DNA of 64,000 nucleotides, from positions 1,364,001 to 1,428,000 of the forward strand of contig NZ_AP018721.1 of NCBI RefSeq assembly GCF_003967275.1, written 5' to 3'. Below are positions 1 through 64,000 of the stretch, in pieces. The notes below the pieces were generated by a model, which worked only from the letters and a program-made list of their open reading frames with translations, searched no databases and had not been told where the DNA came from. How positions within the stretch are numbered: position 1 is the stretch's first letter; each line of letters starts with the position of its first letter. The position numbers and the translations under genes were made by a program. Origin of the DNA: Sulfuritortus calidifontis. Lineage in GTDB: Bacteria > Pseudomonadota > Gammaproteobacteria > Burkholderiales > Thiobacillaceae.

Positions 1-1371
1 AAGACCCGGGCGGAAATCGAGGCCGCCTATGCCTTGGCGGAAAAGGAGGGCAGCGAGGTCATCGTCGAGCGCTTCGTGCCGGGCAACGAGCATCGCCTGC
101 TCGTGGTGGGCGGCCGGGTGGTGGCCGCCGCCCGCGGCGAATCGGCCTGGGTGATCGGCGACGGCCGCTCGACCGTGGTCGAACTGATCGACCGCCAGCT
201 CAACAGCGACCCCCGGCGCGGCACCACCGAGGACTATCCGCTCAACCATATCCTGATCGACGAAGACCCGGCGGTACGGCTGGAACTCGAACGCCAGGGC
301 CTGCACGCCGATTCGGTGCCGGCCGCCGGCCAGAAAGTGCTGATCCAGCGCAATGGCAACGTCGCCTTCGACGTCACCGACCAGGTGCACCCGAGCACCC
401 GGCAGATCGCCGGCCTGGCCGCGCGCGTGGTCGGCCTGGACATCGCCGGCATCGACCTGGTGGTGGAAGACATCGCGCGCCCCCTGGATGAACAGGGCGG
501 CGCCATCGTCGAGGTCAACGCCGGCCCCGGCCTGCTCATGCACCTCAAGCCGGCCGAAGGCAAACCGCAACCGGTGGGCCGCGCCATCGTCGATCATCTG
601 TTCCCGGCCGGCAGCGACGGCCGCATCCCGGTGATCGGCATCGCCGGCAGCGAAGGGGGCGCCGTCATCGGCCATCTGCTCTCGCGCCTGCTGCAGCTGA
701 CCGGCAAGCAGGTCGGCCTGGCCTGCTCGAACGGGCTCTATCTCAACCACCGGCGCGTGGCAGCGGGCGATTGCACCGAATGGCGCCTGGGCCAGCGGCT
801 GTTGCGCAACCGGGCGGTGGAAGCGGCCATCTTCGAAAACGGTCCCGAGCTGATCCTGCGCGAGGGCCTGGCCTACGACCGCTGCCTGGTCGGCATCGTC
901 ACCGATATTCCCGGTCCCGAAGGCTTCGCCGAGTATTACCTGCAGGAGCCGGAACAGATGTACGCCGTGTTGCGCACCCAGGTCGATGTCGTGCTGGCCG
1001 AAGGGGCGGCCGTGCTCAATGCCGACGCACCCGAGGTCGCGCGCCTGGCCGAGCTGTCCGACGGTGCCGTGATCTACTACAGCCAGGACCCGGCCTCGCC
1101 GGTCCTGGCCCGACATCGCGCCGAGGGCGGCTGGGGCCTGTACGCCCACGGCGGCCGGATCATGCTCACCCAGGGGCACGAAGAGCGGCTGTTGGTCGAT
1201 CTCGCCAGCCTGCCGCCGCCCGGCCCCACTCAGGCGGCGTTGACCCTGTCCCATGCCCTGGCCGGAATCGCCGCCGCCGTGGCCCTGGGACTGCCGGCGG
1301 AACTGATCCAGGCCGGAATCGAAACCTACGCGCCGGGCCAACTCGGGCTCGGCGCTCCCGACGGCCACTGA
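1..1371 (+). CDS. Cyanophycin synthetase-like protein (CphA'/CphA2-like), 5' end outside the window
   Basis: The reading frame is open from base 1, so the N-terminus lies upstream. The visible part starts in the ATP-grasp domain (EVIVERFVPGNEHRLLVVGG, then VEVNAGPGLLMHLKP) and closely parallels the neighbouring CphA. It continues into a Mur-ligase-like domain whose nucleotide-binding loop is degenerate: GSEGGAV stands where CphA has GTNGKTT. The protein then stops about 130 residues short of CphA, so the C-terminal Mur ligase subdomain is missing. By family knowledge, a CphA with intact ATP-grasp and vestigial Mur half resembles CphA2 of cyanobacteria, which polymerises beta-aspartyl-arginine dipeptides, or the CphA' paralogue of betaproteobacteria. 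The exact activity here is inference. It lies 38 bp upstream of cphA, probably in one operon. Confidence 0.85.
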   Translation, partial: KTRAEIEAAYALAEKEGSEVIVERFVPGNEHRLLVVGGRVVAAARGESAWVIGDGRSTVVELIDRQLNSDPRRGTTEDYPLNHILIDEDPAVRLELERQGLHADSVPAAGQKVLIQRNGNVAFDVTDQVHPSTRQIAGLAARVVGLDIAGIDLVVEDIARPLDEQGGAIVEVNAGPGLLMHLKPAEGKPQPVGRAIVDHLFPAGSDGRIPVIGIAGSEGGAVIGHLLSRLLQLTGKQVGLACSNGLYLNHRRVAAGDCTEWRLGQRLLRNRAVEAAIFENGPELILREGLAYDRCLVGIVTDIPGPEGFAEYYLQEPEQMYAVLRTQVDVVLAEGAAVLNADAPEVARLAELSDGAVIYYSQDPASPVLARHRAEGGWGLYAHGGRIMLTQGHEERLLVDLASLPPPGPTQAALTLSHALAGIAAAVALGLPAELIQAGIETYAPGQLGLGAPDGH

Positions 1372-1409
1372 ACTTCGAACCCTTCCAGCCCAAGACAGGA
1401 ACCCGCTGC

Positions 1410-3980
1410 ATGCAGATCTCCCGCATTCGCGCCCTGCGCGGCCCCAATCTCTGGAGCCGGCACACCGCCATCGAGGCCCTGGTCGTCTGCTCCCCGGCCG
1501 AACGCTCCATCGATGCCATGGTCGGCTTCGAGGCTGCCTTGCGCGCGCGTTTCCCCGACATCGGCGCGCTGCGTCCGATCGGCTACGAGGGCGAGGTGTC
1601 CCTTGCCCACGCCCTGGCCTTCGCCGCTCTTCGGCTGCAATCCCAGGCCGGTTGCCCGGTTACCTTCTGCCAGGCCACGGAAACGGTCGAGGCCGGAGTC
1701 TATCTCGTGGCGGTCGAGTACACCGAAGAGGCAGTCGGTCGGCTCGCCCTCGATCTGGCCGAGGTCCTGTGCCAGGCGGCCGTGGAGGACAAGCCCTTCG
1801 ATCTGACCGATGCCATCGCCCGGCTGCACGAGCTGGATGCCGACATCCGCCTGGGCCCCTCGACCGGCGCCATCGTCCAGGCCGCCGTCGCCCGCGGCAT
1901 TCCCTATCGCCGCCTGACCCAGGGCAGCCTGGTGCAGCTGGGCTGGGGCAGCCGCCAGCGCCGCATCCAGGCGGCCGAGACCGATCGCACCAGTGCCATC
2001 GGCGAGGCCATCGCCCAGGACAAGGAGCTGACCAAGAAGCTGCTGGCCGATGCCGGCATTCCCGTCCCGGAAGGGCGGGTGGTCACCAGCCCGGAAGCGG
2101 GCTGGGCGGCGGCCTGCGAGATCGGCCTGCCGGTGGTGGTCAAGCCGCGCGATGGCAACCAGGGCAAGGGGGTGACCGTCAACATCGCCACCCGCGAGCA
2201 TTTCATGGCGGTCTACGGTTCCGCCGCCGAGATCAGCGACGAGGTGATCGTCGAGCGCTTCATCCCCGGCCACGATCACCGCTTTCTGGTGGTGGGCAAC
2301 CGGGTAGTGGCCATCGCCCGGCGCGAGCCGCCCAATGTGATCGGGGATGGCGTGCACAGCGTGCGCGAACTGGTGACGATCGCCAACAGCGACCCGCGTC
2401 GGGGCGAGGGCCACGAAAGCGCGCTGACCAAGATGCGGCTGGACGACATCGCCCATGCCCGGCTCAAGGTGCAGGGCCTCACGGCCGATTCGGTGCCGCC
2501 CAAGGGCGCCCGCGTCATCCTGCGCAACAACGCCAACCTGTCCACCGGCGGCAGCGCCACCGATGTCACCGACGATGTCCACCCGGAACTGGCCGCACGC
2601 GCGGTCGAGGCGGCCCAGATGATCGGGCTGGACATCTGCGGTGTCGATGTGGTGTGCGAGACCGTATTGAAATCGCTGGAAGAGCAGGGCGGCGGCATCG
2701 TCGAGGTCAATGCCGCGCCCGGCTTGCGCATGCACCTCAATCCCTCGTTCGGCAAGGGCCGGGCGGTGGGCGAGGCCATCGTCAATGCCATGTTCGAAGA
2801 GGGCAACGACGGCCGCATCCCGGTGGTGGCGGTGACCGGCACCAACGGCAAGACCACCACGGTGCGCTTGATCGCCCATCTGCTCACCCTTGCCGGCAAG
2901 CGCGTCGGCATGACCGCGACCGACGGCGTCTATGTCGAGGGGCATCGGATCGACACCGGCGACTGCAGCGGGCCCAAGAGCGCGCGCAACGTGCTGGCCC
3001 ATCCCGACGTCGATGCCGCCGTGTTGGAGACCGCGCGCGGCGGCCTGCTGCGCGAAGGCTTGGCGTTCGATCGCTGCCAGGTGGCGGTGGTCACCAACAT
3101 CGGTCTGGGCGATCACCTCGGCCTCAATTTCATCCAGACGGTGGACGATCTGGCCGTGCTCAAGCGGGTGGTGGTCCAGAACGTGGCCCCCAACGGCATG
3201 GCCGTACTCAATGCCGCCGACCCCAAGGTGGTGGAAATGGCGGGCTACTGTCCGGGCGCGGTCACTTTCTTCGCCGGCGAGCCGCATCACCCCGTGATCG
3301 CCGCGCACCGGGCCCAGGGTCACCGGGCAGTGTTCCGCGACGGCGACACCGTGGTGGCGGCCGAGGGCGAATTCGAGCAGCGCATCCCCCTGGCCGAGAT
3401 TCGGCTCACCCGCAACGGCAGCATCGGCTTCCAGGTCGACAATGCCATGGCCGCACTAGGTGCCGCCTGGGCCTTGGGGCTCGATTGGCAGGTGATTCGC
3501 GCCGGGCTCAAGAGCTTCGTCAGCGATGCCGAGACGGCGCCGGGCCGGTTCAACGTCTTCGACTACCGCGGCGCCACCCTGATCGCCGACTACGGCCACA
3601 ACCCGGACGCCATCCTGGCCCTGGTCCAGGCGGTCGAGGCCATGCCGGCCAAGCGGAGGGTGGTGGTGATCAGCGCGGCGGGCGACCGCCGTGACGAGGA
3701 CATCCGCCAGCAGACCGAGATCCTGGGCGACGCCTTCGACGAGGTGGTCCTCTATCAGGACGCCTGCCAGCGCGGCCGGGCCGACGGCGAGGTACTGCGC
3801 CTCTTGCGCCAGGGCCTTGCCCAGGCCAAGCGTGCGGCGGCGGTGGAGGAGATCTACGGCGAGTTTCTCGCCATCGATACCGCCTTGACCCGGCTGCAAA
3901 CGGGCGACCTCTGCCTGATCCTGGTCGACCAGGTGGAAGAAGCCCTGGCCCACATCAAGCTGCGCATCGCCGAAGGCTGA
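1410..3980 (+). CDS. cphA: Cyanophycin synthetase
   Basis: 856 residues, the usual size. The enzyme makes cyanophycin (multi-L-arginyl-poly-L-aspartate), a nitrogen storage polymer, by ATP-dependent addition of Asp to the backbone (ATP-grasp half) and Arg to the side chain (Mur-ligase half). Visible parts are a N-terminal domain, an ATP-grasp domain (GLPVVVKPRDGNQGKGV; EVNAAPGLRMHLNP), and a complete Mur ligase with P-loop VTGTNGKTTTVR near residue 478 and a C-terminal ligase domain. The ATG at 1410 (MQISRIRALRGPNLW) matches the family N-terminus; the longer open frame upstream is only read-through of the preceding gene. A shared terminator lies just downstream. No cyanophycinase gene is in the window. 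Confidence 0.96.
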   Translation: MQISRIRALRGPNLWSRHTAIEALVVCSPAERSIDAMVGFEAALRARFPDIGALRPIGYEGEVSLAHALAFAALRLQSQAGCPVTFCQATETVEAGVYLVAVEYTEEAVGRLALDLAEVLCQAAVEDKPFDLTDAIARLHELDADIRLGPSTGAIVQAAVARGIPYRRLTQGSLVQLGWGSRQRRIQAAETDRTSAIGEAIAQDKELTKKLLADAGIPVPEGRVVTSPEAGWAAACEIGLPVVVKPRDGNQGKGVTVNIATREHFMAVYGSAAEISDEVIVERFIPGHDHRFLVVGNRVVAIARREPPNVIGDGVHSVRELVTIANSDPRRGEGHESALTKMRLDDIAHARLKVQGLTADSVPPKGARVILRNNANLSTGGSATDVTDDVHPELAARAVEAAQMIGLDICGVDVVCETVLKSLEEQGGGIVEVNAAPGLRMHLNPSFGKGRAVGEAIVNAMFEEGNDGRIPVVAVTGTNGKTTTVRLIAHLLTLAGKRVGMTATDGVYVEGHRIDTGDCSGPKSARNVLAHPDVDAAVLETARGGLLREGLAFDRCQVAVVTNIGLGDHLGLNFIQTVDDLAVLKRVVVQNVAPNGMAVLNAADPKVVEMAGYCPGAVTFFAGEPHHPVIAAHRAQGHRAVFRDGDTVVAAEGEFEQRIPLAEIRLTRNGSIGFQVDNAMAALGAAWALGLDWQVIRAGLKSFVSDAETAPGRFNVFDYRGATLIADYGHNPDAILALVQAVEAMPAKRRVVVISAAGDRRDEDIRQQTEILGDAFDEVVLYQDACQRGRADGEVLRLLRQGLAQAKRAAAVEEIYGEFLAIDTALTRLQTGDLCLILVDQVEEALAHIKLRIAEG

Positions 3981-4010
3981 GCCCCCCGAAACAATACCGT
4001 TCAGGCAATA

Positions 4011-4040
4011 AAAAAGGGCAGCCCGAGGGCTGCCCTTTTT
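4011..4040. terminator. Bidirectional rho-independent terminator between cphA and efp
   Basis: A perfect inverted repeat (GGGCAGCC, loop CGAG, GGCTGCCC) is flanked by five A on one side and five T on the other. It can terminate both cphA on the plus strand and efp on the minus strand. Confidence 0.93.
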
Positions 4041-4056
4041 GTCGGCCGGAAGCGGC

Positions 4057-4620
4057 TCAGGCCTTGACCCGGTTGCGATATTCGCCGGTGGCGGTGTCGA
4101 TCTCGATCTTGTCGCCGATCTCGACGAAGGCGGGCACGGAGATCTCGACGCCGGTGGGCTTGATCCGGGCCGGCTTCATCACCTTGCCGGAGGTGTCGCC
4201 CTTGACCGCGGGCTCGGTGTACTCCACCTCGCGGATCACGGTGGTCGGCATGTCGACGGAAATCGCCTTGCCGTTGTAGAACACCACCTCGCAGGGCATG
4301 CCGTCTTCCAGGTACTTCAGCATGTCGCCCAGGTTGTCGGCTTCCACCTCGTACTGGTTGTACTCGGCGTCCATGAACACATACATGGGGTCGGCGAAGT
4401 AGGAATAGGTACACTCCTTGCGCTCGAGGGTCACGGTCTCGAACTTCTCGTCGGCCTTGTACACGGTCTCGCTGCCGGAGCCGGTGAGAAGGTTCTTCAT
4501 CTTCATCTTGACCACGGAGGCGTTACGGCCCGATTTGCTGAATTCGGCCTTCTGCACGACCATGGGGTCGTTGCCCACCATGATCACGTTGCCGACGCGA
4601 ACTTCCTGTGCTGTCTTCAT
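4057..4620 (-). CDS. efp: Translation elongation factor P (Arg32 type)
   Basis: 187 residues with KOW-like N-terminal and OB-fold domains ([27 protein letters not shown]). EF-P relieves ribosome stalling at polyproline stretches by placing a modified residue near the peptidyl-transferase centre. The tip loop reads SKSGRNAS, so the modified position is arginine 32 rather than the lysine of E. coli. Arg32 EF-Ps are rhamnosylated by EarP, and earP is the adjacent gene. The start [11 protein letters not shown] fits the Arg-type family; the longer open frame is read-through of the intergenic region. Confidence 0.97.
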
Positions 4621-4663
4621 AATCTCTGTCTGTCCTGCAAGCTGGCTGGGTAAAAAGCTGATT

Positions 4664-4694
4664 ATTATAACTTTTCCCGGCAAAAAAGCATCAA
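4664..4694 (-). promoter_or_regulatory. Candidate sigma70 promoter for efp
   Basis: On the minus strand a perfect TATAAT (4664-4669) lies about 43 bp before the efp ATG, with TTGATG (4689-4694) 19 bp upstream as a possible -35. The -10 box overlaps the earP stop codon, so efp could be expressed independently of earP. The spacer is longer than ideal. Confidence 0.45.
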
Positions 4695-5816
4695 CTGGCT
4701 GGCCAGGTCGGGCATTGCCGCCAGATGTTCGGCCCAGGCCCGGCTGTGCCGGCTCAAGGCCGGCAATTGCTCGAGCAAGGCCGGCCAGGCCTGGGCAATG
4801 TCCTGGTTGCGGTTCCAGGCCTCGGTGAATTGCCGGTAGGCCGTGGCCGCCCCAGGTTCCAGCCCCACGCAGTAGCGGTCGAGGAAGGCGTGCAGCTTGG
4901 GCCAATGGGCGCCGGCCTCCTGCACGTAGATGTTCCAGACCATGGGTCGGGCGGCCCATTGGGCGCGGACGAAGGAATCCTCGCCGCGGACGAAATTGAG
5001 ATCGCAGGCCCAGAGCAGAGGGTCATAGCCGTCCTGGTCGAAGAAGGGGAGGGCGCAGACCTCGAGCGCGCCGCTGTTCAGCTGTCGGCTGGGCGCCAAG
5101 GGGGTGCCGAAAAAACGGCCGATCGCTTCGAGCACGGCCCCCTCGGGCACCAGGCAGCGCACGCGTTGCCGGCCGCTGACCCAGGCTGCCAGCAAGGCAG
5201 GCAGCGCCGGGTTGTCGTAGGCGAACAGCGACACCGAAAGCGTGTCGCCATCCGGCGGCGTCAGCAGCAGGGAACGCCAGAACGCCTCGCGTGCCGCCGG
5301 ATCGGCCTGCAGCGCCTGGCGCCGGACGGCCAGGCCGGCTTCGCGGATCAGGCCGCCGGTCTCAACCTCGAAGCCGGGATAGAAGAAATAGGCGGTGAGC
5401 GGCAGGCGCGGGTGCGGCGAAGGCAGACCGTGGTAGTCCTTGACCCAGGCCTCGGCGCTCAGATGATCGAGATTGAGCCAGAGCGGCCTGGGCTCGCGAG
5501 CCGACATGGCTGCCAGGTAATTCTCGGGCAACCGGCAGCCGAAGGTTTCGATGACCAGCGGCGCCGGCGTCACCTCGGGAAAATCTGCCCGCCAGTGCCG
5601 CACCTCGATCTCCGCCACCGTCTGGGCGGCGAGATCGGCCTTGGCCGGCGGCCAGATGCGATGGAGGGTGGCCAGATCGTCCAGCCAAAGGCGGACCTGT
5701 AGCCCATGCTCACGGCTCAATTGCCGGGCCAGGCGCCAAGCGACGCCGATGTCGCCGTAGTTGTCGACCACACTGCAGAAGATATCGCAGGCCAGACGCG
5801 AGGGCATGGGGTTCAC
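4665..5816 (-). CDS. earP: EF-P arginine rhamnosyltransferase EarP
   Basis: 383 residues from a GTG start; an in-frame ATG three codons later (5807) is an alternative. EarP (formerly DUF2331) transfers rhamnose from dTDP-beta-L-rhamnose to Arg32 of EF-P. The family signature is visible: [20 protein letters not shown] near the N-terminus, holding the two essential aspartates (D18 and D22 from the GTG), and [12 protein letters not shown] in the C-terminal half, holding the conserved glutamate of the nucleotide-sugar site. It lies 44 bp upstream of efp, the usual pairing. dTDP-rhamnose synthesis genes are not in this window. Confidence 0.96.
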
Positions 5817-5828
5817 CTTGCTGCGGGC

Positions 5829-7532
5829 CTAGGCGGCGGGCGATGCCGCCCCGGCTTCCTCGCCGAGGTAGGGTAGATCAAGCCAGAACACGCTGCCCTG
5901 GCCAGGGCTGCTGGAGAAGCCCAGTTCGCCATCCATCAACTCGACCAGCTGTTTGGTGAGCGCCAGCCCGATGCCCGAGCCTTCGATGTTGGAAAACTCC
6001 TTGCCCAGACGACTGAACGGCGAGAACAAGTCGCGCTGTTTTTCCGGACTGATGCCTGGCCCTGTGTCCTTCACCGACAGGCGCAGGCGACCGGCCCGAC
6101 GCTCGCAGGCCAGGGTGACCGTGCCGCCCGCGTGGTTGTATTTGATGGCATTCGAGGCCAGGTTGAGCAGGGCCTGGAGCAGGCGGGTGCGGTCGGCCAA
6201 AACCAGGGTGCGGCGGCAATCGTCCAGTTCGAAGCTCAAGATGATGCCGTTCTTGCGGGCTAGCGGCTCGATCATGTGGCGGCAGGCCTCGATGATGTCC
6301 TGCAGCTGAACCCGCTCGATAGCCAGTTGCATGCGGCCGGCCTCGATCCGCGACAGGTCGAGGACGTCGTTGATCAGCTTGAGCAGGTGTTCGCCCGAGC
6401 TAAAAATCTCGCGCACGTTGTCCTGTTGTTCGGCGGTCAGGTTTGGCTCGTCGAGCATCAACTCGGAAAAGCCGAGGATGGCATTGAGCGGGGTGCGCAG
6501 TTCGTGACTCATGCTCGACAGGAAGGCAGATTTAGCTTGGTTGGCCGCCTCGGCTGCCACCTTGGCCTGGCGCAGGGATTCTTCGTTCTGCCAGCGCTCG
6601 GTGACATCACGCACGGCCAGGCAGATGCGACTGCCTTCGGCGAACGGGATGCTGCTGAAACTCACATCGCTGGGGAAACGACGACCATCCTGGGTGTAGG
6701 CGAACAGATTGCGCTGCGTATCTTCCGGCGGCAGCCGGCCATTGAATTGTTTCAGCTTGGGCAGCAGTCGAATCAGGGGACATTGCAGCAATGTCTCGCC
6801 CGGGTAGCCGAACAAGTCCTGGGCACGCTGATTGGCGTATTCGATCCGGTTGTCGGGGTCGACGATGAGCAGTGCATCGGGCGCCGCCTGCAGCAGATGG
6901 CGGAACCGGGCCTCGGACGCCTTGGCCTCGGACGCCCTGGCCGAGGCCGCGTCGCGCAGTTCGAGATTGGTCTGGTTGGTCCGGTAGATGCGGCGGGCGC
7001 TGATCAGGAGCATGAGCAGGAACAGGGCGGCCATGAGCGCCACGGCCAGGGAAAGGTCATCGCCGCCCAGAAGGAAGCGGCCGACCACCGGCAGGAGGGT
7101 GATCACCAGGAACTGCGCAATCGCCTGCCATTGATAGCTCAGGGTACTGACGGCACCGGCGCAGACGCCGGCGATGACCAGCGCGAGCAGTATCTGGTGC
7201 GCCGAACTGGACTGCGGAAACACAACCAGGATGCTGCCACCCCAGATCAAGCCGGCGGCAACGACGCCGGTTTGAAAAGCCACCTGCCAGAGGCGGGCCG
7301 ACGGCGGCGCTACCTTGCCCGCCCGATAGGCGCGGAACATCAGATAGCGCAAGGCGGAAACCAGGCCGGCCGCGGCCAACCAGCCGAGCAAGACACTGGC
7401 CGTCACCTGACCCCACAGGATGGCGACCAGGACCAGGGCGTTGACCACGGTGGCGAATAGGGCGAGCGGCAAGGCCTCGTATAGCAGCCGCAACTGTTCG
7501 CTGCGGACGGGGTCGAGGTGGGCAGTCTGCAT
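5829..7532 (-). CDS. Membrane-bound PAS sensor histidine kinase
   Basis: 567 residues. The N-terminal ~185 residues form about six hydrophobic segments with no recognised sensor name. A PAS domain follows (FRHLLQAAPDALLIVDPDN), then a HisKA dimerisation domain with SMSHELRTPLNAILGF (phospho-acceptor His343) and a HATPase domain (NLASNAIKYN; DTGPGIS; GSGIGLALTKQLV). There is no receiver domain. The gene starts 13 bp after the stop of the larger hybrid kinase and is probably co-transcribed with it. Its HisKA region is very similar to that of the neighbour, suggesting duplication. The signal and partner regulator cannot be read from the sequence. Confidence 0.9.
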   Translation of the reverse strand: MQTAHLDPVRSEQLRLLYEALPLALFATVVNALVLVAILWGQVTASVLLGWLAAAGLVSALRYLMFRAYRAGKVAPPSARLWQVAFQTGVVAAGLIWGGSILVVFPQSSSAHQILLALVIAGVCAGAVSTLSYQWQAIAQFLVITLLPVVGRFLLGGDDLSLAVALMAALFLLMLLISARRIYRTNQTNLELRDAASARASEAKASEARFRHLLQAAPDALLIVDPDNRIEYANQRAQDLFGYPGETLLQCPLIRLLPKLKQFNGRLPPEDTQRNLFAYTQDGRRFPSDVSFSSIPFAEGSRICLAVRDVTERWQNEESLRQAKVAAEAANQAKSAFLSSMSHELRTPLNAILGFSELMLDEPNLTAEQQDNVREIFSSGEHLLKLINDVLDLSRIEAGRMQLAIERVQLQDIIEACRHMIEPLARKNGIILSFELDDCRRTLVLADRTRLLQALLNLASNAIKYNHAGGTVTLACERRAGRLRLSVKDTGPGISPEKQRDLFSPFSRLGKEFSNIEGSGIGLALTKQLVELMDGELGFSSSPGQGSVFWLDLPYLGEEAGAASPAA

Positions 7533-7545
7533 GGAAGCCCGCCGC

Positions 7546-10500
7546 CTAGGTCAGCAATCGGCCGAGCACAGCGTAGAAATTCGAGATATCCAGCGGCTTG
7601 GTCAGGTATTCCTGGAAGCCTGCCGCCTTGCCACGCTCGATGTCCTTGGGCATGGCATTGGCGGTCAGGGCGACGACCGGAATATCACGGGTTTCGGCCG
7701 CATGCCTCAATTCGCGCAGCACCCCGTAGCCGTCGAGTTCCGGCAGGTTGATATCGAGCAGGATCAAATCAGGCCGATAGCTCTTGGCCATCTCGATGCC
7801 GAGCGCGCCGGTATGGGCGGTGAGCAGGCGCACGGTCGGCCATTTCGCCAGCAGGTTGACCATCAGTTTGAGGTTGGCCGGGTTGTCCTCGACATAGAGC
7901 ACGGTGTGCTCGCCGGTCTGCGGTACGGTGTGCTGCTGGAGCTGCTCGGTCGAACCGTTGATCACGGACAGGTCGCTGGTCGCCACAGGAATCTCGATCC
8001 AGAAGGTGCTGCCGACTCCCTCCTGGCTGTCCACGCCGATCCGGCCGTGCATGGCCTCCATCAGGCGCTTGCTGATGACCAGACCGATGCCGGTACCCTC
8101 GACCGCGGTGTTCTCCGCCCCCAGCCGACTGAAGGGCTGGAACATGTCCTTCAGCCGCTCGGGCCCGATGCCGGGACCGGTGTCGCGCACCGAGACCCGG
8201 AACATGCTGTTGCCGGCAGGGCTCCAGTTCACCTCGATCTGGCCGCCGTCGCGGTTGTACTTGATGGCGTTGCTCAAGAGGTTCATCAGCACCTGCTTGA
8301 GCCGGGTGTGATCAGCCATGACTGTCTTGAAGCGGTTGCGGTCGAAGTCGGCCTGGATGGCGATGCCGCGCTTCCAGGCCATGGGCTGGATGATCGACAG
8401 GCAGGACTGCAGCAGATCGTCGAGGTGGATGGCCTCGATCGACAATGTCATCCGGCCGGCCTCGATCTTGGCCAGGTCGAGCACCTCGCCGATCAAGCTG
8501 AGCAGATGTTTGCCGGCATTGACGATCTCCTTGATGTTGTCGCGCTGCTCCGCGGTCAGGTTGTCGTCGATCTCCAGCAGCTGGGTGAAACCGAGGATGG
8601 CATTGAGCGGCGTGCGCAACTCATGGCTCATGCTGGAGAGGAACTCGGACTTGGCCAGGTTGGCCCGTTCGGCCTCCTGCTTGGCCAGCTGCAGTTCGGC
8701 CTCGACTTCCTTGCGCGCCGTGATGTCCTGCACCGTGCCGCTCAACTGAATCGGCTGGCCGTCCGGCCCGAAGCTGGCGTGGGCCTCCTCATGCACCCAG
8801 CGCACGCAGCCGTTGGGCAGGACGATGCGATGGTCGATGCTGTGACCGCCTTCGTGCTGCAGCGCCCTGGCCTCCGAGGCCTTGACCAGCAGCACGTCGT
8901 CCGGATGCACGGCCTCGAAAAAGCGCTCGTAGCTGGGCTCGAACTCGCCGGGCTCGTGCCCGAAGATGCGATAGATCTCGTCCGACCAGTGCAGACGGCC
9001 GCTGGCGACATCCAGCGTCCAGTGGCCGATCTGGGCGATGCGCTGGGCCTCGCGCAGGCGCTGCTCGCTCTCCTGCAGGGCGAGCTCGGCCTGCTTGCGG
9101 GCGGTGATGTCCTGCACCACGCCCAGCATGTGCAGGGGGTTGCCGTCCTTGTCGCGCTTGACCGCGCCGCGCTCGAGCAGCCAGCGGATCTCACCGCTGG
9201 GCCAGACCACCCGGTGCTCGATGTCGTACGGCGTGTCGTGCTCGAGACAGGCGTTCACCGCGTCGGTGACCGCCTGCCGGTCATCCGGATGGACCGCGTT
9301 GAGGAAGTTCTGGTAGTTGGTCTCCACCAGATCGTCGTAGCCGAACAAAGGCGCAATGCGGTCTGACCAATAGAGATCGCCAGTCTGGATGTCCCAGTCC
9401 CAGGTGCCGATGTTGGCGAAGATCTGGCTCAGGCGCAGGCGGTCTTCGCTCTCGCGCAGGGCCTTTTCGATCTCCATGAGCTGGGTGATGTCGGTGCGGA
9501 TGGAGATATAGCGCGCGGGCAGGCCGTCTTCGCCCATGAAGGGGACGATGGTGCTGGCCACCCAGTAGACCTGACCGTCCTTGCGCCGGTTGGCCACCAC
9601 GCCATGCCAGATGTGGCCCTGGGCGATGGTCGCCCACATCTCATCGTAGAAGGCCTGGTCGTGCAGTCCGGACTTGATCAGCCGGTGGTTCTGGCCGATC
9701 AGCTCGTCCTGGCGGTAGCCGCTGATCTCGCAGAACTTGGCATTGGCATAGATGATGTTGCCCAGATGGTCGGTGATGCTGACGATGGCGTGCTCGTCCA
9801 GGGCGCGTTGGCGGGCATCGACCTCGCGCATCGCGCTGTCGAGCTGCCGGGAGATCAGGCGCAGCTGCCGGGCATGCTGGATGCGCTGGTTGATCAGGTT
9901 GACCAGCTGTTCCGGATCGACCGGTTTGGCCAGGAAGGCATCGCCACCGGTGGTCATGGCCTCCAGCTGCTTGACCGGCTGATCCTCGCTCGACAGGAAG
10001 ATGATCGGCACGTCGTTGAAGCGGTCGCAGTCGCGCAGGATGGCCGCCAGCTCGGTGCCTTGGCAGCCGATCATATAAAGGTCGAGGATGATCAGCTCCG
10101 GGCCGAAGGCGTGGGTCGCCTCCAGGGCCTGCACAGGGTCGCTGATCGCCTGGGTGGCCATGCCGGCCTCCTCCAGGATCAGGGTATGCATGCGCAGCAG
10201 GACGGGATCGTCGTCGACCAGCAGGACCCGGTAGGGATCGTGCACCTTCATGCCGCTGTATTTCTCCAGCAGGCGCAACAGCCGGCTGTAATCGAGCGGA
10301 TGCCCGAGAAAATGGCTAAAGCCCCTGCGCAAGGCCCAGATGCGGGTGTCGAAATCGGTCTTGGCCGACAAGTAGAAGGTCGGCAGCGGCGGGTTCTGCG
10401 CGCGGGCGGTCTGGAGCAGGCTGTCGAGCAGGGCTTCGGGGCAGTCCTGCAGACTGTCGGCCGAGATCAGCAGGGCGGCGGCCTCGCCGGCCTCGATCAA

Positions 10501-10650
10501 GCTCAGCATGCTGGTCACGCTATCGACCCGAACAAGCTGGTGACCGCGCTCGCTCAGGATCATGTGGATTTTTTGGGCGACAGCCGGGTCGCATTCGAGG
10601 AGCAGGATCTTGTTCTTCTGTGCGTCCTGCCCGGTAATCTTCTGTGCCAT
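7546..10650 (-). CDS. Hybrid sensor histidine kinase with pseudo-receiver, receiver, PAS domains and C-terminal receiver
   Basis: 1034 residues, predicted cytoplasmic. Domains in order: a receiver-like fold (about 12-130) without an acidic pocket or the KP motif (LGHPLD instead), then a genuine receiver (LLVDDDP, phospho-acceptor Asp190, AKPVD), three PAS/PAC units (about 275-645), HisKA with SMSHELRTPLNAILGF (His676), HATPase (NLLSNAIKYN; DTGPGIG; GTGIGLVISK), and a C-terminal receiver (YVEDNP, Asp966, Lys1018). This layout suits a multistep phosphorelay. No DNA-binding regulator or Hpt protein lies nearby, so the output is unknown. It probably forms an operon with the downstream kinase and diverges from radA across a 130-bp gap. 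Confidence 0.92.
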   Translation of the reverse strand: MAQKITGQDAQKNKILLLECDPAVAQKIHMILSERGHQLVRVDSVTSMLSLIEAGEAAALLISADSLQDCPEALLDSLLQTARAQNPPLPTFYLSAKTDFDTRIWALRRGFSHFLGHPLDYSRLLRLLEKYSGMKVHDPYRVLLVDDDPVLLRMHTLILEEAGMATQAISDPVQALEATHAFGPELIILDLYMIGCQGTELAAILRDCDRFNDVPIIFLSSEDQPVKQLEAMTTGGDAFLAKPVDPEQLVNLINQRIQHARQLRLISRQLDSAMREVDARQRALDEHAIVSITDHLGNIIYANAKFCEISGYRQDELIGQNHRLIKSGLHDQAFYDEMWATIAQGHIWHGVVANRRKDGQVYWVASTIVPFMGEDGLPARYISIRTDITQLMEIEKALRESEDRLRLSQIFANIGTWDWDIQTGDLYWSDRIAPLFGYDDLVETNYQNFLNAVHPDDRQAVTDAVNACLEHDTPYDIEHRVVWPSGEIRWLLERGAVKRDKDGNPLHMLGVVQDITARKQAELALQESEQRLREAQRIAQIGHWTLDVASGRLHWSDEIYRIFGHEPGEFEPSYERFFEAVHPDDVLLVKASEARALQHEGGHSIDHRIVLPNGCVRWVHEEAHASFGPDGQPIQLSGTVQDITARKEVEAELQLAKQEAERANLAKSEFLSSMSHELRTPLNAILGFTQLLEIDDNLTAEQRDNIKEIVNAGKHLLSLIGEVLDLAKIEAGRMTLSIEAIHLDDLLQSCLSIIQPMAWKRGIAIQADFDRNRFKTVMADHTRLKQVLMNLLSNAIKYNRDGGQIEVNWSPAGNSMFRVSVRDTGPGIGPERLKDMFQPFSRLGAENTAVEGTGIGLVISKRLMEAMHGRIGVDSQEGVGSTFWIEIPVATSDLSVINGSTEQLQQHTVPQTGEHTVLYVEDNPANLKLMVNLLAKWPTVRLLTAHTGALGIEMAKSYRPDLILLDINLPELDGYGVLRELRHAAETRDIPVVALTANAMPKDIERGKAAGFQEYLTKPLDISNFYAVLGRLLT

Positions 10651-10780
10651 GGGGTTGGATAGCCCGTCGTGCTGCGGATGACTGATATTATCCGTTCGCG
10701 TGGATCAGCTGAACATTTTGCCCGGCCCGGCCCCGTGACCGACACCGATACCGAACGAATTCCAACACTCAAACATCCTC

Positions 10781-12139
10781 ATGTCGAAGACCAGCACCGT
10801 ATACGTCTGCAGCCAATGCGGCGGCCAGTCGAGCAAGTGGCAGGGCCAGTGCCCGAGCTGCCTGGCCTGGAACACCCTGTCGGAAACCGTGGTCGAGGCG
10901 AAGCCACGCCGCTTCCAGTCGCTGGCGGCCAGCGAAAGCGTCGTACGCCTCGCCCAAGTGCAGGCCGAGGAGACGCCGCGGCTGGGCACCAGCCTGTCGG
11001 AATTCGACCGGGTGCTCGGCGGCGGCCTGGTGCCCGGCGGCGTGGTGCTGATCGGCGGCGACCCCGGCATCGGCAAATCGACCCTGCTCCTGCAGGCGCT
11101 GGCCGCGCTGTCCGGCCGGCGCAAGACGCTCTACGTCAGCGGCGAGGAATCGGCCGGGCAGATCGCCCTACGGGCCAGGCGGCTGGATCTGGCCGAGGCC
11201 GATTTTCCCCTGCTCACCGAGATCCGCTTGGAGGCCATCCTCGGCACCTTGAAGGCCGAGCGGCCCGAGGTGGTGGTGATCGACTCCATCCAGACCGTCT
11301 ACACCGAGGCCCTGCAATCGGCTCCGGGCAGCGTCGCCCAGGTGCGCGAATGCGCCCAGGAGCTGACCCGGCACGCCAAGACCAGCGGGGCCTGCGTCAT
11401 CATGGTCGGCCACGTGACCAAGGAGGGCGCCCTGGCCGGTCCGCGCGTGCTCGAGCACATCGTCGACACCGTGCTTTATTTCGAGGGCGACACCGGCTCC
11501 AGCTACCGCCTGGTCCGCGCCTTCAAGAACCGCTTCGGCGCGGTCAACGAGCTGGGCGTGTTCGCCATGACCGAGAAGGGGCTCAAGGGCGTGAACAACC
11601 CCTCGGCCCTGTTCCTCAACCGCACCGAACGCGAGGCACCCGGCTCTTGCGTGGTGGTCACCCAGGAAGGCACCAGGCCGCTGCTGGTGGAGATCCAGGC
11701 CCTGGTCGACACCGCGCACACGCCGACCCCGCGCCGGCTCACCGTCGGTCTCGACCCCAACCGCCTGGCCATGCTGCTCGCCGTGCTGCATCGGCACGGC
11801 GGCGTCGCCTGCTTCGATCAGGATGTCTTCGTCAACGCCGTGGGCGGGGTGCGCATCAACGAACCAGCAGGCGACCTTGCCGTGTTGATGGCCGTGCTTT
11901 CCTCCATCCGCAACAAGCCCTTGCCGCACAATCTTGCGGTATTCGGCGAGATCGGCCTGGCCGGTGAAATCCGTGCGGTGCAGCGGGGTCAGGAGCGGAT
12001 ACGGGAGGCGGTCAAGCTGGGCTTCGACACCCTGCTGGTGCCCCGCGCCAACCTGCCGAAACAGAAGATCGGCGGCGCGCGTATCGTCGGTCTGGAGAGC
12101 CTGACCGAGGCGGTCGATTACGTGCGCCAGTTGGATTGA
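10781..12139 (+). CDS. radA: DNA repair protein RadA (Sms)
   Basis: 452 residues, the usual length. RadA is a RecA-like ATPase that promotes branch migration of recombination intermediates. Visible are the N-terminal zinc finger (YVCSQCG...QCPSCLAW, four cysteines), Walker A GDPGIGKSTLL near residue 92, the RadA-specific KNRFG motif (FKNRFGAVNELGVF), and a C-terminal Lon-protease-like domain (GGVRINEPAGDLAVLMAVLS). It is convergent with the SDR gene; a short palindrome (GCTCGATCGAGC, 12145-12156) lies between the two stops. Confidence 0.97.
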   Translation: MSKTSTVYVCSQCGGQSSKWQGQCPSCLAWNTLSETVVEAKPRRFQSLAASESVVRLAQVQAEETPRLGTSLSEFDRVLGGGLVPGGVVLIGGDPGIGKSTLLLQALAALSGRRKTLYVSGEESAGQIALRARRLDLAEADFPLLTEIRLEAILGTLKAERPEVVVIDSIQTVYTEALQSAPGSVAQVRECAQELTRHAKTSGACVIMVGHVTKEGALAGPRVLEHIVDTVLYFEGDTGSSYRLVRAFKNRFGAVNELGVFAMTEKGLKGVNNPSALFLNRTEREAPGSCVVVTQEGTRPLLVEIQALVDTAHTPTPRRLTVGLDPNRLAMLLAVLHRHGGVACFDQDVFVNAVGGVRINEPAGDLAVLMAVLSSIRNKPLPHNLAVFGEIGLAGEIRAVQRGQERIREAVKLGFDTLLVPRANLPKQKIGGARIVGLESLTEAVDYVRQLD

Positions 12140-12159
12140 ATCAGGCTCGATCGAGCGGC

Positions 12160-12945
12160 TCAGTAGTCCTGCTCGCCGGAGCCCTTGCGGCAATTGATGA
12201 CCTGGCCGCGGCTGGCGCGGCCGTCTTGACCTAAGAGATAAAGGAAGTAGGGCGCCAGGTCTTCCGGCTTGGTCAGGTTTTCCTTGAACTCGCCTGGATG
12301 GGTGCGCGAACGCTGGGGCGAATGGATGGGGCCGGGGATGACCATGTTGATGCGGAGGTTCTCCTGGCCTTCCCATTCCTGCGCCTGGATCTTGAGATAG
12401 GCCTCCATCGCCGCCTTGGACACGGCGAAGCCGCCCCAGAAGGCGGCCGGGCTATGGCCGTGGCTCTCGCCGACCAGCACGACCGAGGCGTCGGGCGAAC
12501 GCTTGAGCAGGGCTTCGCAGGCACGGGTGAGGGCGAACGGCGCCAGGGTGTTGACCCGGAACAAGTCCAGCCACTGCTCGCTGGTCTGGATCGCCAGCGG
12601 CGACAGGTTGTAGAACAGGGAGGCGCTGTGGATGATGCCGTCCAGGCGCTTCAACTGCCAGTCGATGGAACTGGCGATGGTCTCGTAATCCTTGTCCTGG
12701 GCGGTGGCCAGATCGGTCGTGAAGATCACCGGCTCGGGCCCGCCGGCGGCGACGATCTCGTCGTAGACCGCCTCCAGCTTGACCACCTGGCGGCCGCTCA
12801 GGATCACCGTGGCGCCGTGAGCGGCGCAGGCGTGACTCATCGCCCGGCCCAGGCCCTGTCCGGCGCCGGTGATCAGGATGACGCGGTCTTTCAGCAGATC
12901 GGGAGCAGCTTGGTAGTCTTTTATATTCGTTTTGACTGACTGCAT
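12160..12945 (-). CDS. YciK-like SDR-family protein with catalytic Tyr replaced by Phe
   Basis: 261 residues from the ATG at 12945 (MQSVKTNIKDYQAAPDLLKDR), preceded by a GAGG Shine-Dalgarno; the longer frame upstream has no homology-like content. The Rossmann NAD(P) motif TGAGQGLG is clear near residue 26. The usual YxxxK reads FAVSK (Phe173, Lys177), and the preceding serine region is VGESHG. Without the tyrosine, classical oxidoreductase chemistry is doubtful. YciK-type proteins are poorly characterised in any case. The Shine-Dalgarno lies inside a 16-base palindrome, so translation may be structure-controlled. Confidence 0.8.
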   Translation of the reverse strand: MQSVKTNIKDYQAAPDLLKDRVILITGAGQGLGRAMSHACAAHGATVILSGRQVVKLEAVYDEIVAAGGPEPVIFTTDLATAQDKDYETIASSIDWQLKRLDGIIHSASLFYNLSPLAIQTSEQWLDLFRVNTLAPFALTRACEALLKRSPDASVVLVGESHGHSPAAFWGGFAVSKAAMEAYLKIQAQEWEGQENLRINMVIPGPIHSPQRSRTHPGEFKENLTKPEDLAPYFLYLLGQDGRASRGQVINCRKGSGEQDY

Positions 12946-12950
12946 GATGC

Positions 12951-12966
12951 GCCTCTTCGAAGAGGC
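12951..12966 (-). promoter_or_regulatory. Palindrome covering the Shine-Dalgarno of the SDR gene
   Basis: GCCTCTTCGAAGAGGC is a perfect 16-base palindrome ending 5 nt before the ATG. As RNA it can form a 6-bp hairpin with loop UCGA that hides the GAGG ribosome-binding site; as DNA it could be an operator. Confidence 0.45.
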
Positions 12967-12979
12967 CGGCAGTATATCA

Positions 12980-13000
12980 GGCGGCGGCGCAGCCGCCGCC
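12980..13000 (-). terminator. Strong GC hairpin after the small secreted-protein gene (weak terminator)
   Basis: A perfect 9-bp stem (GGCGGCGGC / GCCGCCGCC) with a 3-base loop lies 10 bp past the stop of the 109-residue protein. There is no clear T-run on either strand, so terminator function is uncertain. Confidence 0.3.
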
Positions 13001-13010
13001 CCTACTTTAA

Positions 13011-13340
13011 TCAGGGTTTTGTCGACATCCCCTCCGTTTGGCGCGACTGCCGCCATTGCCGCGCCTCCTGGCGCAAGGCCTGATGCCGGGGCCGCAGTTC
13101 TTCCCGCAGATGTTCGCGGGCCTGCTTCTCTTTCCGCTCACAGTCGCGGTAGGCCTGCGCCGTGTTGGCCGCCTCGATGCAGCGGTCGGCCTCTTCGAGG
13201 ATACGGATGCGGCTGCGATGGCTGTCCGATTCGATCGCCTTCAGCTTGTCCAGCATCGGCGTTTGAGCCTCCCCGGCGGGCGCGGCAGCGGCCAGACCGC
13301 TCAGGCAGATCAGGATGAGGCTCAACAGGGCTTGCTTCAT
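13011..13340 (-). CDS. Small secreted, charged hypothetical protein
   Basis: 109 residues starting at the ATG at 13340 (MKQALLSLILICLSGLAAAA), a typical Sec signal peptide with likely cleavage after the Ala stretch. The mature part is about 85 residues, helical, rich in Arg, Glu and Gln, with two cysteines (DRCIEAAN and YRDCERK) that could form a disulfide in the periplasm. I recognise no family. The eleven codons ahead of this ATG in the open frame do not look like a signal sequence, so the shorter start is preferred. Confidence 0.65.
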   Translation of the reverse strand: MKQALLSLILICLSGLAAAAPAGEAQTPMLDKLKAIESDSHRSRIRILEEADRCIEAANTAQAYRDCERKEKQAREHLREELRPRHQALRQEARQWRQSRQTEGMSTKP

Positions 13341-13420
13341 GGTCGTCTCCTGGTGGGTGGGGAACGACCTCACTCTAGGCCCGGCCCCCTGATACAGGGG
13401 TTTCAGGCGGCAACAAACTG

Positions 13421-14710
13421 TTAACGGCTTGTTGCCGCCTCGGCCAGAATCGCCCGCGCGCAGGCGACACCGCTGCGCACCGCGCCTTCCAGGGTGGCCG
13501 GGTAATCGCTGTGGACATGGTCGCCGGCAAGATAAAGGCCGGGCAGGGCGGTGACCATCTCAGGCCGCGGCAGGTCGGGGACGGCGGCGAAGGTGGCGCG
13601 CTTCTCGACGATGCTCAGGTGGTCGCGCAAGGGCGGCAGCGGCCCCAGGGCCTGGCGCATCTGCTCGAGCACGGCCGCAAGCAAGGCCGGTTTGGCCACT
13701 TCGAGATGCGGTCCCTCGGCGCTGATCACCACGCTGGCCAGGCCCGGCGCCAGATCGCGGCGCTCGAACAGCCACTGGCCAGGGCCGTGATCGAGGCCGA
13801 GCATGGGCAAGGGCAGATTCAGGTCTTGATCAAAGCGCAGCCACAGGGTCTCGATCGGCTGGTAGCCATAGGCCGCCACCATGCGCCGCACCGGCTCCAG
13901 CTCGGGCAGGCCGGCCAGCAATTCGGGCAATTGTGCAGGCGAGGTGGCACAGACGACATGACTGAAGGTCCGGTCGGCGCCGCTCAATCGGTAGCCGCCA
14001 CTTGTCCGCTCGATGCCTTCGATCCGGCGGCCAAGTCGAACCTCGCCGCCATGGCTTGCCAGATAGGCTGCCGCGGCATCGGGCAGCAGGCGGCCAAGGT
14101 CGGCGCGCGGCAGCAAAAGATCGCTCGCCGCCCGGTCGCCGCCCAGGCTGTCGCGCAGCACGTTGCAGAAGACCTGGGCCGAGGCCTGCTCCAGCGGGGT
14201 GTTGAGGGCAGCCAAGCAGATCGGCTCCCACAGGCGGCGGACGAGTGCCGGGGTCTGGTCATGGCGCTCGAGCAGGCCGGCGACGGTGGTGTCGGCCGGC
14301 AGGCGATAGCGCTGCCGCTTCAGGGCCCGGATGAAACGGGCGGCGGCCAGCTTGTCGCCCCAGGCGAGTCCCCGGGCACGGGCCAGGCCAAGGGCGACAT
14401 GCAAGGGGGCCGGCAGACGGGGCAGGGCGAGGCGCAACCGCGGCGGCTGGTTAAATTCGAGCGGTCGCCGTTCCAGCAGACCGTCGCTGCCGACCCGCGC
14501 CAGGAGGCGCAGGGTCTGCCGATAGGCACCGATCAGGATGTGCTGGCCGTTGTCGATGGCGATGTCGTTCCAGTCGACCCGGCGCGCCCGACCGCCCAGT
14601 TGCTTGGCCGCCTCGAACAGCGTGACGCGCCGGCCCCGCGCGGCCAGTTCCACGGCGCAGGCCAGGCCGGCCCAACCGCCGCCGATGACGGCAATCGCCT
14701 CGCCCCTCAC
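13421..14710 (-). CDS. hpnE: Hydroxysqualene dehydroxylase HpnE
   Basis: 429 residues, FAD-dependent amine-oxidase/phytoene-desaturase fold. The N-terminal dinucleotide motif VIGGGWAGLACAVELA and the C-terminal FAD motif (LPGLYLAGDHVHSDYPATLEGAVRSG) are visible. HpnE reduces hydroxysqualene to squalene, the last step of the HpnC-HpnD-HpnE route from farnesyl diphosphate, which feeds hopanoid synthesis. Its start overlaps the hpnD stop by 4 bp. Squalene-hopene cyclase is not in the window. Confidence 0.93.
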   Translation of the reverse strand: MRGEAIAVIGGGWAGLACAVELAARGRRVTLFEAAKQLGGRARRVDWNDIAIDNGQHILIGAYRQTLRLLARVGSDGLLERRPLEFNQPPRLRLALPRLPAPLHVALGLARARGLAWGDKLAAARFIRALKRQRYRLPADTTVAGLLERHDQTPALVRRLWEPICLAALNTPLEQASAQVFCNVLRDSLGGDRAASDLLLPRADLGRLLPDAAAAYLASHGGEVRLGRRIEGIERTSGGYRLSGADRTFSHVVCATSPAQLPELLAGLPELEPVRRMVAAYGYQPIETLWLRFDQDLNLPLPMLGLDHGPGQWLFERRDLAPGLASVVISAEGPHLEVAKPALLAAVLEQMRQALGPLPPLRDHLSIVEKRATFAAVPDLPRPEMVTALPGLYLAGDHVHSDYPATLEGAVRSGVACARAILAEAATSR

Positions 14711-15540
14711 GCAAACACCCAGGTGCGCCAGGCGATCCAGAGCTTGCGCAGGGGCGTCAGCGCGACCCGGCCGCGCAGCACCGGAAAGCCCGCGCGCCGG
14801 ATCTCGTCGAGCAGGGTGCGGTAGATCGCGGCCATGATCAGGCCCGGGCGCTGGGCCTTGCGGTCGGCCGCGGGCAGGCTGGCCAGGGCCTGGCGATAGA
14901 AACCCTCGGCACGCTGGTATTGAAATTCCATGAGCTGCCGAAAGGCTTCGGTCTCCCGGCCCTGCAGGATGTTGGCCTCGGTCACGCCGAAACGGGCCAG
15001 TTCATCCTGCGGCAGATAGATCCGGCCGCGCCGGGCATCCTCGCCGACGTCGCGGATGATGTTGGTGAGCTGGAAGGCCAGGCCGAGCAGGGCGGCATAT
15101 TTTTGGGTGGCGCGCTCCTGATAACCGAAGATCTGGGCCGCCACCTCGCCGACCACGCCGGCCACCCGGTGGCAATACAGGCGCAGTTCGCGGAAATCCG
15201 GATAGCGATGCTGGTGGATGTCCATCTCCATGCCATCGAGGATTTCGAGCAGGGCTTCCTTGGGCAGATCGAAGGCGGCCACCGCCGATCGCAGGGCCTG
15301 GGTCACCGGGTGGCCGGGCTGGCCGGCATACAGCCGCTCGACCTCGGCCCGCCACCAGTCGAGCTTGGCCTGAGCCACCGCCGGCTCCCGGCATTCGTCG
15401 GCCACGTCGTCGACCTCGCGGCAAAAGGCGTAGAAGGCCGTGATCGCCCGCCGCCGTTCGAGTGGCAGGAAACGGAAGCTGTAATAGAAACTGGAGCCGC
15501 TGGCGGCGGCCTTGTCCTGGCAATATTGATGAACGTCCAT
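14707..15540 (-). CDS. hpnD: Presqualene diphosphate synthase HpnD
   Basis: 277 residues of the trans-isoprenyl diphosphate synthase head-to-head family. Two aspartate-rich Mg-binding motifs are visible: CREVDDVADE near residue 41 and NIIRDVGEDARRGRIYLP near residue 160. By family, HpnD condenses two farnesyl diphosphates to presqualene diphosphate. It sits between hpnC and hpnE (15-bp gap upstream, 4-bp overlap downstream), the standard operon order. Confidence 0.93.
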   Translation of the reverse strand: MDVHQYCQDKAAASGSSFYYSFRFLPLERRRAITAFYAFCREVDDVADECREPAVAQAKLDWWRAEVERLYAGQPGHPVTQALRSAVAAFDLPKEALLEILDGMEMDIHQHRYPDFRELRLYCHRVAGVVGEVAAQIFGYQERATQKYAALLGLAFQLTNIIRDVGEDARRGRIYLPQDELARFGVTEANILQGRETEAFRQLMEFQYQRAEGFYRQALASLPAADRKAQRPGLIMAAIYRTLLDEIRRAGFPVLRGRVALTPLRKLWIAWRTWVFA

Positions 15541-15555
15541 CCGTATCTCTTTGTT

Positions 15556-16401
15556 TTATTTTTTCCTCAAGGCACGCCAGAGCATGTAGAGCCAGTCGCC
15601 CAGGCCCAGCTTCGGCCGCTGGCTGAACATGTCGCCGTGGCTGCGATGCAGTTTATACAGGATGCGCTCGCCGCCGAGGATGATCAGCCGCATCTCGAAG
15701 CCGATGCGGCCCTTGAGCACCCGGCCGAGCGGGGCGCCGGCGGCCAGCAGCTTGCGCGCGCGCTCGATCTGCTCGCGCATGAATATTTGCCATAGACCGT
15801 CGCTGCGGCCCTCGGCGATCTGACGCTCGCTGATGCCGTAGCGGGCCATCTCGTCCTGCGGAAAATAGATGCGGTTCTTTTGCCAATCGACGGCAACATC
15901 CTGCAGGAAGTTGATGATTTGCAAGGCCGAGCAGATGCCGTCGGAATAGGCCTGGTTGCGCGGGGCGTCGGCGCCGTAGAGCTTGAGCAGCAATCGGCCG
16001 ATGGGATTGGCCGACTTGCGGCAATAGGCCATGACCTCGCCGAAATCGGCATAGCGGGTCTTGCTGCAATCCTGGGCGAAGGCGTCGAGCAGGTCGTGGA
16101 ACAACTGGAAGGGCAGATCGTGCCGGCGGATGGCCTCGCCCAGCTCGACGAAGATCGGATGCGTGACGGCTTCGCCGCGTTCCAGCGCCCGCAGTTGTTC
16201 GCGGAAGGCCTCGAGTTCGGCCAGACGCGCCTCGGCTGGCGCATCGCCCTCGTCGGCGATGTCGTCGGCGGCGCGGGCGAAGCGGTAGATGGCTTGGATC
16301 GGCCGGCGCAGTCGGCGGGGCAGGAAGACCGAGGCCACCGGAAAGTTTTCATAGTGGCCGACGTTGACCAGGGTGGGGCGGGACGACTGGGCGTCAGTCA
16401 T
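15556..16401 (-). CDS. hpnC: Hydroxysqualene synthase HpnC
   Basis: 281 residues, same fold as HpnD, with aspartate motifs RAADDIADEGDAP and NFLQDVAVDWQKNRIYFP. HpnC converts presqualene diphosphate to hydroxysqualene. The N-terminal VGHYENFPVASVFLP block separates HpnC from HpnD. It is the first gene of the hpnCDE operon and is divergent from tRNA-Leu, with 77 bp between them. Confidence 0.93.
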   Translation of the reverse strand: MTDAQSSRPTLVNVGHYENFPVASVFLPRRLRRPIQAIYRFARAADDIADEGDAPAEARLAELEAFREQLRALERGEAVTHPIFVELGEAIRRHDLPFQLFHDLLDAFAQDCSKTRYADFGEVMAYCRKSANPIGRLLLKLYGADAPRNQAYSDGICSALQIINFLQDVAVDWQKNRIYFPQDEMARYGISERQIAEGRSDGLWQIFMREQIERARKLLAAGAPLGRVLKGRIGFEMRLIILGGERILYKLHRSHGDMFSQRPKLGLGDWLYMLWRALRKK

Positions 16402-16478
16402 GTCGAAGCGAACCTTGTGCGAAACGGCGTCAGATCAAGCCTGACACTGGGGAGGCGGTATATTACACTTCGCGCTTC

Positions 16479-16563
16479 GCGGAAGTGGCGGAATTGGTAG
16501 ACGCACTGGATTTAGGTTCCAGCGCCGCAAGGTGTGCAGGTTCGAGTCCTGTCTTCCGCACCA
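16479..16563 (+). tRNA. tRNA-Leu (anticodon UAG)
   Basis: 85 nt including an encoded CCA. The acceptor stem GCGGAAG pairs with CTTCCGC. The anticodon stem CTGGA/TCCAG encloses loop TTTAGGT with anticodon TAG at 16513-16515. A class II variable arm (CGCCGCAAGGTGT) and T-loop GGTTCGAGTCC are present. Confidence 0.98.
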
Positions 16564-16580
16564 TGGATAAATATAAAGGC

Positions 16581-16928
16581 ATGTCCGACAAGCTGATCAA
16601 ACAGAAGGCCGCGCTTACCCTGTCGGCCGCCAAACAGGTGTTGGCGGCGGCCGAGGCCGAAGCCATGAAGCAGCGTTGGCCGGTGGTGATCGCCGTGGTC
16701 GACGACGGCGGCCATCTGCTCTGCCTGTCGCGCCTGGACGGTGCCCAGCACGGCAGCGTCGACATCGCCCTGGCCAAGGCCGAGGCGGCCGTGGCCTTCA
16801 AGCGGCCGACCCTGGCCTGGTCCGACGCCCTCACCGGCGGCCGTCTGGGCGTGCTCGGCCTGCCCGGCGTGCTGCCGGCCGAGGGCGGACTGGTCGCCGC
16901 CGCCGGCGCCGCCGCGCTGCTGGACTAA
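16581..16928 (+). CDS. HbpS/GlcG-like protein, internally shortened
   Basis: 115 residues from the ATG at 16581; an ATG at 16563 overlapping the last base of the tRNA is an alternative. The N-terminal two thirds match the GlcG/HbpS (DUF336) family: VVIAVVDDGGHLLCLSRLDGA, then ALAKAEAAVAFKRPT and LPGVLPAEGG. The family normally continues with a strand around PIVVDG...GAIGVSG before a C-terminal helix ending in VAAAGAAAL. Here GG joins directly to LVAAAGAAALLD, so about 25 residues seem to be deleted in frame. HbpS proteins bind heme or act as extracellular sensors in some bacteria; the role here is unknown. The TAA stop is also the target duplication of the mobile element that follows. Confidence 0.7.
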   Translation: MSDKLIKQKAALTLSAAKQVLAAAEAEAMKQRWPVVIAVVDDGGHLLCLSRLDGAQHGSVDIALAKAEAAVAFKRPTLAWSDALTGGRLGVLGLPGVLPAEGGLVAAAGAAALLD

Positions 16929-17213
16929 GAGCCTATTTCAGTAGGAAATATACCCCGTATTGAGACCAGGATCGGATGGATGCAAGGCGCGTCGCGCAGT
17001 CGATGGTCGTTCCATCGACAAGCGGCGCAACGCCGCAGACGCCGATCCTGGCCTCAACCCGAAGGGCCGGCCGTCTGCGGGCGTTTATGCCCTTCAGGGT
17101 GCATTGCCGCGTTGCGGGTGGCTCGTGGAGAATGACTACACTTCGCCCCCCGCGCCTTGCACTGCATCCCGCAGGCAACCGGCACGGGATATGTTTCCTA
17201 CTGAAATAGGCTC
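16929..17213. mobile_element. 285-bp MITE-like element with GAGCCT inverted ends and TAA target duplication
   Basis: The left end GAGCCTATTTCAGTAGG is perfectly inverted at the right end (17194-17213). TAA flanks both sides (16926-16928 and 17214-17216), the left copy being the stop codon of the upstream gene. No transposase is encoded. Inside is a second palindrome: TGAGACCAGGATCGG (16961-16975) pairs with 17042-17056 at 14 of 15 positions and encloses a 66-base core (16976-17041) also found at 44853-44930. Ends and target resemble IS5-family (TNA-duplicating) elements, so trans-mobilisation by such an IS is inferred. Confidence 0.85.
16976..17041 (+). repeat. 66-base structured core, copy 1
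   Basis: Two hairpins are predicted: GTCGATGG-TCGTT-CCATCGAC and GCGGCG-CAA-CGCCGC. Copy 2 (reverse strand of 44853-44930) matches 56 of 66 positions, and the differences within the stems are compensatory. Confidence 0.8.
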
Positions 17214-17428
17214 TAAAGCCAATCCCCACCGCCTGCGGGGCCAATCCGGGCCGGCTTTCGTGGTATTCTCCCGGTTGTTTGGGAAGGTCCGGAACCGCCG
17301 CTTCAACCCCGCTGACAGCACCCCGGAGGGTCCGGATTTCCTGATATTTATCAGCCTATTACCGCGACAACCGTCATTCCGCCGGGGCGCGGCGATTGGC
17401 GCAAGCCTTAGCTCGACAAGGAAACATG

Positions 17429-18732
17429 ATGCAAACCACCGTTGAAACCCTGGCCGGCCTGGAGCGCCGCCTGACCCTGAACCTGCCCACGGCCGAGATC
17501 GAATCCGAAGTGGCCAAGCGTCTGCAAAAACTGTCCCGTTCGGTGAAGATGGACGGTTTCCGTCCCGGCAAGGCCCCGATGAAGATGGTCCAGGCTCGTT
17601 ATGGCGCCGAGGTTCGCGGCGATGTCCTGGGCGAGGCCCTGCAGAAGCGCTTCTTCGACAGCGTGCGCGAGCAGGAGATCAAAGTCGCCGGCTACCCCAA
17701 TTTCGAGATGGCCAGCGCCGAGCCAGATGCCGCCGAGCTCTCGTTCAAGGCCACCTTCGAGGTCTTCCCCGAGATCAAACTGGGCGACGTCGGCCAGATC
17801 CAGGTCAACCGTCCGGTGGTCGATGTGACCGAGGCCGACATCGACCGCACCATCGAAGTGCTGCGCAAACAGCGCCTGCACTACCAGCCGGTGGACCGTG
17901 CCGCCAAGGCCGGCGACCGGGTCCATGTCGACTACGTCGGCCGCATCGACGGCGAGGTGTTCCAGGGCGGCGAGGGCAAGGACCTGCCGGTGGTGCTGGG
18001 CCAGGGCCGCACCCTGAAGGAGTTCGAGGGCGCGCTGGAAGGTATGAAGGCCGGCGAGACCAAGAAATTCGACGTGACCTTCCCGGCCGATTACTTCGGC
18101 AAGGAAGTCGCGGGCAAGACCGCCACCTTCGAGGCCACCGTGAAATCGGTGCACGAAGCCGTGCTGCCCGAGGTGGACGATGCCTTCGCCGCCAGCATGG
18201 GCGTGCACCAGGGCGGTGTGGCCAAGCTGCGCCAGGATATCGCCGACAACCTCAAGCGCGAGGCCAAGCGCCGGATCATGAGCCGGGTCAAGGAGCAGGT
18301 GATGGACGGCCTGATCAAGGCCATGCCGTTCGACGTGCCCAAGGGCCTGGTCGCCATGGAGCGCCGGACCATGCTCGAACGCGCCGTCAACGACCTGCGC
18401 GCCCGCGGCATGAAGGCCGAGGACATCAAGCTGAGCGACGAGGTATTCGAGGCCCAGGCCCAGCGCCGGGTCGCCATCAGCCTGTTGCTGAACGAGTTGG
18501 CCCGGGCCCACAACATCGTGGCGACCGAGGCACAGGTCAAGGCGATGGTCGAGGAATTCGCCCAGAGCTACGAGCATCCGGCCGAGGTGGTCGCGTGGTA
18601 CTATGAAGCGCCGGATCGCCTGCGCGAGGCCCAATCCCTGGTGCTGGAAGAGAACATCGTCAGCTGGGTCCTGGAACGGGCGCAGGTCACCGACGAGGCG
18701 ATGAGCATGGAAACCTTGATGGGGAAAGCCTA

Positions 18733-18733
<1 letters not shown>
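17429..18733 (+). CDS. tig: Trigger factor
   Basis: 434 residues. Ribosome-associated chaperone and peptidyl-prolyl isomerase that meets nascent chains. Visible are the N-terminal ribosome-binding domain with the signature GFRPGKAP, the FKBP-type PPIase domain (about 155-240; [20 protein letters not shown]), and the C-terminal chaperone arms. Two adjacent ATGs (17426 and 17429) follow AAGGA; the second gives a 6-nt spacing and is preferred. It is the first gene of the conserved tig-clpP-clpX-lon cluster. The 212 bp between the upstream mobile element and this start should hold the promoter, but no convincing boxes were found. Confidence 0.97.
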
Positions 18734-19356
<623 letters not shown>

Positions 19357-19401
19357 ACTTGACTTAATTATTCAGGTATTCTGAGGCTGGATTAGAACGC
19401 G

Positions 19402-20679
<1,278 letters not shown>

Positions 20680-20710
20680 GAGTAGCCGGGCTGCCTTCGA
20701 TCCGTGTGCC

Positions 20711-20746
20711 CGCCGGCGCTTGAAATAGGCGCCGGCGGCACCAGAT
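20711..20746 (+). promoter_or_regulatory. Candidate sigma32 promoter for lon within a perfect inverted repeat
   Basis: CTTGAAA (20719-20725) matches the sigma32 -35 consensus. CACCAGAT, 13 bp downstream (20739-20746), agrees with CCCCATNT at most positions. The -35 box sits in the loop of a perfect 9-bp inverted repeat (20711-20719 / 20729-20737), which could be an operator or the clpX terminator stem. Confidence 0.5.
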
Positions 20747-20789
20747 AGACAGTGTTGTCATATTGCGGCAAAACCGTTGAGGATCGTCC

Positions 20790-23204
<2,415 letters not shown>

Positions 23205-23228
23205 CGCGGTGTTCAGGCGCGAAAGCGC

Positions 23229-23258
23229 TTGACACCGCTTTTTGCGGCTTGCTATAAA
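23229..23258 (+). promoter_or_regulatory. Sigma70 promoter for hupB
   Basis: TTGACA (23229-23234) and TATAAA (23253-23258) are separated by 18 bp, about 53 bp ahead of the hupB start. This is one of the clearest consensus promoters in the window. Confidence 0.8.
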
Positions 23259-23310
23259 AGTTCCGCGCAGCGCTGCTGCGCGTTTTCATCAAAGGAAAAG
23301 GGGGATCTCC

Positions 23311-23583
23311 GTGAACAAGTCTGAACTGATCGATGCCATCGCCAACTCTGCCGACATTTCCAAGGCTGCCGCCGGTCGCGCGCTCGACGCCACCATGGAA
23401 GCCGTGAAAAAGGCACTGAAGAAAGGCGACATGGTCACCCTGGTGGGCTTCGGTAGCTTCTACATCGGCAAGCGCGCCGCCCGCAGCGGTCGCAACCCCC
23501 GCACCGGTGCCACCATCAAGATCAAGGCGGCCAAAGTGCCGAAGTTTCGCGCTGGCAAGGCCCTGAAGGATGCAGTAAACTAG
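23311..23583 (+). CDS. hupB: DNA-binding protein HU
   Basis: 90 residues, the standard HU length, from a GTG start at 23311 behind a GGGGGA ribosome-binding site. Small nucleoid protein that bends and compacts DNA as a dimer. The family signature [21 protein letters not shown] is spread over residues 46-66. The upstream part of the longer open frame is leader sequence holding the promoter. It is followed by two tRNA genes and ppiD. Confidence 0.97.
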
Positions 23584-23593
23584 CGGGCTTTCC

Positions 23594-23669
23594 GGGTGCT
23601 TAGCTCAGCTGGTAGAGCGTCGCCCTTACAAGGCGAATGTCGGCGGTTCGATCCCGTCAGCACCCACCA
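23594..23669 (+). tRNA. tRNA-Val (anticodon UAC)
   Basis: 76 nt with encoded CCA. Acceptor GGGTGCT/AGCACCC; anticodon stem TCGCC/GGCGA with loop CTTACAA gives anticodon TAC. It starts 10 bp after the hupB stop. Confidence 0.98.
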
Positions 23670-23687
23670 GTGGCAACGAAGTGATTT

Positions 23688-23764
23688 GGAGTGGTAGTTC
23701 AGTCGGTTAGAATACCGGCCTGTCACGCCGGGGGTCGCGGGTTCGAGTCCCGTCCACTCCGCCA
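23688..23764 (+). tRNA. tRNA-Asp (anticodon GUC)
   Basis: 77 nt with encoded CCA and discriminator G. Acceptor GGAGTGG/CCACTCC; loop CTGTCAC gives anticodon GTC. It follows tRNA-Val by 18 bp, likely one transcript. Confidence 0.98.
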
Positions 23765-23772
23765 GCAACACC

Positions 23773-23804
23773 AAAAAGGCGAACCGCGTGTTCGCCTTTT
23801 TTTT
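23773..23804 (+). terminator. Rho-independent terminator after the tRNA pair
   Basis: Stem GGCGAAC/GTTCGCC with loop CGCGT, preceded by five A and followed by eight T. It ends the hupB/tRNA transcript just before ppiD. Confidence 0.95.
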
Positions 23805-23825
23805 GCCAACTAGAGACACGACATC

Positions 23826-25703
23826 ATGCTTGAAGCCATCCGAGAACGCGCCCAAGGCTGGATCGCCAGGATCATTCTGGGCCTCATCGCCGTTGCCTTC
23901 GCCCTTTGGGGCATCGACTGGTACTTCCAAGGCGGCGGCAAGGAGCCTGCCGTCGCCACGGTCGGCACGAGCGAGATCAGCCAACGCGAATTTTTCGAGG
24001 CGCTCAAGCAACAACGCGAGGCACTCGGCCTCAGGGACAAGGCCCCGGCTGAACTGGACAAGGCGCTGCGCCAGCAGGTGGTCGATCAGTTGATCGACGT
24101 CCAGCTGCTCACCCAGGCCTCGAAGGACGCCGGCTTCGCCGTCAGCCAAGAGCAGCTCAACGCCTATCTGGCAGGCATCGAACTATTCCAGGAAAACGGC
24201 CAGTTCTCCCAGGCCCGGCTCGATGCCTTCCTCAAGAGCCGCGGTTGGAGCCAGCAGAAGCTGCTGCAAATGGTGCAGCAGGACCTGTTGCTGCGGCAGC
24301 TGCAGTTCGCCTACGGCGAAGGCGCCCTGGCCTCGAACACCGGCACCACCCAACTGGCCAAGCTCTTGTCGCAACAGCGGGAAGTGAATGAGGTCATCTA
24401 TGACAGCAAGGCCTTCATCAATCTGATCAAGATCGACGACCAGGCGGTCGCCCAAGCCTACGAGGCCAAGAAGCAGGATTACGCCGTTCCGGCCCAGGTG
24501 CGCGTGCAATACCTGGTGTTGTCGCAGGACACGATCAAGGGCCAGATTCAGGTCGGCGAGGCCGCCGCCCGCCAAGCCTACGAGGCGAACAAGGCGCGCT
24601 ACCAGCAGCCCGAGAGCCGGCGCGCCAGCCACATCCTGATCCAGGCTGGCCAGGACGCGCAGGCCAAAGCCGCCGCCAAGGCGAAGGCCGAGAAGGTGCT
24701 GCAAGAGATCAAGGCCAAGCCGGCCCGTTTCGCCGAACTGGCCAAGCAGTACTCCGACGACCCGGGCTCCGCCGCGCAGGGCGGCAACCTGGGCAGCTTC
24801 ACCCGCGACATGATGGTCAAGCCCTTTGCCGATGCCGCCTTCCAGATGAAGGTGGGCGAGATCAGCGGCCTGGTCGAGAGCCCGTTCGGCTATCACATCA
24901 TCCGCCTGGACGGCATCAGCGGCGGCAGCGTCGCACCCTACGAGACGGTCCGGGGCGCGATCATCCAGGAACTGCGCGATCAGGAGGCCGCCCGCCGGTT
25001 CGCCGAGCTGGCCGAGCGTTTCAGCAATCTGGTCTATGAGCAGCCGGACAGCCTGCAGCCGGCGGCACGTGAATTCAAGCTCAAGGTGGAGGAGAGCGGC
25101 TGGATCAGCGCCGGCCGGGCCGAGCCGGCCATCCTCAACAACCCGCGGCTGATGGAAGCGCTGTTCGCCAGCGACAGCCTGAACAAGAAGCAGAACACCG
25201 AGGCGATCGAAGTCGCGCCCAACACTCTGGTCGCCGCCCGGGTGCTGGAACATCGTCCGGCCAGCACCCGGCCGCTGGCCGAGATTGCTCCGGCTATCCG
25301 GCTCAAGCTTCAGGTCGAGACGGCCAAGAAGAAGGCGGTCGAGGCCGGCCAGCAGGCCCTGCAGGCGGCGCAGAACGGCCGCGACCCCTCCGGCCTGTCG
25401 GCGCCGATGAACCTGTCGCGCATGCGGCCGCTCAATCTGCCGCCGGTCTCGGTGCGCGCCATCTTCAAGGCCGATGCCGCCAAGCTGCCGGCCTGGGTCG
25501 GCGTTGAAACGACCGACGGTTATCGCCTGTACCGGATCAACCGGGTCAGCGAGGGCGAGGTGCCGCCGGAGCAGTTGAAACAGATGCGGCGCGACCTACA
25601 GCGCCTGGTTGCCCAGACCGAGATGCGGGCCTACCTCGACGGCCTGAAGCAACGCTTCAAGGTCGAGATCAATCAGGCCAGCCTGAGCGAGAAGACCGAA
25701 TAA
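23826..25703 (+). CDS. ppiD: Periplasmic folding chaperone / peptidyl-prolyl isomerase PpiD
   Basis: 625 residues. One N-terminal membrane anchor ([18 protein letters not shown], about 18-35) precedes a SurA_N-like chaperone domain. A parvulin domain follows around residues 260-365 ([43 protein letters not shown]), then a C-terminal region. PpiD helps proteins leaving the Sec translocon. Its place after hupB is conserved in proteobacteria. It is convergent with the ABC permease gene with no gap between the stops. Confidence 0.95.
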
Positions 25704-26903
25704 TCACTCTGCCCTGAGCGCCTCGACCGGGTCGAGGCGGGCAGCGCGGCGGGCCGGCAACACGCCGGCCGTCAGTCCGATCAGGGCGGCGAGGGTCTCG
25801 GCCGCCAGGACGAAGGTCCAGGGCGTATGCACCGGCAGCGCCGGCACCGCCAGGTGCAGCAACTGGGCCAGCCCGGTCCCCAGCAGCAAGCCGAACACCC
25901 CGCCGATCGCGGCGAGCAGGATCGCCTCGCCGAGAAACAGGCCGAGCACGGTCCGCCGCTGCGCGCCCAGCGCCAGGAGCAGGCCCACCTCGTTGGTCCG
26001 TTCGCTCACCGCGATGGTCATGATGGTGACGATGCCCACCCCGCCGACCAGGAGCGAAATGCCGCCCAAGGCGCCGACCGCGAAGGTCAGGATGTCGAGC
26101 ACGTTGGACAGGGTGCGCAGCATGTCCTCCTGGGTGATGATGGTGAAGTCCTCGCGGCCGTGGCGGGCGATCATGAGGCGCTTGATTTGCTCCGCGACGT
26201 GGGCGCTGGACAGGCCCGCCTCGTAGCTGACATCGACCTCGATCAGCCCCTCCCGATTGAACAGCGCCAGGCCGCGGGCCGCGGGGATGAACACGCTGTC
26301 GTCGAGATCGACACCCAGCACCTGGCCCTTGGACTCCATCACGCCGACGATGCGGTAGCGCGAGCCGCCGATGCGCAGGCGCTCGCCCAGGGGGCTGCGA
26401 CTACCGAACAATTCCTGCCGCATCTTGCTGCCGAGCACGGCATAGGTGCGCGGGTTGTGCACATCGTCCGGCGGCAGGAAACTGCCGATCGCCACCTTCA
26501 TCTTGAAAGTTCGGGCCATGGCCGGGCCGACGCCATAGATGGTGGTGCGCCGCACCCGGCCGTTCGCCTCGACCTCGGCGTTGCCTTGCACCATCGGCGT
26601 GGCGGCCACGATGTTGGGCAGGCGCGCCAGGGCCTCGCTGTCTTCCAGCGTGATCGGCCGCACCGTGCCCAGCACGCCGACCGGCGTGCCGTGCGTCATG
26701 GTCTTGCCCGGATGGACCCCGATCACGTTGGTGCCGAACTGGGTGAACTCGTCCAGCACGAAGCGGTGGATGCCTTCGCCGATGGAGGTGAGCAGGATCA
26801 CCGCGGCAATGCCGACCGCAATGCCGAGCAGGGTGAGGAAACTGCGCAGCCGATGCGCGGTCAGGGCGCGGGTGGTCAGTTGCAGAAAGTCGCGCCACGA
26901 CAT
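25704..26903 (-). CDS. MacB-like ABC transporter permease (second)
   Basis: 399 residues. FtsX/MacB-type permease with one N-terminal membrane helix (FLTLLGIAVGIAAVILLTSIG), a large periplasmic domain and three C-terminal helices. Last gene of a four-gene minus-strand operon (membrane-fusion protein, ATPase, two permeases), 4 bp after the other permease. It and its partner probably form a heterodimer coupled to the ATPase. Substrate unknown; relatives export macrolides, peptides or lipoproteins. Confidence 0.87.
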   Translation of the reverse strand: MSWRDFLQLTTRALTAHRLRSFLTLLGIAVGIAAVILLTSIGEGIHRFVLDEFTQFGTNVIGVHPGKTMTHGTPVGVLGTVRPITLEDSEALARLPNIVAATPMVQGNAEVEANGRVRRTTIYGVGPAMARTFKMKVAIGSFLPPDDVHNPRTYAVLGSKMRQELFGSRSPLGERLRIGGSRYRIVGVMESKGQVLGVDLDDSVFIPAARGLALFNREGLIEVDVSYEAGLSSAHVAEQIKRLMIARHGREDFTIITQEDMLRTLSNVLDILTFAVGALGGISLLVGGVGIVTIMTIAVSERTNEVGLLLALGAQRRTVLGLFLGEAILLAAIGGVFGLLLGTGLAQLLHLAVPALPVHTPWTFVLAAETLAALIGLTAGVLPARRAARLDPVEALRAE

Positions 26904-26907
26904 GGCA

Positions 26908-28116
26908 TCACCGTTTGGACAAAGCCGACACCGGGTCCAGCCCGGCAGCCCGGCGGGCAGGCAGGATGCTGAACAGGATGCCGGTCAGCAAGGCGATGCC
27001 GATGCCGGCTGCGCTGGCCCAGGCCGGGGCATAGGCGGGCAGGGCGGGGTAGACCTGGCGCAACAGCGCGCTGCCGCCCTCACCCAGGGCCAGGCCGAGC
27101 AAGGCGCCGGCGAGCGAGAGCAGCGCCGCCTCGGTGAAAAAGAGCAGGCGGACATGGCCGTTCGAGGCGCCCAGGGCCTTGAGCAGGCCGATCTCGGCGG
27201 TGCGTTGGGTCACCGCCACCAGCATCACGTTCATGACCAGGATGCCGGCCACCGCCAGACTGACCGCGGCGATGCCGGCCACGGCCATGGTCAAGGCCGT
27301 CAGGATGCGGTCGAAGGTGCCGAGCACCGCATCCTGGGTGATCACCGTCACGTCCTCCTTGTTTTCGTGCCGCGCCTTGATGATCGCAGTGACGCTGTCC
27401 TTGGCGGCATCGACCGCATCTCGCCCCTTGGCCTCGACCAGGATGCGGAACAGCTTGTTGGTGTTGAACATCGACTGCGCCGCCGCCACCGGCACCATCA
27501 CGATCTCGTCGGTATTGAAGCCCAGACCCTGGCCCGATGCCGCCATGACCCCGACCACCCGGAAGCGGCGGTCGCCGATGCGCAGCCAACGGCCCAGGGC
27601 CGGTTCCGGACCGAACAACTCGTCGCGCAGCAGCGCGCCCAGCACGCATTCGGCCGCCGCGCTGCGCGGATCTTGCTGGCTGAAGAAATGGCCCTGGCCG
27701 AGCTGCAGCCGGCGCACCTCGATGAATTCGGCCGTGGTGCCGACCACGGTCGCCTCGCGGCTCAAGGCCCTGTATGAAACCTCAGCCACGCCGACGGTGA
27801 TCGGCGCGATCCGCCGAACGCTGCCGGCACGCAACAGGGCCAGGGCATCGTCCAGGGTCAGGTCGCGCTCGCTCTGGCCGAGCATGGTGCTCGGCCCCAG
27901 CCCGCCGGTCTGGCTGCGCCCGGGCAAGACGATGACCAGATTACTGCCGAGCGAGGAGAACTCCGACACCACATAGCGGCGGGCGCCTTCGCCCAGGGCG
28001 GTCAACACCACCACGGCGGCGACGCCGATGGCCATGGCCAGCATCATCAAGCCGGTGCGCACGGGATAGCCGAGCGCGGCCCGGCTGGCGAAGTAAAAGG
28101 CGTCAGTCGGCTTCAT
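26908..28116 (-). CDS. MacB-like ABC transporter permease (first)
   Basis: 402 residues from the ATG at 28116 (MKPTDAFYFASRAALGYPVR), which overlaps the ATPase gene by 14 bp; the longer frame runs further into the ATPase gene. Same topology as the next permease: helix near the N-terminus (LMMLAMAIGVAAVVVLTALG), periplasmic MacB_PCD-type domain, three helices at the C-terminus. The paralogues share a layout, and I infer a heterodimeric channel. Confidence 0.87.
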   Translation of the reverse strand: MKPTDAFYFASRAALGYPVRTGLMMLAMAIGVAAVVVLTALGEGARRYVVSEFSSLGSNLVIVLPGRSQTGGLGPSTMLGQSERDLTLDDALALLRAGSVRRIAPITVGVAEVSYRALSREATVVGTTAEFIEVRRLQLGQGHFFSQQDPRSAAAECVLGALLRDELFGPEPALGRWLRIGDRRFRVVGVMAASGQGLGFNTDEIVMVPVAAAQSMFNTNKLFRILVEAKGRDAVDAAKDSVTAIIKARHENKEDVTVITQDAVLGTFDRILTALTMAVAGIAAVSLAVAGILVMNVMLVAVTQRTAEIGLLKALGASNGHVRLLFFTEAALLSLAGALLGLALGEGGSALLRQVYPALPAYAPAWASAAGIGIALLTGILFSILPARRAAGLDPVSALSKR

Positions 28117-28789
28117 GATGGCGCGTATCCGCCGCCAAGCGGCCATCTTCCATGCGCAGGCGGCGATGGGCGCGTTCGCCGATGACCGGGTCGTGGGTCA
28201 CGACGATCAGGGTCACGCCGCCGGCATTCAACGATTCGAGCAATCGAATCGCCTCGTTGCCGCTGGCCCGGTCGAGGTTGCCGGTAGGCTCGTCGGCCAG
28301 GATGACCGTGGGACGCATGATCGTGGCGCGGGCGATCGCGACCCGCTGGCGCTGGCCGCCGGAAAGCTGCTCCGGCCGGTGCTCGGCACGTTGGGCCAGA
28401 TCGTAGTCGGCCAAGGCCTGACGCACCCTGGCCGCGCGCTCCTCCGCGGCAATGCCGGCCAGCACCATGGGCAGTGCGATATTCTCGGCCGCGGTCAGCC
28501 GTGGCACCAGATGGAAGACCTGGAAGACGAAACCGATCTGCTCCCGCCGCACCCGCGCCTGTTCATCGCTCGACAGTTCGCTGACATTGCGGCCGTTCAG
28601 GCTGTAGTGGCCGGCAGTCGGCCGGTCGAGCAGGCCGAGGATGTTGAGCAGGGTCGATTTGCCGGAACCGGACGGCCCCATGACCGAGAGATACTCGCCT
28701 TGCTCGATCCGCAAATCGACGTCGCGCAAGGCGTGCACCTCGCTGTCGCCCAGATGGAAAACCCGGCTGATGCCGGTCAGCTCGATCAT
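28103..28789 (-). CDS. ABC transporter ATP-binding protein (MacB/LolD type)
   Basis: 228 residues. Walker A GPSGSGKST near residue 37, signature LSGGQRQRVAIARA, Walker B VILADEPTGNLD, and the H-loop in VVTHD. The LGLLDRPTAGHY stretch is typical of the MacB/LolD subfamily. It lies 4 bp after the membrane-fusion gene and overlaps the first permease. Confidence 0.92.
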   Translation of the reverse strand: MIELTGISRVFHLGDSEVHALRDVDLRIEQGEYLSVMGPSGSGKSTLLNILGLLDRPTAGHYSLNGRNVSELSSDEQARVRREQIGFVFQVFHLVPRLTAAENIALPMVLAGIAAEERAARVRQALADYDLAQRAEHRPEQLSGGQRQRVAIARATIMRPTVILADEPTGNLDRASGNEAIRLLESLNAGGVTLIVVTHDPVIGERAHRRLRMEDGRLAADTRHHEAD

Positions 28790-28793
28790 GCCG

Positions 28794-30982
<2,189 letters not shown>

Positions 30983-30990
30983 AAGTGCAA

Positions 30991-31046
30991 GGGTGCGCCT
31001 GCGCACCAGATGAACGATTGGGATGGTGCGCATGACGCACCCTACG
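30991..31046. repeat. Pair of REP-like palindromes
   Basis: GGTGCGC-CT-GCGCACC (30992-31007) and GGTGCG-CATGA-CGCACC (31025-31041) carry the same GGTGCGC/GCGCACC arms. They lie between the convergent transpeptidase and Smr genes, where such repeats often act as terminators or mRNA stabilisers. Confidence 0.6.
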
Positions 31047-31617
31047 GCCGGCTCTTCAGCAATACCACCACCGCGCCGCCGCCGCCATCGGCCGGCCGGG
31101 CCTGGACATAGGCCAGCACCTCCTCGCGCTGGGCCAGCCAGTGGCGCACCGCCTGCTTCAATACCGGCTCGCGGTTGGGCGAGCCCAGGCCCTTGCCGTG
31201 AATGATGCGCACGCAGCGGGCGCCACGGCGAAAGCACTCGTGCAGGAATTCGACCAGTTCGATCTTCGCCTCGGCCCGGGTCAGGCCATGCAGGTCGAGT
31301 TCGGCCTGGGCCCGCCACGCACCATTGCGCAAACGGCGCAGGACCTGGCGTGATATACCGGATCGGACATAAACCAGTTCCTCGCCATTCTCAGTCGACT
31401 CGTCCCACTCACTAGGGTCGGTCAGCGATTCGAGCATCACCTCGCGCTGGTCGCGCAGGCGGCTCAAGGGCAGGGCAGGCGGGGGATCGAAAGGGTGGAG
31501 AAAGCGGCCGTGGGGGCCAAGCGGGATGGCATTCGCCACTTCCGAGCGGAATAGCTCGATATCTTCAGAGGCGGGGGCGGAAAGCCATGGCTTGCCTGGT
31601 TTCCCGCCTTTCTTCAT
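31042..31617 (-). CDS. Smr/MutS2-domain protein
   Basis: 191 residues. The C-terminal Smr domain has the LDLHGLTRAEAK and IIHGKGLGS motifs; the N-terminal half is the variable region seen in stand-alone SmrA/SmrB proteins. Smr domains are nucleases; some stand-alone members cleave mRNA at collided ribosomes. Which applies here is not visible. It lies 28 bp after trxB on the same strand. Confidence 0.9.
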   Translation of the reverse strand: MKKGGKPGKPWLSAPASEDIELFRSEVANAIPLGPHGRFLHPFDPPPALPLSRLRDQREVMLESLTDPSEWDESTENGEELVYVRSGISRQVLRRLRNGAWRAQAELDLHGLTRAEAKIELVEFLHECFRRGARCVRIIHGKGLGSPNREPVLKQAVRHWLAQREEVLAYVQARPADGGGGAVVVLLKSRP

Positions 31618-31645
31618 GAGCTTAGACGAACAAGTTCAAGCCGGA

Positions 31646-32879
<1,234 letters not shown>

Positions 32880-35177
32880 ATGCTCGCCAAACCCAACAAA
32901 CGCTTCGCGGTCGCCAAAAAACCGGCCAGAAAGCCGCTGACCCCGAAGGTCGCCCGCGTCCTGCGCGAGGCCTGGTGGCTGGTGGCGGTGGCCGTCGCGC
33001 TTTACCTCACCCTGATCCTGGCCAGTTACAGCCTGGAAGACCCCGGCTGGTCGCGGGCCACCGACCACGTCGACCTCGACAACGCCGGCGGTGCCTTCGG
33101 CGCCTGGTTCTCCGATCTCCTGCTCTACCTGTTCGGCATCTCCACCTGGTGGTGGGTCGGCCTGGCGCTCTATTTGATCTGGTGGGGCTATCGACGCATC
33201 GGCGAGGTCGAGTCCGAGCACCATCACGGCCTCTGGCTGGTCCTGGCCGGCTTCGGCCTGACCTTGCTCTCCAGCAGCGCCATCGAGGCCCTGCGTTTCT
33301 ACAAACTTGCGGCCGACTTGCCCCTGGCGCCGGGCGGTGCCCTGGGCGGCGGCATCGCCGGCCTGGTTGCCGGCGGCTTCGGCTTCGAAGGCGGCACCTT
33401 GCTGCTCTTGGTCACCTGGGGCGTCGGCTTCAGCCTGTTCACCGGCATTTCCTGGATCAACGTCGCCGAAGGTCTGGGCCGCCTGCTGGAGACGGCCTAT
33501 TTCGGCGCCATTGACTACTGGCAGGCTCGGCGCGACCGCAAGGCCGGCCTGTCCGCCACCATCGAGCGCGAGACCGTGGTCGAACAGGAGCGCAAGAAAC
33601 TCAAGGCCAAACCGCCGATCCGGATCGAGCCGCCGGCCCTGGAGATTCCCCAGTCCGACCGTTCCGATCAGGAGCGCCAGGCCTTCCTGTTCCGCGACAT
33701 CCCGGACGCCCAGCTGCCGCCGCTGCACCTCTTGGACGAGCCGGCCAAGGCGGCGGTCACCGTGGATGAGGCCTCGCTCGAGGCCACCTCGCGCCTGATC
33801 GAGCGCAAGCTGTCCGAATTCGGGGTCGAGGTGAAGGTGCTGGCCGCTTATCCCGGCCCGGTCATCACCCGCTACGAGATCGAGCCCGCCTCCGGCGTCA
33901 AGGGCAGCCAGATCGTCAACCTGGCCAAGGACTTGGCCCGCTCGCTGGCGGTGGTCAGCATCCGCGTGGTCGAGACCATTCCGGGCAAGAACTGCATGGC
34001 GCTGGAGCTGCCCAACAATCAGCGCCAGATCGTGCGCCTATCCGAGATCCTGGGCGCCAAGGTCTATCACGACATGCACTCGCCGCTGACCATCGGCCTG
34101 GGCAAGGACATCAGCGGCAACCCGGTGGTGGCCGACCTGGCCAAGATGCCGCACGTGCTGGTGGCCGGCACCACCGGCTCGGGCAAGTCGGTGGCGATCA
34201 ACGCCATGATCCTGTCCCTGGTCTACAAGGCGACGCCGGAGCAGGTGCGGCTGATCCTGGTCGACCCCAAGATGCTGGAGATGTCGGCCTACGAGGGCAT
34301 TCCCCACCTGCTGGCGCCGGTGGTCACCGACATGAAGCTCGCCTCGGTCGCGCTCAATTGGTGCGTGCACGAGATGGACAAGCGCTACAAGCTGATGTCG
34401 GCCCTGGGCGTACGCAACATCGGCAGCTTCAACAACAAGGTGCAGGAGGCGGAGAAGGCCGGCAAGCCGCTGACCAACCCCTTCTCCATCACCCCGGAAG
34501 CCCCCGAGCGCCTGACCACCCTGCCCTACATCGTCGTGGTCATCGACGAGCTGGCCGACCTGATGATGGTGACCGGCAAAAAGGTGGAGGAGCTGATCGC
34601 GCGCCTGGCGCAAAAGGCCCGCGCCGCCGGCATCCACCTGATACTGGCCACCCAGCGGCCCTCGGTCGACGTCATCACCGGCCTGATCAAGGCCAACATC
34701 CCCACCCGCATCGCCTTCCAGGTGAGTAGCCGCATCGACTCGCGCACCATCCTCGACCAGCAGGGCGCCGAAGCGCTGCTCGGCCAGGGCGACATGCTCT
34801 ACCTGCCGCCCGGCCACGGCGTGCCCAGCCGGGTGCACGGCGCCTATGTCTCGGACGAGGAAGTGCACCGCGTCACCGCCTTCCTGCGCGAGATCGGCCC
34901 GCCGCAATACGACGAGTCGGTGCTGGAGGAGCCGGATACCGGCGAGGCCGAAGGCGGCGGCGAAGGCGGCGATGCCGAGGCCGACCCGCTCTACGACGAG
35001 GCCGTGGCCCTGGTGCTCAAGACCCGCCGCCCCTCGATCTCCGCCGTGCAGCGTCATCTGCGCATCGGCTACAACCGCGCCGCCCGCCTGATCGAGGCCA
35101 TGGAAAAGGCCGGCCTGGTCTCGCCCATGCAGAGCAATGGCAACCGCGAAGTCATCGCGCCCAATCGAAGTGAGTGA
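32880..35177 (+). CDS. ftsK: DNA translocase FtsK
   Basis: 765 residues from the ATG at 32880; a TTG three codons earlier is an alternative. Four N-terminal membrane helices (about 30-190) anchor it at the septum. A short linker follows, then the RecA-like motor with Walker A GTTGSGKS near residue 433 and a C-terminal winged-helix gamma domain ([21 protein letters not shown]) that reads KOPS. It pumps chromosome ends during division. First gene of the conserved ftsK-lolA-rarA run. Confidence 0.96.
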
Positions 35178-35178
35178 T

Positions 35179-35787
35179 ATGCGAAACCTGTTTCTCGGCC
35201 TGGCCCTCGCCCTGCTCGCCCTGCCCGTTCAGGCGGAAAACCGCCTGCAGGCCTTCATCGGCCAGACCCAGGCCCTGAGTGCCCAGTTCAGCCAGGTGGT
35301 CTACGACCGCAAGGGCCGCAAGACCCAGGAGGCCGGCGGCCACTTCCAACTGCAACGGCCGGACCGCTTCCGCTGGACCTATCAGACGCCCTACGAACAG
35401 CTGATCGTGGGCGACGGCAAGCAGGTCTGGATCTACGACAAGGACCTGGCCCAGGTCAGCGTGCGCCCCTTCGACCGTGCCGTGGGCGAAAGCCCGGCCG
35501 CCCTGCTCGCCGGCGACAACGAGATCGAAAAATTCTTCCAGCTCAAAGAGGCCGGCAGCCAGGACGGCCTGGACTGGGTCGAGGCCACGCCCAAGAGTCA
35601 GGAAGGCAGCTTCGAGCGGGTGCGCATCGGCTTCAAGGGCGGCGAATTGCAACTGATGGAACTCAAGGACCGCTTCGGCCAGACCACCCTGCTGCGCTTT
35701 TCCAAACTTCAGCGCAACCCTGCCCTCGCGGCCGAGCTGTTCCGCTTCACCCCGCCGAGGGGCGTCGACGTCATCGGCAACGACTGA
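35179..35787 (+). CDS. lolA: Outer-membrane lipoprotein carrier protein LolA
   Basis: 202 residues starting at MRNLFLGLALALLALPVQA, a clear signal peptide. LolA ferries lipoproteins across the periplasm from LolCDE to LolB. The core (GHFQLQRPDRFRWTYQTPYEQLIVGDG) is typical. It begins two bases after the ftsK stop. rarA would normally follow, but the mer module lies between them. Confidence 0.95.
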   Translation: MRNLFLGLALALLALPVQAENRLQAFIGQTQALSAQFSQVVYDRKGRKTQEAGGHFQLQRPDRFRWTYQTPYEQLIVGDGKQVWIYDKDLAQVSVRPFDRAVGESPAALLAGDNEIEKFFQLKEAGSQDGLDWVEATPKSQEGSFERVRIGFKGGELQLMELKDRFGQTTLLRFSKLQRNPALAAELFRFTPPRGVDVIGND

Positions 35788-35796
35788 AAACCCGTT

Positions 35797-37736
<1,940 letters not shown>

Positions 37737-37758
37737 GGCAAGACTCCTAGGCAGCCGG

Positions 37759-38115
37759 TCAGTAGAACAATGGGGCGAGGTAGGGAAAAACCACGGCGAG
37801 CGCGATGAGCGCGGCCACGATCCAGAACAGCACCTTGTAGACGCGGTTGGTCTGCGGCAGGGCGCAAAGCGAGCCGGGCGTGCAGGCGGCCGCCGTCGGG
37901 GCGCGGTAGATTTTTTTCCAGGCGAAGAACAGGGCGATGAGCGCCGCGCCCAGGAACCCGGGGCGGAACGGTTCCAGCACGGCGAGATTACCTACCCAGG
38001 CGCCGCCGACGCCGAGCATGACCAACACCAGGGGGCCGACACAACACAGGGAGGCGGCGACGGCGGCAATGACGCCGCCGATCAGGGCGCCACGCCCGGC
38101 TTTTTCTTGCGACAA
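37759..38115 (-). CDS. merT: Mercuric transport protein MerT
   Basis: 118 residues from a TTG at 38115, 5 nt after AAAGGAG; the longer frame upstream crosses the operator. Three membrane helices. The cysteine pair Cys24-Cys25 (ASLCCVGPLV) in helix 1 and the cytoplasmic pair in AACTPGSLCALPQ are the known Hg ligands. First gene of merTPA. Confidence 0.95.
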   Translation of the reverse strand: MSQEKAGRGALIGGVIAAVAASLCCVGPLVLVMLGVGGAWVGNLAVLEPFRPGFLGAALIALFFAWKKIYRAPTAAACTPGSLCALPQTNRVYKVLFWIVAALIALAVVFPYLAPLFY

Positions 38116-38149
38116 GTTTTCTCCTTTCGAATCCTGAAGGAACGGCGTA

Positions 38150-38180
38150 ACCTTACTTCCGTAGCAAGGTACGGAAGCAA
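38150..38180 (-). promoter_or_regulatory. mer promoter-operator (MerR-controlled, 19-bp spacer)
   Basis: On the minus strand TTGCTT (38175-38180) and TAAGGT (38150-38155) are separated by exactly 19 bp, the over-long spacer typical of MerR promoters. The spacer holds the dyad TTCCGTA-N6-TACGGAA. MerR bound here untwists the DNA when Hg(II) is present. Confidence 0.93.
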
Positions 38181-38185
38181 GCGGT

Positions 38186-38632
38186 ATGGAGGCCAATCGG
38201 GACAATCTGAGCATCGGCGTCTTCGCCAAGGCGGCGGGGGTGAATGTGGAGACCATCCGGTTCTATCAGCGCCGGGGACTGTTGCCGCAGCCGGACAGGC
38301 CCTATGGCCGCATCCGCCGCTACAGCCTGGCCGATGTCGGCCGGGTCCGCTTCGTGAAGTCGGCCCAGCGGCTGGGCTTCAGCCTGGACGAAATCGCCGA
38401 TCTCTTGCGCCTGGAAGATGGCAGCCAGTGCGACGAGGCCAGGCGGCTGGCCGAACGCAAGCTCGTGGCGGTGCGCGCAAGACTGAACGATTTGCGGCGG
38501 ATGGAGGCGGCGCTGGCGCAACTCATCCATGATTGCCGGGCCCAGGCGGGCAATGTCTCATGCCCACTGATCGCCTCGCTCCAAGGCGGCAACCCCGACG
38601 CCGCCGGCTCCGGCGGCATGGTTTCCGCCTGA
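38186..38632 (+). CDS. merR: Mercury-responsive regulator MerR
   Basis: 148 residues. N-terminal winged helix ([23 protein letters not shown] is spread over 11-33) and a dimerisation helix. The Hg(II) ligands Cys82, Cys117 and Cys126 sit at the same numbers as in Tn501 MerR. It is divergent from merTPA over the operator. Its stop overlaps the rarA start by one base (TGATG). Confidence 0.96.
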
Positions 38633-39957
38633 TGCAGGACCTGTTCGCCAACGCCCCCGTCCCCCCGCCGGCCACTGCCCCCCTGGCCGAGCGCCTGCGC
38701 CCGCACAACCTGGACGAGGTGATCGGCCAGGCGCATCTATTGGGGCCGGGCAAGCCGCTGCGGCTCGCGTTCGAGGCCGGGCGCCTGCACTCCATGATCC
38801 TCTGGGGCCCGCCCGGCGTGGGCAAGACCACCCTGGCGCGGCTGACCGCCCAGCACTTCAACGCCGATTTCATCCAGATCTCGGCCGTGCTGGCCGGGGT
38901 GAAGGAGATCCGCGAGGCGGTGGAGCGGGCCCGGGTCAACCAGACGATGGGCCGGCAGACCATCCTCTTCGTCGACGAGGTGCACCGCTTCAACAAGGCC
39001 CAGCAGGACGCCTTCCTGCCCCATGTCGAGTCGGGGTTGATCACCTTCATCGGCGCCACCACGGAGAACCCCTCGTTCGAGGTGGTCGGCGCCCTGCTCT
39101 CCCGGGCCCAGGTCTATGTCCTGACCGCGCTGTCCGAGGCCGAACTGGGCCAGCTCCTGCGGCGCGCCCTGGAGCGCGGCGGGCTCCAGCTGAAACTGGC
39201 TGCCGAAGCGGAAAAGCTGCTGATCGGCTTTGCCGACGGCGACGGCCGGCGCCTCATCAACCTGGTCGAGCAGCTGGCGACCGCGGCGAACACCGCCGGC
39301 CGGGTCGAGGTCGACGCCGAATTCGCCGCCAGCGCCCTCTCCCCCGCCCTGCGCCGCTTCGACAAAGGCGGCGAGGCCTTCTACGACCAGATCTCGGCCC
39401 TGCACAAGTCGGTGCGCGGCTCCAATCCGGACGCCGCGCTCTACTGGTTCTGCCGCATGCTCGACGGTGGCGCCGACCCGCGCTATCTGGCCCGGCGCAT
39501 CGTGCGCATGGCCTGGGAGGACATCGGCCTGGCCGACCCGCGCGGCGCCGAGATCGCGCTGAACGCGGCCGAGACCTACGAGCGCCTGGGCTCGCCCGAG
39601 GGCGAGCTGGCCCTGGCCCAGGCCGTGCTCTATCTGGCCTGCGCCCCGAAGTCGAACGCCGGCTACCTGGCCTACAACGCGGCGCGCGCCTTCGTGCGCG
39701 AGGACGGCTCGCGCGAGGTGCCCATCCACCTGCGCAACGCCCCAACCCGGCTGATGAAGGAACTGGGCTACGGCCGGGCCTACCGCTACGCCCACGACGA
39801 GCCGGAGGCCTATGCCGCCGGCGAGACCTACTTCCCGGACGATCTGCCGGAAGTCGGCTTCTACCAGCCCACGCCGCGCGGGCTGGAGGCCAAGATCGGC
39901 GAGAAGCTGGCGCACCTGAAGGAACTGGATCGACAGGCGCGCAAGAAATCGCGCTAA
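38632..39957 (+). CDS. rarA: Replication-associated recombination protein RarA (MgsA)
   Basis: 441 residues. AAA+ ATPase related to clamp-loader subunits, acting at stalled forks. Walker [10 protein letters not shown] near residue 62, Walker [13 protein letters not shown], sensor 1 GATTENPSF, and the tetramerisation domain in the C-terminal half. The start [14 protein letters not shown] is usual for the family. It normally follows lolA; here it follows merR and may depend on the merR promoter. Confidence 0.95.
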
Positions 39958-40045
39958 GTGGCGGTTTTGAAGCCATTTTCGGCTTGCCCGTGCCGGTTGG
40001 CGCTGATAGAATCGCGGGCTTCCCGGATTGGCCGGGTAATCCACA

Positions 40046-40116
40046 CATCCGCCCCGTTAAGGTGTCTCGCTCATGCGGGATGTTTGGCGGATGGAGGCTA
40101 AACCTTAACTTAGGAG
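40046..40116 (+). ncRNA. Predicted pseudoknotted rpsB leader
   Basis: Two perfect 8-bp pairings interlock: CATCCGCC (40046-40053) with GGCGGATG (40086-40093), and GTTAAGGT (40056-40063) with ACCTTAAC (40102-40109). The second ends just before the AGGAG ribosome-binding site (40112-40116). A small hairpin CTCGC-TCAT-GCGGG fits between. The topology is an H-type pseudoknot and suggests feedback by S2, as known for other rpsB leaders; the binding is inference. Confidence 0.6.
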
Positions 40117-40123
40117 TTCCTTC

Positions 40124-40864
40124 ATGTCCGTGACCATGCGTCAAATGCTGGAGGCCGGCGTCCATTTCGGCCACCAGACCCGCTACTGGAATCCCAAGAT
40201 GGCCCCGTTCATCTTCGGCCATCGCAACAAGATCCACATCATCAACCTGGAAAAGACCCTGCCGCTGTTCGAAGAGGCGGCGAAATTCGCGCGCCAGCTG
40301 GCGCAGCGCAAGGGCAGCATCATGTTCGTCGGCACCAAGCGTCAGGCCCGCGACATCATGGCCGAGGAAGCCGCCCGCTGCGGCATGCCCTTCGTCTCCC
40401 ACCGCTGGCTGGGCGGCATGCTCACCAACTTCAAGACGGTCAAGCAGTCGGTCAAGCGCATGAAGGACCTGGAGGCCCTGCTGGCCGAGAACACCCTGTC
40501 CAAAAAGGAAGTGCTCAAGGTCCAGCGCGAGTATGACAAGCTGCTGCAGAGCCTGGGCGGCATCAAGGAGATGGGCGGCCTGCCCGATGCCCTGTTCGTG
40601 GTCGACGTCGGCTACCAGAAGATCGCCATCACCGAGGCCAACAAGCTGGGCATCCCCGTGATCGGTGTGGTCGATTCCAACAACTCGCCCGAGGGCGTGG
40701 ACTACGTCATCCCCGGCAACGACGACTCCAGCCGTGCCATCCGCCTCTATGCCCGCGCCATCGCCGATGCCGTGCTGGAAGGCCGCGCGCAGGTGATCGA
40801 GGAGATCGTCGCTGCCAGCCAGGACGAATACGTCGAGGTGGAAGACAATCCCGCGGCTGAATAA
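40124..40864 (+). CDS. rpsB: 30S ribosomal protein S2
   Basis: 246 residues. Signatures [24 protein letters not shown] at the N-terminus (residues 3-26) and [26 protein letters not shown] later. S2 sits on the small-subunit body near S1. An AGGAG lies 7 nt before the ATG. It heads rpsB-tsf-pyrH-frr, with the structured leader upstream. Confidence 0.99.
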
Positions 40865-40874
40865 GGCGCGATCG

Positions 40875-40894
40875 AGGGGCGCAAGCCCCTTTTT
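40875..40894 (+). terminator. rpsB-tsf intergenic terminator/attenuator
   Basis: AGGGGC-GCAA-GCCCCT followed by TTTT, 10 bp after the rpsB stop. Probably partial, lowering tsf expression relative to rpsB. A second hairpin (CACGCCCCGA/TCGGGGCGTG, 40910-40931) follows before tsf. Confidence 0.75.
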
Positions 40895-40961
40895 AATTTG
40901 AATCACATCCACGCCCCGAAATCGGGGCGTGTTGCAATCCAAGCTATTCAGGAGAATGAAA

Positions 40962-41840
40962 ATGGCGGAAATCACCGCATCCATGGTCAAGGAACTGCGT
41001 GAGCGCACCGACGCGCCCATGATGGACTGCAAGAAGGCCCTGAACGAAGCCGGCGGCGACATGGCCAAGGCCGAAGAGATCATCCGCGTCAAGTTCGGCA
41101 GCAAGGCCGCCAAGAGTGCCGGCCGCGTCGCTGCCGAAGGCGTGGTCGGTATCTGGATCGCCCCCGATGCCAAGCTGGGCGCGATCATCGAAGTCAACTG
41201 CGAGACCGATTTCGTCGCCAAGAACGACGACTTCCTGGCCTTCGCCAAGAACCTGGCCGAACTGGTGGCCAAGCACAACCCGGCCGATGTGGCCGCCCTG
41301 TCCGGCATGAAGCTGGGCGACGCCACGGTGGAAGAAACCCGCACCATGCTGGTCGGCAAGATCGGCGAGAACATGTCGATCCGCCGTTTCGTGCGCGTCG
41401 AGGCCAAGGGCGCCTTGGCCAGCTACATCCACGGCGGTTCCAAGATCGGCGTGCTGGTCGACCTGGTCGGCGGCGACGAGGCCCTGGCGAAAGACATCGC
41501 CATGCACATCGCCGCGGCCAAGCCCAAGGCGCTGGACGCCTCCGGCGTGCCGGCCGAACTGATCGAGACCGAGCGCCGCATCGCCGCCGAGAAGGCCGCC
41601 GAATCCGGCAAGCCGGCCAACATCGTCGAGAAGATGGTGGAAGGCTCGGTCGCCAAGTTCCTGAAGGAAGTGACCCTGCTGGGCCAGCCCTTCGTCAAGG
41701 ACGACAAGCAGACCATCGAACAGTTGCTCAAAGGCAAGGGCGCCAGCATCGGCAGCTTCACCCTGTACCTGGTCGGCGAAGGGATCGAGAAGAAGGTCAG
41801 CGACTTCGCGGCCGAGGTGGCTGCGGCGGCCAAGGTCTGA
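40962..41840 (+). CDS. tsf: Elongation factor Ts
   Basis: 292 residues. Nucleotide exchange factor for EF-Tu. N-terminal UBA-like domain ([22 protein letters not shown]), EF-Ts core with [11 protein letters not shown], and a second core half. The ATG at 40962 has AGGAG 7 nt ahead; the ATG two codons earlier is too close to it. Confidence 0.98.
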
Positions 41841-41843
41841 GCC

Positions 41844-42560
41844 GTGACCAGCATCACCTGCCGTCGCATCCTGCTCAAGCTGTCGGGCGAAGCCCTGATG
41901 GGGCCGGACGCCTTCGGTTATCACGGTGAGACCCTGGCCGGCATCGTCAAGCAGATCGATGAGGTGGCCGCTCTGGGGGTTGAGATCGGCATCGTGGTCG
42001 GCGGCGGCAACCTGTTCCGCGGCGCCACCGGCGCCCTGTCCGGCATGGACCGGGCAACCGCCGACAGCATGGGCATGCTGGCCACGGTGATGAACGCGCT
42101 GGCCTTGAAGGATGCCCTGATGGCCGCCGGCGTGCCGGCCCAGGTGATGACCGCGGTGACCATCGCCCACGTCGGCGAGCCGTTCGAGCGCGATGCCGCC
42201 GTGCGCCACCTGGAGGCCGGGCGCGTGGTCATCTTCGGCGGCGGCACCGGCAACCCGTTCTTCACCACCGACACCGCGGCCGCCCTGCGCGCGGCCGAGA
42301 TCGGTGCCGACCTGATGCTGAAGGCAACCAAGGTCGACGGCGTCTACAGCGCCGACCCGAAGAAGGACCCCAGCGCCACCCGCTACGATGAGCTCACCTT
42401 CGACGAGGCGATCGCCCGAAACCTGGGCGTGCTCGATACCGCCGCCTTTGCCTTGTGTCGGGAACAGAAGATGCCTTTGCAGGTCTTTTCCATCTTCAAG
42501 GCCGGGGCGTTGAAACGCATCGTTCATGGCGAGGCCGAAGGCACCCGCGTCGTCCCCTAG
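41844..42560 (+). CDS. pyrH: UMP kinase
   Basis: 238 residues from a GTG. Phosphorylates UMP to UDP in pyrimidine synthesis; amino-acid-kinase fold with [17 protein letters not shown] and [18 protein letters not shown]. It starts three bases after the tsf stop. Confidence 0.98.
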
Positions 42561-42569
42561 GAGACAAGC

Positions 42570-43127
42570 ATGATCAACGACATCAAGAAATCCGCCGAAG
42601 ACAAGATGAAGAAGTCGGTCGAGGCGTTGAAGGCCGATTTCGCCAAGGTGCGCACCGGCCGCGCCCATACCGGCATCCTCGATCACGTCAAGGTCGACTA
42701 TTACGGCAATCCGACGCCGATCAACCAGGTCGCCAACGTCTCCCTGCTCGACGCCCACACCCTGGGCGTGCAACCCTGGGAGAAGCCGATGATGGCCAAG
42801 GTCGAGAAGGCCATCCGCGAGGCCGACCTCGGCCTCAACCCCGCCGCCATGGGCGACATCATCCGCGTGCCCATGCCGCCCCTGACCGAAGAGCGGCGGC
42901 GCGAGCTGGTCAAGCTGGTGCGTGGCGAGTCGGAGAATGGCAAGGTCGCCGTGCGCAACATCCGCCGCGATGCCATCGCCCACGTCAAGGATCTGCTGAA
43001 AAACAAGGAAATCGGCGAGGATGACAACCGCCGCGCCGAAGACGACATCCAGAAGCTGACCGACAAGTACATCGCCGAGATCGACAAGATCCTGGCCGAG
43101 AAAGAAAAAGAGCTGCTCGCGGTCTGA
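42570..43127 (+). CDS. frr: Ribosome recycling factor
   Basis: 185 residues. Splits post-termination ribosomes with EF-G. Three-helix bundle and hinge domain, with [21 protein letters not shown] and [28 protein letters not shown] precedes the ATG. 9 bp after pyrH. Confidence 0.98.
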
Positions 43128-43142
43128 GCGAACGAGCGCCGC

Positions 43143-43895
43143 ATGTTGCGCAAATTCTTCAGTTCCACGGCCGAGGTGCCGGAGACCTCGGCCATTCCCC
43201 GCCATATCGCCATCATCATGGACGGCAACGGCCGCTGGGCGAAGAAGCGCATGCTGCCTCGGGTCGCCGGCCATCAGCAGGGTGTCGAGCGGGTGCGGGA
43301 CGTGATCCGAACCTGCATGGAGCAAGGCGTCCAATATCTCACCCTGTTCGCCTTCAGTTCCGAGAACTGGCGTCGACCCAAGGAAGAGGTGTCCAAGCTG
43401 ATGGAGCTCTTCGTCATGGCCTTGGAGCGCGAGGTCGACAAGCTGCACAGCAATGACATCCGCCTCAAGGTGGTCGGCGATCTCTCCCAATTCAGCGATC
43501 AGTTGCAGCAACTCATCCGCGAGGGTGAGGAAAAGACCGCGGACAACGAGAAACTGGTGCTGACCATCGCCGCCAACTATGGCGGCCGCTGGGATATCCT
43601 CAATGCGATGAACCACTGGCTTGCCGACCACCCGGGCGCCAAGGAGATCGACGAGGCCGCGCTGACGCCCTACCTGTCCATGGCCTACGCGCCGGAGCCC
43701 GACCTCTTCATCCGCACCGGCGGCGAGCAGCGCATCAGCAATTACCTGATCTGGCAGCTGGCCTACACCGAGCTCTATTTCACCGACATCCTCTGGCCCG
43801 ACTTCGGGGCCAAGCCCTTGGAACAGGCCATCGCCTGGTACCAGAAACGCGAGCGCCGCTTTGGCCGCACCAGCGAACAGCTCCTCCAGCACTAG
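43143..43895 (+). CDS. uppS: Isoprenyl (undecaprenyl) diphosphate synthase
   Basis: 250 residues. cis-prenyltransferase that makes the C55 lipid carrier for peptidoglycan. Catalytic aspartate in [24 protein letters not shown] and [22 protein letters not shown] regions are all present. It overlaps cdsA by 35 bp. Confidence 0.97.
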
Positions 43896-44679
43896 CCGCC
43901 GGGTCGTCACCGGTCTGGGCCTGGTCGCCGCCCTGCTCCTGGCGGTGTTCGCCGCCCCGGCCCCGCTCTGGCTCGGCCTGGTCGTCCTCTTCCTCGCCGC
44001 CGCCGCCTGGGAATGGACCCGCTTGCTGAGTTTCGGCCCGGTCTTCAGCCACCTCTTCGTTGGCTTCACCGCCATCCTGGCCACCGCCCTGGCCATGAGC
44101 GGCATCCAGCATCTGGCTCCGGCCTATTTCGCTTCGCTGGCACTCTGGCTGGCGATCGTCCCGCTCTGGCTCGCCCGCGCCTGGCCGCTACCTGGCCGCA
44201 CGCTGGGCTGGCTGCTCGGCTGGCTCCTGCTGCTGCCGGCCGGCCTGGCCCTGCTCTATCTGCGCGAACAGGGGGCCACCCTGCTGCTCGGAGCCATCGC
44301 CCTTTCCGCGCTCGCCGACAGCGCCGCCTATTTCGCCGGTCGCGCCTTTGGCCGGCGCAAGCTGGCGCCCCGCATCAGCCCGGGCAAGACCTGGGAGGGT
44401 GCCTTCGGCGCAGCCATCGCCGTCGGCCTGTCCGCCCTGGCCGTCGGCCTCTATTTCGCCTGCGACAGCCAGTGCCTGATGCAACTCGTCGCCGCCAGCG
44501 GCCTGCTATTTGTGCTCAGCATCGAGGGCGATCTGTTCGAATCCTGGTGCAAGCGGCAGGCCGGCGTGAAGGACAGCGGCACCCTCCTGCCCGGCCATGG
44601 CGGCGTGCTCGACCGGGTCGACAGCCATCTGGCCGTGCTGCCGATCGCCGCCTTGCTCTGGCTCTGGCTGCACGGATAA
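43861..44679 (+). CDS. cdsA: Phosphatidate cytidylyltransferase
   Basis: 272 residues from a TTG at 43861 inside the end of uppS; no better start is visible before the first membrane helix. About eight membrane helices. The CDP-diglyceride synthase signature [18 protein letters not shown]...DRVDS is complete near the C-terminus. It makes CDP-diacylglycerol for phospholipids. The next gene, dxr, was originally 7 bp away but is now separated by a nested mobile element. Confidence 0.95.
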
Positions 44680-44686
44680 GCAAACG

Positions 44687-44705
44687 ATGACCATGCACAA
44701 GCTAA
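44687..44705 (+). pseudogene. Remnant of the original dxr start (first codons before the insertion)
   Basis: ATG ACC ATG CAC AAG CTA lies directly left of the mobile element. Deleting the element and one TAA copy joins this in frame to the dxr body as M-T-M-H-K-L-I-I-L-G, a normal Dxr N-terminus. The remnant now reads into the element instead. Confidence 0.85.
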
Positions 44706-44741
44706 GAGCCTGTCTCATAAAATCCTGTGGGCGCGACGGCG

Positions 44742-44828
44742 GCGATTTTGACGCAGGCCGCGAAGCGCAACGCGCGATTTGCTCATTCCAAACAAGCGGT
44801 GCGCGACAAAGGCCTGTGGCAAAATCGC
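44742..44828. repeat. Nested inverted-repeat unit A'
   Basis: GCGATTTTGACGCAGGCC (44742-44759) is inverted at 44811-44828 with 16 of 18 matches. The interior holds a CGCAACGCG motif like the other units. No clear target duplication was found. Confidence 0.7.
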
Positions 44829-44852
44829 CCCGTCCCGAAGGGTTGCCGCTAG

Positions 44853-44930
44853 AAACGGCGTCTGCCGCGTTGCGGCGCTTGGCAATGGAACGACCATTGC
44901 CCACGCACCGCGCCTTGCATCCATCCGTTT
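44853..44930 (-). repeat. Nested 78-bp unit B, holding core copy 2
   Basis: Flanked by CTAG (44849-44852 and 44931-44934). On the minus strand it contains the 66-base core shared with 16976-17041, with hairpins GGCAATGG-TCGTT-CCATTGCC and GCGCCG-CAA-CGCGGC. Confidence 0.8.
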
Positions 44931-44934
44931 CTAG

Positions 44935-45107
44935 CAGGCCGTTGAAAAACTACTGCGGTGGGCCATCTGCGGCGTTGCGCGGTGCTCGCTCCCTCGCCTA
45001 TCTGTTTGATATGTGGCCACGCCGAAACTCACTTCGTTCGTTTTCTCGGTCGCTGCGCCCCAATCGCCTTGCATCTGGCCATCCTCGCTACGTTTTTCAA
45101 CGGCCTG
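44935..45107. repeat. Nested 173-bp unit C
   Basis: CAGGCCGTTGAAAAAC is perfectly inverted at the other end (16 bp), and CTAG flanks both sides (44931-44934, 45108-45111). On the minus strand it carries GATGCAAGGCG near one end and GCGCAACGCCGCAGA near the other, the same end motifs as the 66-base core, around a different and longer interior. Confidence 0.8.
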
Positions 45108-45135
45108 CTAGCGGCAACGCGCTCCATAGGATTTT

Positions 45136-46308
45136 ATGAGACAGGCTCTAATCATCCTCGGTGCCACCGGCACCATCGGCGTCAACACCCTGGACGTGGT
45201 GGCGCGCCATCCCGAGCGCTTCCGCGTCGTCGCCCTGACCGGCTTCAACCAGATCGACAAACTGGCCGAGCAATGCCGCCGGTTCCAGCCGCGCTATGCC
45301 GTGGTACCGGATGCCCAGCGGGCACAAGCCCTGCAACAACTGTTGAGCGGCGGCCAGACCGAGGTGCTCCATGGCGAAGCCGCACTGGAACAGGTGGTCG
45401 CCCTGCCCGAGGTCGACAGCGTCATGGCGGCCATCGTCGGCGCCGCCGGCCTGAGACCCGCCTTGGCCGCAGCCCGCGCCGGCAAGCGCATCCTGCTGGC
45501 GAACAAGGAGACCCTGGTCATGGCCGGCCGCTTCTTCATGCAGGCCGTGCGCGAAGGCGGCGCCATCCTGCTGCCGATCGACAGCGAGCACAATGCGGTG
45601 TTCCAGTCCCTGCCGGCCAATTACGACGGCGACTTGGCCAGACATGGCGTGCGCCGAATCCTGCTCACCGCCTCGGGCGGCCCCTTCCGCACCCGCCCGG
45701 TCGAGACCCTCGCCGCTGTCACTCCGGAAGAGGCCGTCGCCCACCCGAACTGGGTGATGGGCAAGAAGATCTCGGTCGACTCGGCCACCATGATGAACAA
45801 GGGCCTGGAAGTGATCGAGGCGCACTGGCTGTTCAACGCCAGGCCGGAGCAGATCGAAGTGGTGATTCATCCGCAGAGCATTGTCCACTCCATGGTCGAG
45901 TACCTCGACGGCTCGGTGCTGGCCCAGCTGTCGCACCCCGACATGCGCACGCCGATCGCCCATGCCCTGGCCTATCCCGAGCGGATCGAGGCCGGCGTCC
46001 CCTGGCTGGATCTCGCCAAGACCGGCAGCCTGACCTTCGAGAGCCCCGACACCCGCCGCTTTCCCTGTCTGAAACTGGCCTTCGACGCCCTGCAGGCGGA
46101 CACCACGGCGCCGACCGTGCTCAACGCCGCCAACGAGGAGGCCGTGGCCGCCTTCCTCGACCGGCGCATTCCCTACCTTGCCATTCCCGCGACCCTGGAT
46201 CACGCCCTACAGCGATTGGCCGGCGCCCGCGCCGATTCGCTCGACGATCTGGTCGCCATCGACCAGGAAGCACGCGCCATCGCCCGGGATTTCATTGCCA
46301 AGCAATGA
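45136..46308 (+). CDS. dxr: 1-deoxy-D-xylulose-5-phosphate reductoisomerase
   Basis: 390 residues. Second step of the MEP isoprenoid pathway (NADPH-dependent, Mg/Mn). NADPH motif [14 protein letters not shown], active-site [10 protein letters not shown]-like [10 protein letters not shown], and [14 protein letters not shown] are present. The first four codons and start (MRQA) come from the terminal repeat of the mobile element. AGGA lies 4 nt upstream, also inside the repeat. The gene therefore uses a replaced start and leader. Its stop overlaps rseP (ATGA). Confidence 0.96.
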
Positions 46309-47657
46309 CCACCCTGCTCGCCTTCCTCGTCACCCTGGCCATCCTGATCGTGGTGCACGAGTTCGGCCACTATTCGGTGGCCCGCCTGATGGGCGTGAAG
46401 GTCTTGCGCTTCTCGGTCGGCTTCGGCCAGGTCATCGCCCGCCGCCAGGACCGCCACGGCACCGAATGGGCCTTGTCCGCCATCCCCATGGGCGGCTACG
46501 TCAAAATGCTGGACGAACGCGAGGGCGAGGTCGCCGAGCAGGATCTGCCCTATGCCTTCAACCGGCAGAATGTCTGGAAGCGCAGCGCCATCGTCTTCGC
46601 CGGCCCCGCCGCCAATCTGTTGCTGGCCATCCTGATCTACTGGGGGCTTTTCTTCAGCGGGGTGCCGGCCCTGAAGCCGATCCTGGGCGAACCGCCGGCC
46701 GGCACGCCCGCCTATATCGCCGGCATTCGCAGCGGCGAGACCGTGCTCAGTGTCAACGACGAGAAGGTCGAGAGCTGGCAGGACCTGCACTGGTCGCTCT
46801 TGCGCCATGGCCTGGGTGCCGAGCGCCTGAGCCTGGAAACGCGCGACAACGCCGATCATCTGCATTTCCGCCAGCTCGACTTGAGCGGCTTGGCGCCGGA
46901 CGTGAAAGAGACCGACCCGGCCCGCGCCGCCGGTTTGACCCGCTATATACCGGCCATCGCGCCCGTGCTCGGCGAGGTCGTCGCCGGTGGCCAGGCCGCG
47001 CTGGCCGGACTGCGGGTGGGCGACCGCATCCTCAGCGTGGATGGCGTCGCCGTCGCGAACTGGCATGAACTCGTGCAAAAGGTGCGCAGCGCACCCGGCC
47101 AGGCGCTGACCTTCGAACTGGCCCGGCAGGGACAGGTCCTGCGCGTGAACGTCACCCCCACTGCGGCCGATGAGGCAGGCCAGCGTGTCGGCAAGATCGG
47201 CGCCGCGCCGCAGATTCCACCGGGCACCTTCGAGGCCTTGCAGACCCAGGTGCGATATTCGGCCGGCGACGCCGTGGTACGTGCCCTGGCCAAGACCTGG
47301 GAACTGTCGAGCTTCAGCCTGGAGATGCTCGGCCGCATGGTGATCGGCCAGGCCTCGCTCGACAACATCGCGGGCCCGATCACCATCGCCGATTACGCGG
47401 GGCAATCCGCCCGCAGCGGCATAGCCAGCTTCATCGCCTTTCTCGCCTTGATCAGCATCAGCCTGGCGGTGCTCAATCTGCTGCCCATTCCACTACTGGA
47501 CGGTGGGCATTTACTGTATTATCTGGTCGAAGTTGTGACCGGCCGGCCGGTTCCCGAGCGGGTGCAGGAGATCGGGCAAAGAATCGGCATGGCCCTGTTG
47601 GGCGTATTGATGTTTTTCGCCTTGTTCAACGACCTCCAGCGTTTGCTGACACAATGA
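46305..47657 (+). CDS. rseP: Site-2 protease RseP
   Basis: 450 residues. Intramembrane zinc metalloprotease of the sigmaE pathway. Zinc motif HEFGH (His18, His22) in the first helix, two PDZ domains (about 115-205 and 210-300), and the C-terminal [12 protein letters not shown] helix. The ATGA overlap with dxr sets the start; the longer frame is a shadow of dxr. Confidence 0.97.
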
Positions 47658-49975
47658 AGAAAAAACACCTCTCTGGCATCGCCGCGCTCACTGCAGCGCT
47701 CATCGCCGCGCAAGCTCAGGCCTTCGAGCCGTTCCAGGTCAAAGACATCCGCGTCGAAGGCATTCAGCGCACCGAGGCCGGCACCGTCTTCAGCTACCTG
47801 CCGGTCAAGGTCGGCGAAACCCTGACCGACGAGAAGGCCGCCGCCGCGATCAAGGCCCTTTACGCCACCGGCTTCTTCAAGGACGTGCGCCTGGAAGTGC
47901 TGGAGGGCGTGCTGATCGTCCAGGTCGAGGAGCGCCCCGCCGTCGCCCAGATCGATTTCGTCGGCATGAAGGAATTCTCCAAGGACGAGCTCAAGGCCGG
48001 CCTCAAGCAACTGGGCCTGGCCGAAGGCCGCATCCTGGACAAGTCGCTCTTGGACAAGGCCGAGCAGGAACTCAAGCGCCAGTACTACAACCGTGGCATG
48101 TACGCGGTCGAGGTCGTCGCCCGCACCTCGCCGCTCGAGCGCAACCGGGTTGCCGTCAGCTTCGAGGTCAGCGAAGGCGAGATCGCCAAGATTCGCGCCA
48201 TCAACATCGTCGGCGCCAAGGCCTTCAAGGAAAAGGATCTGCTCGACCTGTTCGCCCTGCGCACCCCGGGCTGGCTGACCTGGTGGACCAAGAACGACCA
48301 GTATTCCAAGCAGAAGCTGACCGCCGACCTGGAGGTCCTGCGCTCGCACTACATGAACCAGGGCTATCTCGAATTCAGCATCGACTCACCCCAGGTCTCG
48401 ATCACGCCCGACAAGCAGGACATCTACATCACCGTCAACATCACCGAGGGCGAGAAATACACGGTGTCCGGCTTCAAAGTGGCCGGTGAATTGCCCGTGC
48501 CGGAGAAGGACCTGACCGCGTTGGTCTCGCTCAAGGCCGGCGATGTCTTCTCCCGCGAAAAGCTGAACGAATCGGTGAAGAAGATGGCCGATCGCCTGGG
48601 CAACGACGGCTATGCCTTCGCCAACATCAACGCCGCCCCCGAGCTCGACAAGGAAAAGCGCCAGGTCGCCTTCACCTTCCTGGTCGACCCGGGCCGCAAG
48701 GTCTACGTCCGCCGCATCAACATCGCCGGCAACACCAAGACCCAGGACCAGGTGATCCGGCGCGAGATGCGCCAGATGGAAGGCAGCCACTATGCCGCCG
48801 ACAAGATCAACCGCTCGCGCGAGCGGGTGGAGCGCCTGAGCTACTTCAAGGAAACCAACATCGAGACGCCGCCAGTCCCCGGCACGACCGACCAGGTTGA
48901 CGTCAACGTCTCGGTGGAAGAAAAGGCCACCGGCAGCGTCATGCTCGGTGCCGGCTTCTCCAGCGGCGAGGGCCTGATCCTGTCCGGCTCGGTTTCGCAG
49001 AACAACCTATTCGGCACCGGCAACCGGCTGTCGCTGCAAATGAACAGCGGCAGCGTCAACACCGTCTATGCCCTGTCCTTCACCAACCCCTATTTCACCC
49101 AGGACGGCGTCAGCCTGGGCTACGATATCTACCGCCGCGACACCGATACCAGCAACCTGGACGCGGTCAGCACCTACAGCACCTCCACCCTCGGCGCCGG
49201 CGTCCGTCTCGGCGTGCCGCTCAACGAGCTGGACACCATCCATCTCGGTGCCGCGGTCGAACAATATAGCCTCGATTTGAACTCGACGAGCCCATCCAAC
49301 TATGTCCAATTCGCCACGGACTTCGGCGGCACGGCGAGCGGCGTCACCACCAACAGCCTGCGCCTGGATGCCGGCTGGGCCCGGGACACCCGGGACAGTC
49401 TGACTTGGCCGACCAAGGGCTATTACCAGCGGGCCTATGCCGAAGCGGGCACGCCGGTGGGTGACCTCAAGTACTACAAGCTGAGTTACCAGTACCAGCA
49501 ATTCTTCCCGCTCAGCCAAACCTTCACCCTGATGCTCAACGGCGAGATCGGCTACGGCGGCGGCTACGGCGGCAAACCCATGCCCTTCTTCCGTAACTTC
49601 TTCGCCGGCGGCAACACCTCGGTGCGCGGCTTCGACTCCGGCACCCTGGGCCCGAAGGACTATCTGGGCAATGCCATCGGCGGCGACAAGCGCCTGGTCG
49701 GCAATGCCGAACTGTTCTTTCCCCTGCCCGGCTCGGGCAAGGATCGTTCCCTGCGCATGAGTGCCTTCATGGACATCGGCGCCGCCTTCGGCCCCTATGA
49801 TACCCAGGGCCGCTACAGCGAGATTTCCTTCAGCGACTTGCGCTATTCGGCCGGCATCGGCGTCACCTGGCAGTCGCCATTCGGGCCGCTCAAGTTCTCT
49901 TTGGCCAAGCCGATCAACGCCAAGGAAGACGACAAGACCCAGGTCTTCCAGTTCCAGATGGGCTCGGTATTCTGA
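47654..49975 (+). CDS. bamA: Outer-membrane protein assembly factor BamA
   Basis: 773 residues. Signal peptide ([20 protein letters not shown]), five POTRA domains (about 25-425), then a 16-strand barrel ending in the aromatic sorting signal QFQMGSVF. The central part of the BAM complex that inserts outer-membrane proteins. The VRGF motif is present (NTSVRGFDSG). Overlaps rseP by 4 bp. Confidence 0.98.
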   Translation: MKKKHLSGIAALTAALIAAQAQAFEPFQVKDIRVEGIQRTEAGTVFSYLPVKVGETLTDEKAAAAIKALYATGFFKDVRLEVLEGVLIVQVEERPAVAQIDFVGMKEFSKDELKAGLKQLGLAEGRILDKSLLDKAEQELKRQYYNRGMYAVEVVARTSPLERNRVAVSFEVSEGEIAKIRAINIVGAKAFKEKDLLDLFALRTPGWLTWWTKNDQYSKQKLTADLEVLRSHYMNQGYLEFSIDSPQVSITPDKQDIYITVNITEGEKYTVSGFKVAGELPVPEKDLTALVSLKAGDVFSREKLNESVKKMADRLGNDGYAFANINAAPELDKEKRQVAFTFLVDPGRKVYVRRINIAGNTKTQDQVIRREMRQMEGSHYAADKINRSRERVERLSYFKETNIETPPVPGTTDQVDVNVSVEEKATGSVMLGAGFSSGEGLILSGSVSQNNLFGTGNRLSLQMNSGSVNTVYALSFTNPYFTQDGVSLGYDIYRRDTDTSNLDAVSTYSTSTLGAGVRLGVPLNELDTIHLGAAVEQYSLDLNSTSPSNYVQFATDFGGTASGVTTNSLRLDAGWARDTRDSLTWPTKGYYQRAYAEAGTPVGDLKYYKLSYQYQQFFPLSQTFTLMLNGEIGYGGGYGGKPMPFFRNFFAGGNTSVRGFDSGTLGPKDYLGNAIGGDKRLVGNAELFFPLPGSGKDRSLRMSAFMDIGAAFGPYDTQGRYSEISFSDLRYSAGIGVTWQSPFGPLKFSLAKPINAKEDDKTQVFQFQMGSVF

Positions 49976-49994
49976 TTCGCAGGAGATGTAGTAC

Positions 49995-50486
49995 ATGAAG
50001 ATCATCGCCGCCGCACTGCTTATGGGCCTGGCCCTGGCGCAGCCCGCGTTCGCCGCCGACCTCAAGATCGGCTTCGTCAACACCGAGCGGGTGTTCCGCG
50101 ACTCGGCCCTCTCGGCCAAGGCACAAAAAAAGCTGGAGAAGGAGTTCTCCGCTCGCGATCAGGAACTGCAGAAACAGATCAAGCAGGCACGCGATCTGCA
50201 AGCCACCCTGGAAAAAGAGGCCCTCACCCTGTCCGAAACCGAGCGGGCCAAAAAAGAACGCGAACTGGCCAACCTCAACCGAGACATCCAGCGCGCCCAG
50301 CGCGAGTTCCGTGAAGACTTGAACCAGCGCAAGAACGAGGAATTCGCCGGCATCCACGAAAAGGCCCGCCGGATCATCCTGGACATCGCCAAGAAAGAGG
50401 ATTTCGACCTCATCATCGAAAACGCCGTCTACGCCAGCAACCGCGTCGACATCACCGACAAGGTCCTGAAGGCGCTCGAGCGCTGA
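49995..50486 (+). CDS. skp: Periplasmic chaperone Skp (OmpH)
   Basis: 163 residues. Signal peptide (MKIIAAALLMGLALAQPAFA) and a long charged coiled coil, with KIGFVNTERVFRDS at the start of the mature protein. It holds unfolded outer-membrane proteins for BamA, encoded just upstream. Confidence 0.95.
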   Translation: MKIIAAALLMGLALAQPAFAADLKIGFVNTERVFRDSALSAKAQKKLEKEFSARDQELQKQIKQARDLQATLEKEALTLSETERAKKERELANLNRDIQRAQREFREDLNQRKNEEFAGIHEKARRIILDIAKKEDFDLIIENAVYASNRVDITDKVLKALER

Positions 50487-50502
50487 ACACCAGGCTGCAC
50501 TG

Positions 50503-51543
50503 ATGTCGTCTGGCTACACCCTGGCCGAACTGAAGGCCTTTTTGGGCGGCGAGGTGCTGGGTGACGCGGGCCTTCGCTATCGCGGTGTCGCCTCGCTCGA
50601 ACATGCCGGCAGCGACCAGATCAGTTTCCTCGTCAACGACAAGCATCTCGCCGCCGCCCAGGCCAGCCGGGCCGGTGCCCTGCTGGTACCGCCGTCCCTG
50701 GCCGAGCGGGTCGATCAGCCCCGCCTGATCGTGGCCAATCCCCATGTCAGTTTCGCCCGGGCCGTCGCCTTGTTCCACCCCGAGCCTTCGGCCAGCCCCG
50801 GCATCCATCCCAGTGCCAACATCGCCGACGATGCCAGCGTCGCCGCTGACGCCCGAATCGGAGCCAACGTCGTCATCGAACCGGGTGCCAGTATCGGTCC
50901 GCAGACCCGGATCGACGCCGGTTGTGTCATCGGTCGCGGCGTCAAGATCGGCGCCGGCTGCCGGCTGCACGCCAACGTCACCATCTACGCCGGCTGCCGC
51001 ATTGGCGACCGGGTCATCCTGCATTCCGGCGCCGTCATTGGTGCCGACGGCTTCGGCCTGGCCTGGGAAGACGACCACTGGCTGAAGGTGCCCCAGGTCG
51101 GCGCCGTCGTCCTGGAAGACGATGTCGAGATCGGCGCCAACACCACCGTCGACCGCGGCGCGCTGGATGACACGGTGATCGAGCGTGGTGCCAAGCTGGA
51201 CAACCTGATCCAGATCGCCCACAACGTGCGCATCGGCGCCCACACGGCGATCGCCGCCTGCGTCGGCATCGCCGGCAGCACCCGAATCGGCGCTTACTGC
51301 CAGATCGGCGGCGCCGCCATGATCATCGGTCACCTGGATATCGCCGACCGGGTCACCGTCTCGGCCGGTACCTTCGTCGGCAAGTCGATCCGGGAAGCCG
51401 GCACCTATACCTCGGTCCAGCCCTTCATGGCGCATGGCGACTGGAAGCGCAACGCCGCTCACCTGCGACATCTGGACCAGATGCACGAGCGCATCCGCGC
51501 GCTCGAAAAAACCATCTCTGAATTGGAAAGGAAATCCTCGTGA
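50503..51543 (+). CDS. lpxD: UDP-3-O-(3-hydroxyacyl)glucosamine N-acyltransferase
   Basis: 346 residues. Third lipid A step. N-terminal uridine-binding domain ([16 protein letters not shown]), long left-handed beta helix of hexapeptide repeats ([16 protein letters not shown]), catalytic histidine region [19 protein letters not shown], and a C-terminal helix. Overlaps fabZ by 4 bp. Confidence 0.97.
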
Positions 51544-52007
51544 GCACCGAAGCAAGTTCCGGCCCCGCCATGGACATCAAGGGCATCATGCGCCACCTGC
51601 CGCACCGCTATCCCTTCCTCCTGGTGGACCGCGTGCTGGAGATCCACAAGGGCGAGCGCATCGTCGCGCTGAAGAACGTCACCATGAACGAGCCCTTCTT
51701 CCCCGGCCATTTCCCGCACCACCCGGTGATGCCGGGCGTGCTGATCATCGAGGCCCTAGCCCAGGCCGCCGGCATCCTGGCCTTCCAGAGCGCCGACATG
51801 CCGGTGACCGAGAACACCGTGGTCTATTTCGTTGGCATCGACAACGCCCGGTTCAAGAAGCCGGTTACCCCAGGCGACCAGTTGCGCATGGAGGTGGCCA
51901 TCACCAAGAACATGCGCGGCATCTGGAAATTCACCGCCCAAGCCCTGGTCGACGGCCAGCTCGCCTGCGAGGCCGAGTTGATGTGCACCTTGCGCACCGT
52001 GGAGTGA
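51540..52007 (+). CDS. fabZ: 3-hydroxyacyl-ACP dehydratase FabZ
   Basis: 155 residues from a GTG that overlaps the lpxD stop; an internal ATG at 51570 ([16 protein letters not shown]) is an alternative. Hot-dog fold with the catalytic [20 protein letters not shown] region. It dehydrates 3-hydroxyacyl-ACP in fatty acid synthesis and competes with LpxA/LpxD for substrate. Confidence 0.97.
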
Positions 52008-52018
52008 GCGGCCCGCCG

Positions 52019-52789
52019 ATGATCCACCCCACCGCGATAGTCCACCCCAATGCCAGGATCGGCAGCAATGTCGAGATCGGTGCCTACAGCCTCATCGGCG
52101 AGCACGTCGAAATCGGCGACGATTGCCGCATCGGCCCCCATGCCGTGATCACCGGCCACACCCGCATCGGCCGCGGCAACCGCATCTTCCAGTTCGTCTC
52201 CCTGGGCGAAGAGCCGCAGGACAAGAAATACGCCGGCGAAGCGACCCGGCTGGAGATCGGCGACCACAACACCATCCGCGAGTTCTGCACCTTCAACACC
52301 GGCACCGTGCAGGACAAGGGGGTCACCCGCATCGGCAGCCACAACTGGATCATGGCCTATGTCCATATCGCCCACGATTGCACGGTCGGCGACCACACCA
52401 TCTTCGCCAACAACGCCTCGCTCGCCGGCCACGTCGACATCGCCGACCATGTCATCCTCGGCGGTTTCACCGGCGTGCACCAGTTCTGCCGAGTTGGCGC
52501 CCATGTCATCACCGGCATCGCTTCGGTGGTGCGTCAGGACGTACCGCCCTTCGTCACCGCCTCCGGCAATCCGGCCGCGCCCTACGGCATCAATGCCGAG
52601 GGCCTGAAACGCCGCGGCTACAGCAGCGAGGCGATCGCGGCGATCAAGCGGGCCTACAAGACCCTATACAAATCGGGTCTGGGCCTGAATGAGGCCAATG
52701 CGGCGATCCAGGCCGAGGCCGCCACCCAGCCGGAACTCGCCCCGCTAACGGAATTCCTGGCCATCCCTGGCCGCGGCATCATTCGTTGA
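52019..52789 (+). CDS. lpxA: UDP-N-acetylglucosamine O-acyltransferase
   Basis: 256 residues. First lipid A step. Starts MIHPTAIVHPNARIG, hexapeptide beta helix, catalytic histidine in VHIAHDCTVG, and a C-terminal helical domain. The longer frame upstream is a shadow of lpxD/fabZ. 11 bp after fabZ. Confidence 0.98.
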   Translation: MIHPTAIVHPNARIGSNVEIGAYSLIGEHVEIGDDCRIGPHAVITGHTRIGRGNRIFQFVSLGEEPQDKKYAGEATRLEIGDHNTIREFCTFNTGTVQDKGVTRIGSHNWIMAYVHIAHDCTVGDHTIFANNASLAGHVDIADHVILGGFTGVHQFCRVGAHVITGIASVVRQDVPPFVTASGNPAAPYGINAEGLKRRGYSSEAIAAIKRAYKTLYKSGLGLNEANAAIQAEAATQPELAPLTEFLAIPGRGIIR

Positions 52790-52804
52790 TCGGGAGCGCC
52801 CGCA

Positions 52805-53962
52805 GTGAAGAACGAGGGGATTAACGCGCCTGCAGTCGGCATCGTCGCCGGCGAGGCCTCGGGCGATCTGCTCGGCAGCCTGCTGATCAAGGCCCTGCAG
52901 CAGGCCGGCCTGAACGCCCGGTTTGAAGGCATTGCCGGGCCCAAGATGCAGGGCCTGGGTGTACGCTCACTGTTTCCGATGGAGACCCTTTCCGTCCGCG
53001 GTTATGTCGAAGCCCTGGGCAGCCTGCGCCGCATTCTCGCCATCCGGCGACAACTCGCCCAGAAGCTGCTGGCTGCCCAGCCTCGCCTGTTCATCGGCAT
53101 CGACGCCCCGGATTTCAACCTCGGCCTGGAGGGCCGGCTCAAGCGCCGCGGCATCCCCACCCTGCACTTCGTCAGCCCCTCGGTCTGGGCCTGGCGCCGC
53201 GGCCGGATCAAGAAGATCCGCAAGGCGGTCTCGCACATGCTGCTGATCTTCCCGTTCGAGGAGGCCATCTACGCCGAGGCAGACATCCCTGCGACCTATG
53301 TCGGCCACCCTCTCGCCCATGCCCTGCCCGATCAGTCAGATCGCAAGGGGGCACGTGAGCGGCTGGGCCTGCGCGCGAACGGCGAATACATCGCCCTGTT
53401 GCCCGGCAGCCGGCAGAGCGAGCTCAAGCTCCTGGCCGATACCTTCATCGAGACGGCGCGCAAGCTCCATGAGCGTCGTCCGACAGCCCAGTTTCTGATC
53501 CCGTTGATCAGCCGTGAGACCCGCCTGCATTTCGAGGAGGCCATCTACCGCCTCCAGGCGAGCGAACTGCCCATCCGCATCCTGTTCGGCCACGCCCACG
53601 ATGCCCTGCAGGCGGCCGACGCCGCCCTGGTCGCCTCCGGCACTGCCACCCTGGAGGCCGCGCTGCTGAAGTGTCCCCATGTCATCACCTACAAGGTGCC
53701 CTGGCTGACCTATCAGATCATGCGTCGCCAGGCCTACCTGCCCTACATCGGCCTGCCCAACATCGTGGCCGGTCAGATGGTAGTGCCAGAGCTGATCCAG
53801 AAGCAGGCACAGCCCGAACTGCTGGCCGAGGCGATATTGCGCCTGCTGGAGAATCGCCTGGCCCGCGAGACCATGCTCGATGCCTTCGAAGGCATACGGC
53901 GTGCACTGCGGCGCGACACGCCTCGCCTCATCGCCGAGGCCATCGCGCCCTATCTCAAGTAA
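52805..53962 (+). CDS. lpxB: Lipid-A-disaccharide synthase
   Basis: 385 residues from a GTG. GT19 glycosyltransferase joining UDP-diacylglucosamine and lipid X. Signature VGIVAGEASGDLLGSLL near the N-terminus, FVSPSVWAWRRGR, and LLPGSRQSEL in the C-terminal half. rnhB starts at the next base after the stop. Confidence 0.97.
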   Translation: MKNEGINAPAVGIVAGEASGDLLGSLLIKALQQAGLNARFEGIAGPKMQGLGVRSLFPMETLSVRGYVEALGSLRRILAIRRQLAQKLLAAQPRLFIGIDAPDFNLGLEGRLKRRGIPTLHFVSPSVWAWRRGRIKKIRKAVSHMLLIFPFEEAIYAEADIPATYVGHPLAHALPDQSDRKGARERLGLRANGEYIALLPGSRQSELKLLADTFIETARKLHERRPTAQFLIPLISRETRLHFEEAIYRLQASELPIRILFGHAHDALQAADAALVASGTATLEAALLKCPHVITYKVPWLTYQIMRRQAYLPYIGLPNIVAGQMVVPELIQKQAQPELLAEAILRLLENRLARETMLDAFEGIRRALRRDTPRLIAEAIAPYLK

Positions 53963-54541
53963 ATGAGCAAAATCCTGATCTGTGGCGTCGACGAAGCCGG
54001 CCGCGGCCCGCTCGCCGGGCCGGTCTGCGCCGCAGCGGTCATCCTCGATCCGGCCCGGCCGATCGAAGGCCTGAAGGATTCGAAGAAGCTTTCGGCCGCC
54101 AAGCGCGAGCAACTCGCCGAGGTGATCCGGCAGCAGGCCCTGGTTTGGTCGGTGGCCTGGGCCAGCGTCGAGGAAATCGACCGCCTGAACATCCTGCAAG
54201 CCACACTGTTGGCCATGCGCCGCAGTGTCGCAAATCTGGCCATCGCCCCCGGCGAGGTCTGGGTGGACGGCAATACCTGTCCTGAACTACCCTACCCGAG
54301 CAAGGCCATTGTCAAGGGCGACGCCTTGGAACCGGCGATATCGGCGGCCTCGATCCTGGCCAAGACCGAACGGGACAAGGTGATGAGCGAACTAGCTAGG
54401 TATTACCCTCAGTATGGCTTCGACCGGCACAGTGGGTATCCTACGGCAGATCATCTCGCCGCCCTGGCCACGCATGGCATCACGCCGGAACACAGGAAAA
54501 GCTTCGGCCCGGTCAAGCGCCTGCTGGACAACCAGCCGTAA
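53963..54541 (+). CDS. rnhB: Ribonuclease HII
   Basis: 192 residues. Removes misincorporated ribonucleotides and RNA from RNA-DNA hybrids. Metal ligands in [13 protein letters not shown] (Asp-Glu), VWVDGN and the [12 protein letters not shown] block are visible. Last gene of the lipid A run. Confidence 0.97.
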
Positions 54542-54578
54542 CCGGCGTCGCAACGATGCAAGAGAGGAGTGACACAGC

Positions 54579-55436
54579 ATGATGGTGATCGTTGGTTGGA
54601 TCATCGCCCTGGGCGGCGTGTTCGGCGGCTTCGCCGCCGCAGGCGGCCACCTGGCTTCTCTATTCCAACCGCTGGAGCTGGTCATGATCGGCGGTGGCGC
54701 CCTCGGCGCCTTTGTCGCCGCCAACGGCGGCAAGGGCATGAAGGCCTTCATGGCCTCCTTCCCCGGCGTGTTCAAGGGTTCAAAATACACCAAGGCCTTC
54801 TATATGGAGCTGCTGGCCTTGCTGTTCGAGATCCTGAGCAAGGTTCGGCGCGAAGGCTTGATGTCCATCGAACAGGACGTCGAGCAACCGGAAAACAGCG
54901 CCCTGTTCAGCAAATATCCTGTCATCCAAAAAGACCATCATCTGATCGAATTCATCACCGACTATCTGCGGTTGATGGTCGGCGGCAACCTGAATGCGAT
55001 GGAAATCGAGAACCTCATGGACAATGAGATCGAAACCCATCACCACGAGGCCATGGCCCCGGCCCACGCCGTCCAACGCATGGCCGATGCCATGCCAGCC
55101 TTCGGTATCGTCGCCGCGGTCATGGGCGTGGTCCACACTATGGAATCACTGCACCTGCCACCGACCGAACTCGGCGTGCTCATCGCCCACGCCCTGGTCG
55201 GCACCTTCCTCGGCATCCTGCTGTCCTACGGTTTCGTCTCGCCGGTCTCCACCGCCATGGAAACCAAGGTCGAGGAAACCACCAAGGTACTGCAGACCGT
55301 CAAAACCGTACTGCTGGCCAGCCTGAACGGCTTCTCGCCGCAAGTCTGCGTCGAATTCGGCCGCAAGGTGCTCTACTCCACCGGGCGGATTCAACCACGA
55401 AGTGCAACACGACTGAATGATTGCATAAAAACCTGA
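54579..55436 (+). CDS. motA: Flagellar motor stator protein MotA, C-terminus replaced by IS read-through
   Basis: 285 residues, but only the first 268 are MotA (IVGWIIALGGVFGGFAAAGG; cytoplasmic loop; MPAFGIVAAVMGVVHTM; LGILLSYGFVSPV). After LYST the frame enters an IS30-family element and adds 17 foreign residues. The true tail (ERPGFFELEEDIKARKGK) survives at 56444-56500. All four membrane helices and the force-generating loop are intact, so some function is possible. Proton-channel stator partner motB lies downstream, now 1.1 kb further from the promoter. AGGAG precedes the ATG. Confidence 0.9.
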   Translation: MMVIVGWIIALGGVFGGFAAAGGHLASLFQPLELVMIGGGALGAFVAANGGKGMKAFMASFPGVFKGSKYTKAFYMELLALLFEILSKVRREGLMSIEQDVEQPENSALFSKYPVIQKDHHLIEFITDYLRLMVGGNLNAMEIENLMDNEIETHHHEAMAPAHAVQRMADAMPAFGIVAAVMGVVHTMESLHLPPTELGVLIAHALVGTFLGILLSYGFVSPVSTAMETKVEETTKVLQTVKTVLLASLNGFSPQVCVEFGRKVLYSTGRIQPRSATRLNDCIKT

Positions 55437-56438
55437 TGCGGGGTTTTCCAGCCCAGGCGTTTTCTGGGGCGATGGTTCAGGCGATCCATGATCATGGCCA
55501 GTTCCTCCTGGGTGACGGTGTGAAAGGGCCTGGATTTGGGCAGGTACTGCCGGATGAGGCCGTTGGTATTCTCGTTCGTGCCGCGTTGCCAGGAGGCATA
55601 AGGGTCGGCGAAATAGGACGTGGATTCGAGTGCCCGGTCGATCTCGCCATGGCGGGCGAACTCCAGGCCATTGTCGAAGGTGAGCGTCTTCACCCGTGCC
55701 TTGAAGGGTGAAAGCAAGCGGATGATGGCCTCGCTTACCGCCTCGCTGGTCTTGTTGCGCACGTGGGCCAAGAGGCAGAAACCCGACTTACGCTCGGTGA
55801 GGTTGACGATGGCCTGTTTGCGGCCAGCGCCGATGAGGGTGTCACCCTCCCAATGGCCGACCAGGCTGCGCGACTCGACGGCCTGCGGGCGCAAGGCAAT
55901 CGGCCTGCGACCGGGGATATGGCCGCGCAGGCTTCGGCCCGAGGCATAACGTTTGCGGCGCTGTTTCTGACATCGGAGGTGGCGCCACAACGCGCCGCCG
56001 GCTCGCTTGTCGGCATAGATGCGCTGGTAGATCGCCTCATGGCTGATCGGCAGATGCGCGGCGATCTGCTCGGGACTGTGCTGCAGGGCAAGTCGTCTTT
56101 GGGCTTCCTCCCATACTTCCGGCAAGATGCGCGGCGCGTTGCGGCTATTGGCCGCCCGCGCCTCGGACAGGCGCTGCGCCTGCCGGGGCCGGTAGCCGCG
56201 CAATCCGCAGTTGCGGGCAAGCTCGCGGCTGATGGTGGAAGGGTGACGGTCGAGCAACTGGGCGATCTCGCGCTGTGTATGGCCGGCTTTGAGGAGGGCG
56301 TAAATTTGGTATCGTTCGTTCTGGGTCAGATGCGTGTAGTTCATTGGGCAACTTCGACTTGGCGGTTGATGGGGCAAAATGCTCACGCATTCTGACCCAC
56401 CTTCCAGTTAATCAAAATTGCACTTCGAATTTGAATCC
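55387..56438 (-). mobile_element. IS30-family insertion sequence in motA
   Basis: About 1.05 kb with imperfect inverted ends. GGATTCAACCACGAAGTGCA on the left matches the inverted right end at GGATTCAA and CGAAGTGCAA. It holds one transposase on the minus strand, opposite to motA. No convincing target duplication was found, so the ends may be off by a few bases. Confidence 0.85.
55391..56344 (-). CDS. IS30-family transposase
   Basis: 317 residues from the ATG at 56344 (MNYTHLTQNERYQIYALLKAG). N-terminal helix-turn-helix (GHTQREIAQLLDRHPSTISREL) and DDE core: WEGDTLIG, LTFDNGLEFA and the GTNENTNGLIRQYLPK block with the catalytic Glu. The frame looks intact and the stop lies in the left inverted repeat, so the element may still be active. 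Confidence 0.94.
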   Translation of the reverse strand: MNYTHLTQNERYQIYALLKAGHTQREIAQLLDRHPSTISRELARNCGLRGYRPRQAQRLSEARAANSRNAPRILPEVWEEAQRRLALQHSPEQIAAHLPISHEAIYQRIYADKRAGGALWRHLRCQKQRRKRYASGRSLRGHIPGRRPIALRPQAVESRSLVGHWEGDTLIGAGRKQAIVNLTERKSGFCLLAHVRNKTSEAVSEAIIRLLSPFKARVKTLTFDNGLEFARHGEIDRALESTSYFADPYASWQRGTNENTNGLIRQYLPKSRPFHTVTQEELAMIMDRLNHRPRKRLGWKTPHQVFMQSFSRVALRG

Positions 56439-56500
56439 ACGCCGAACGTCCCGGCTTCTTCGAACTCGAGGAAGACATCAAGGCACGCAAGGGCAAGTGA
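56439..56500 (+). pseudogene. Detached 3' end of motA
   Basis: In frame it reads ERPGFFELEEDIKARKGK and a TGA stop (56498-56500), the normal end of MotA. It is separated from the rest of the gene by the IS30-family element and has no start. Confidence 0.88.
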
Positions 56501-56521
56501 TCGGCCTAAGGAGCGGGCAAG

Positions 56522-57427
56522 ATGGCTGACGATACCCAACGCCCCATCGTCATCAAGCGGATCAAAAAGGCCGGCCATGCCGCGCATGGCGGCGCCTGGA
56601 AGATCGCCTACGCCGACTTCGTCACGGCAATGATGGCCTTCTTCCTGCTCATGTGGCTGCTCGGCTCGGTCAACACCTCCAAGCTGTTCGGCATCTCCGA
56701 ATACTTCAAGACCCCGCTCAAGGTCGCCCTGCAAGGCGGCGTCGGCGCCGGTGACCAGACCAGCATCATCAAGGGTGGTGGCGAGGACGTCACCCGAAAG
56801 GCCGGCGAGGTCAAGCGCGGCGAGCCGGAGCAGCCGGAGACGCCACAGCAGAACAAGATCCAGGAAGCCGCCCGCCTGAACGAACTAAAGGAAAAGCTGG
56901 AGAAGCTGATCGAGAGCAACCAGAATCTGCAGCAATTCAAGAAACAGCTGAAGATTGACATCACCACCGAGGGTTTGCGCATTCAGATCGTCGACGACCA
57001 GAACCGGCCGATGTTCGATTCCGGCAGCGCCGTGATGAAGCCCTATACCCGCGACATCCTGCGCGAGATCGGCCGCACCCTGAACGAGGTGCCCAACCGG
57101 ATCAGCCTGTCCGGCCATACCGATGCCGTGCAATATGCCTCCGGCCAGCGCGGGTACAGCAACTGGGAGCTATCGGCCGATCGGGCGAATGCCTCACGCC
57201 GCGAACTACTGCTGGGCGGACTGGCCGAAGGCAAGATCCTCCGCGTGGTTGGCCTGGCCGCTGCCATCCCCTTCAACAAGGAGAATCCCAACGACCCGGT
57301 CAACCGGCGCATTTCCATCATCGTGATGAATAAACAGGCGGAAGAAGCCATCACCAAGGAAAGTCAGCAGATCGAGGCCTTGACCGCCGAGCAAGTCGGG
57401 GAAAAATTTGGCAAGATCAAGCCATGA
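56522..57427 (+). CDS. motB: Flagellar motor stator protein MotB
   Basis: 301 residues. One N-terminal helix with the proton-binding aspartate (KIAYADFVTAMMAFFLLMWL) and a C-terminal OmpA-like peptidoglycan-binding domain (ISLSGHTDAVQYASGQRGYSNWELSADRA is spread over about 195-225). It anchors the stator to the wall. AAGGAG lies 7 nt before the ATG. Expression may suffer from the IS upstream. Confidence 0.95.
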   Translation: MADDTQRPIVIKRIKKAGHAAHGGAWKIAYADFVTAMMAFFLLMWLLGSVNTSKLFGISEYFKTPLKVALQGGVGAGDQTSIIKGGGEDVTRKAGEVKRGEPEQPETPQQNKIQEAARLNELKEKLEKLIESNQNLQQFKKQLKIDITTEGLRIQIVDDQNRPMFDSGSAVMKPYTRDILREIGRTLNEVPNRISLSGHTDAVQYASGQRGYSNWELSADRANASRRELLLGGLAEGKILRVVGLAAAIPFNKENPNDPVNRRISIIVMNKQAEEAITKESQQIEALTAEQVGEKFGKIKP

Positions 57428-58178
57428 TCTCTCGCTCAATCGCTATCTGAACTTGCCCTTGCCGGTTCAGGCGGGTTTGGTACATCTGTGCGCCTGGATC
57501 GTCGCCGTCGCTCTGGCCCAATTCATCGAGCCATTCTGGCCCGGGCTTCTGCTCATCCAAGGCTTCGCCGCCGGCATTATCAGCCTGTTGGCCCGGCTGC
57601 CCGTCTGGTGGCGCTGGATCAATCTATTGTTCTTTCCCCTGATCGGCTTCGCCCAGCAACTGGCCATCGCACCGGCCTGGTATCTCCTCGCCCTCGCCCT
57701 GCTCCTGCTCACCCAGTTCGGAGCCCTGCGCAGCCGGGTACCGCTGTATCTCTCGAGCCAGCGGGCCAAGGCTGAACTCACCCGGCTGCTGCCCGCCCAG
57801 CCTGGCCTGCAACTGCTCGACGTCGGCAGCGGTCTGGGCGGCCTGCTGGCGCATCTCGCCCAGGCCCGCCCCGATCTCAAACTGAGCGGCATCGAATCGG
57901 CCCCGTTGCTCTGGCTGCTCAGCCGGCTACGCCTTGGTCGCCGTGCCGACATTCGCTTCGGCGACCTATGGCAGACCGACCTCTCCAGCTATGACGTGGT
58001 CTATGCCTTTCTTTCGCCCGAACCCATGGCCCGGCTCTGGGACAAGACGCGCCGGGAAATGAAGCCGGGCAGCCTGTTCATCAGCAATTCCTTCGCCGTG
58101 CCCGGCGTGCCGCCCGATGCCGAGGTCGAACTCGACGACCTCCACCGCGGTCGCCTCTTGATCTGGCGGCTGTCATGA
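57408..58178 (+). CDS. Membrane-anchored class I SAM-dependent methyltransferase
   Basis: 256 residues from a TTG inside the end of motB (20-bp overlap); the start is uncertain. The first ~105 residues hold three to four hydrophobic helices (AGLVHLCAWIVAVALAQF; LLLIQGFAAGIISLL; WYLLALALLLLTQFG). A Rossmann methyltransferase follows with SAM motif LLDVGSGLGGLLAHLA and SYDVVYAFLSPEPM. The substrate is unknown; a lipid or membrane target is plausible. It overlaps the HDOD gene by 4 bp, so motA-motB-methyltransferase-HDOD looks like one operon. Confidence 0.75.
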   Translation: MARSSHDLSLNRYLNLPLPVQAGLVHLCAWIVAVALAQFIEPFWPGLLLIQGFAAGIISLLARLPVWWRWINLLFFPLIGFAQQLAIAPAWYLLALALLLLTQFGALRSRVPLYLSSQRAKAELTRLLPAQPGLQLLDVGSGLGGLLAHLAQARPDLKLSGIESAPLLWLLSRLRLGRRADIRFGDLWQTDLSSYDVVYAFLSPEPMARLWDKTRREMKPGSLFISNSFAVPGVPPDAEVELDDLHRGRLLIWRLS

Positions 58179-59590
58179 CGCCCAAGCAGTGGCTCGAGCT
58201 CCTCGGACCTACCGACCTGCCGGTCTTCCGCCAGACCGAACAGCGCTTGGCCCTGCTCGCCCGCCGGGGCGAAGGGATCAAGACCGGCGACATCGCGGCC
58301 GTGATCCTGAACGACCCGCTGATGACCCTGCGCATCATCCATGATGCGAATAACCGCAAGTCGCGACATTTCGACACTGAGATCACCACCGTCGACCATG
58401 CCCTGATGATGCTCGGCGTCAGCGTCTTCTTCGAGAAATACCAGGGCCTGAAAACCGTCGAGGATGCCCTGAGCAATCAACCCCGCGCCCTGCAGGGTGC
58501 GTATGTCCAGTTGCAGCGCTGTCTGCACGCCACTTGGCAAGCCCGGGACTTTGCTGTTCTGCACATCGACATCCGGGCCGAGGAGGTACAGGTGGCGGCC
58601 CTGCTTGGCGAAATCAGTGAGCTGCTGCTCTGGGTGCTGACACCGGAGACCGCGCTCAAGCTGCGGAAGCTGCGACGCAAACAGGCCGAAGCGGAGCAGG
58701 AGGTCTTGGGCGGCAGCATCCAGCAGCTGCAGCAAACTATATTGCAGGCCTGGCACGTACCGGTCATGACCCGCGAGATGCTCACCGCGACCATTCCGGC
58801 CAAGCCGCGTCAAACCATGCTGCGCACGGCTCTGGCCATCAGCCGCAGTGCCGAGGATGGCTGGTGGTCGGAGTCGCTGCCTGCGGAATACGAGGCCTTG
58901 GGCGAACTGCTGTCCATACCGGCCGAAAAGGTCGCCGGCATCGTCCACAACAATGCCGTCCATGCCGCACGCGCCAACGGCTGGGTCCCCGCCCTGCCGG
59001 CCGCGCGCTGGCTCCCCATGCTACCTGGGACGTGGCCGCCGGAACCGGAGGAAGAGGAAAACCACGAGGCCTGTCCCATGCCCGACAAGCAGGTATTCCG
59101 GGAGAGCCTCAAGGCGATCGAGAGCCACCAGGATGGCACACTCACGCTGGCGCAGATGAGCGCCCAGATCCTGCGCGGCCTGCATACCGGCCTGGGGCTC
59201 TCGCGCATCCTGTTCGCCATGATCACGCCAGACGGCAAGCGGGTGAAATCGCGCTTCACCCTGGGCATCGCCCACGAAGACCCATTGCGCCATTTCGAAT
59301 TCAACCTCGGCGGCAAGGACCTGTTCGGCCAGTTGATGAGCAGGATGCAGGGCATCTGGATCAACGCCGACAATCGCGAGCGGCTCTGGCCCCTGGTCCA
59401 GCCGAATCTGCGCGAAATGATCGGCGTCGGCGATTTTTATGCGATGTCGCTTTATGCCGGCGACAAGCCGCTGGGCCTGATCTATGCCGACCGTGGCCAC
59501 GGCGTATGCGGCCTGGATGCCCTGATCTATACCGACTTCAAGATGCTCTGCCTGCAGGCCGCACGCGGCCTGGCCAAGGTGAAGGCGTGA
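58175..59590 (+). CDS. HDOD domain protein with C-terminal GAF-like domain
   Basis: 471 residues. The N-terminal ~230 residues are HDOD-like (LPVFRQTEQRLALLARRGEGIKTGDIAAVILNDPLMTLRII is spread over 16-56). A linker with an acidic run (PEPEEEEN) follows, then a GAF-like domain (about 310-470; LSRILFAMITPDGKRVKSRF; GDFYAMSLYAGDKPLGLIYADR). HDOD proteins are non-catalytic signalling modules. Placement after motAB suggests motility or surface signalling, by inference only. Confidence 0.82.
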   Translation: MTPKQWLELLGPTDLPVFRQTEQRLALLARRGEGIKTGDIAAVILNDPLMTLRIIHDANNRKSRHFDTEITTVDHALMMLGVSVFFEKYQGLKTVEDALSNQPRALQGAYVQLQRCLHATWQARDFAVLHIDIRAEEVQVAALLGEISELLLWVLTPETALKLRKLRRKQAEAEQEVLGGSIQQLQQTILQAWHVPVMTREMLTATIPAKPRQTMLRTALAISRSAEDGWWSESLPAEYEALGELLSIPAEKVAGIVHNNAVHAARANGWVPALPAARWLPMLPGTWPPEPEEEENHEACPMPDKQVFRESLKAIESHQDGTLTLAQMSAQILRGLHTGLGLSRILFAMITPDGKRVKSRFTLGIAHEDPLRHFEFNLGGKDLFGQLMSRMQGIWINADNRERLWPLVQPNLREMIGVGDFYAMSLYAGDKPLGLIYADRGHGVCGLDALIYTDFKMLCLQAARGLAKVKA

Positions 59591-59606
59591 GGCGAAGCGC
59601 GTAGCG

Positions 59607-59702
59607 CCTCCTCCCTCCTCCCTCCTCCCTCCTCCCTCCTCCCTCCTCCCTCCTCCCTCCTCACTCCTCACTCCTCACTCCTCACTCCTCCCTCCTCACT
59701 CC

Positions 59703-59711
<9 letters not shown>
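59607..59711. repeat. Tandem heptamer array, 15 copies
   Basis: Fifteen uninterrupted 7-bp units. Nine are CCTCCTC, five are ACTCCTC and one is ACGCCTC, with variants clustered toward ppsA. The array fills the gap between the convergent HDOD and ppsA genes and overlaps the ppsA stop. Such arrays are prone to slippage. Confidence 0.95.
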
Positions 59712-62069
<2,358 letters not shown>

Positions 62070-62095
62070 TTCAACCCCTGCCAAACACCGCATCC

Positions 62096-62908
62096 ATGAG
62101 CGATTCGCGCCCGGTCTTCTTCGTCTCCGACCACACGGGGATCACCGCCGAACTCATCGGCAAGAGCCTGCTGTCGCAGTTCCCCGGTCAGGCATTCACT
62201 TTCGTCAGTCTACCCTTCATCGACAGCCAAGAAAAAGCCGAAATCGCCGTTCGCCGCATCGAGGCGGAACGCGCGCGCAGCCACTTGCGCCCCCTGGTGA
62301 TCTCTACCCTGGCCGAACCGGAATTGCGCCACCTCATCGCCCAGACCGACAGCCTGTTCCTGGATATCTTCCCCTGTTTTCTGCAGGCGCTGGAAACCGA
62401 GTTGGGCTGCCCGGCCACCCCTGCCCTGGGTCTGGCCCATGGCATGAGCGACGCAGGGCAATACCGCGCGCGGATGGATGCGGTGAACTATGCCCTCGCC
62501 GCCGACGACGGCCTGGCCACCGAGCGCTACGGCCAAGCCGACCTGATCCTGGTCGGAGTGTCGCGCAGTGGCAAGACGCCGACCTCGCTCTACATGGCCA
62601 TGCAATACGGCCTGCGCGTAGCCAATTACCCGTTGACGCCGGAGGACCTGGAAAGGACGGAGTTGCCGGAATGCTTGCGGACGTACCGTTCGAAGCTGCG
62701 CGGACTGAGCCTGTCGGCCGAGCGACTGGCGCAGATCCGGGCGGAACGCCGACCGGACAGCCGATATGCCAGCTTGCCCAATTGTCAGGCGGAGCTGCAG
62801 GCGGCCGAGCGCATGCTGCGAGCTGCCCAGATTCCCATCATCGAAACCACCCAGCGCTCGGTGGAAGAGATCGCCGCCCTGCTCAAGCAATCATTGGCGA
62901 CCGCCTGA
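62096..62908 (+). CDS. ppsR: PEP synthase regulatory protein (bifunctional kinase/pyrophosphorylase)
   Basis: 270 residues. Phosphorylates and dephosphorylates PpsA at a threonine near the active histidine to switch it off and on. N-terminal [12 protein letters not shown] and P-loop [11 protein letters not shown] near residue 155 mark the family (DUF299). Divergent from ppsA, the usual pairing. Its 3' end overlaps the rRNA methyltransferase gene by 18 bp, tail to tail. Confidence 0.96.
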
Positions 62909-63679
62909 ACCGGCATAGGCGGTCTGCCTGACCCGTTCGAACAGGCAGACCGCGGCGGCGGTGGCAACATTGAGCGACTCCACCCGCCCTGGCATGGGGA
63001 TGCTGAAAGGCTGGCAGCAGGCCTGCAATGATCGACTCAAGCCAGCGCCCTCGTTGCCGAAGGCAAAGGCCACGGCACCGGTCAGCTCCAATTGATACAG
63101 CGCGGCCTCGGCGCCGAGCACGGCGGCATACACGCCGCCGGGAAATTCCGCCGCCACCTCGGCCAGATCGGCCCCTTCGACAATGGCCAGCTGAAACTGC
63201 GCGCCCTGACCGCCGCGCAATGCCTTGGGCGACCAGGCATCGGTGCAGCCCTTCGACAGATAGACAACCTGCACCCCCGCCGCCGCCGCCGAACGCAACA
63301 CGGCACCGAGATTGCCGGGATCCTGGATGTCTTCCAGCAGGATGGCGAATTCACGCCTCGTCTTGGCCGGCTGCGGGATGCGCAGCAGTGCCATCAGCCC
63401 GGTCGGCGTCTTCACCGGCGCCAGCGCGCGCATCAGGGCTTCACTCAGGCTCAAGACCGGCAGGGTCTCCAGCAGGGCTTGCGCGCCAGCAGGCATTACC
63501 ACCCCTTCCGTCAAGATCAGCTTCTCCGGCTTCAGCCCGGCCTGCAGCGCCGCCTCGATCAGGTGCCAACCGTCGAGCAGGGTCAGCCCGGCCTCGCGCC
63601 GTGCCCTCGCCTCTTCGGCCAAGTTCTTCAGGAAACGGAATTCAGCGTTATCGCGCGAGTGGATGGCCTTCACCGACAT
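62891..63679 (-). CDS. TrmH/SpoU-family RNA 2'-O-methyltransferase
   Basis: 262 residues. N-terminal substrate-binding domain (LTLLDGWHLIEAAL) and a SPOUT knot with the three motifs: DIQDPGNLGAVLRSAAA, AFGNEGAGLS and IPMPGRVESLNVATAAAV. It methylates a ribose in rRNA or tRNA; which one cannot be told. It overlaps the pentapeptide gene upstream by 10 bp. Confidence 0.9.
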   Translation of the reverse strand: MSVKAIHSRDNAEFRFLKNLAEEARARREAGLTLLDGWHLIEAALQAGLKPEKLILTEGVVMPAGAQALLETLPVLSLSEALMRALAPVKTPTGLMALLRIPQPAKTRREFAILLEDIQDPGNLGAVLRSAAAAGVQVVYLSKGCTDAWSPKALRGGQGAQFQLAIVEGADLAEVAAEFPGGVYAAVLGAEAALYQLELTGAVAFAFGNEGAGLSRSLQACCQPFSIPMPGRVESLNVATAAAVCLFERVRQTAYAGSGGRQ

Positions 63680-64000
63680 GCGCCGACCGATCCCTCGGCA
63701 CAGATGCGGCCGTCGATCCAGGCTGCCTTGTCGAGGCGGGCGCCATCCAGCCGCACGCCATCGAGTTTGGCGCCGGTGAAGGTGGCATAGCTCAGATCGG
63801 TCGCTGCCAGATTGGCGCCGGTCAGATCGGCACCGGTGAGATCGGCGGCCCGCAGGCCGGCCCCCTCCAGATTGGCCGCCCGCAGACTGGCGCGACTCAA
63901 GTCGGCCAAGCTGAGATCGGCAATCCGAATATCCGCCTCGTCCAGCTTGGTACCGACCAGCTTGCTGTGCCTAAGCTTTGCGCCTTGCAGATTTGCCGCC
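63670..64000 (-). CDS. Pentapeptide-repeat protein, 5' end outside the window
   Basis: The frame is open to the window edge (110 codons visible). Residues follow A(D/N)LxX repeats (LRAANLEGAGLRAADLTGAD and so on), which fold into a square right-handed beta helix. It ends in AAWIDGRICAEGSVGACR, with two cysteines, a common tail for this family. Function unknown. The next gene starts inside its 3' end. Confidence 0.85.
   Translation of the reverse strand, partial: AANLQGAKLRHSKLVGTKLDEADIRIADLSLADLSRASLRAANLEGAGLRAADLTGADLTGANLAATDLSYATFTGAKLDGVRLDGARLDKAAWIDGRICAEGSVGACR

Follow-up and report, generated by a model that had tools for sequence, protein, structure and literature searches.

To our knowledge, the usual view of MITEs holds that only the ends matter for their movement. 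Elements of the IS5 family are characterized by TNA or YTAR duplications, and their transposition as it is known uses duplex DNA. The integron attC site functions in folded, single-stranded form; its unpaired bases are conserved, its stems are free, and it bears the boxes RYYYAAC/GTTRRRY. In the portions of the literature drawn upon here, MITE families are described for particular species or groups. The Beta-proteobacterial repeat element (BRE, Hot et al. 2011) is presented as a GC-rich, mostly intergenic sequence of 75-91 bp, which occurs in Polaromonas sp. JS666 (29 copies), Acidovorax and Delftia, forms tandem arrays in Bordetella and in its B. pertussis copy overlaps a small RNA of ~80 nt (PMC3110155). 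RNase III cutting of the transcripts of Neisseria Correia MITEs, along with MITE-derived small RNAs, is covered by a review (PMC10969869).

Our analysis of the window, i.e., the whole stretch of 64,000 nucleotides under study, revealed two MITE-like elements and a third MITE nested in the second of them (Table 1), which share a conserved core. This core is not a stand-alone unit; it proved to be the interior of IS5-type MITEs.

MITE-like elements of the window and their gene context

Table 1. Elements, cores and modules located in the window.
Feature	Position	Strand	Description
Element 1, MITE-like, 285 bp	16929..17213	+	ends GAGCCTATTTCAGTAGGAAA...; TAA duplication 16926-16928 and 17214-17216
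Core A of element 1	16979..17039	+	GATGCAAGGCG...GCAACGCCGCAGA; 50 nt from element end
Module B of element 1, inverted relative to A	17083..17183	-	R1 match of 40.4 bits, E 3.4e-12; exact pattern not matched
Element 2, MITE-like	44706..45148	-	ends GAGCCTGTCTCATAAAATCC; TTA duplication 44703-44705 and 45149-45151
Core A of element 2	44861..44921	-	pattern match; R1 84.9 bits
Third MITE, nested in element 2	44935..45107	-	ends CAGGCCGTTGAAAAAC; CTAG duplication 44931-44934 and 45108-45111

R1, a covariance model built from 65 pattern-selected copies, scored core 1 (L064), which is part of its training alignment, at 91.1 bits (16959-17059, E 1e-30), and core 2, which is not part of it, at an E-value of 3e-28. 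The best R1 match outside the elements reached 15.3 bits. Once the nested insertion and one copy of CTAG are removed, element 2 measures 266 bp, and no second module was detected in it by R1. The nested MITE (R1 match 44946-45094, 30.8 bits) shares the conserved core strands, which here enclose a longer apical region, and has arms of 32 and 31 nt.

The TAA duplicated by element 1 is, at 16926-16928, the stop codon of an HbpS-like ORF (16485-16928). A tRNA gene at 16479-16560 overlaps the start of the longest version of this ORF, thus its true start probably lies further in. At 13421-16401, two adjacent squalene/phytoene synthase-like genes are accompanied by an amine-oxidase-like gene, an arrangement known from hopanoid clusters. 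The insertion site of element 2 falls within the opening codons of a dxr-like gene (PF02670; 45136-46308; insertion region 44687-45151). The start codon of this gene in its present form would be an ATG that belongs to the MITE end, with AGGATTTT before it; to judge from this arrangement, element 2 may supply a new start codon to the gene.

Ends, mobility and distribution of the elements

Of 99 elements, counted without de-duplication, 48 have an exact YTAR/TNA duplication directly beside their matched ends, as compared with a control mean of 3.6 of 99 and a control range of 1-7. The 99 elements are those in the size range among 112 sites with context, 110 of which have an outer repeat. The tally covers the motifs sought, which were represented by CTAG (16), TTA (16), TAA (9), TGA (2), TCA (2), TTAA (2) and CTAA (1). 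The ends themselves vary, with 26 distinct first 10-mers among 48 elements, and a CCTGT-like stretch is common to many of them.

The geometry of the elements was assessed at the 50 distinct sites with an exact duplication, of 113 sites. The distance from the end to the core is 49-50 nt in 44 of these 50 elements, while the far side measures 47-50 nt in 15 elements that possess one module and 155-156 nt in 23 elements with two inverted modules; the total length amounts to 158-162 or 262-269 bp in 40 of the 50. Exceptions to the distance rule are the nested MITE of the window (arms of 32/31 nt) and an Omnitrophota pair (~22 nt). Such a near-fixed distance to the ends would agree with a core that is recognized as duplex DNA, either by a nucleoid protein or, as a subterminal enhancer, by the transposase, its pairing being a by-product. 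An IS locus that has a matching end and lacks the core fits with this explanation as well, since the enhancer could be specific to MITEs. Nevertheless, we consider a duplex site very unlikely: the stem letters are free while the pairing is kept, and duplex recognition predicts no asymmetry of G.T over A.C mismatches of the kind reported below.

The IS locus in question is that of Comamonas composti (L234), an IS of ~850 bp with a PF01609 transposase, which carries AGAACGTGTTTACGATCT at one end, as do the MITEs L084 and L150 of the same assembly; no R1 module was found in it. A search of the genome of Sulfuritortus calidifontis itself for two transposase families returned no match to PF01609 or PF13586, and the end pattern of element 1, sought in six genomes of the genus, gave no clear inward pair of IS size. 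Search for an autonomous IS carrying the core was likewise without success, as the three R1 matches in 30 PF01609 loci were in no case shown to lie within a matched IS.

Target choice with respect to host genes was considered in several ways. Open frames that end at the duplicated triplet are followed by the module in sense in 14 cases and in antisense in 13 (4 and 4 in single-module elements), and the neighbouring genes are distributed over the four possible arrangements as 19/16/15/13, i.e., without bias, as counted with a crude and unreliable ORF caller that drew an ORF across 44 of 63 elements. A preference for stop codons looked strong in the first counts (26/42 versus 264/1535 control sites, and 27/52 versus 185/1419, where the 27 are elements of related loci that directly follow an open frame of 60 codons or more). 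The controls of these counts had shorter upstream sequence and no motif matching. With motif-matched controls of equal length, 18 of 43 elements were found at such a position at 60 codons versus 14.7 expected (P 0.11; 0.09-0.12 over three settings), and 17 of 43 versus about 9.8 at 100 codons (P about 0.001). This weak preference is threshold-dependent and is not used here as support.

The pattern GATGCAAGGCGN{20,50}GCAACGCNGCAGA, which selects by fixed core letters, was scanned over the GTDB species genomes and revealed at least 119 loci. The matches are 59-63 nt long in 122 of 124 cases, although gaps of 20-50 were permitted. The record labels among the matches listed comprise Comamonas, Acidovorax, Polaromonas, Gallionellaceae, Guyparkeria, Streptomyces, Faecalibacterium, Elusimicrobia, Omnitrophota, Acidobacteria, Planctomycetota and Bacteroidales, some labels of metagenome bins being possibly wrong. 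Three loci labelled as a Desulfovibrionaceae bin (L083, L142 and L189) have arms and ends that resemble Comamonadaceae copies; their contigs may be mis-binned. In the genome of S. calidifontis (2.72 Mb), the exact pattern matches 14 times, compared with none for a reversed control pattern, and R1 finds 43 matches at E ≤0.001. Copies recognized by R1 are present in 25 of 41 genomes (this one and 40 relatives) and, at E ≤1e-5, in 25 members of a sample of 120 genomes from the phylum (the genome itself counted). They number from 2 to at least 150 per genome in 25 genomes picked as carriers; the Gallionellaceae MAG STA_24 (L106) belongs to both the relatives and the carriers, its matches having identical coordinates in both sets. 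A nature as cargo of plasmids or phages was considered and rejected: element 1 had no plasmid match, three other modules occurred in 2, 4 and 1 plasmid records, and one module had no phage match.

Fold, covariation and strand bias of the core

The comparison of the cores at 16976-17041 (+) and 44859-44924 (-) confirmed the identity at 56 of 66 positions that had been claimed for them, together with the unchanged loops TCGTT and CAA and with outer arms which are unlike in sequence between the copies and yet inverted about the core in each. Out of three compensatory pairs proposed previously, two were recovered in the apical stem (17000/17018, TA to GC; 17002/17016, GC to AT). The third, GCGGCG/CGCCGC versus GCGCCG/CGCGGC, had to be abandoned, as the GCGCCG-CAA-CGCGGC hairpin of copy 2 puts GG and CC opposite each other. 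The local second stem GCGGCG-CAA-CGCCGC was accordingly rejected, at least five of its six pairs being Watson-Crick in just 12 of 66 distinct copies. A long-range helix formed by 16990-16995 and 17022-17027 attains at least five of six Watson-Crick pairs in 45 of the 66. Since the 5' 'linker' (16990-16995) pairs with 17022-17027, two of the four differences formerly assigned to a linker, those at 16992 and 16993, are stem changes (16992/17025, TG to GC; 16993/17024, CG to TG), while 16997 and 16998 do lie outside the helix. Position 17034 is the variable N of GCAACGCNGC, occupied by C in 48, A in 9, G in 7 and T in 2 of the 66 distinct copies.

From the outer arms inward, the fold consists of variable paired arms, a tandem GA facing GA, TGC/GCA, and AAG facing one variable base, followed by GCG/CGC, a CAA bulge, the variable helix 2 and a variable apical stem-loop. 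In this fold, 82.2% of the cells pair; the corresponding value is 61.3% for shuffles and does not exceed 41.1% for slid versions. The covariation score of 0.496 (0.163 in shuffles) was reached by none of 500 shuffles. Two of the five shuffle measures were not clearly above chance: for pairs changed on either side at once, an equally high value was obtained in 287 of 500 shuffles, and for the number of further pair types in 27 of 500. When helix 2 was anchored without an alignment, its positions 2-5 showed Watson-Crick fractions of 0.82, 0.64, 0.71 and 0.58, with shuffled means of 0.30, 0.29, 0.25 and 0.27. Under a tree-aware null, 10 of 21 variable pairs were significant, 7 in the arms and 3 in helix 2; five slid pairings gave 0, 0, 2, 0 and 0 significant pairs of 28. 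The excess of compensatory changes over many copies that the sequence-only reading had called for is thus present for the structure as a whole, while none of the eight apical pairs is individually significant, perhaps owing to a register shift of the alignment in this region.

The invariance of the core letters in alignment A1 is a consequence of the search, in which these letters were fixed. The CxAGGCG and GCAACG strands are kept in nearly all of 29 R1 matches outside the pattern, most of which are second modules, and these were still picked by R1, whose training favours the same letters. Conservation of the core could be merely apparent: an old, hairpin-rich MITE lineage may have spread horizontally and gained new terminal repeats, and its core would seem conserved since copies that lose pairing drop out of recognition as members. 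The ascertainment of the loci by fixed core letters, and of the 29 other matches by a model trained on them, is compatible with descent of this kind, and pairing together with descent would suffice for the conservation of length, because an indel in one arm breaks the pairing. Still, the off-pattern second modules keep both core strands, the covariation exceeds the tree-aware null, the core is kept while the ends differ, and the mismatch bias described in the following is strand-specific and follows the orientation of the module. Hence, descent alone is disfavoured and regarded as improbable.

This bias concerns isolated mismatches, scored in such a way that G.T and A.C are treated alike. On the sense strand of the module, the G.T:A.C ratio was 88:36 in the 66 distinct copies, 51:23 in 39 and 28:7 in 19 clusters. 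For the split by region, 94 elements with ends placeable in preset distance windows were used, which after clustering left 16 single and 36 double ones. In two-module elements, module A showed 23:10 in the arms and 19:3 in the inner part, and module B, read on its own opposite strand, 18:5; the bias was weak at the ends of these elements (12:5, or 5:4 after stricter clustering). Single-module elements displayed 15:2 at the ends and 15:3 in the arms, and a reversed ratio of 6:9 in the inner stem. The bias tracks the orientation of the module and not the strand of the genome, which argues for selection on the folded sense strand. Taken together, these observations suggest that selection acts on a folded single strand, be it ssDNA or RNA, either of which would account for them. 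The conserved fold, exchangeable arms and single-strand action proposed earlier for the core are consequently upheld by the covariation across the structure, by the tree-aware null and by the excess of G.T over A.C; the second stem had been misdrawn.

If RNA is the form selected, read-through transcripts of the MITEs would fold, and their internal loops would offer binding or cleavage sites to a widespread RNA-binding protein or nuclease, resulting in less damage to host genes or in the production of a small RNA. The excess of G.T (G.U in RNA) over A.C on the sense strand, including the 15:2 ratio at single-module ends, agrees with this possibility, as does the RNA fold prediction for element 1, which is strong (z -12.1), although the opposite strand of this palindromic element also reaches -10.4; the reported RNase III cutting of Correia transcripts would be a precedent (PMC10969869). 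On the other hand, modules show no preferred orientation at the ends of open frames, and a fixed distance to transposon ends is not expected of an RNA function. Nor did the elements searched (those of the window and 13 other loci) yield an above-threshold score for any known Rfam family; a permissive search of 16900-17250 returned two weak matches (E 0.24 and 0.79) far under their thresholds. An RNA function is in our opinion conceivable, albeit doubtful. We favour ssDNA over RNA by a narrow margin, since the distance rule connects the core with the transposon ends and the small samples at hand showed no host-gene bias.

As a tentative explanation, in which our confidence stays somewhat below even, we propose that the core represents the folded interior of short non-coding IS5-type MITEs, which may be used as a single strand and may aid their propagation via a host factor. 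Transposases that recognize the element ends would mobilise the MITEs in trans in most genomes. The strand would be exposed, most likely as ssDNA at replication and alternatively as a transcript, and its folding would join the two terminal repeats in a single duplex end. The conserved AAG, CAA and tandem-GA loops, situated ~50 nt further in, might serve as the docking site for a widespread host factor, which once docked would help the element to propagate. Two inverted modules would provide one sense module per strand, so that the orientation of the element would not matter. The failure to find a partner transposase of the two families in the genome itself or a clear IS-sized pair of element-1 ends in the six genomes of the genus, the reversed bias in the inner stem, the weak one at the ends of two-module elements and the exceptions to the distance rule speak against this propagation model. 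The same holds for the use of duplex DNA in known IS5-family transposition, for the two shuffle measures near chance, and for the possibility that descent explains the fixed length. Whatever the purpose, the conserved core suggests a dependence of these gene-less elements on a folded single strand.

Comparison with known systems

It is possible, though in our estimate doubtful, that the elements form a MITE superfamily of several phyla, built on one folded single strand located ~50 nt from the ends and kept through changes of the transposase partner. Such a superfamily would suggest either that a DDE-type element is used in the form of a folded single strand or that mobile elements carry a structured RNA not recognised so far. 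Contrary to the view that the ends alone matter, the interior fold is here kept while the ends differ, in records with labels of several phyla, and is accompanied by a strand-specific mismatch signature. If the superfamily reading is true, it offers a testable route to the question of why elements persist where no partner transposase is found, and a large class of intergenic repeats so far without annotation could be labelled with the covariance model. Literature searches on MITEs and repeats gave no description of such a core among the matches listed, and the matches listed for the core letters as a query were unrelated by title.

The integron attC site is comparable in its single-stranded fold, its conserved unpaired bases and its free stems; in contrast to it, alignment A1 shows on inspection no conserved RYYYAAC/GTTRRRY boxes, and the core is located in MITEs, not in cassettes. 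REP/BIME sequences with their RAYT transposases are also dispersed hairpins, often in inverted pairs. Unlike these, the present elements have no conserved GTAG or CGTC tag upon inspection of alignment A1, and their ends and duplications are of the DDE-transposon type. The ERIC/IRU repeats of enterobacteria resemble the core: they are inverted-repeat hairpins of ~127 bp in which AAGGCG occupies one side of the stem and ACGCAGC the other. R1 did not match the two E. coli ERIC copies used for comparison (L295 and L296), and their best local alignments were not clearly significant, with 9 and 23 of 300 shuffles as good. One ERIC copy can be aligned over almost its whole length with an Elusimicrobia module, the statistics being weak. 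On the basis of these two copies, kinship with ERIC is suggestive by eye and weak by test.

BRE is by its description the closest published repeat, and the core may overlap or be identical with it. As described (PMC3110155), BRE is similar in size, GC-richness, intergenic sites and hosts, and R1 finds 20 modules in the JS666 genome; the tandem arrays in Bordetella are a feature of BRE that sets it apart. A tandem-core pattern was present in none of 392 genomes of the family of a Herbaspirillum, among which Bordetella is perhaps not included.

The elements are under ~500 bp long and show terminal inverted repeats, target duplications and many dispersed copies, as MITEs do. TNA/YTAR duplications, IS5-type ends and the PF01609 transposase of the C. 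composti IS place them with the IS5 family, and we file them as a widespread new variant of the IS5-type MITE. With the known IS5-family MITEs they have in common their short length, terminal inverted repeats, TNA/YTAR duplications and dispersal. A match of their ends to those of an autonomous IS was seen at one end in Comamonas composti; no partner was found in the genome of S. calidifontis for the two families sought, nor by end pattern in the genus. They differ from these MITEs in possessing one covarying core at a near-fixed distance from ends that differ among copies, in records labelled as several phyla.
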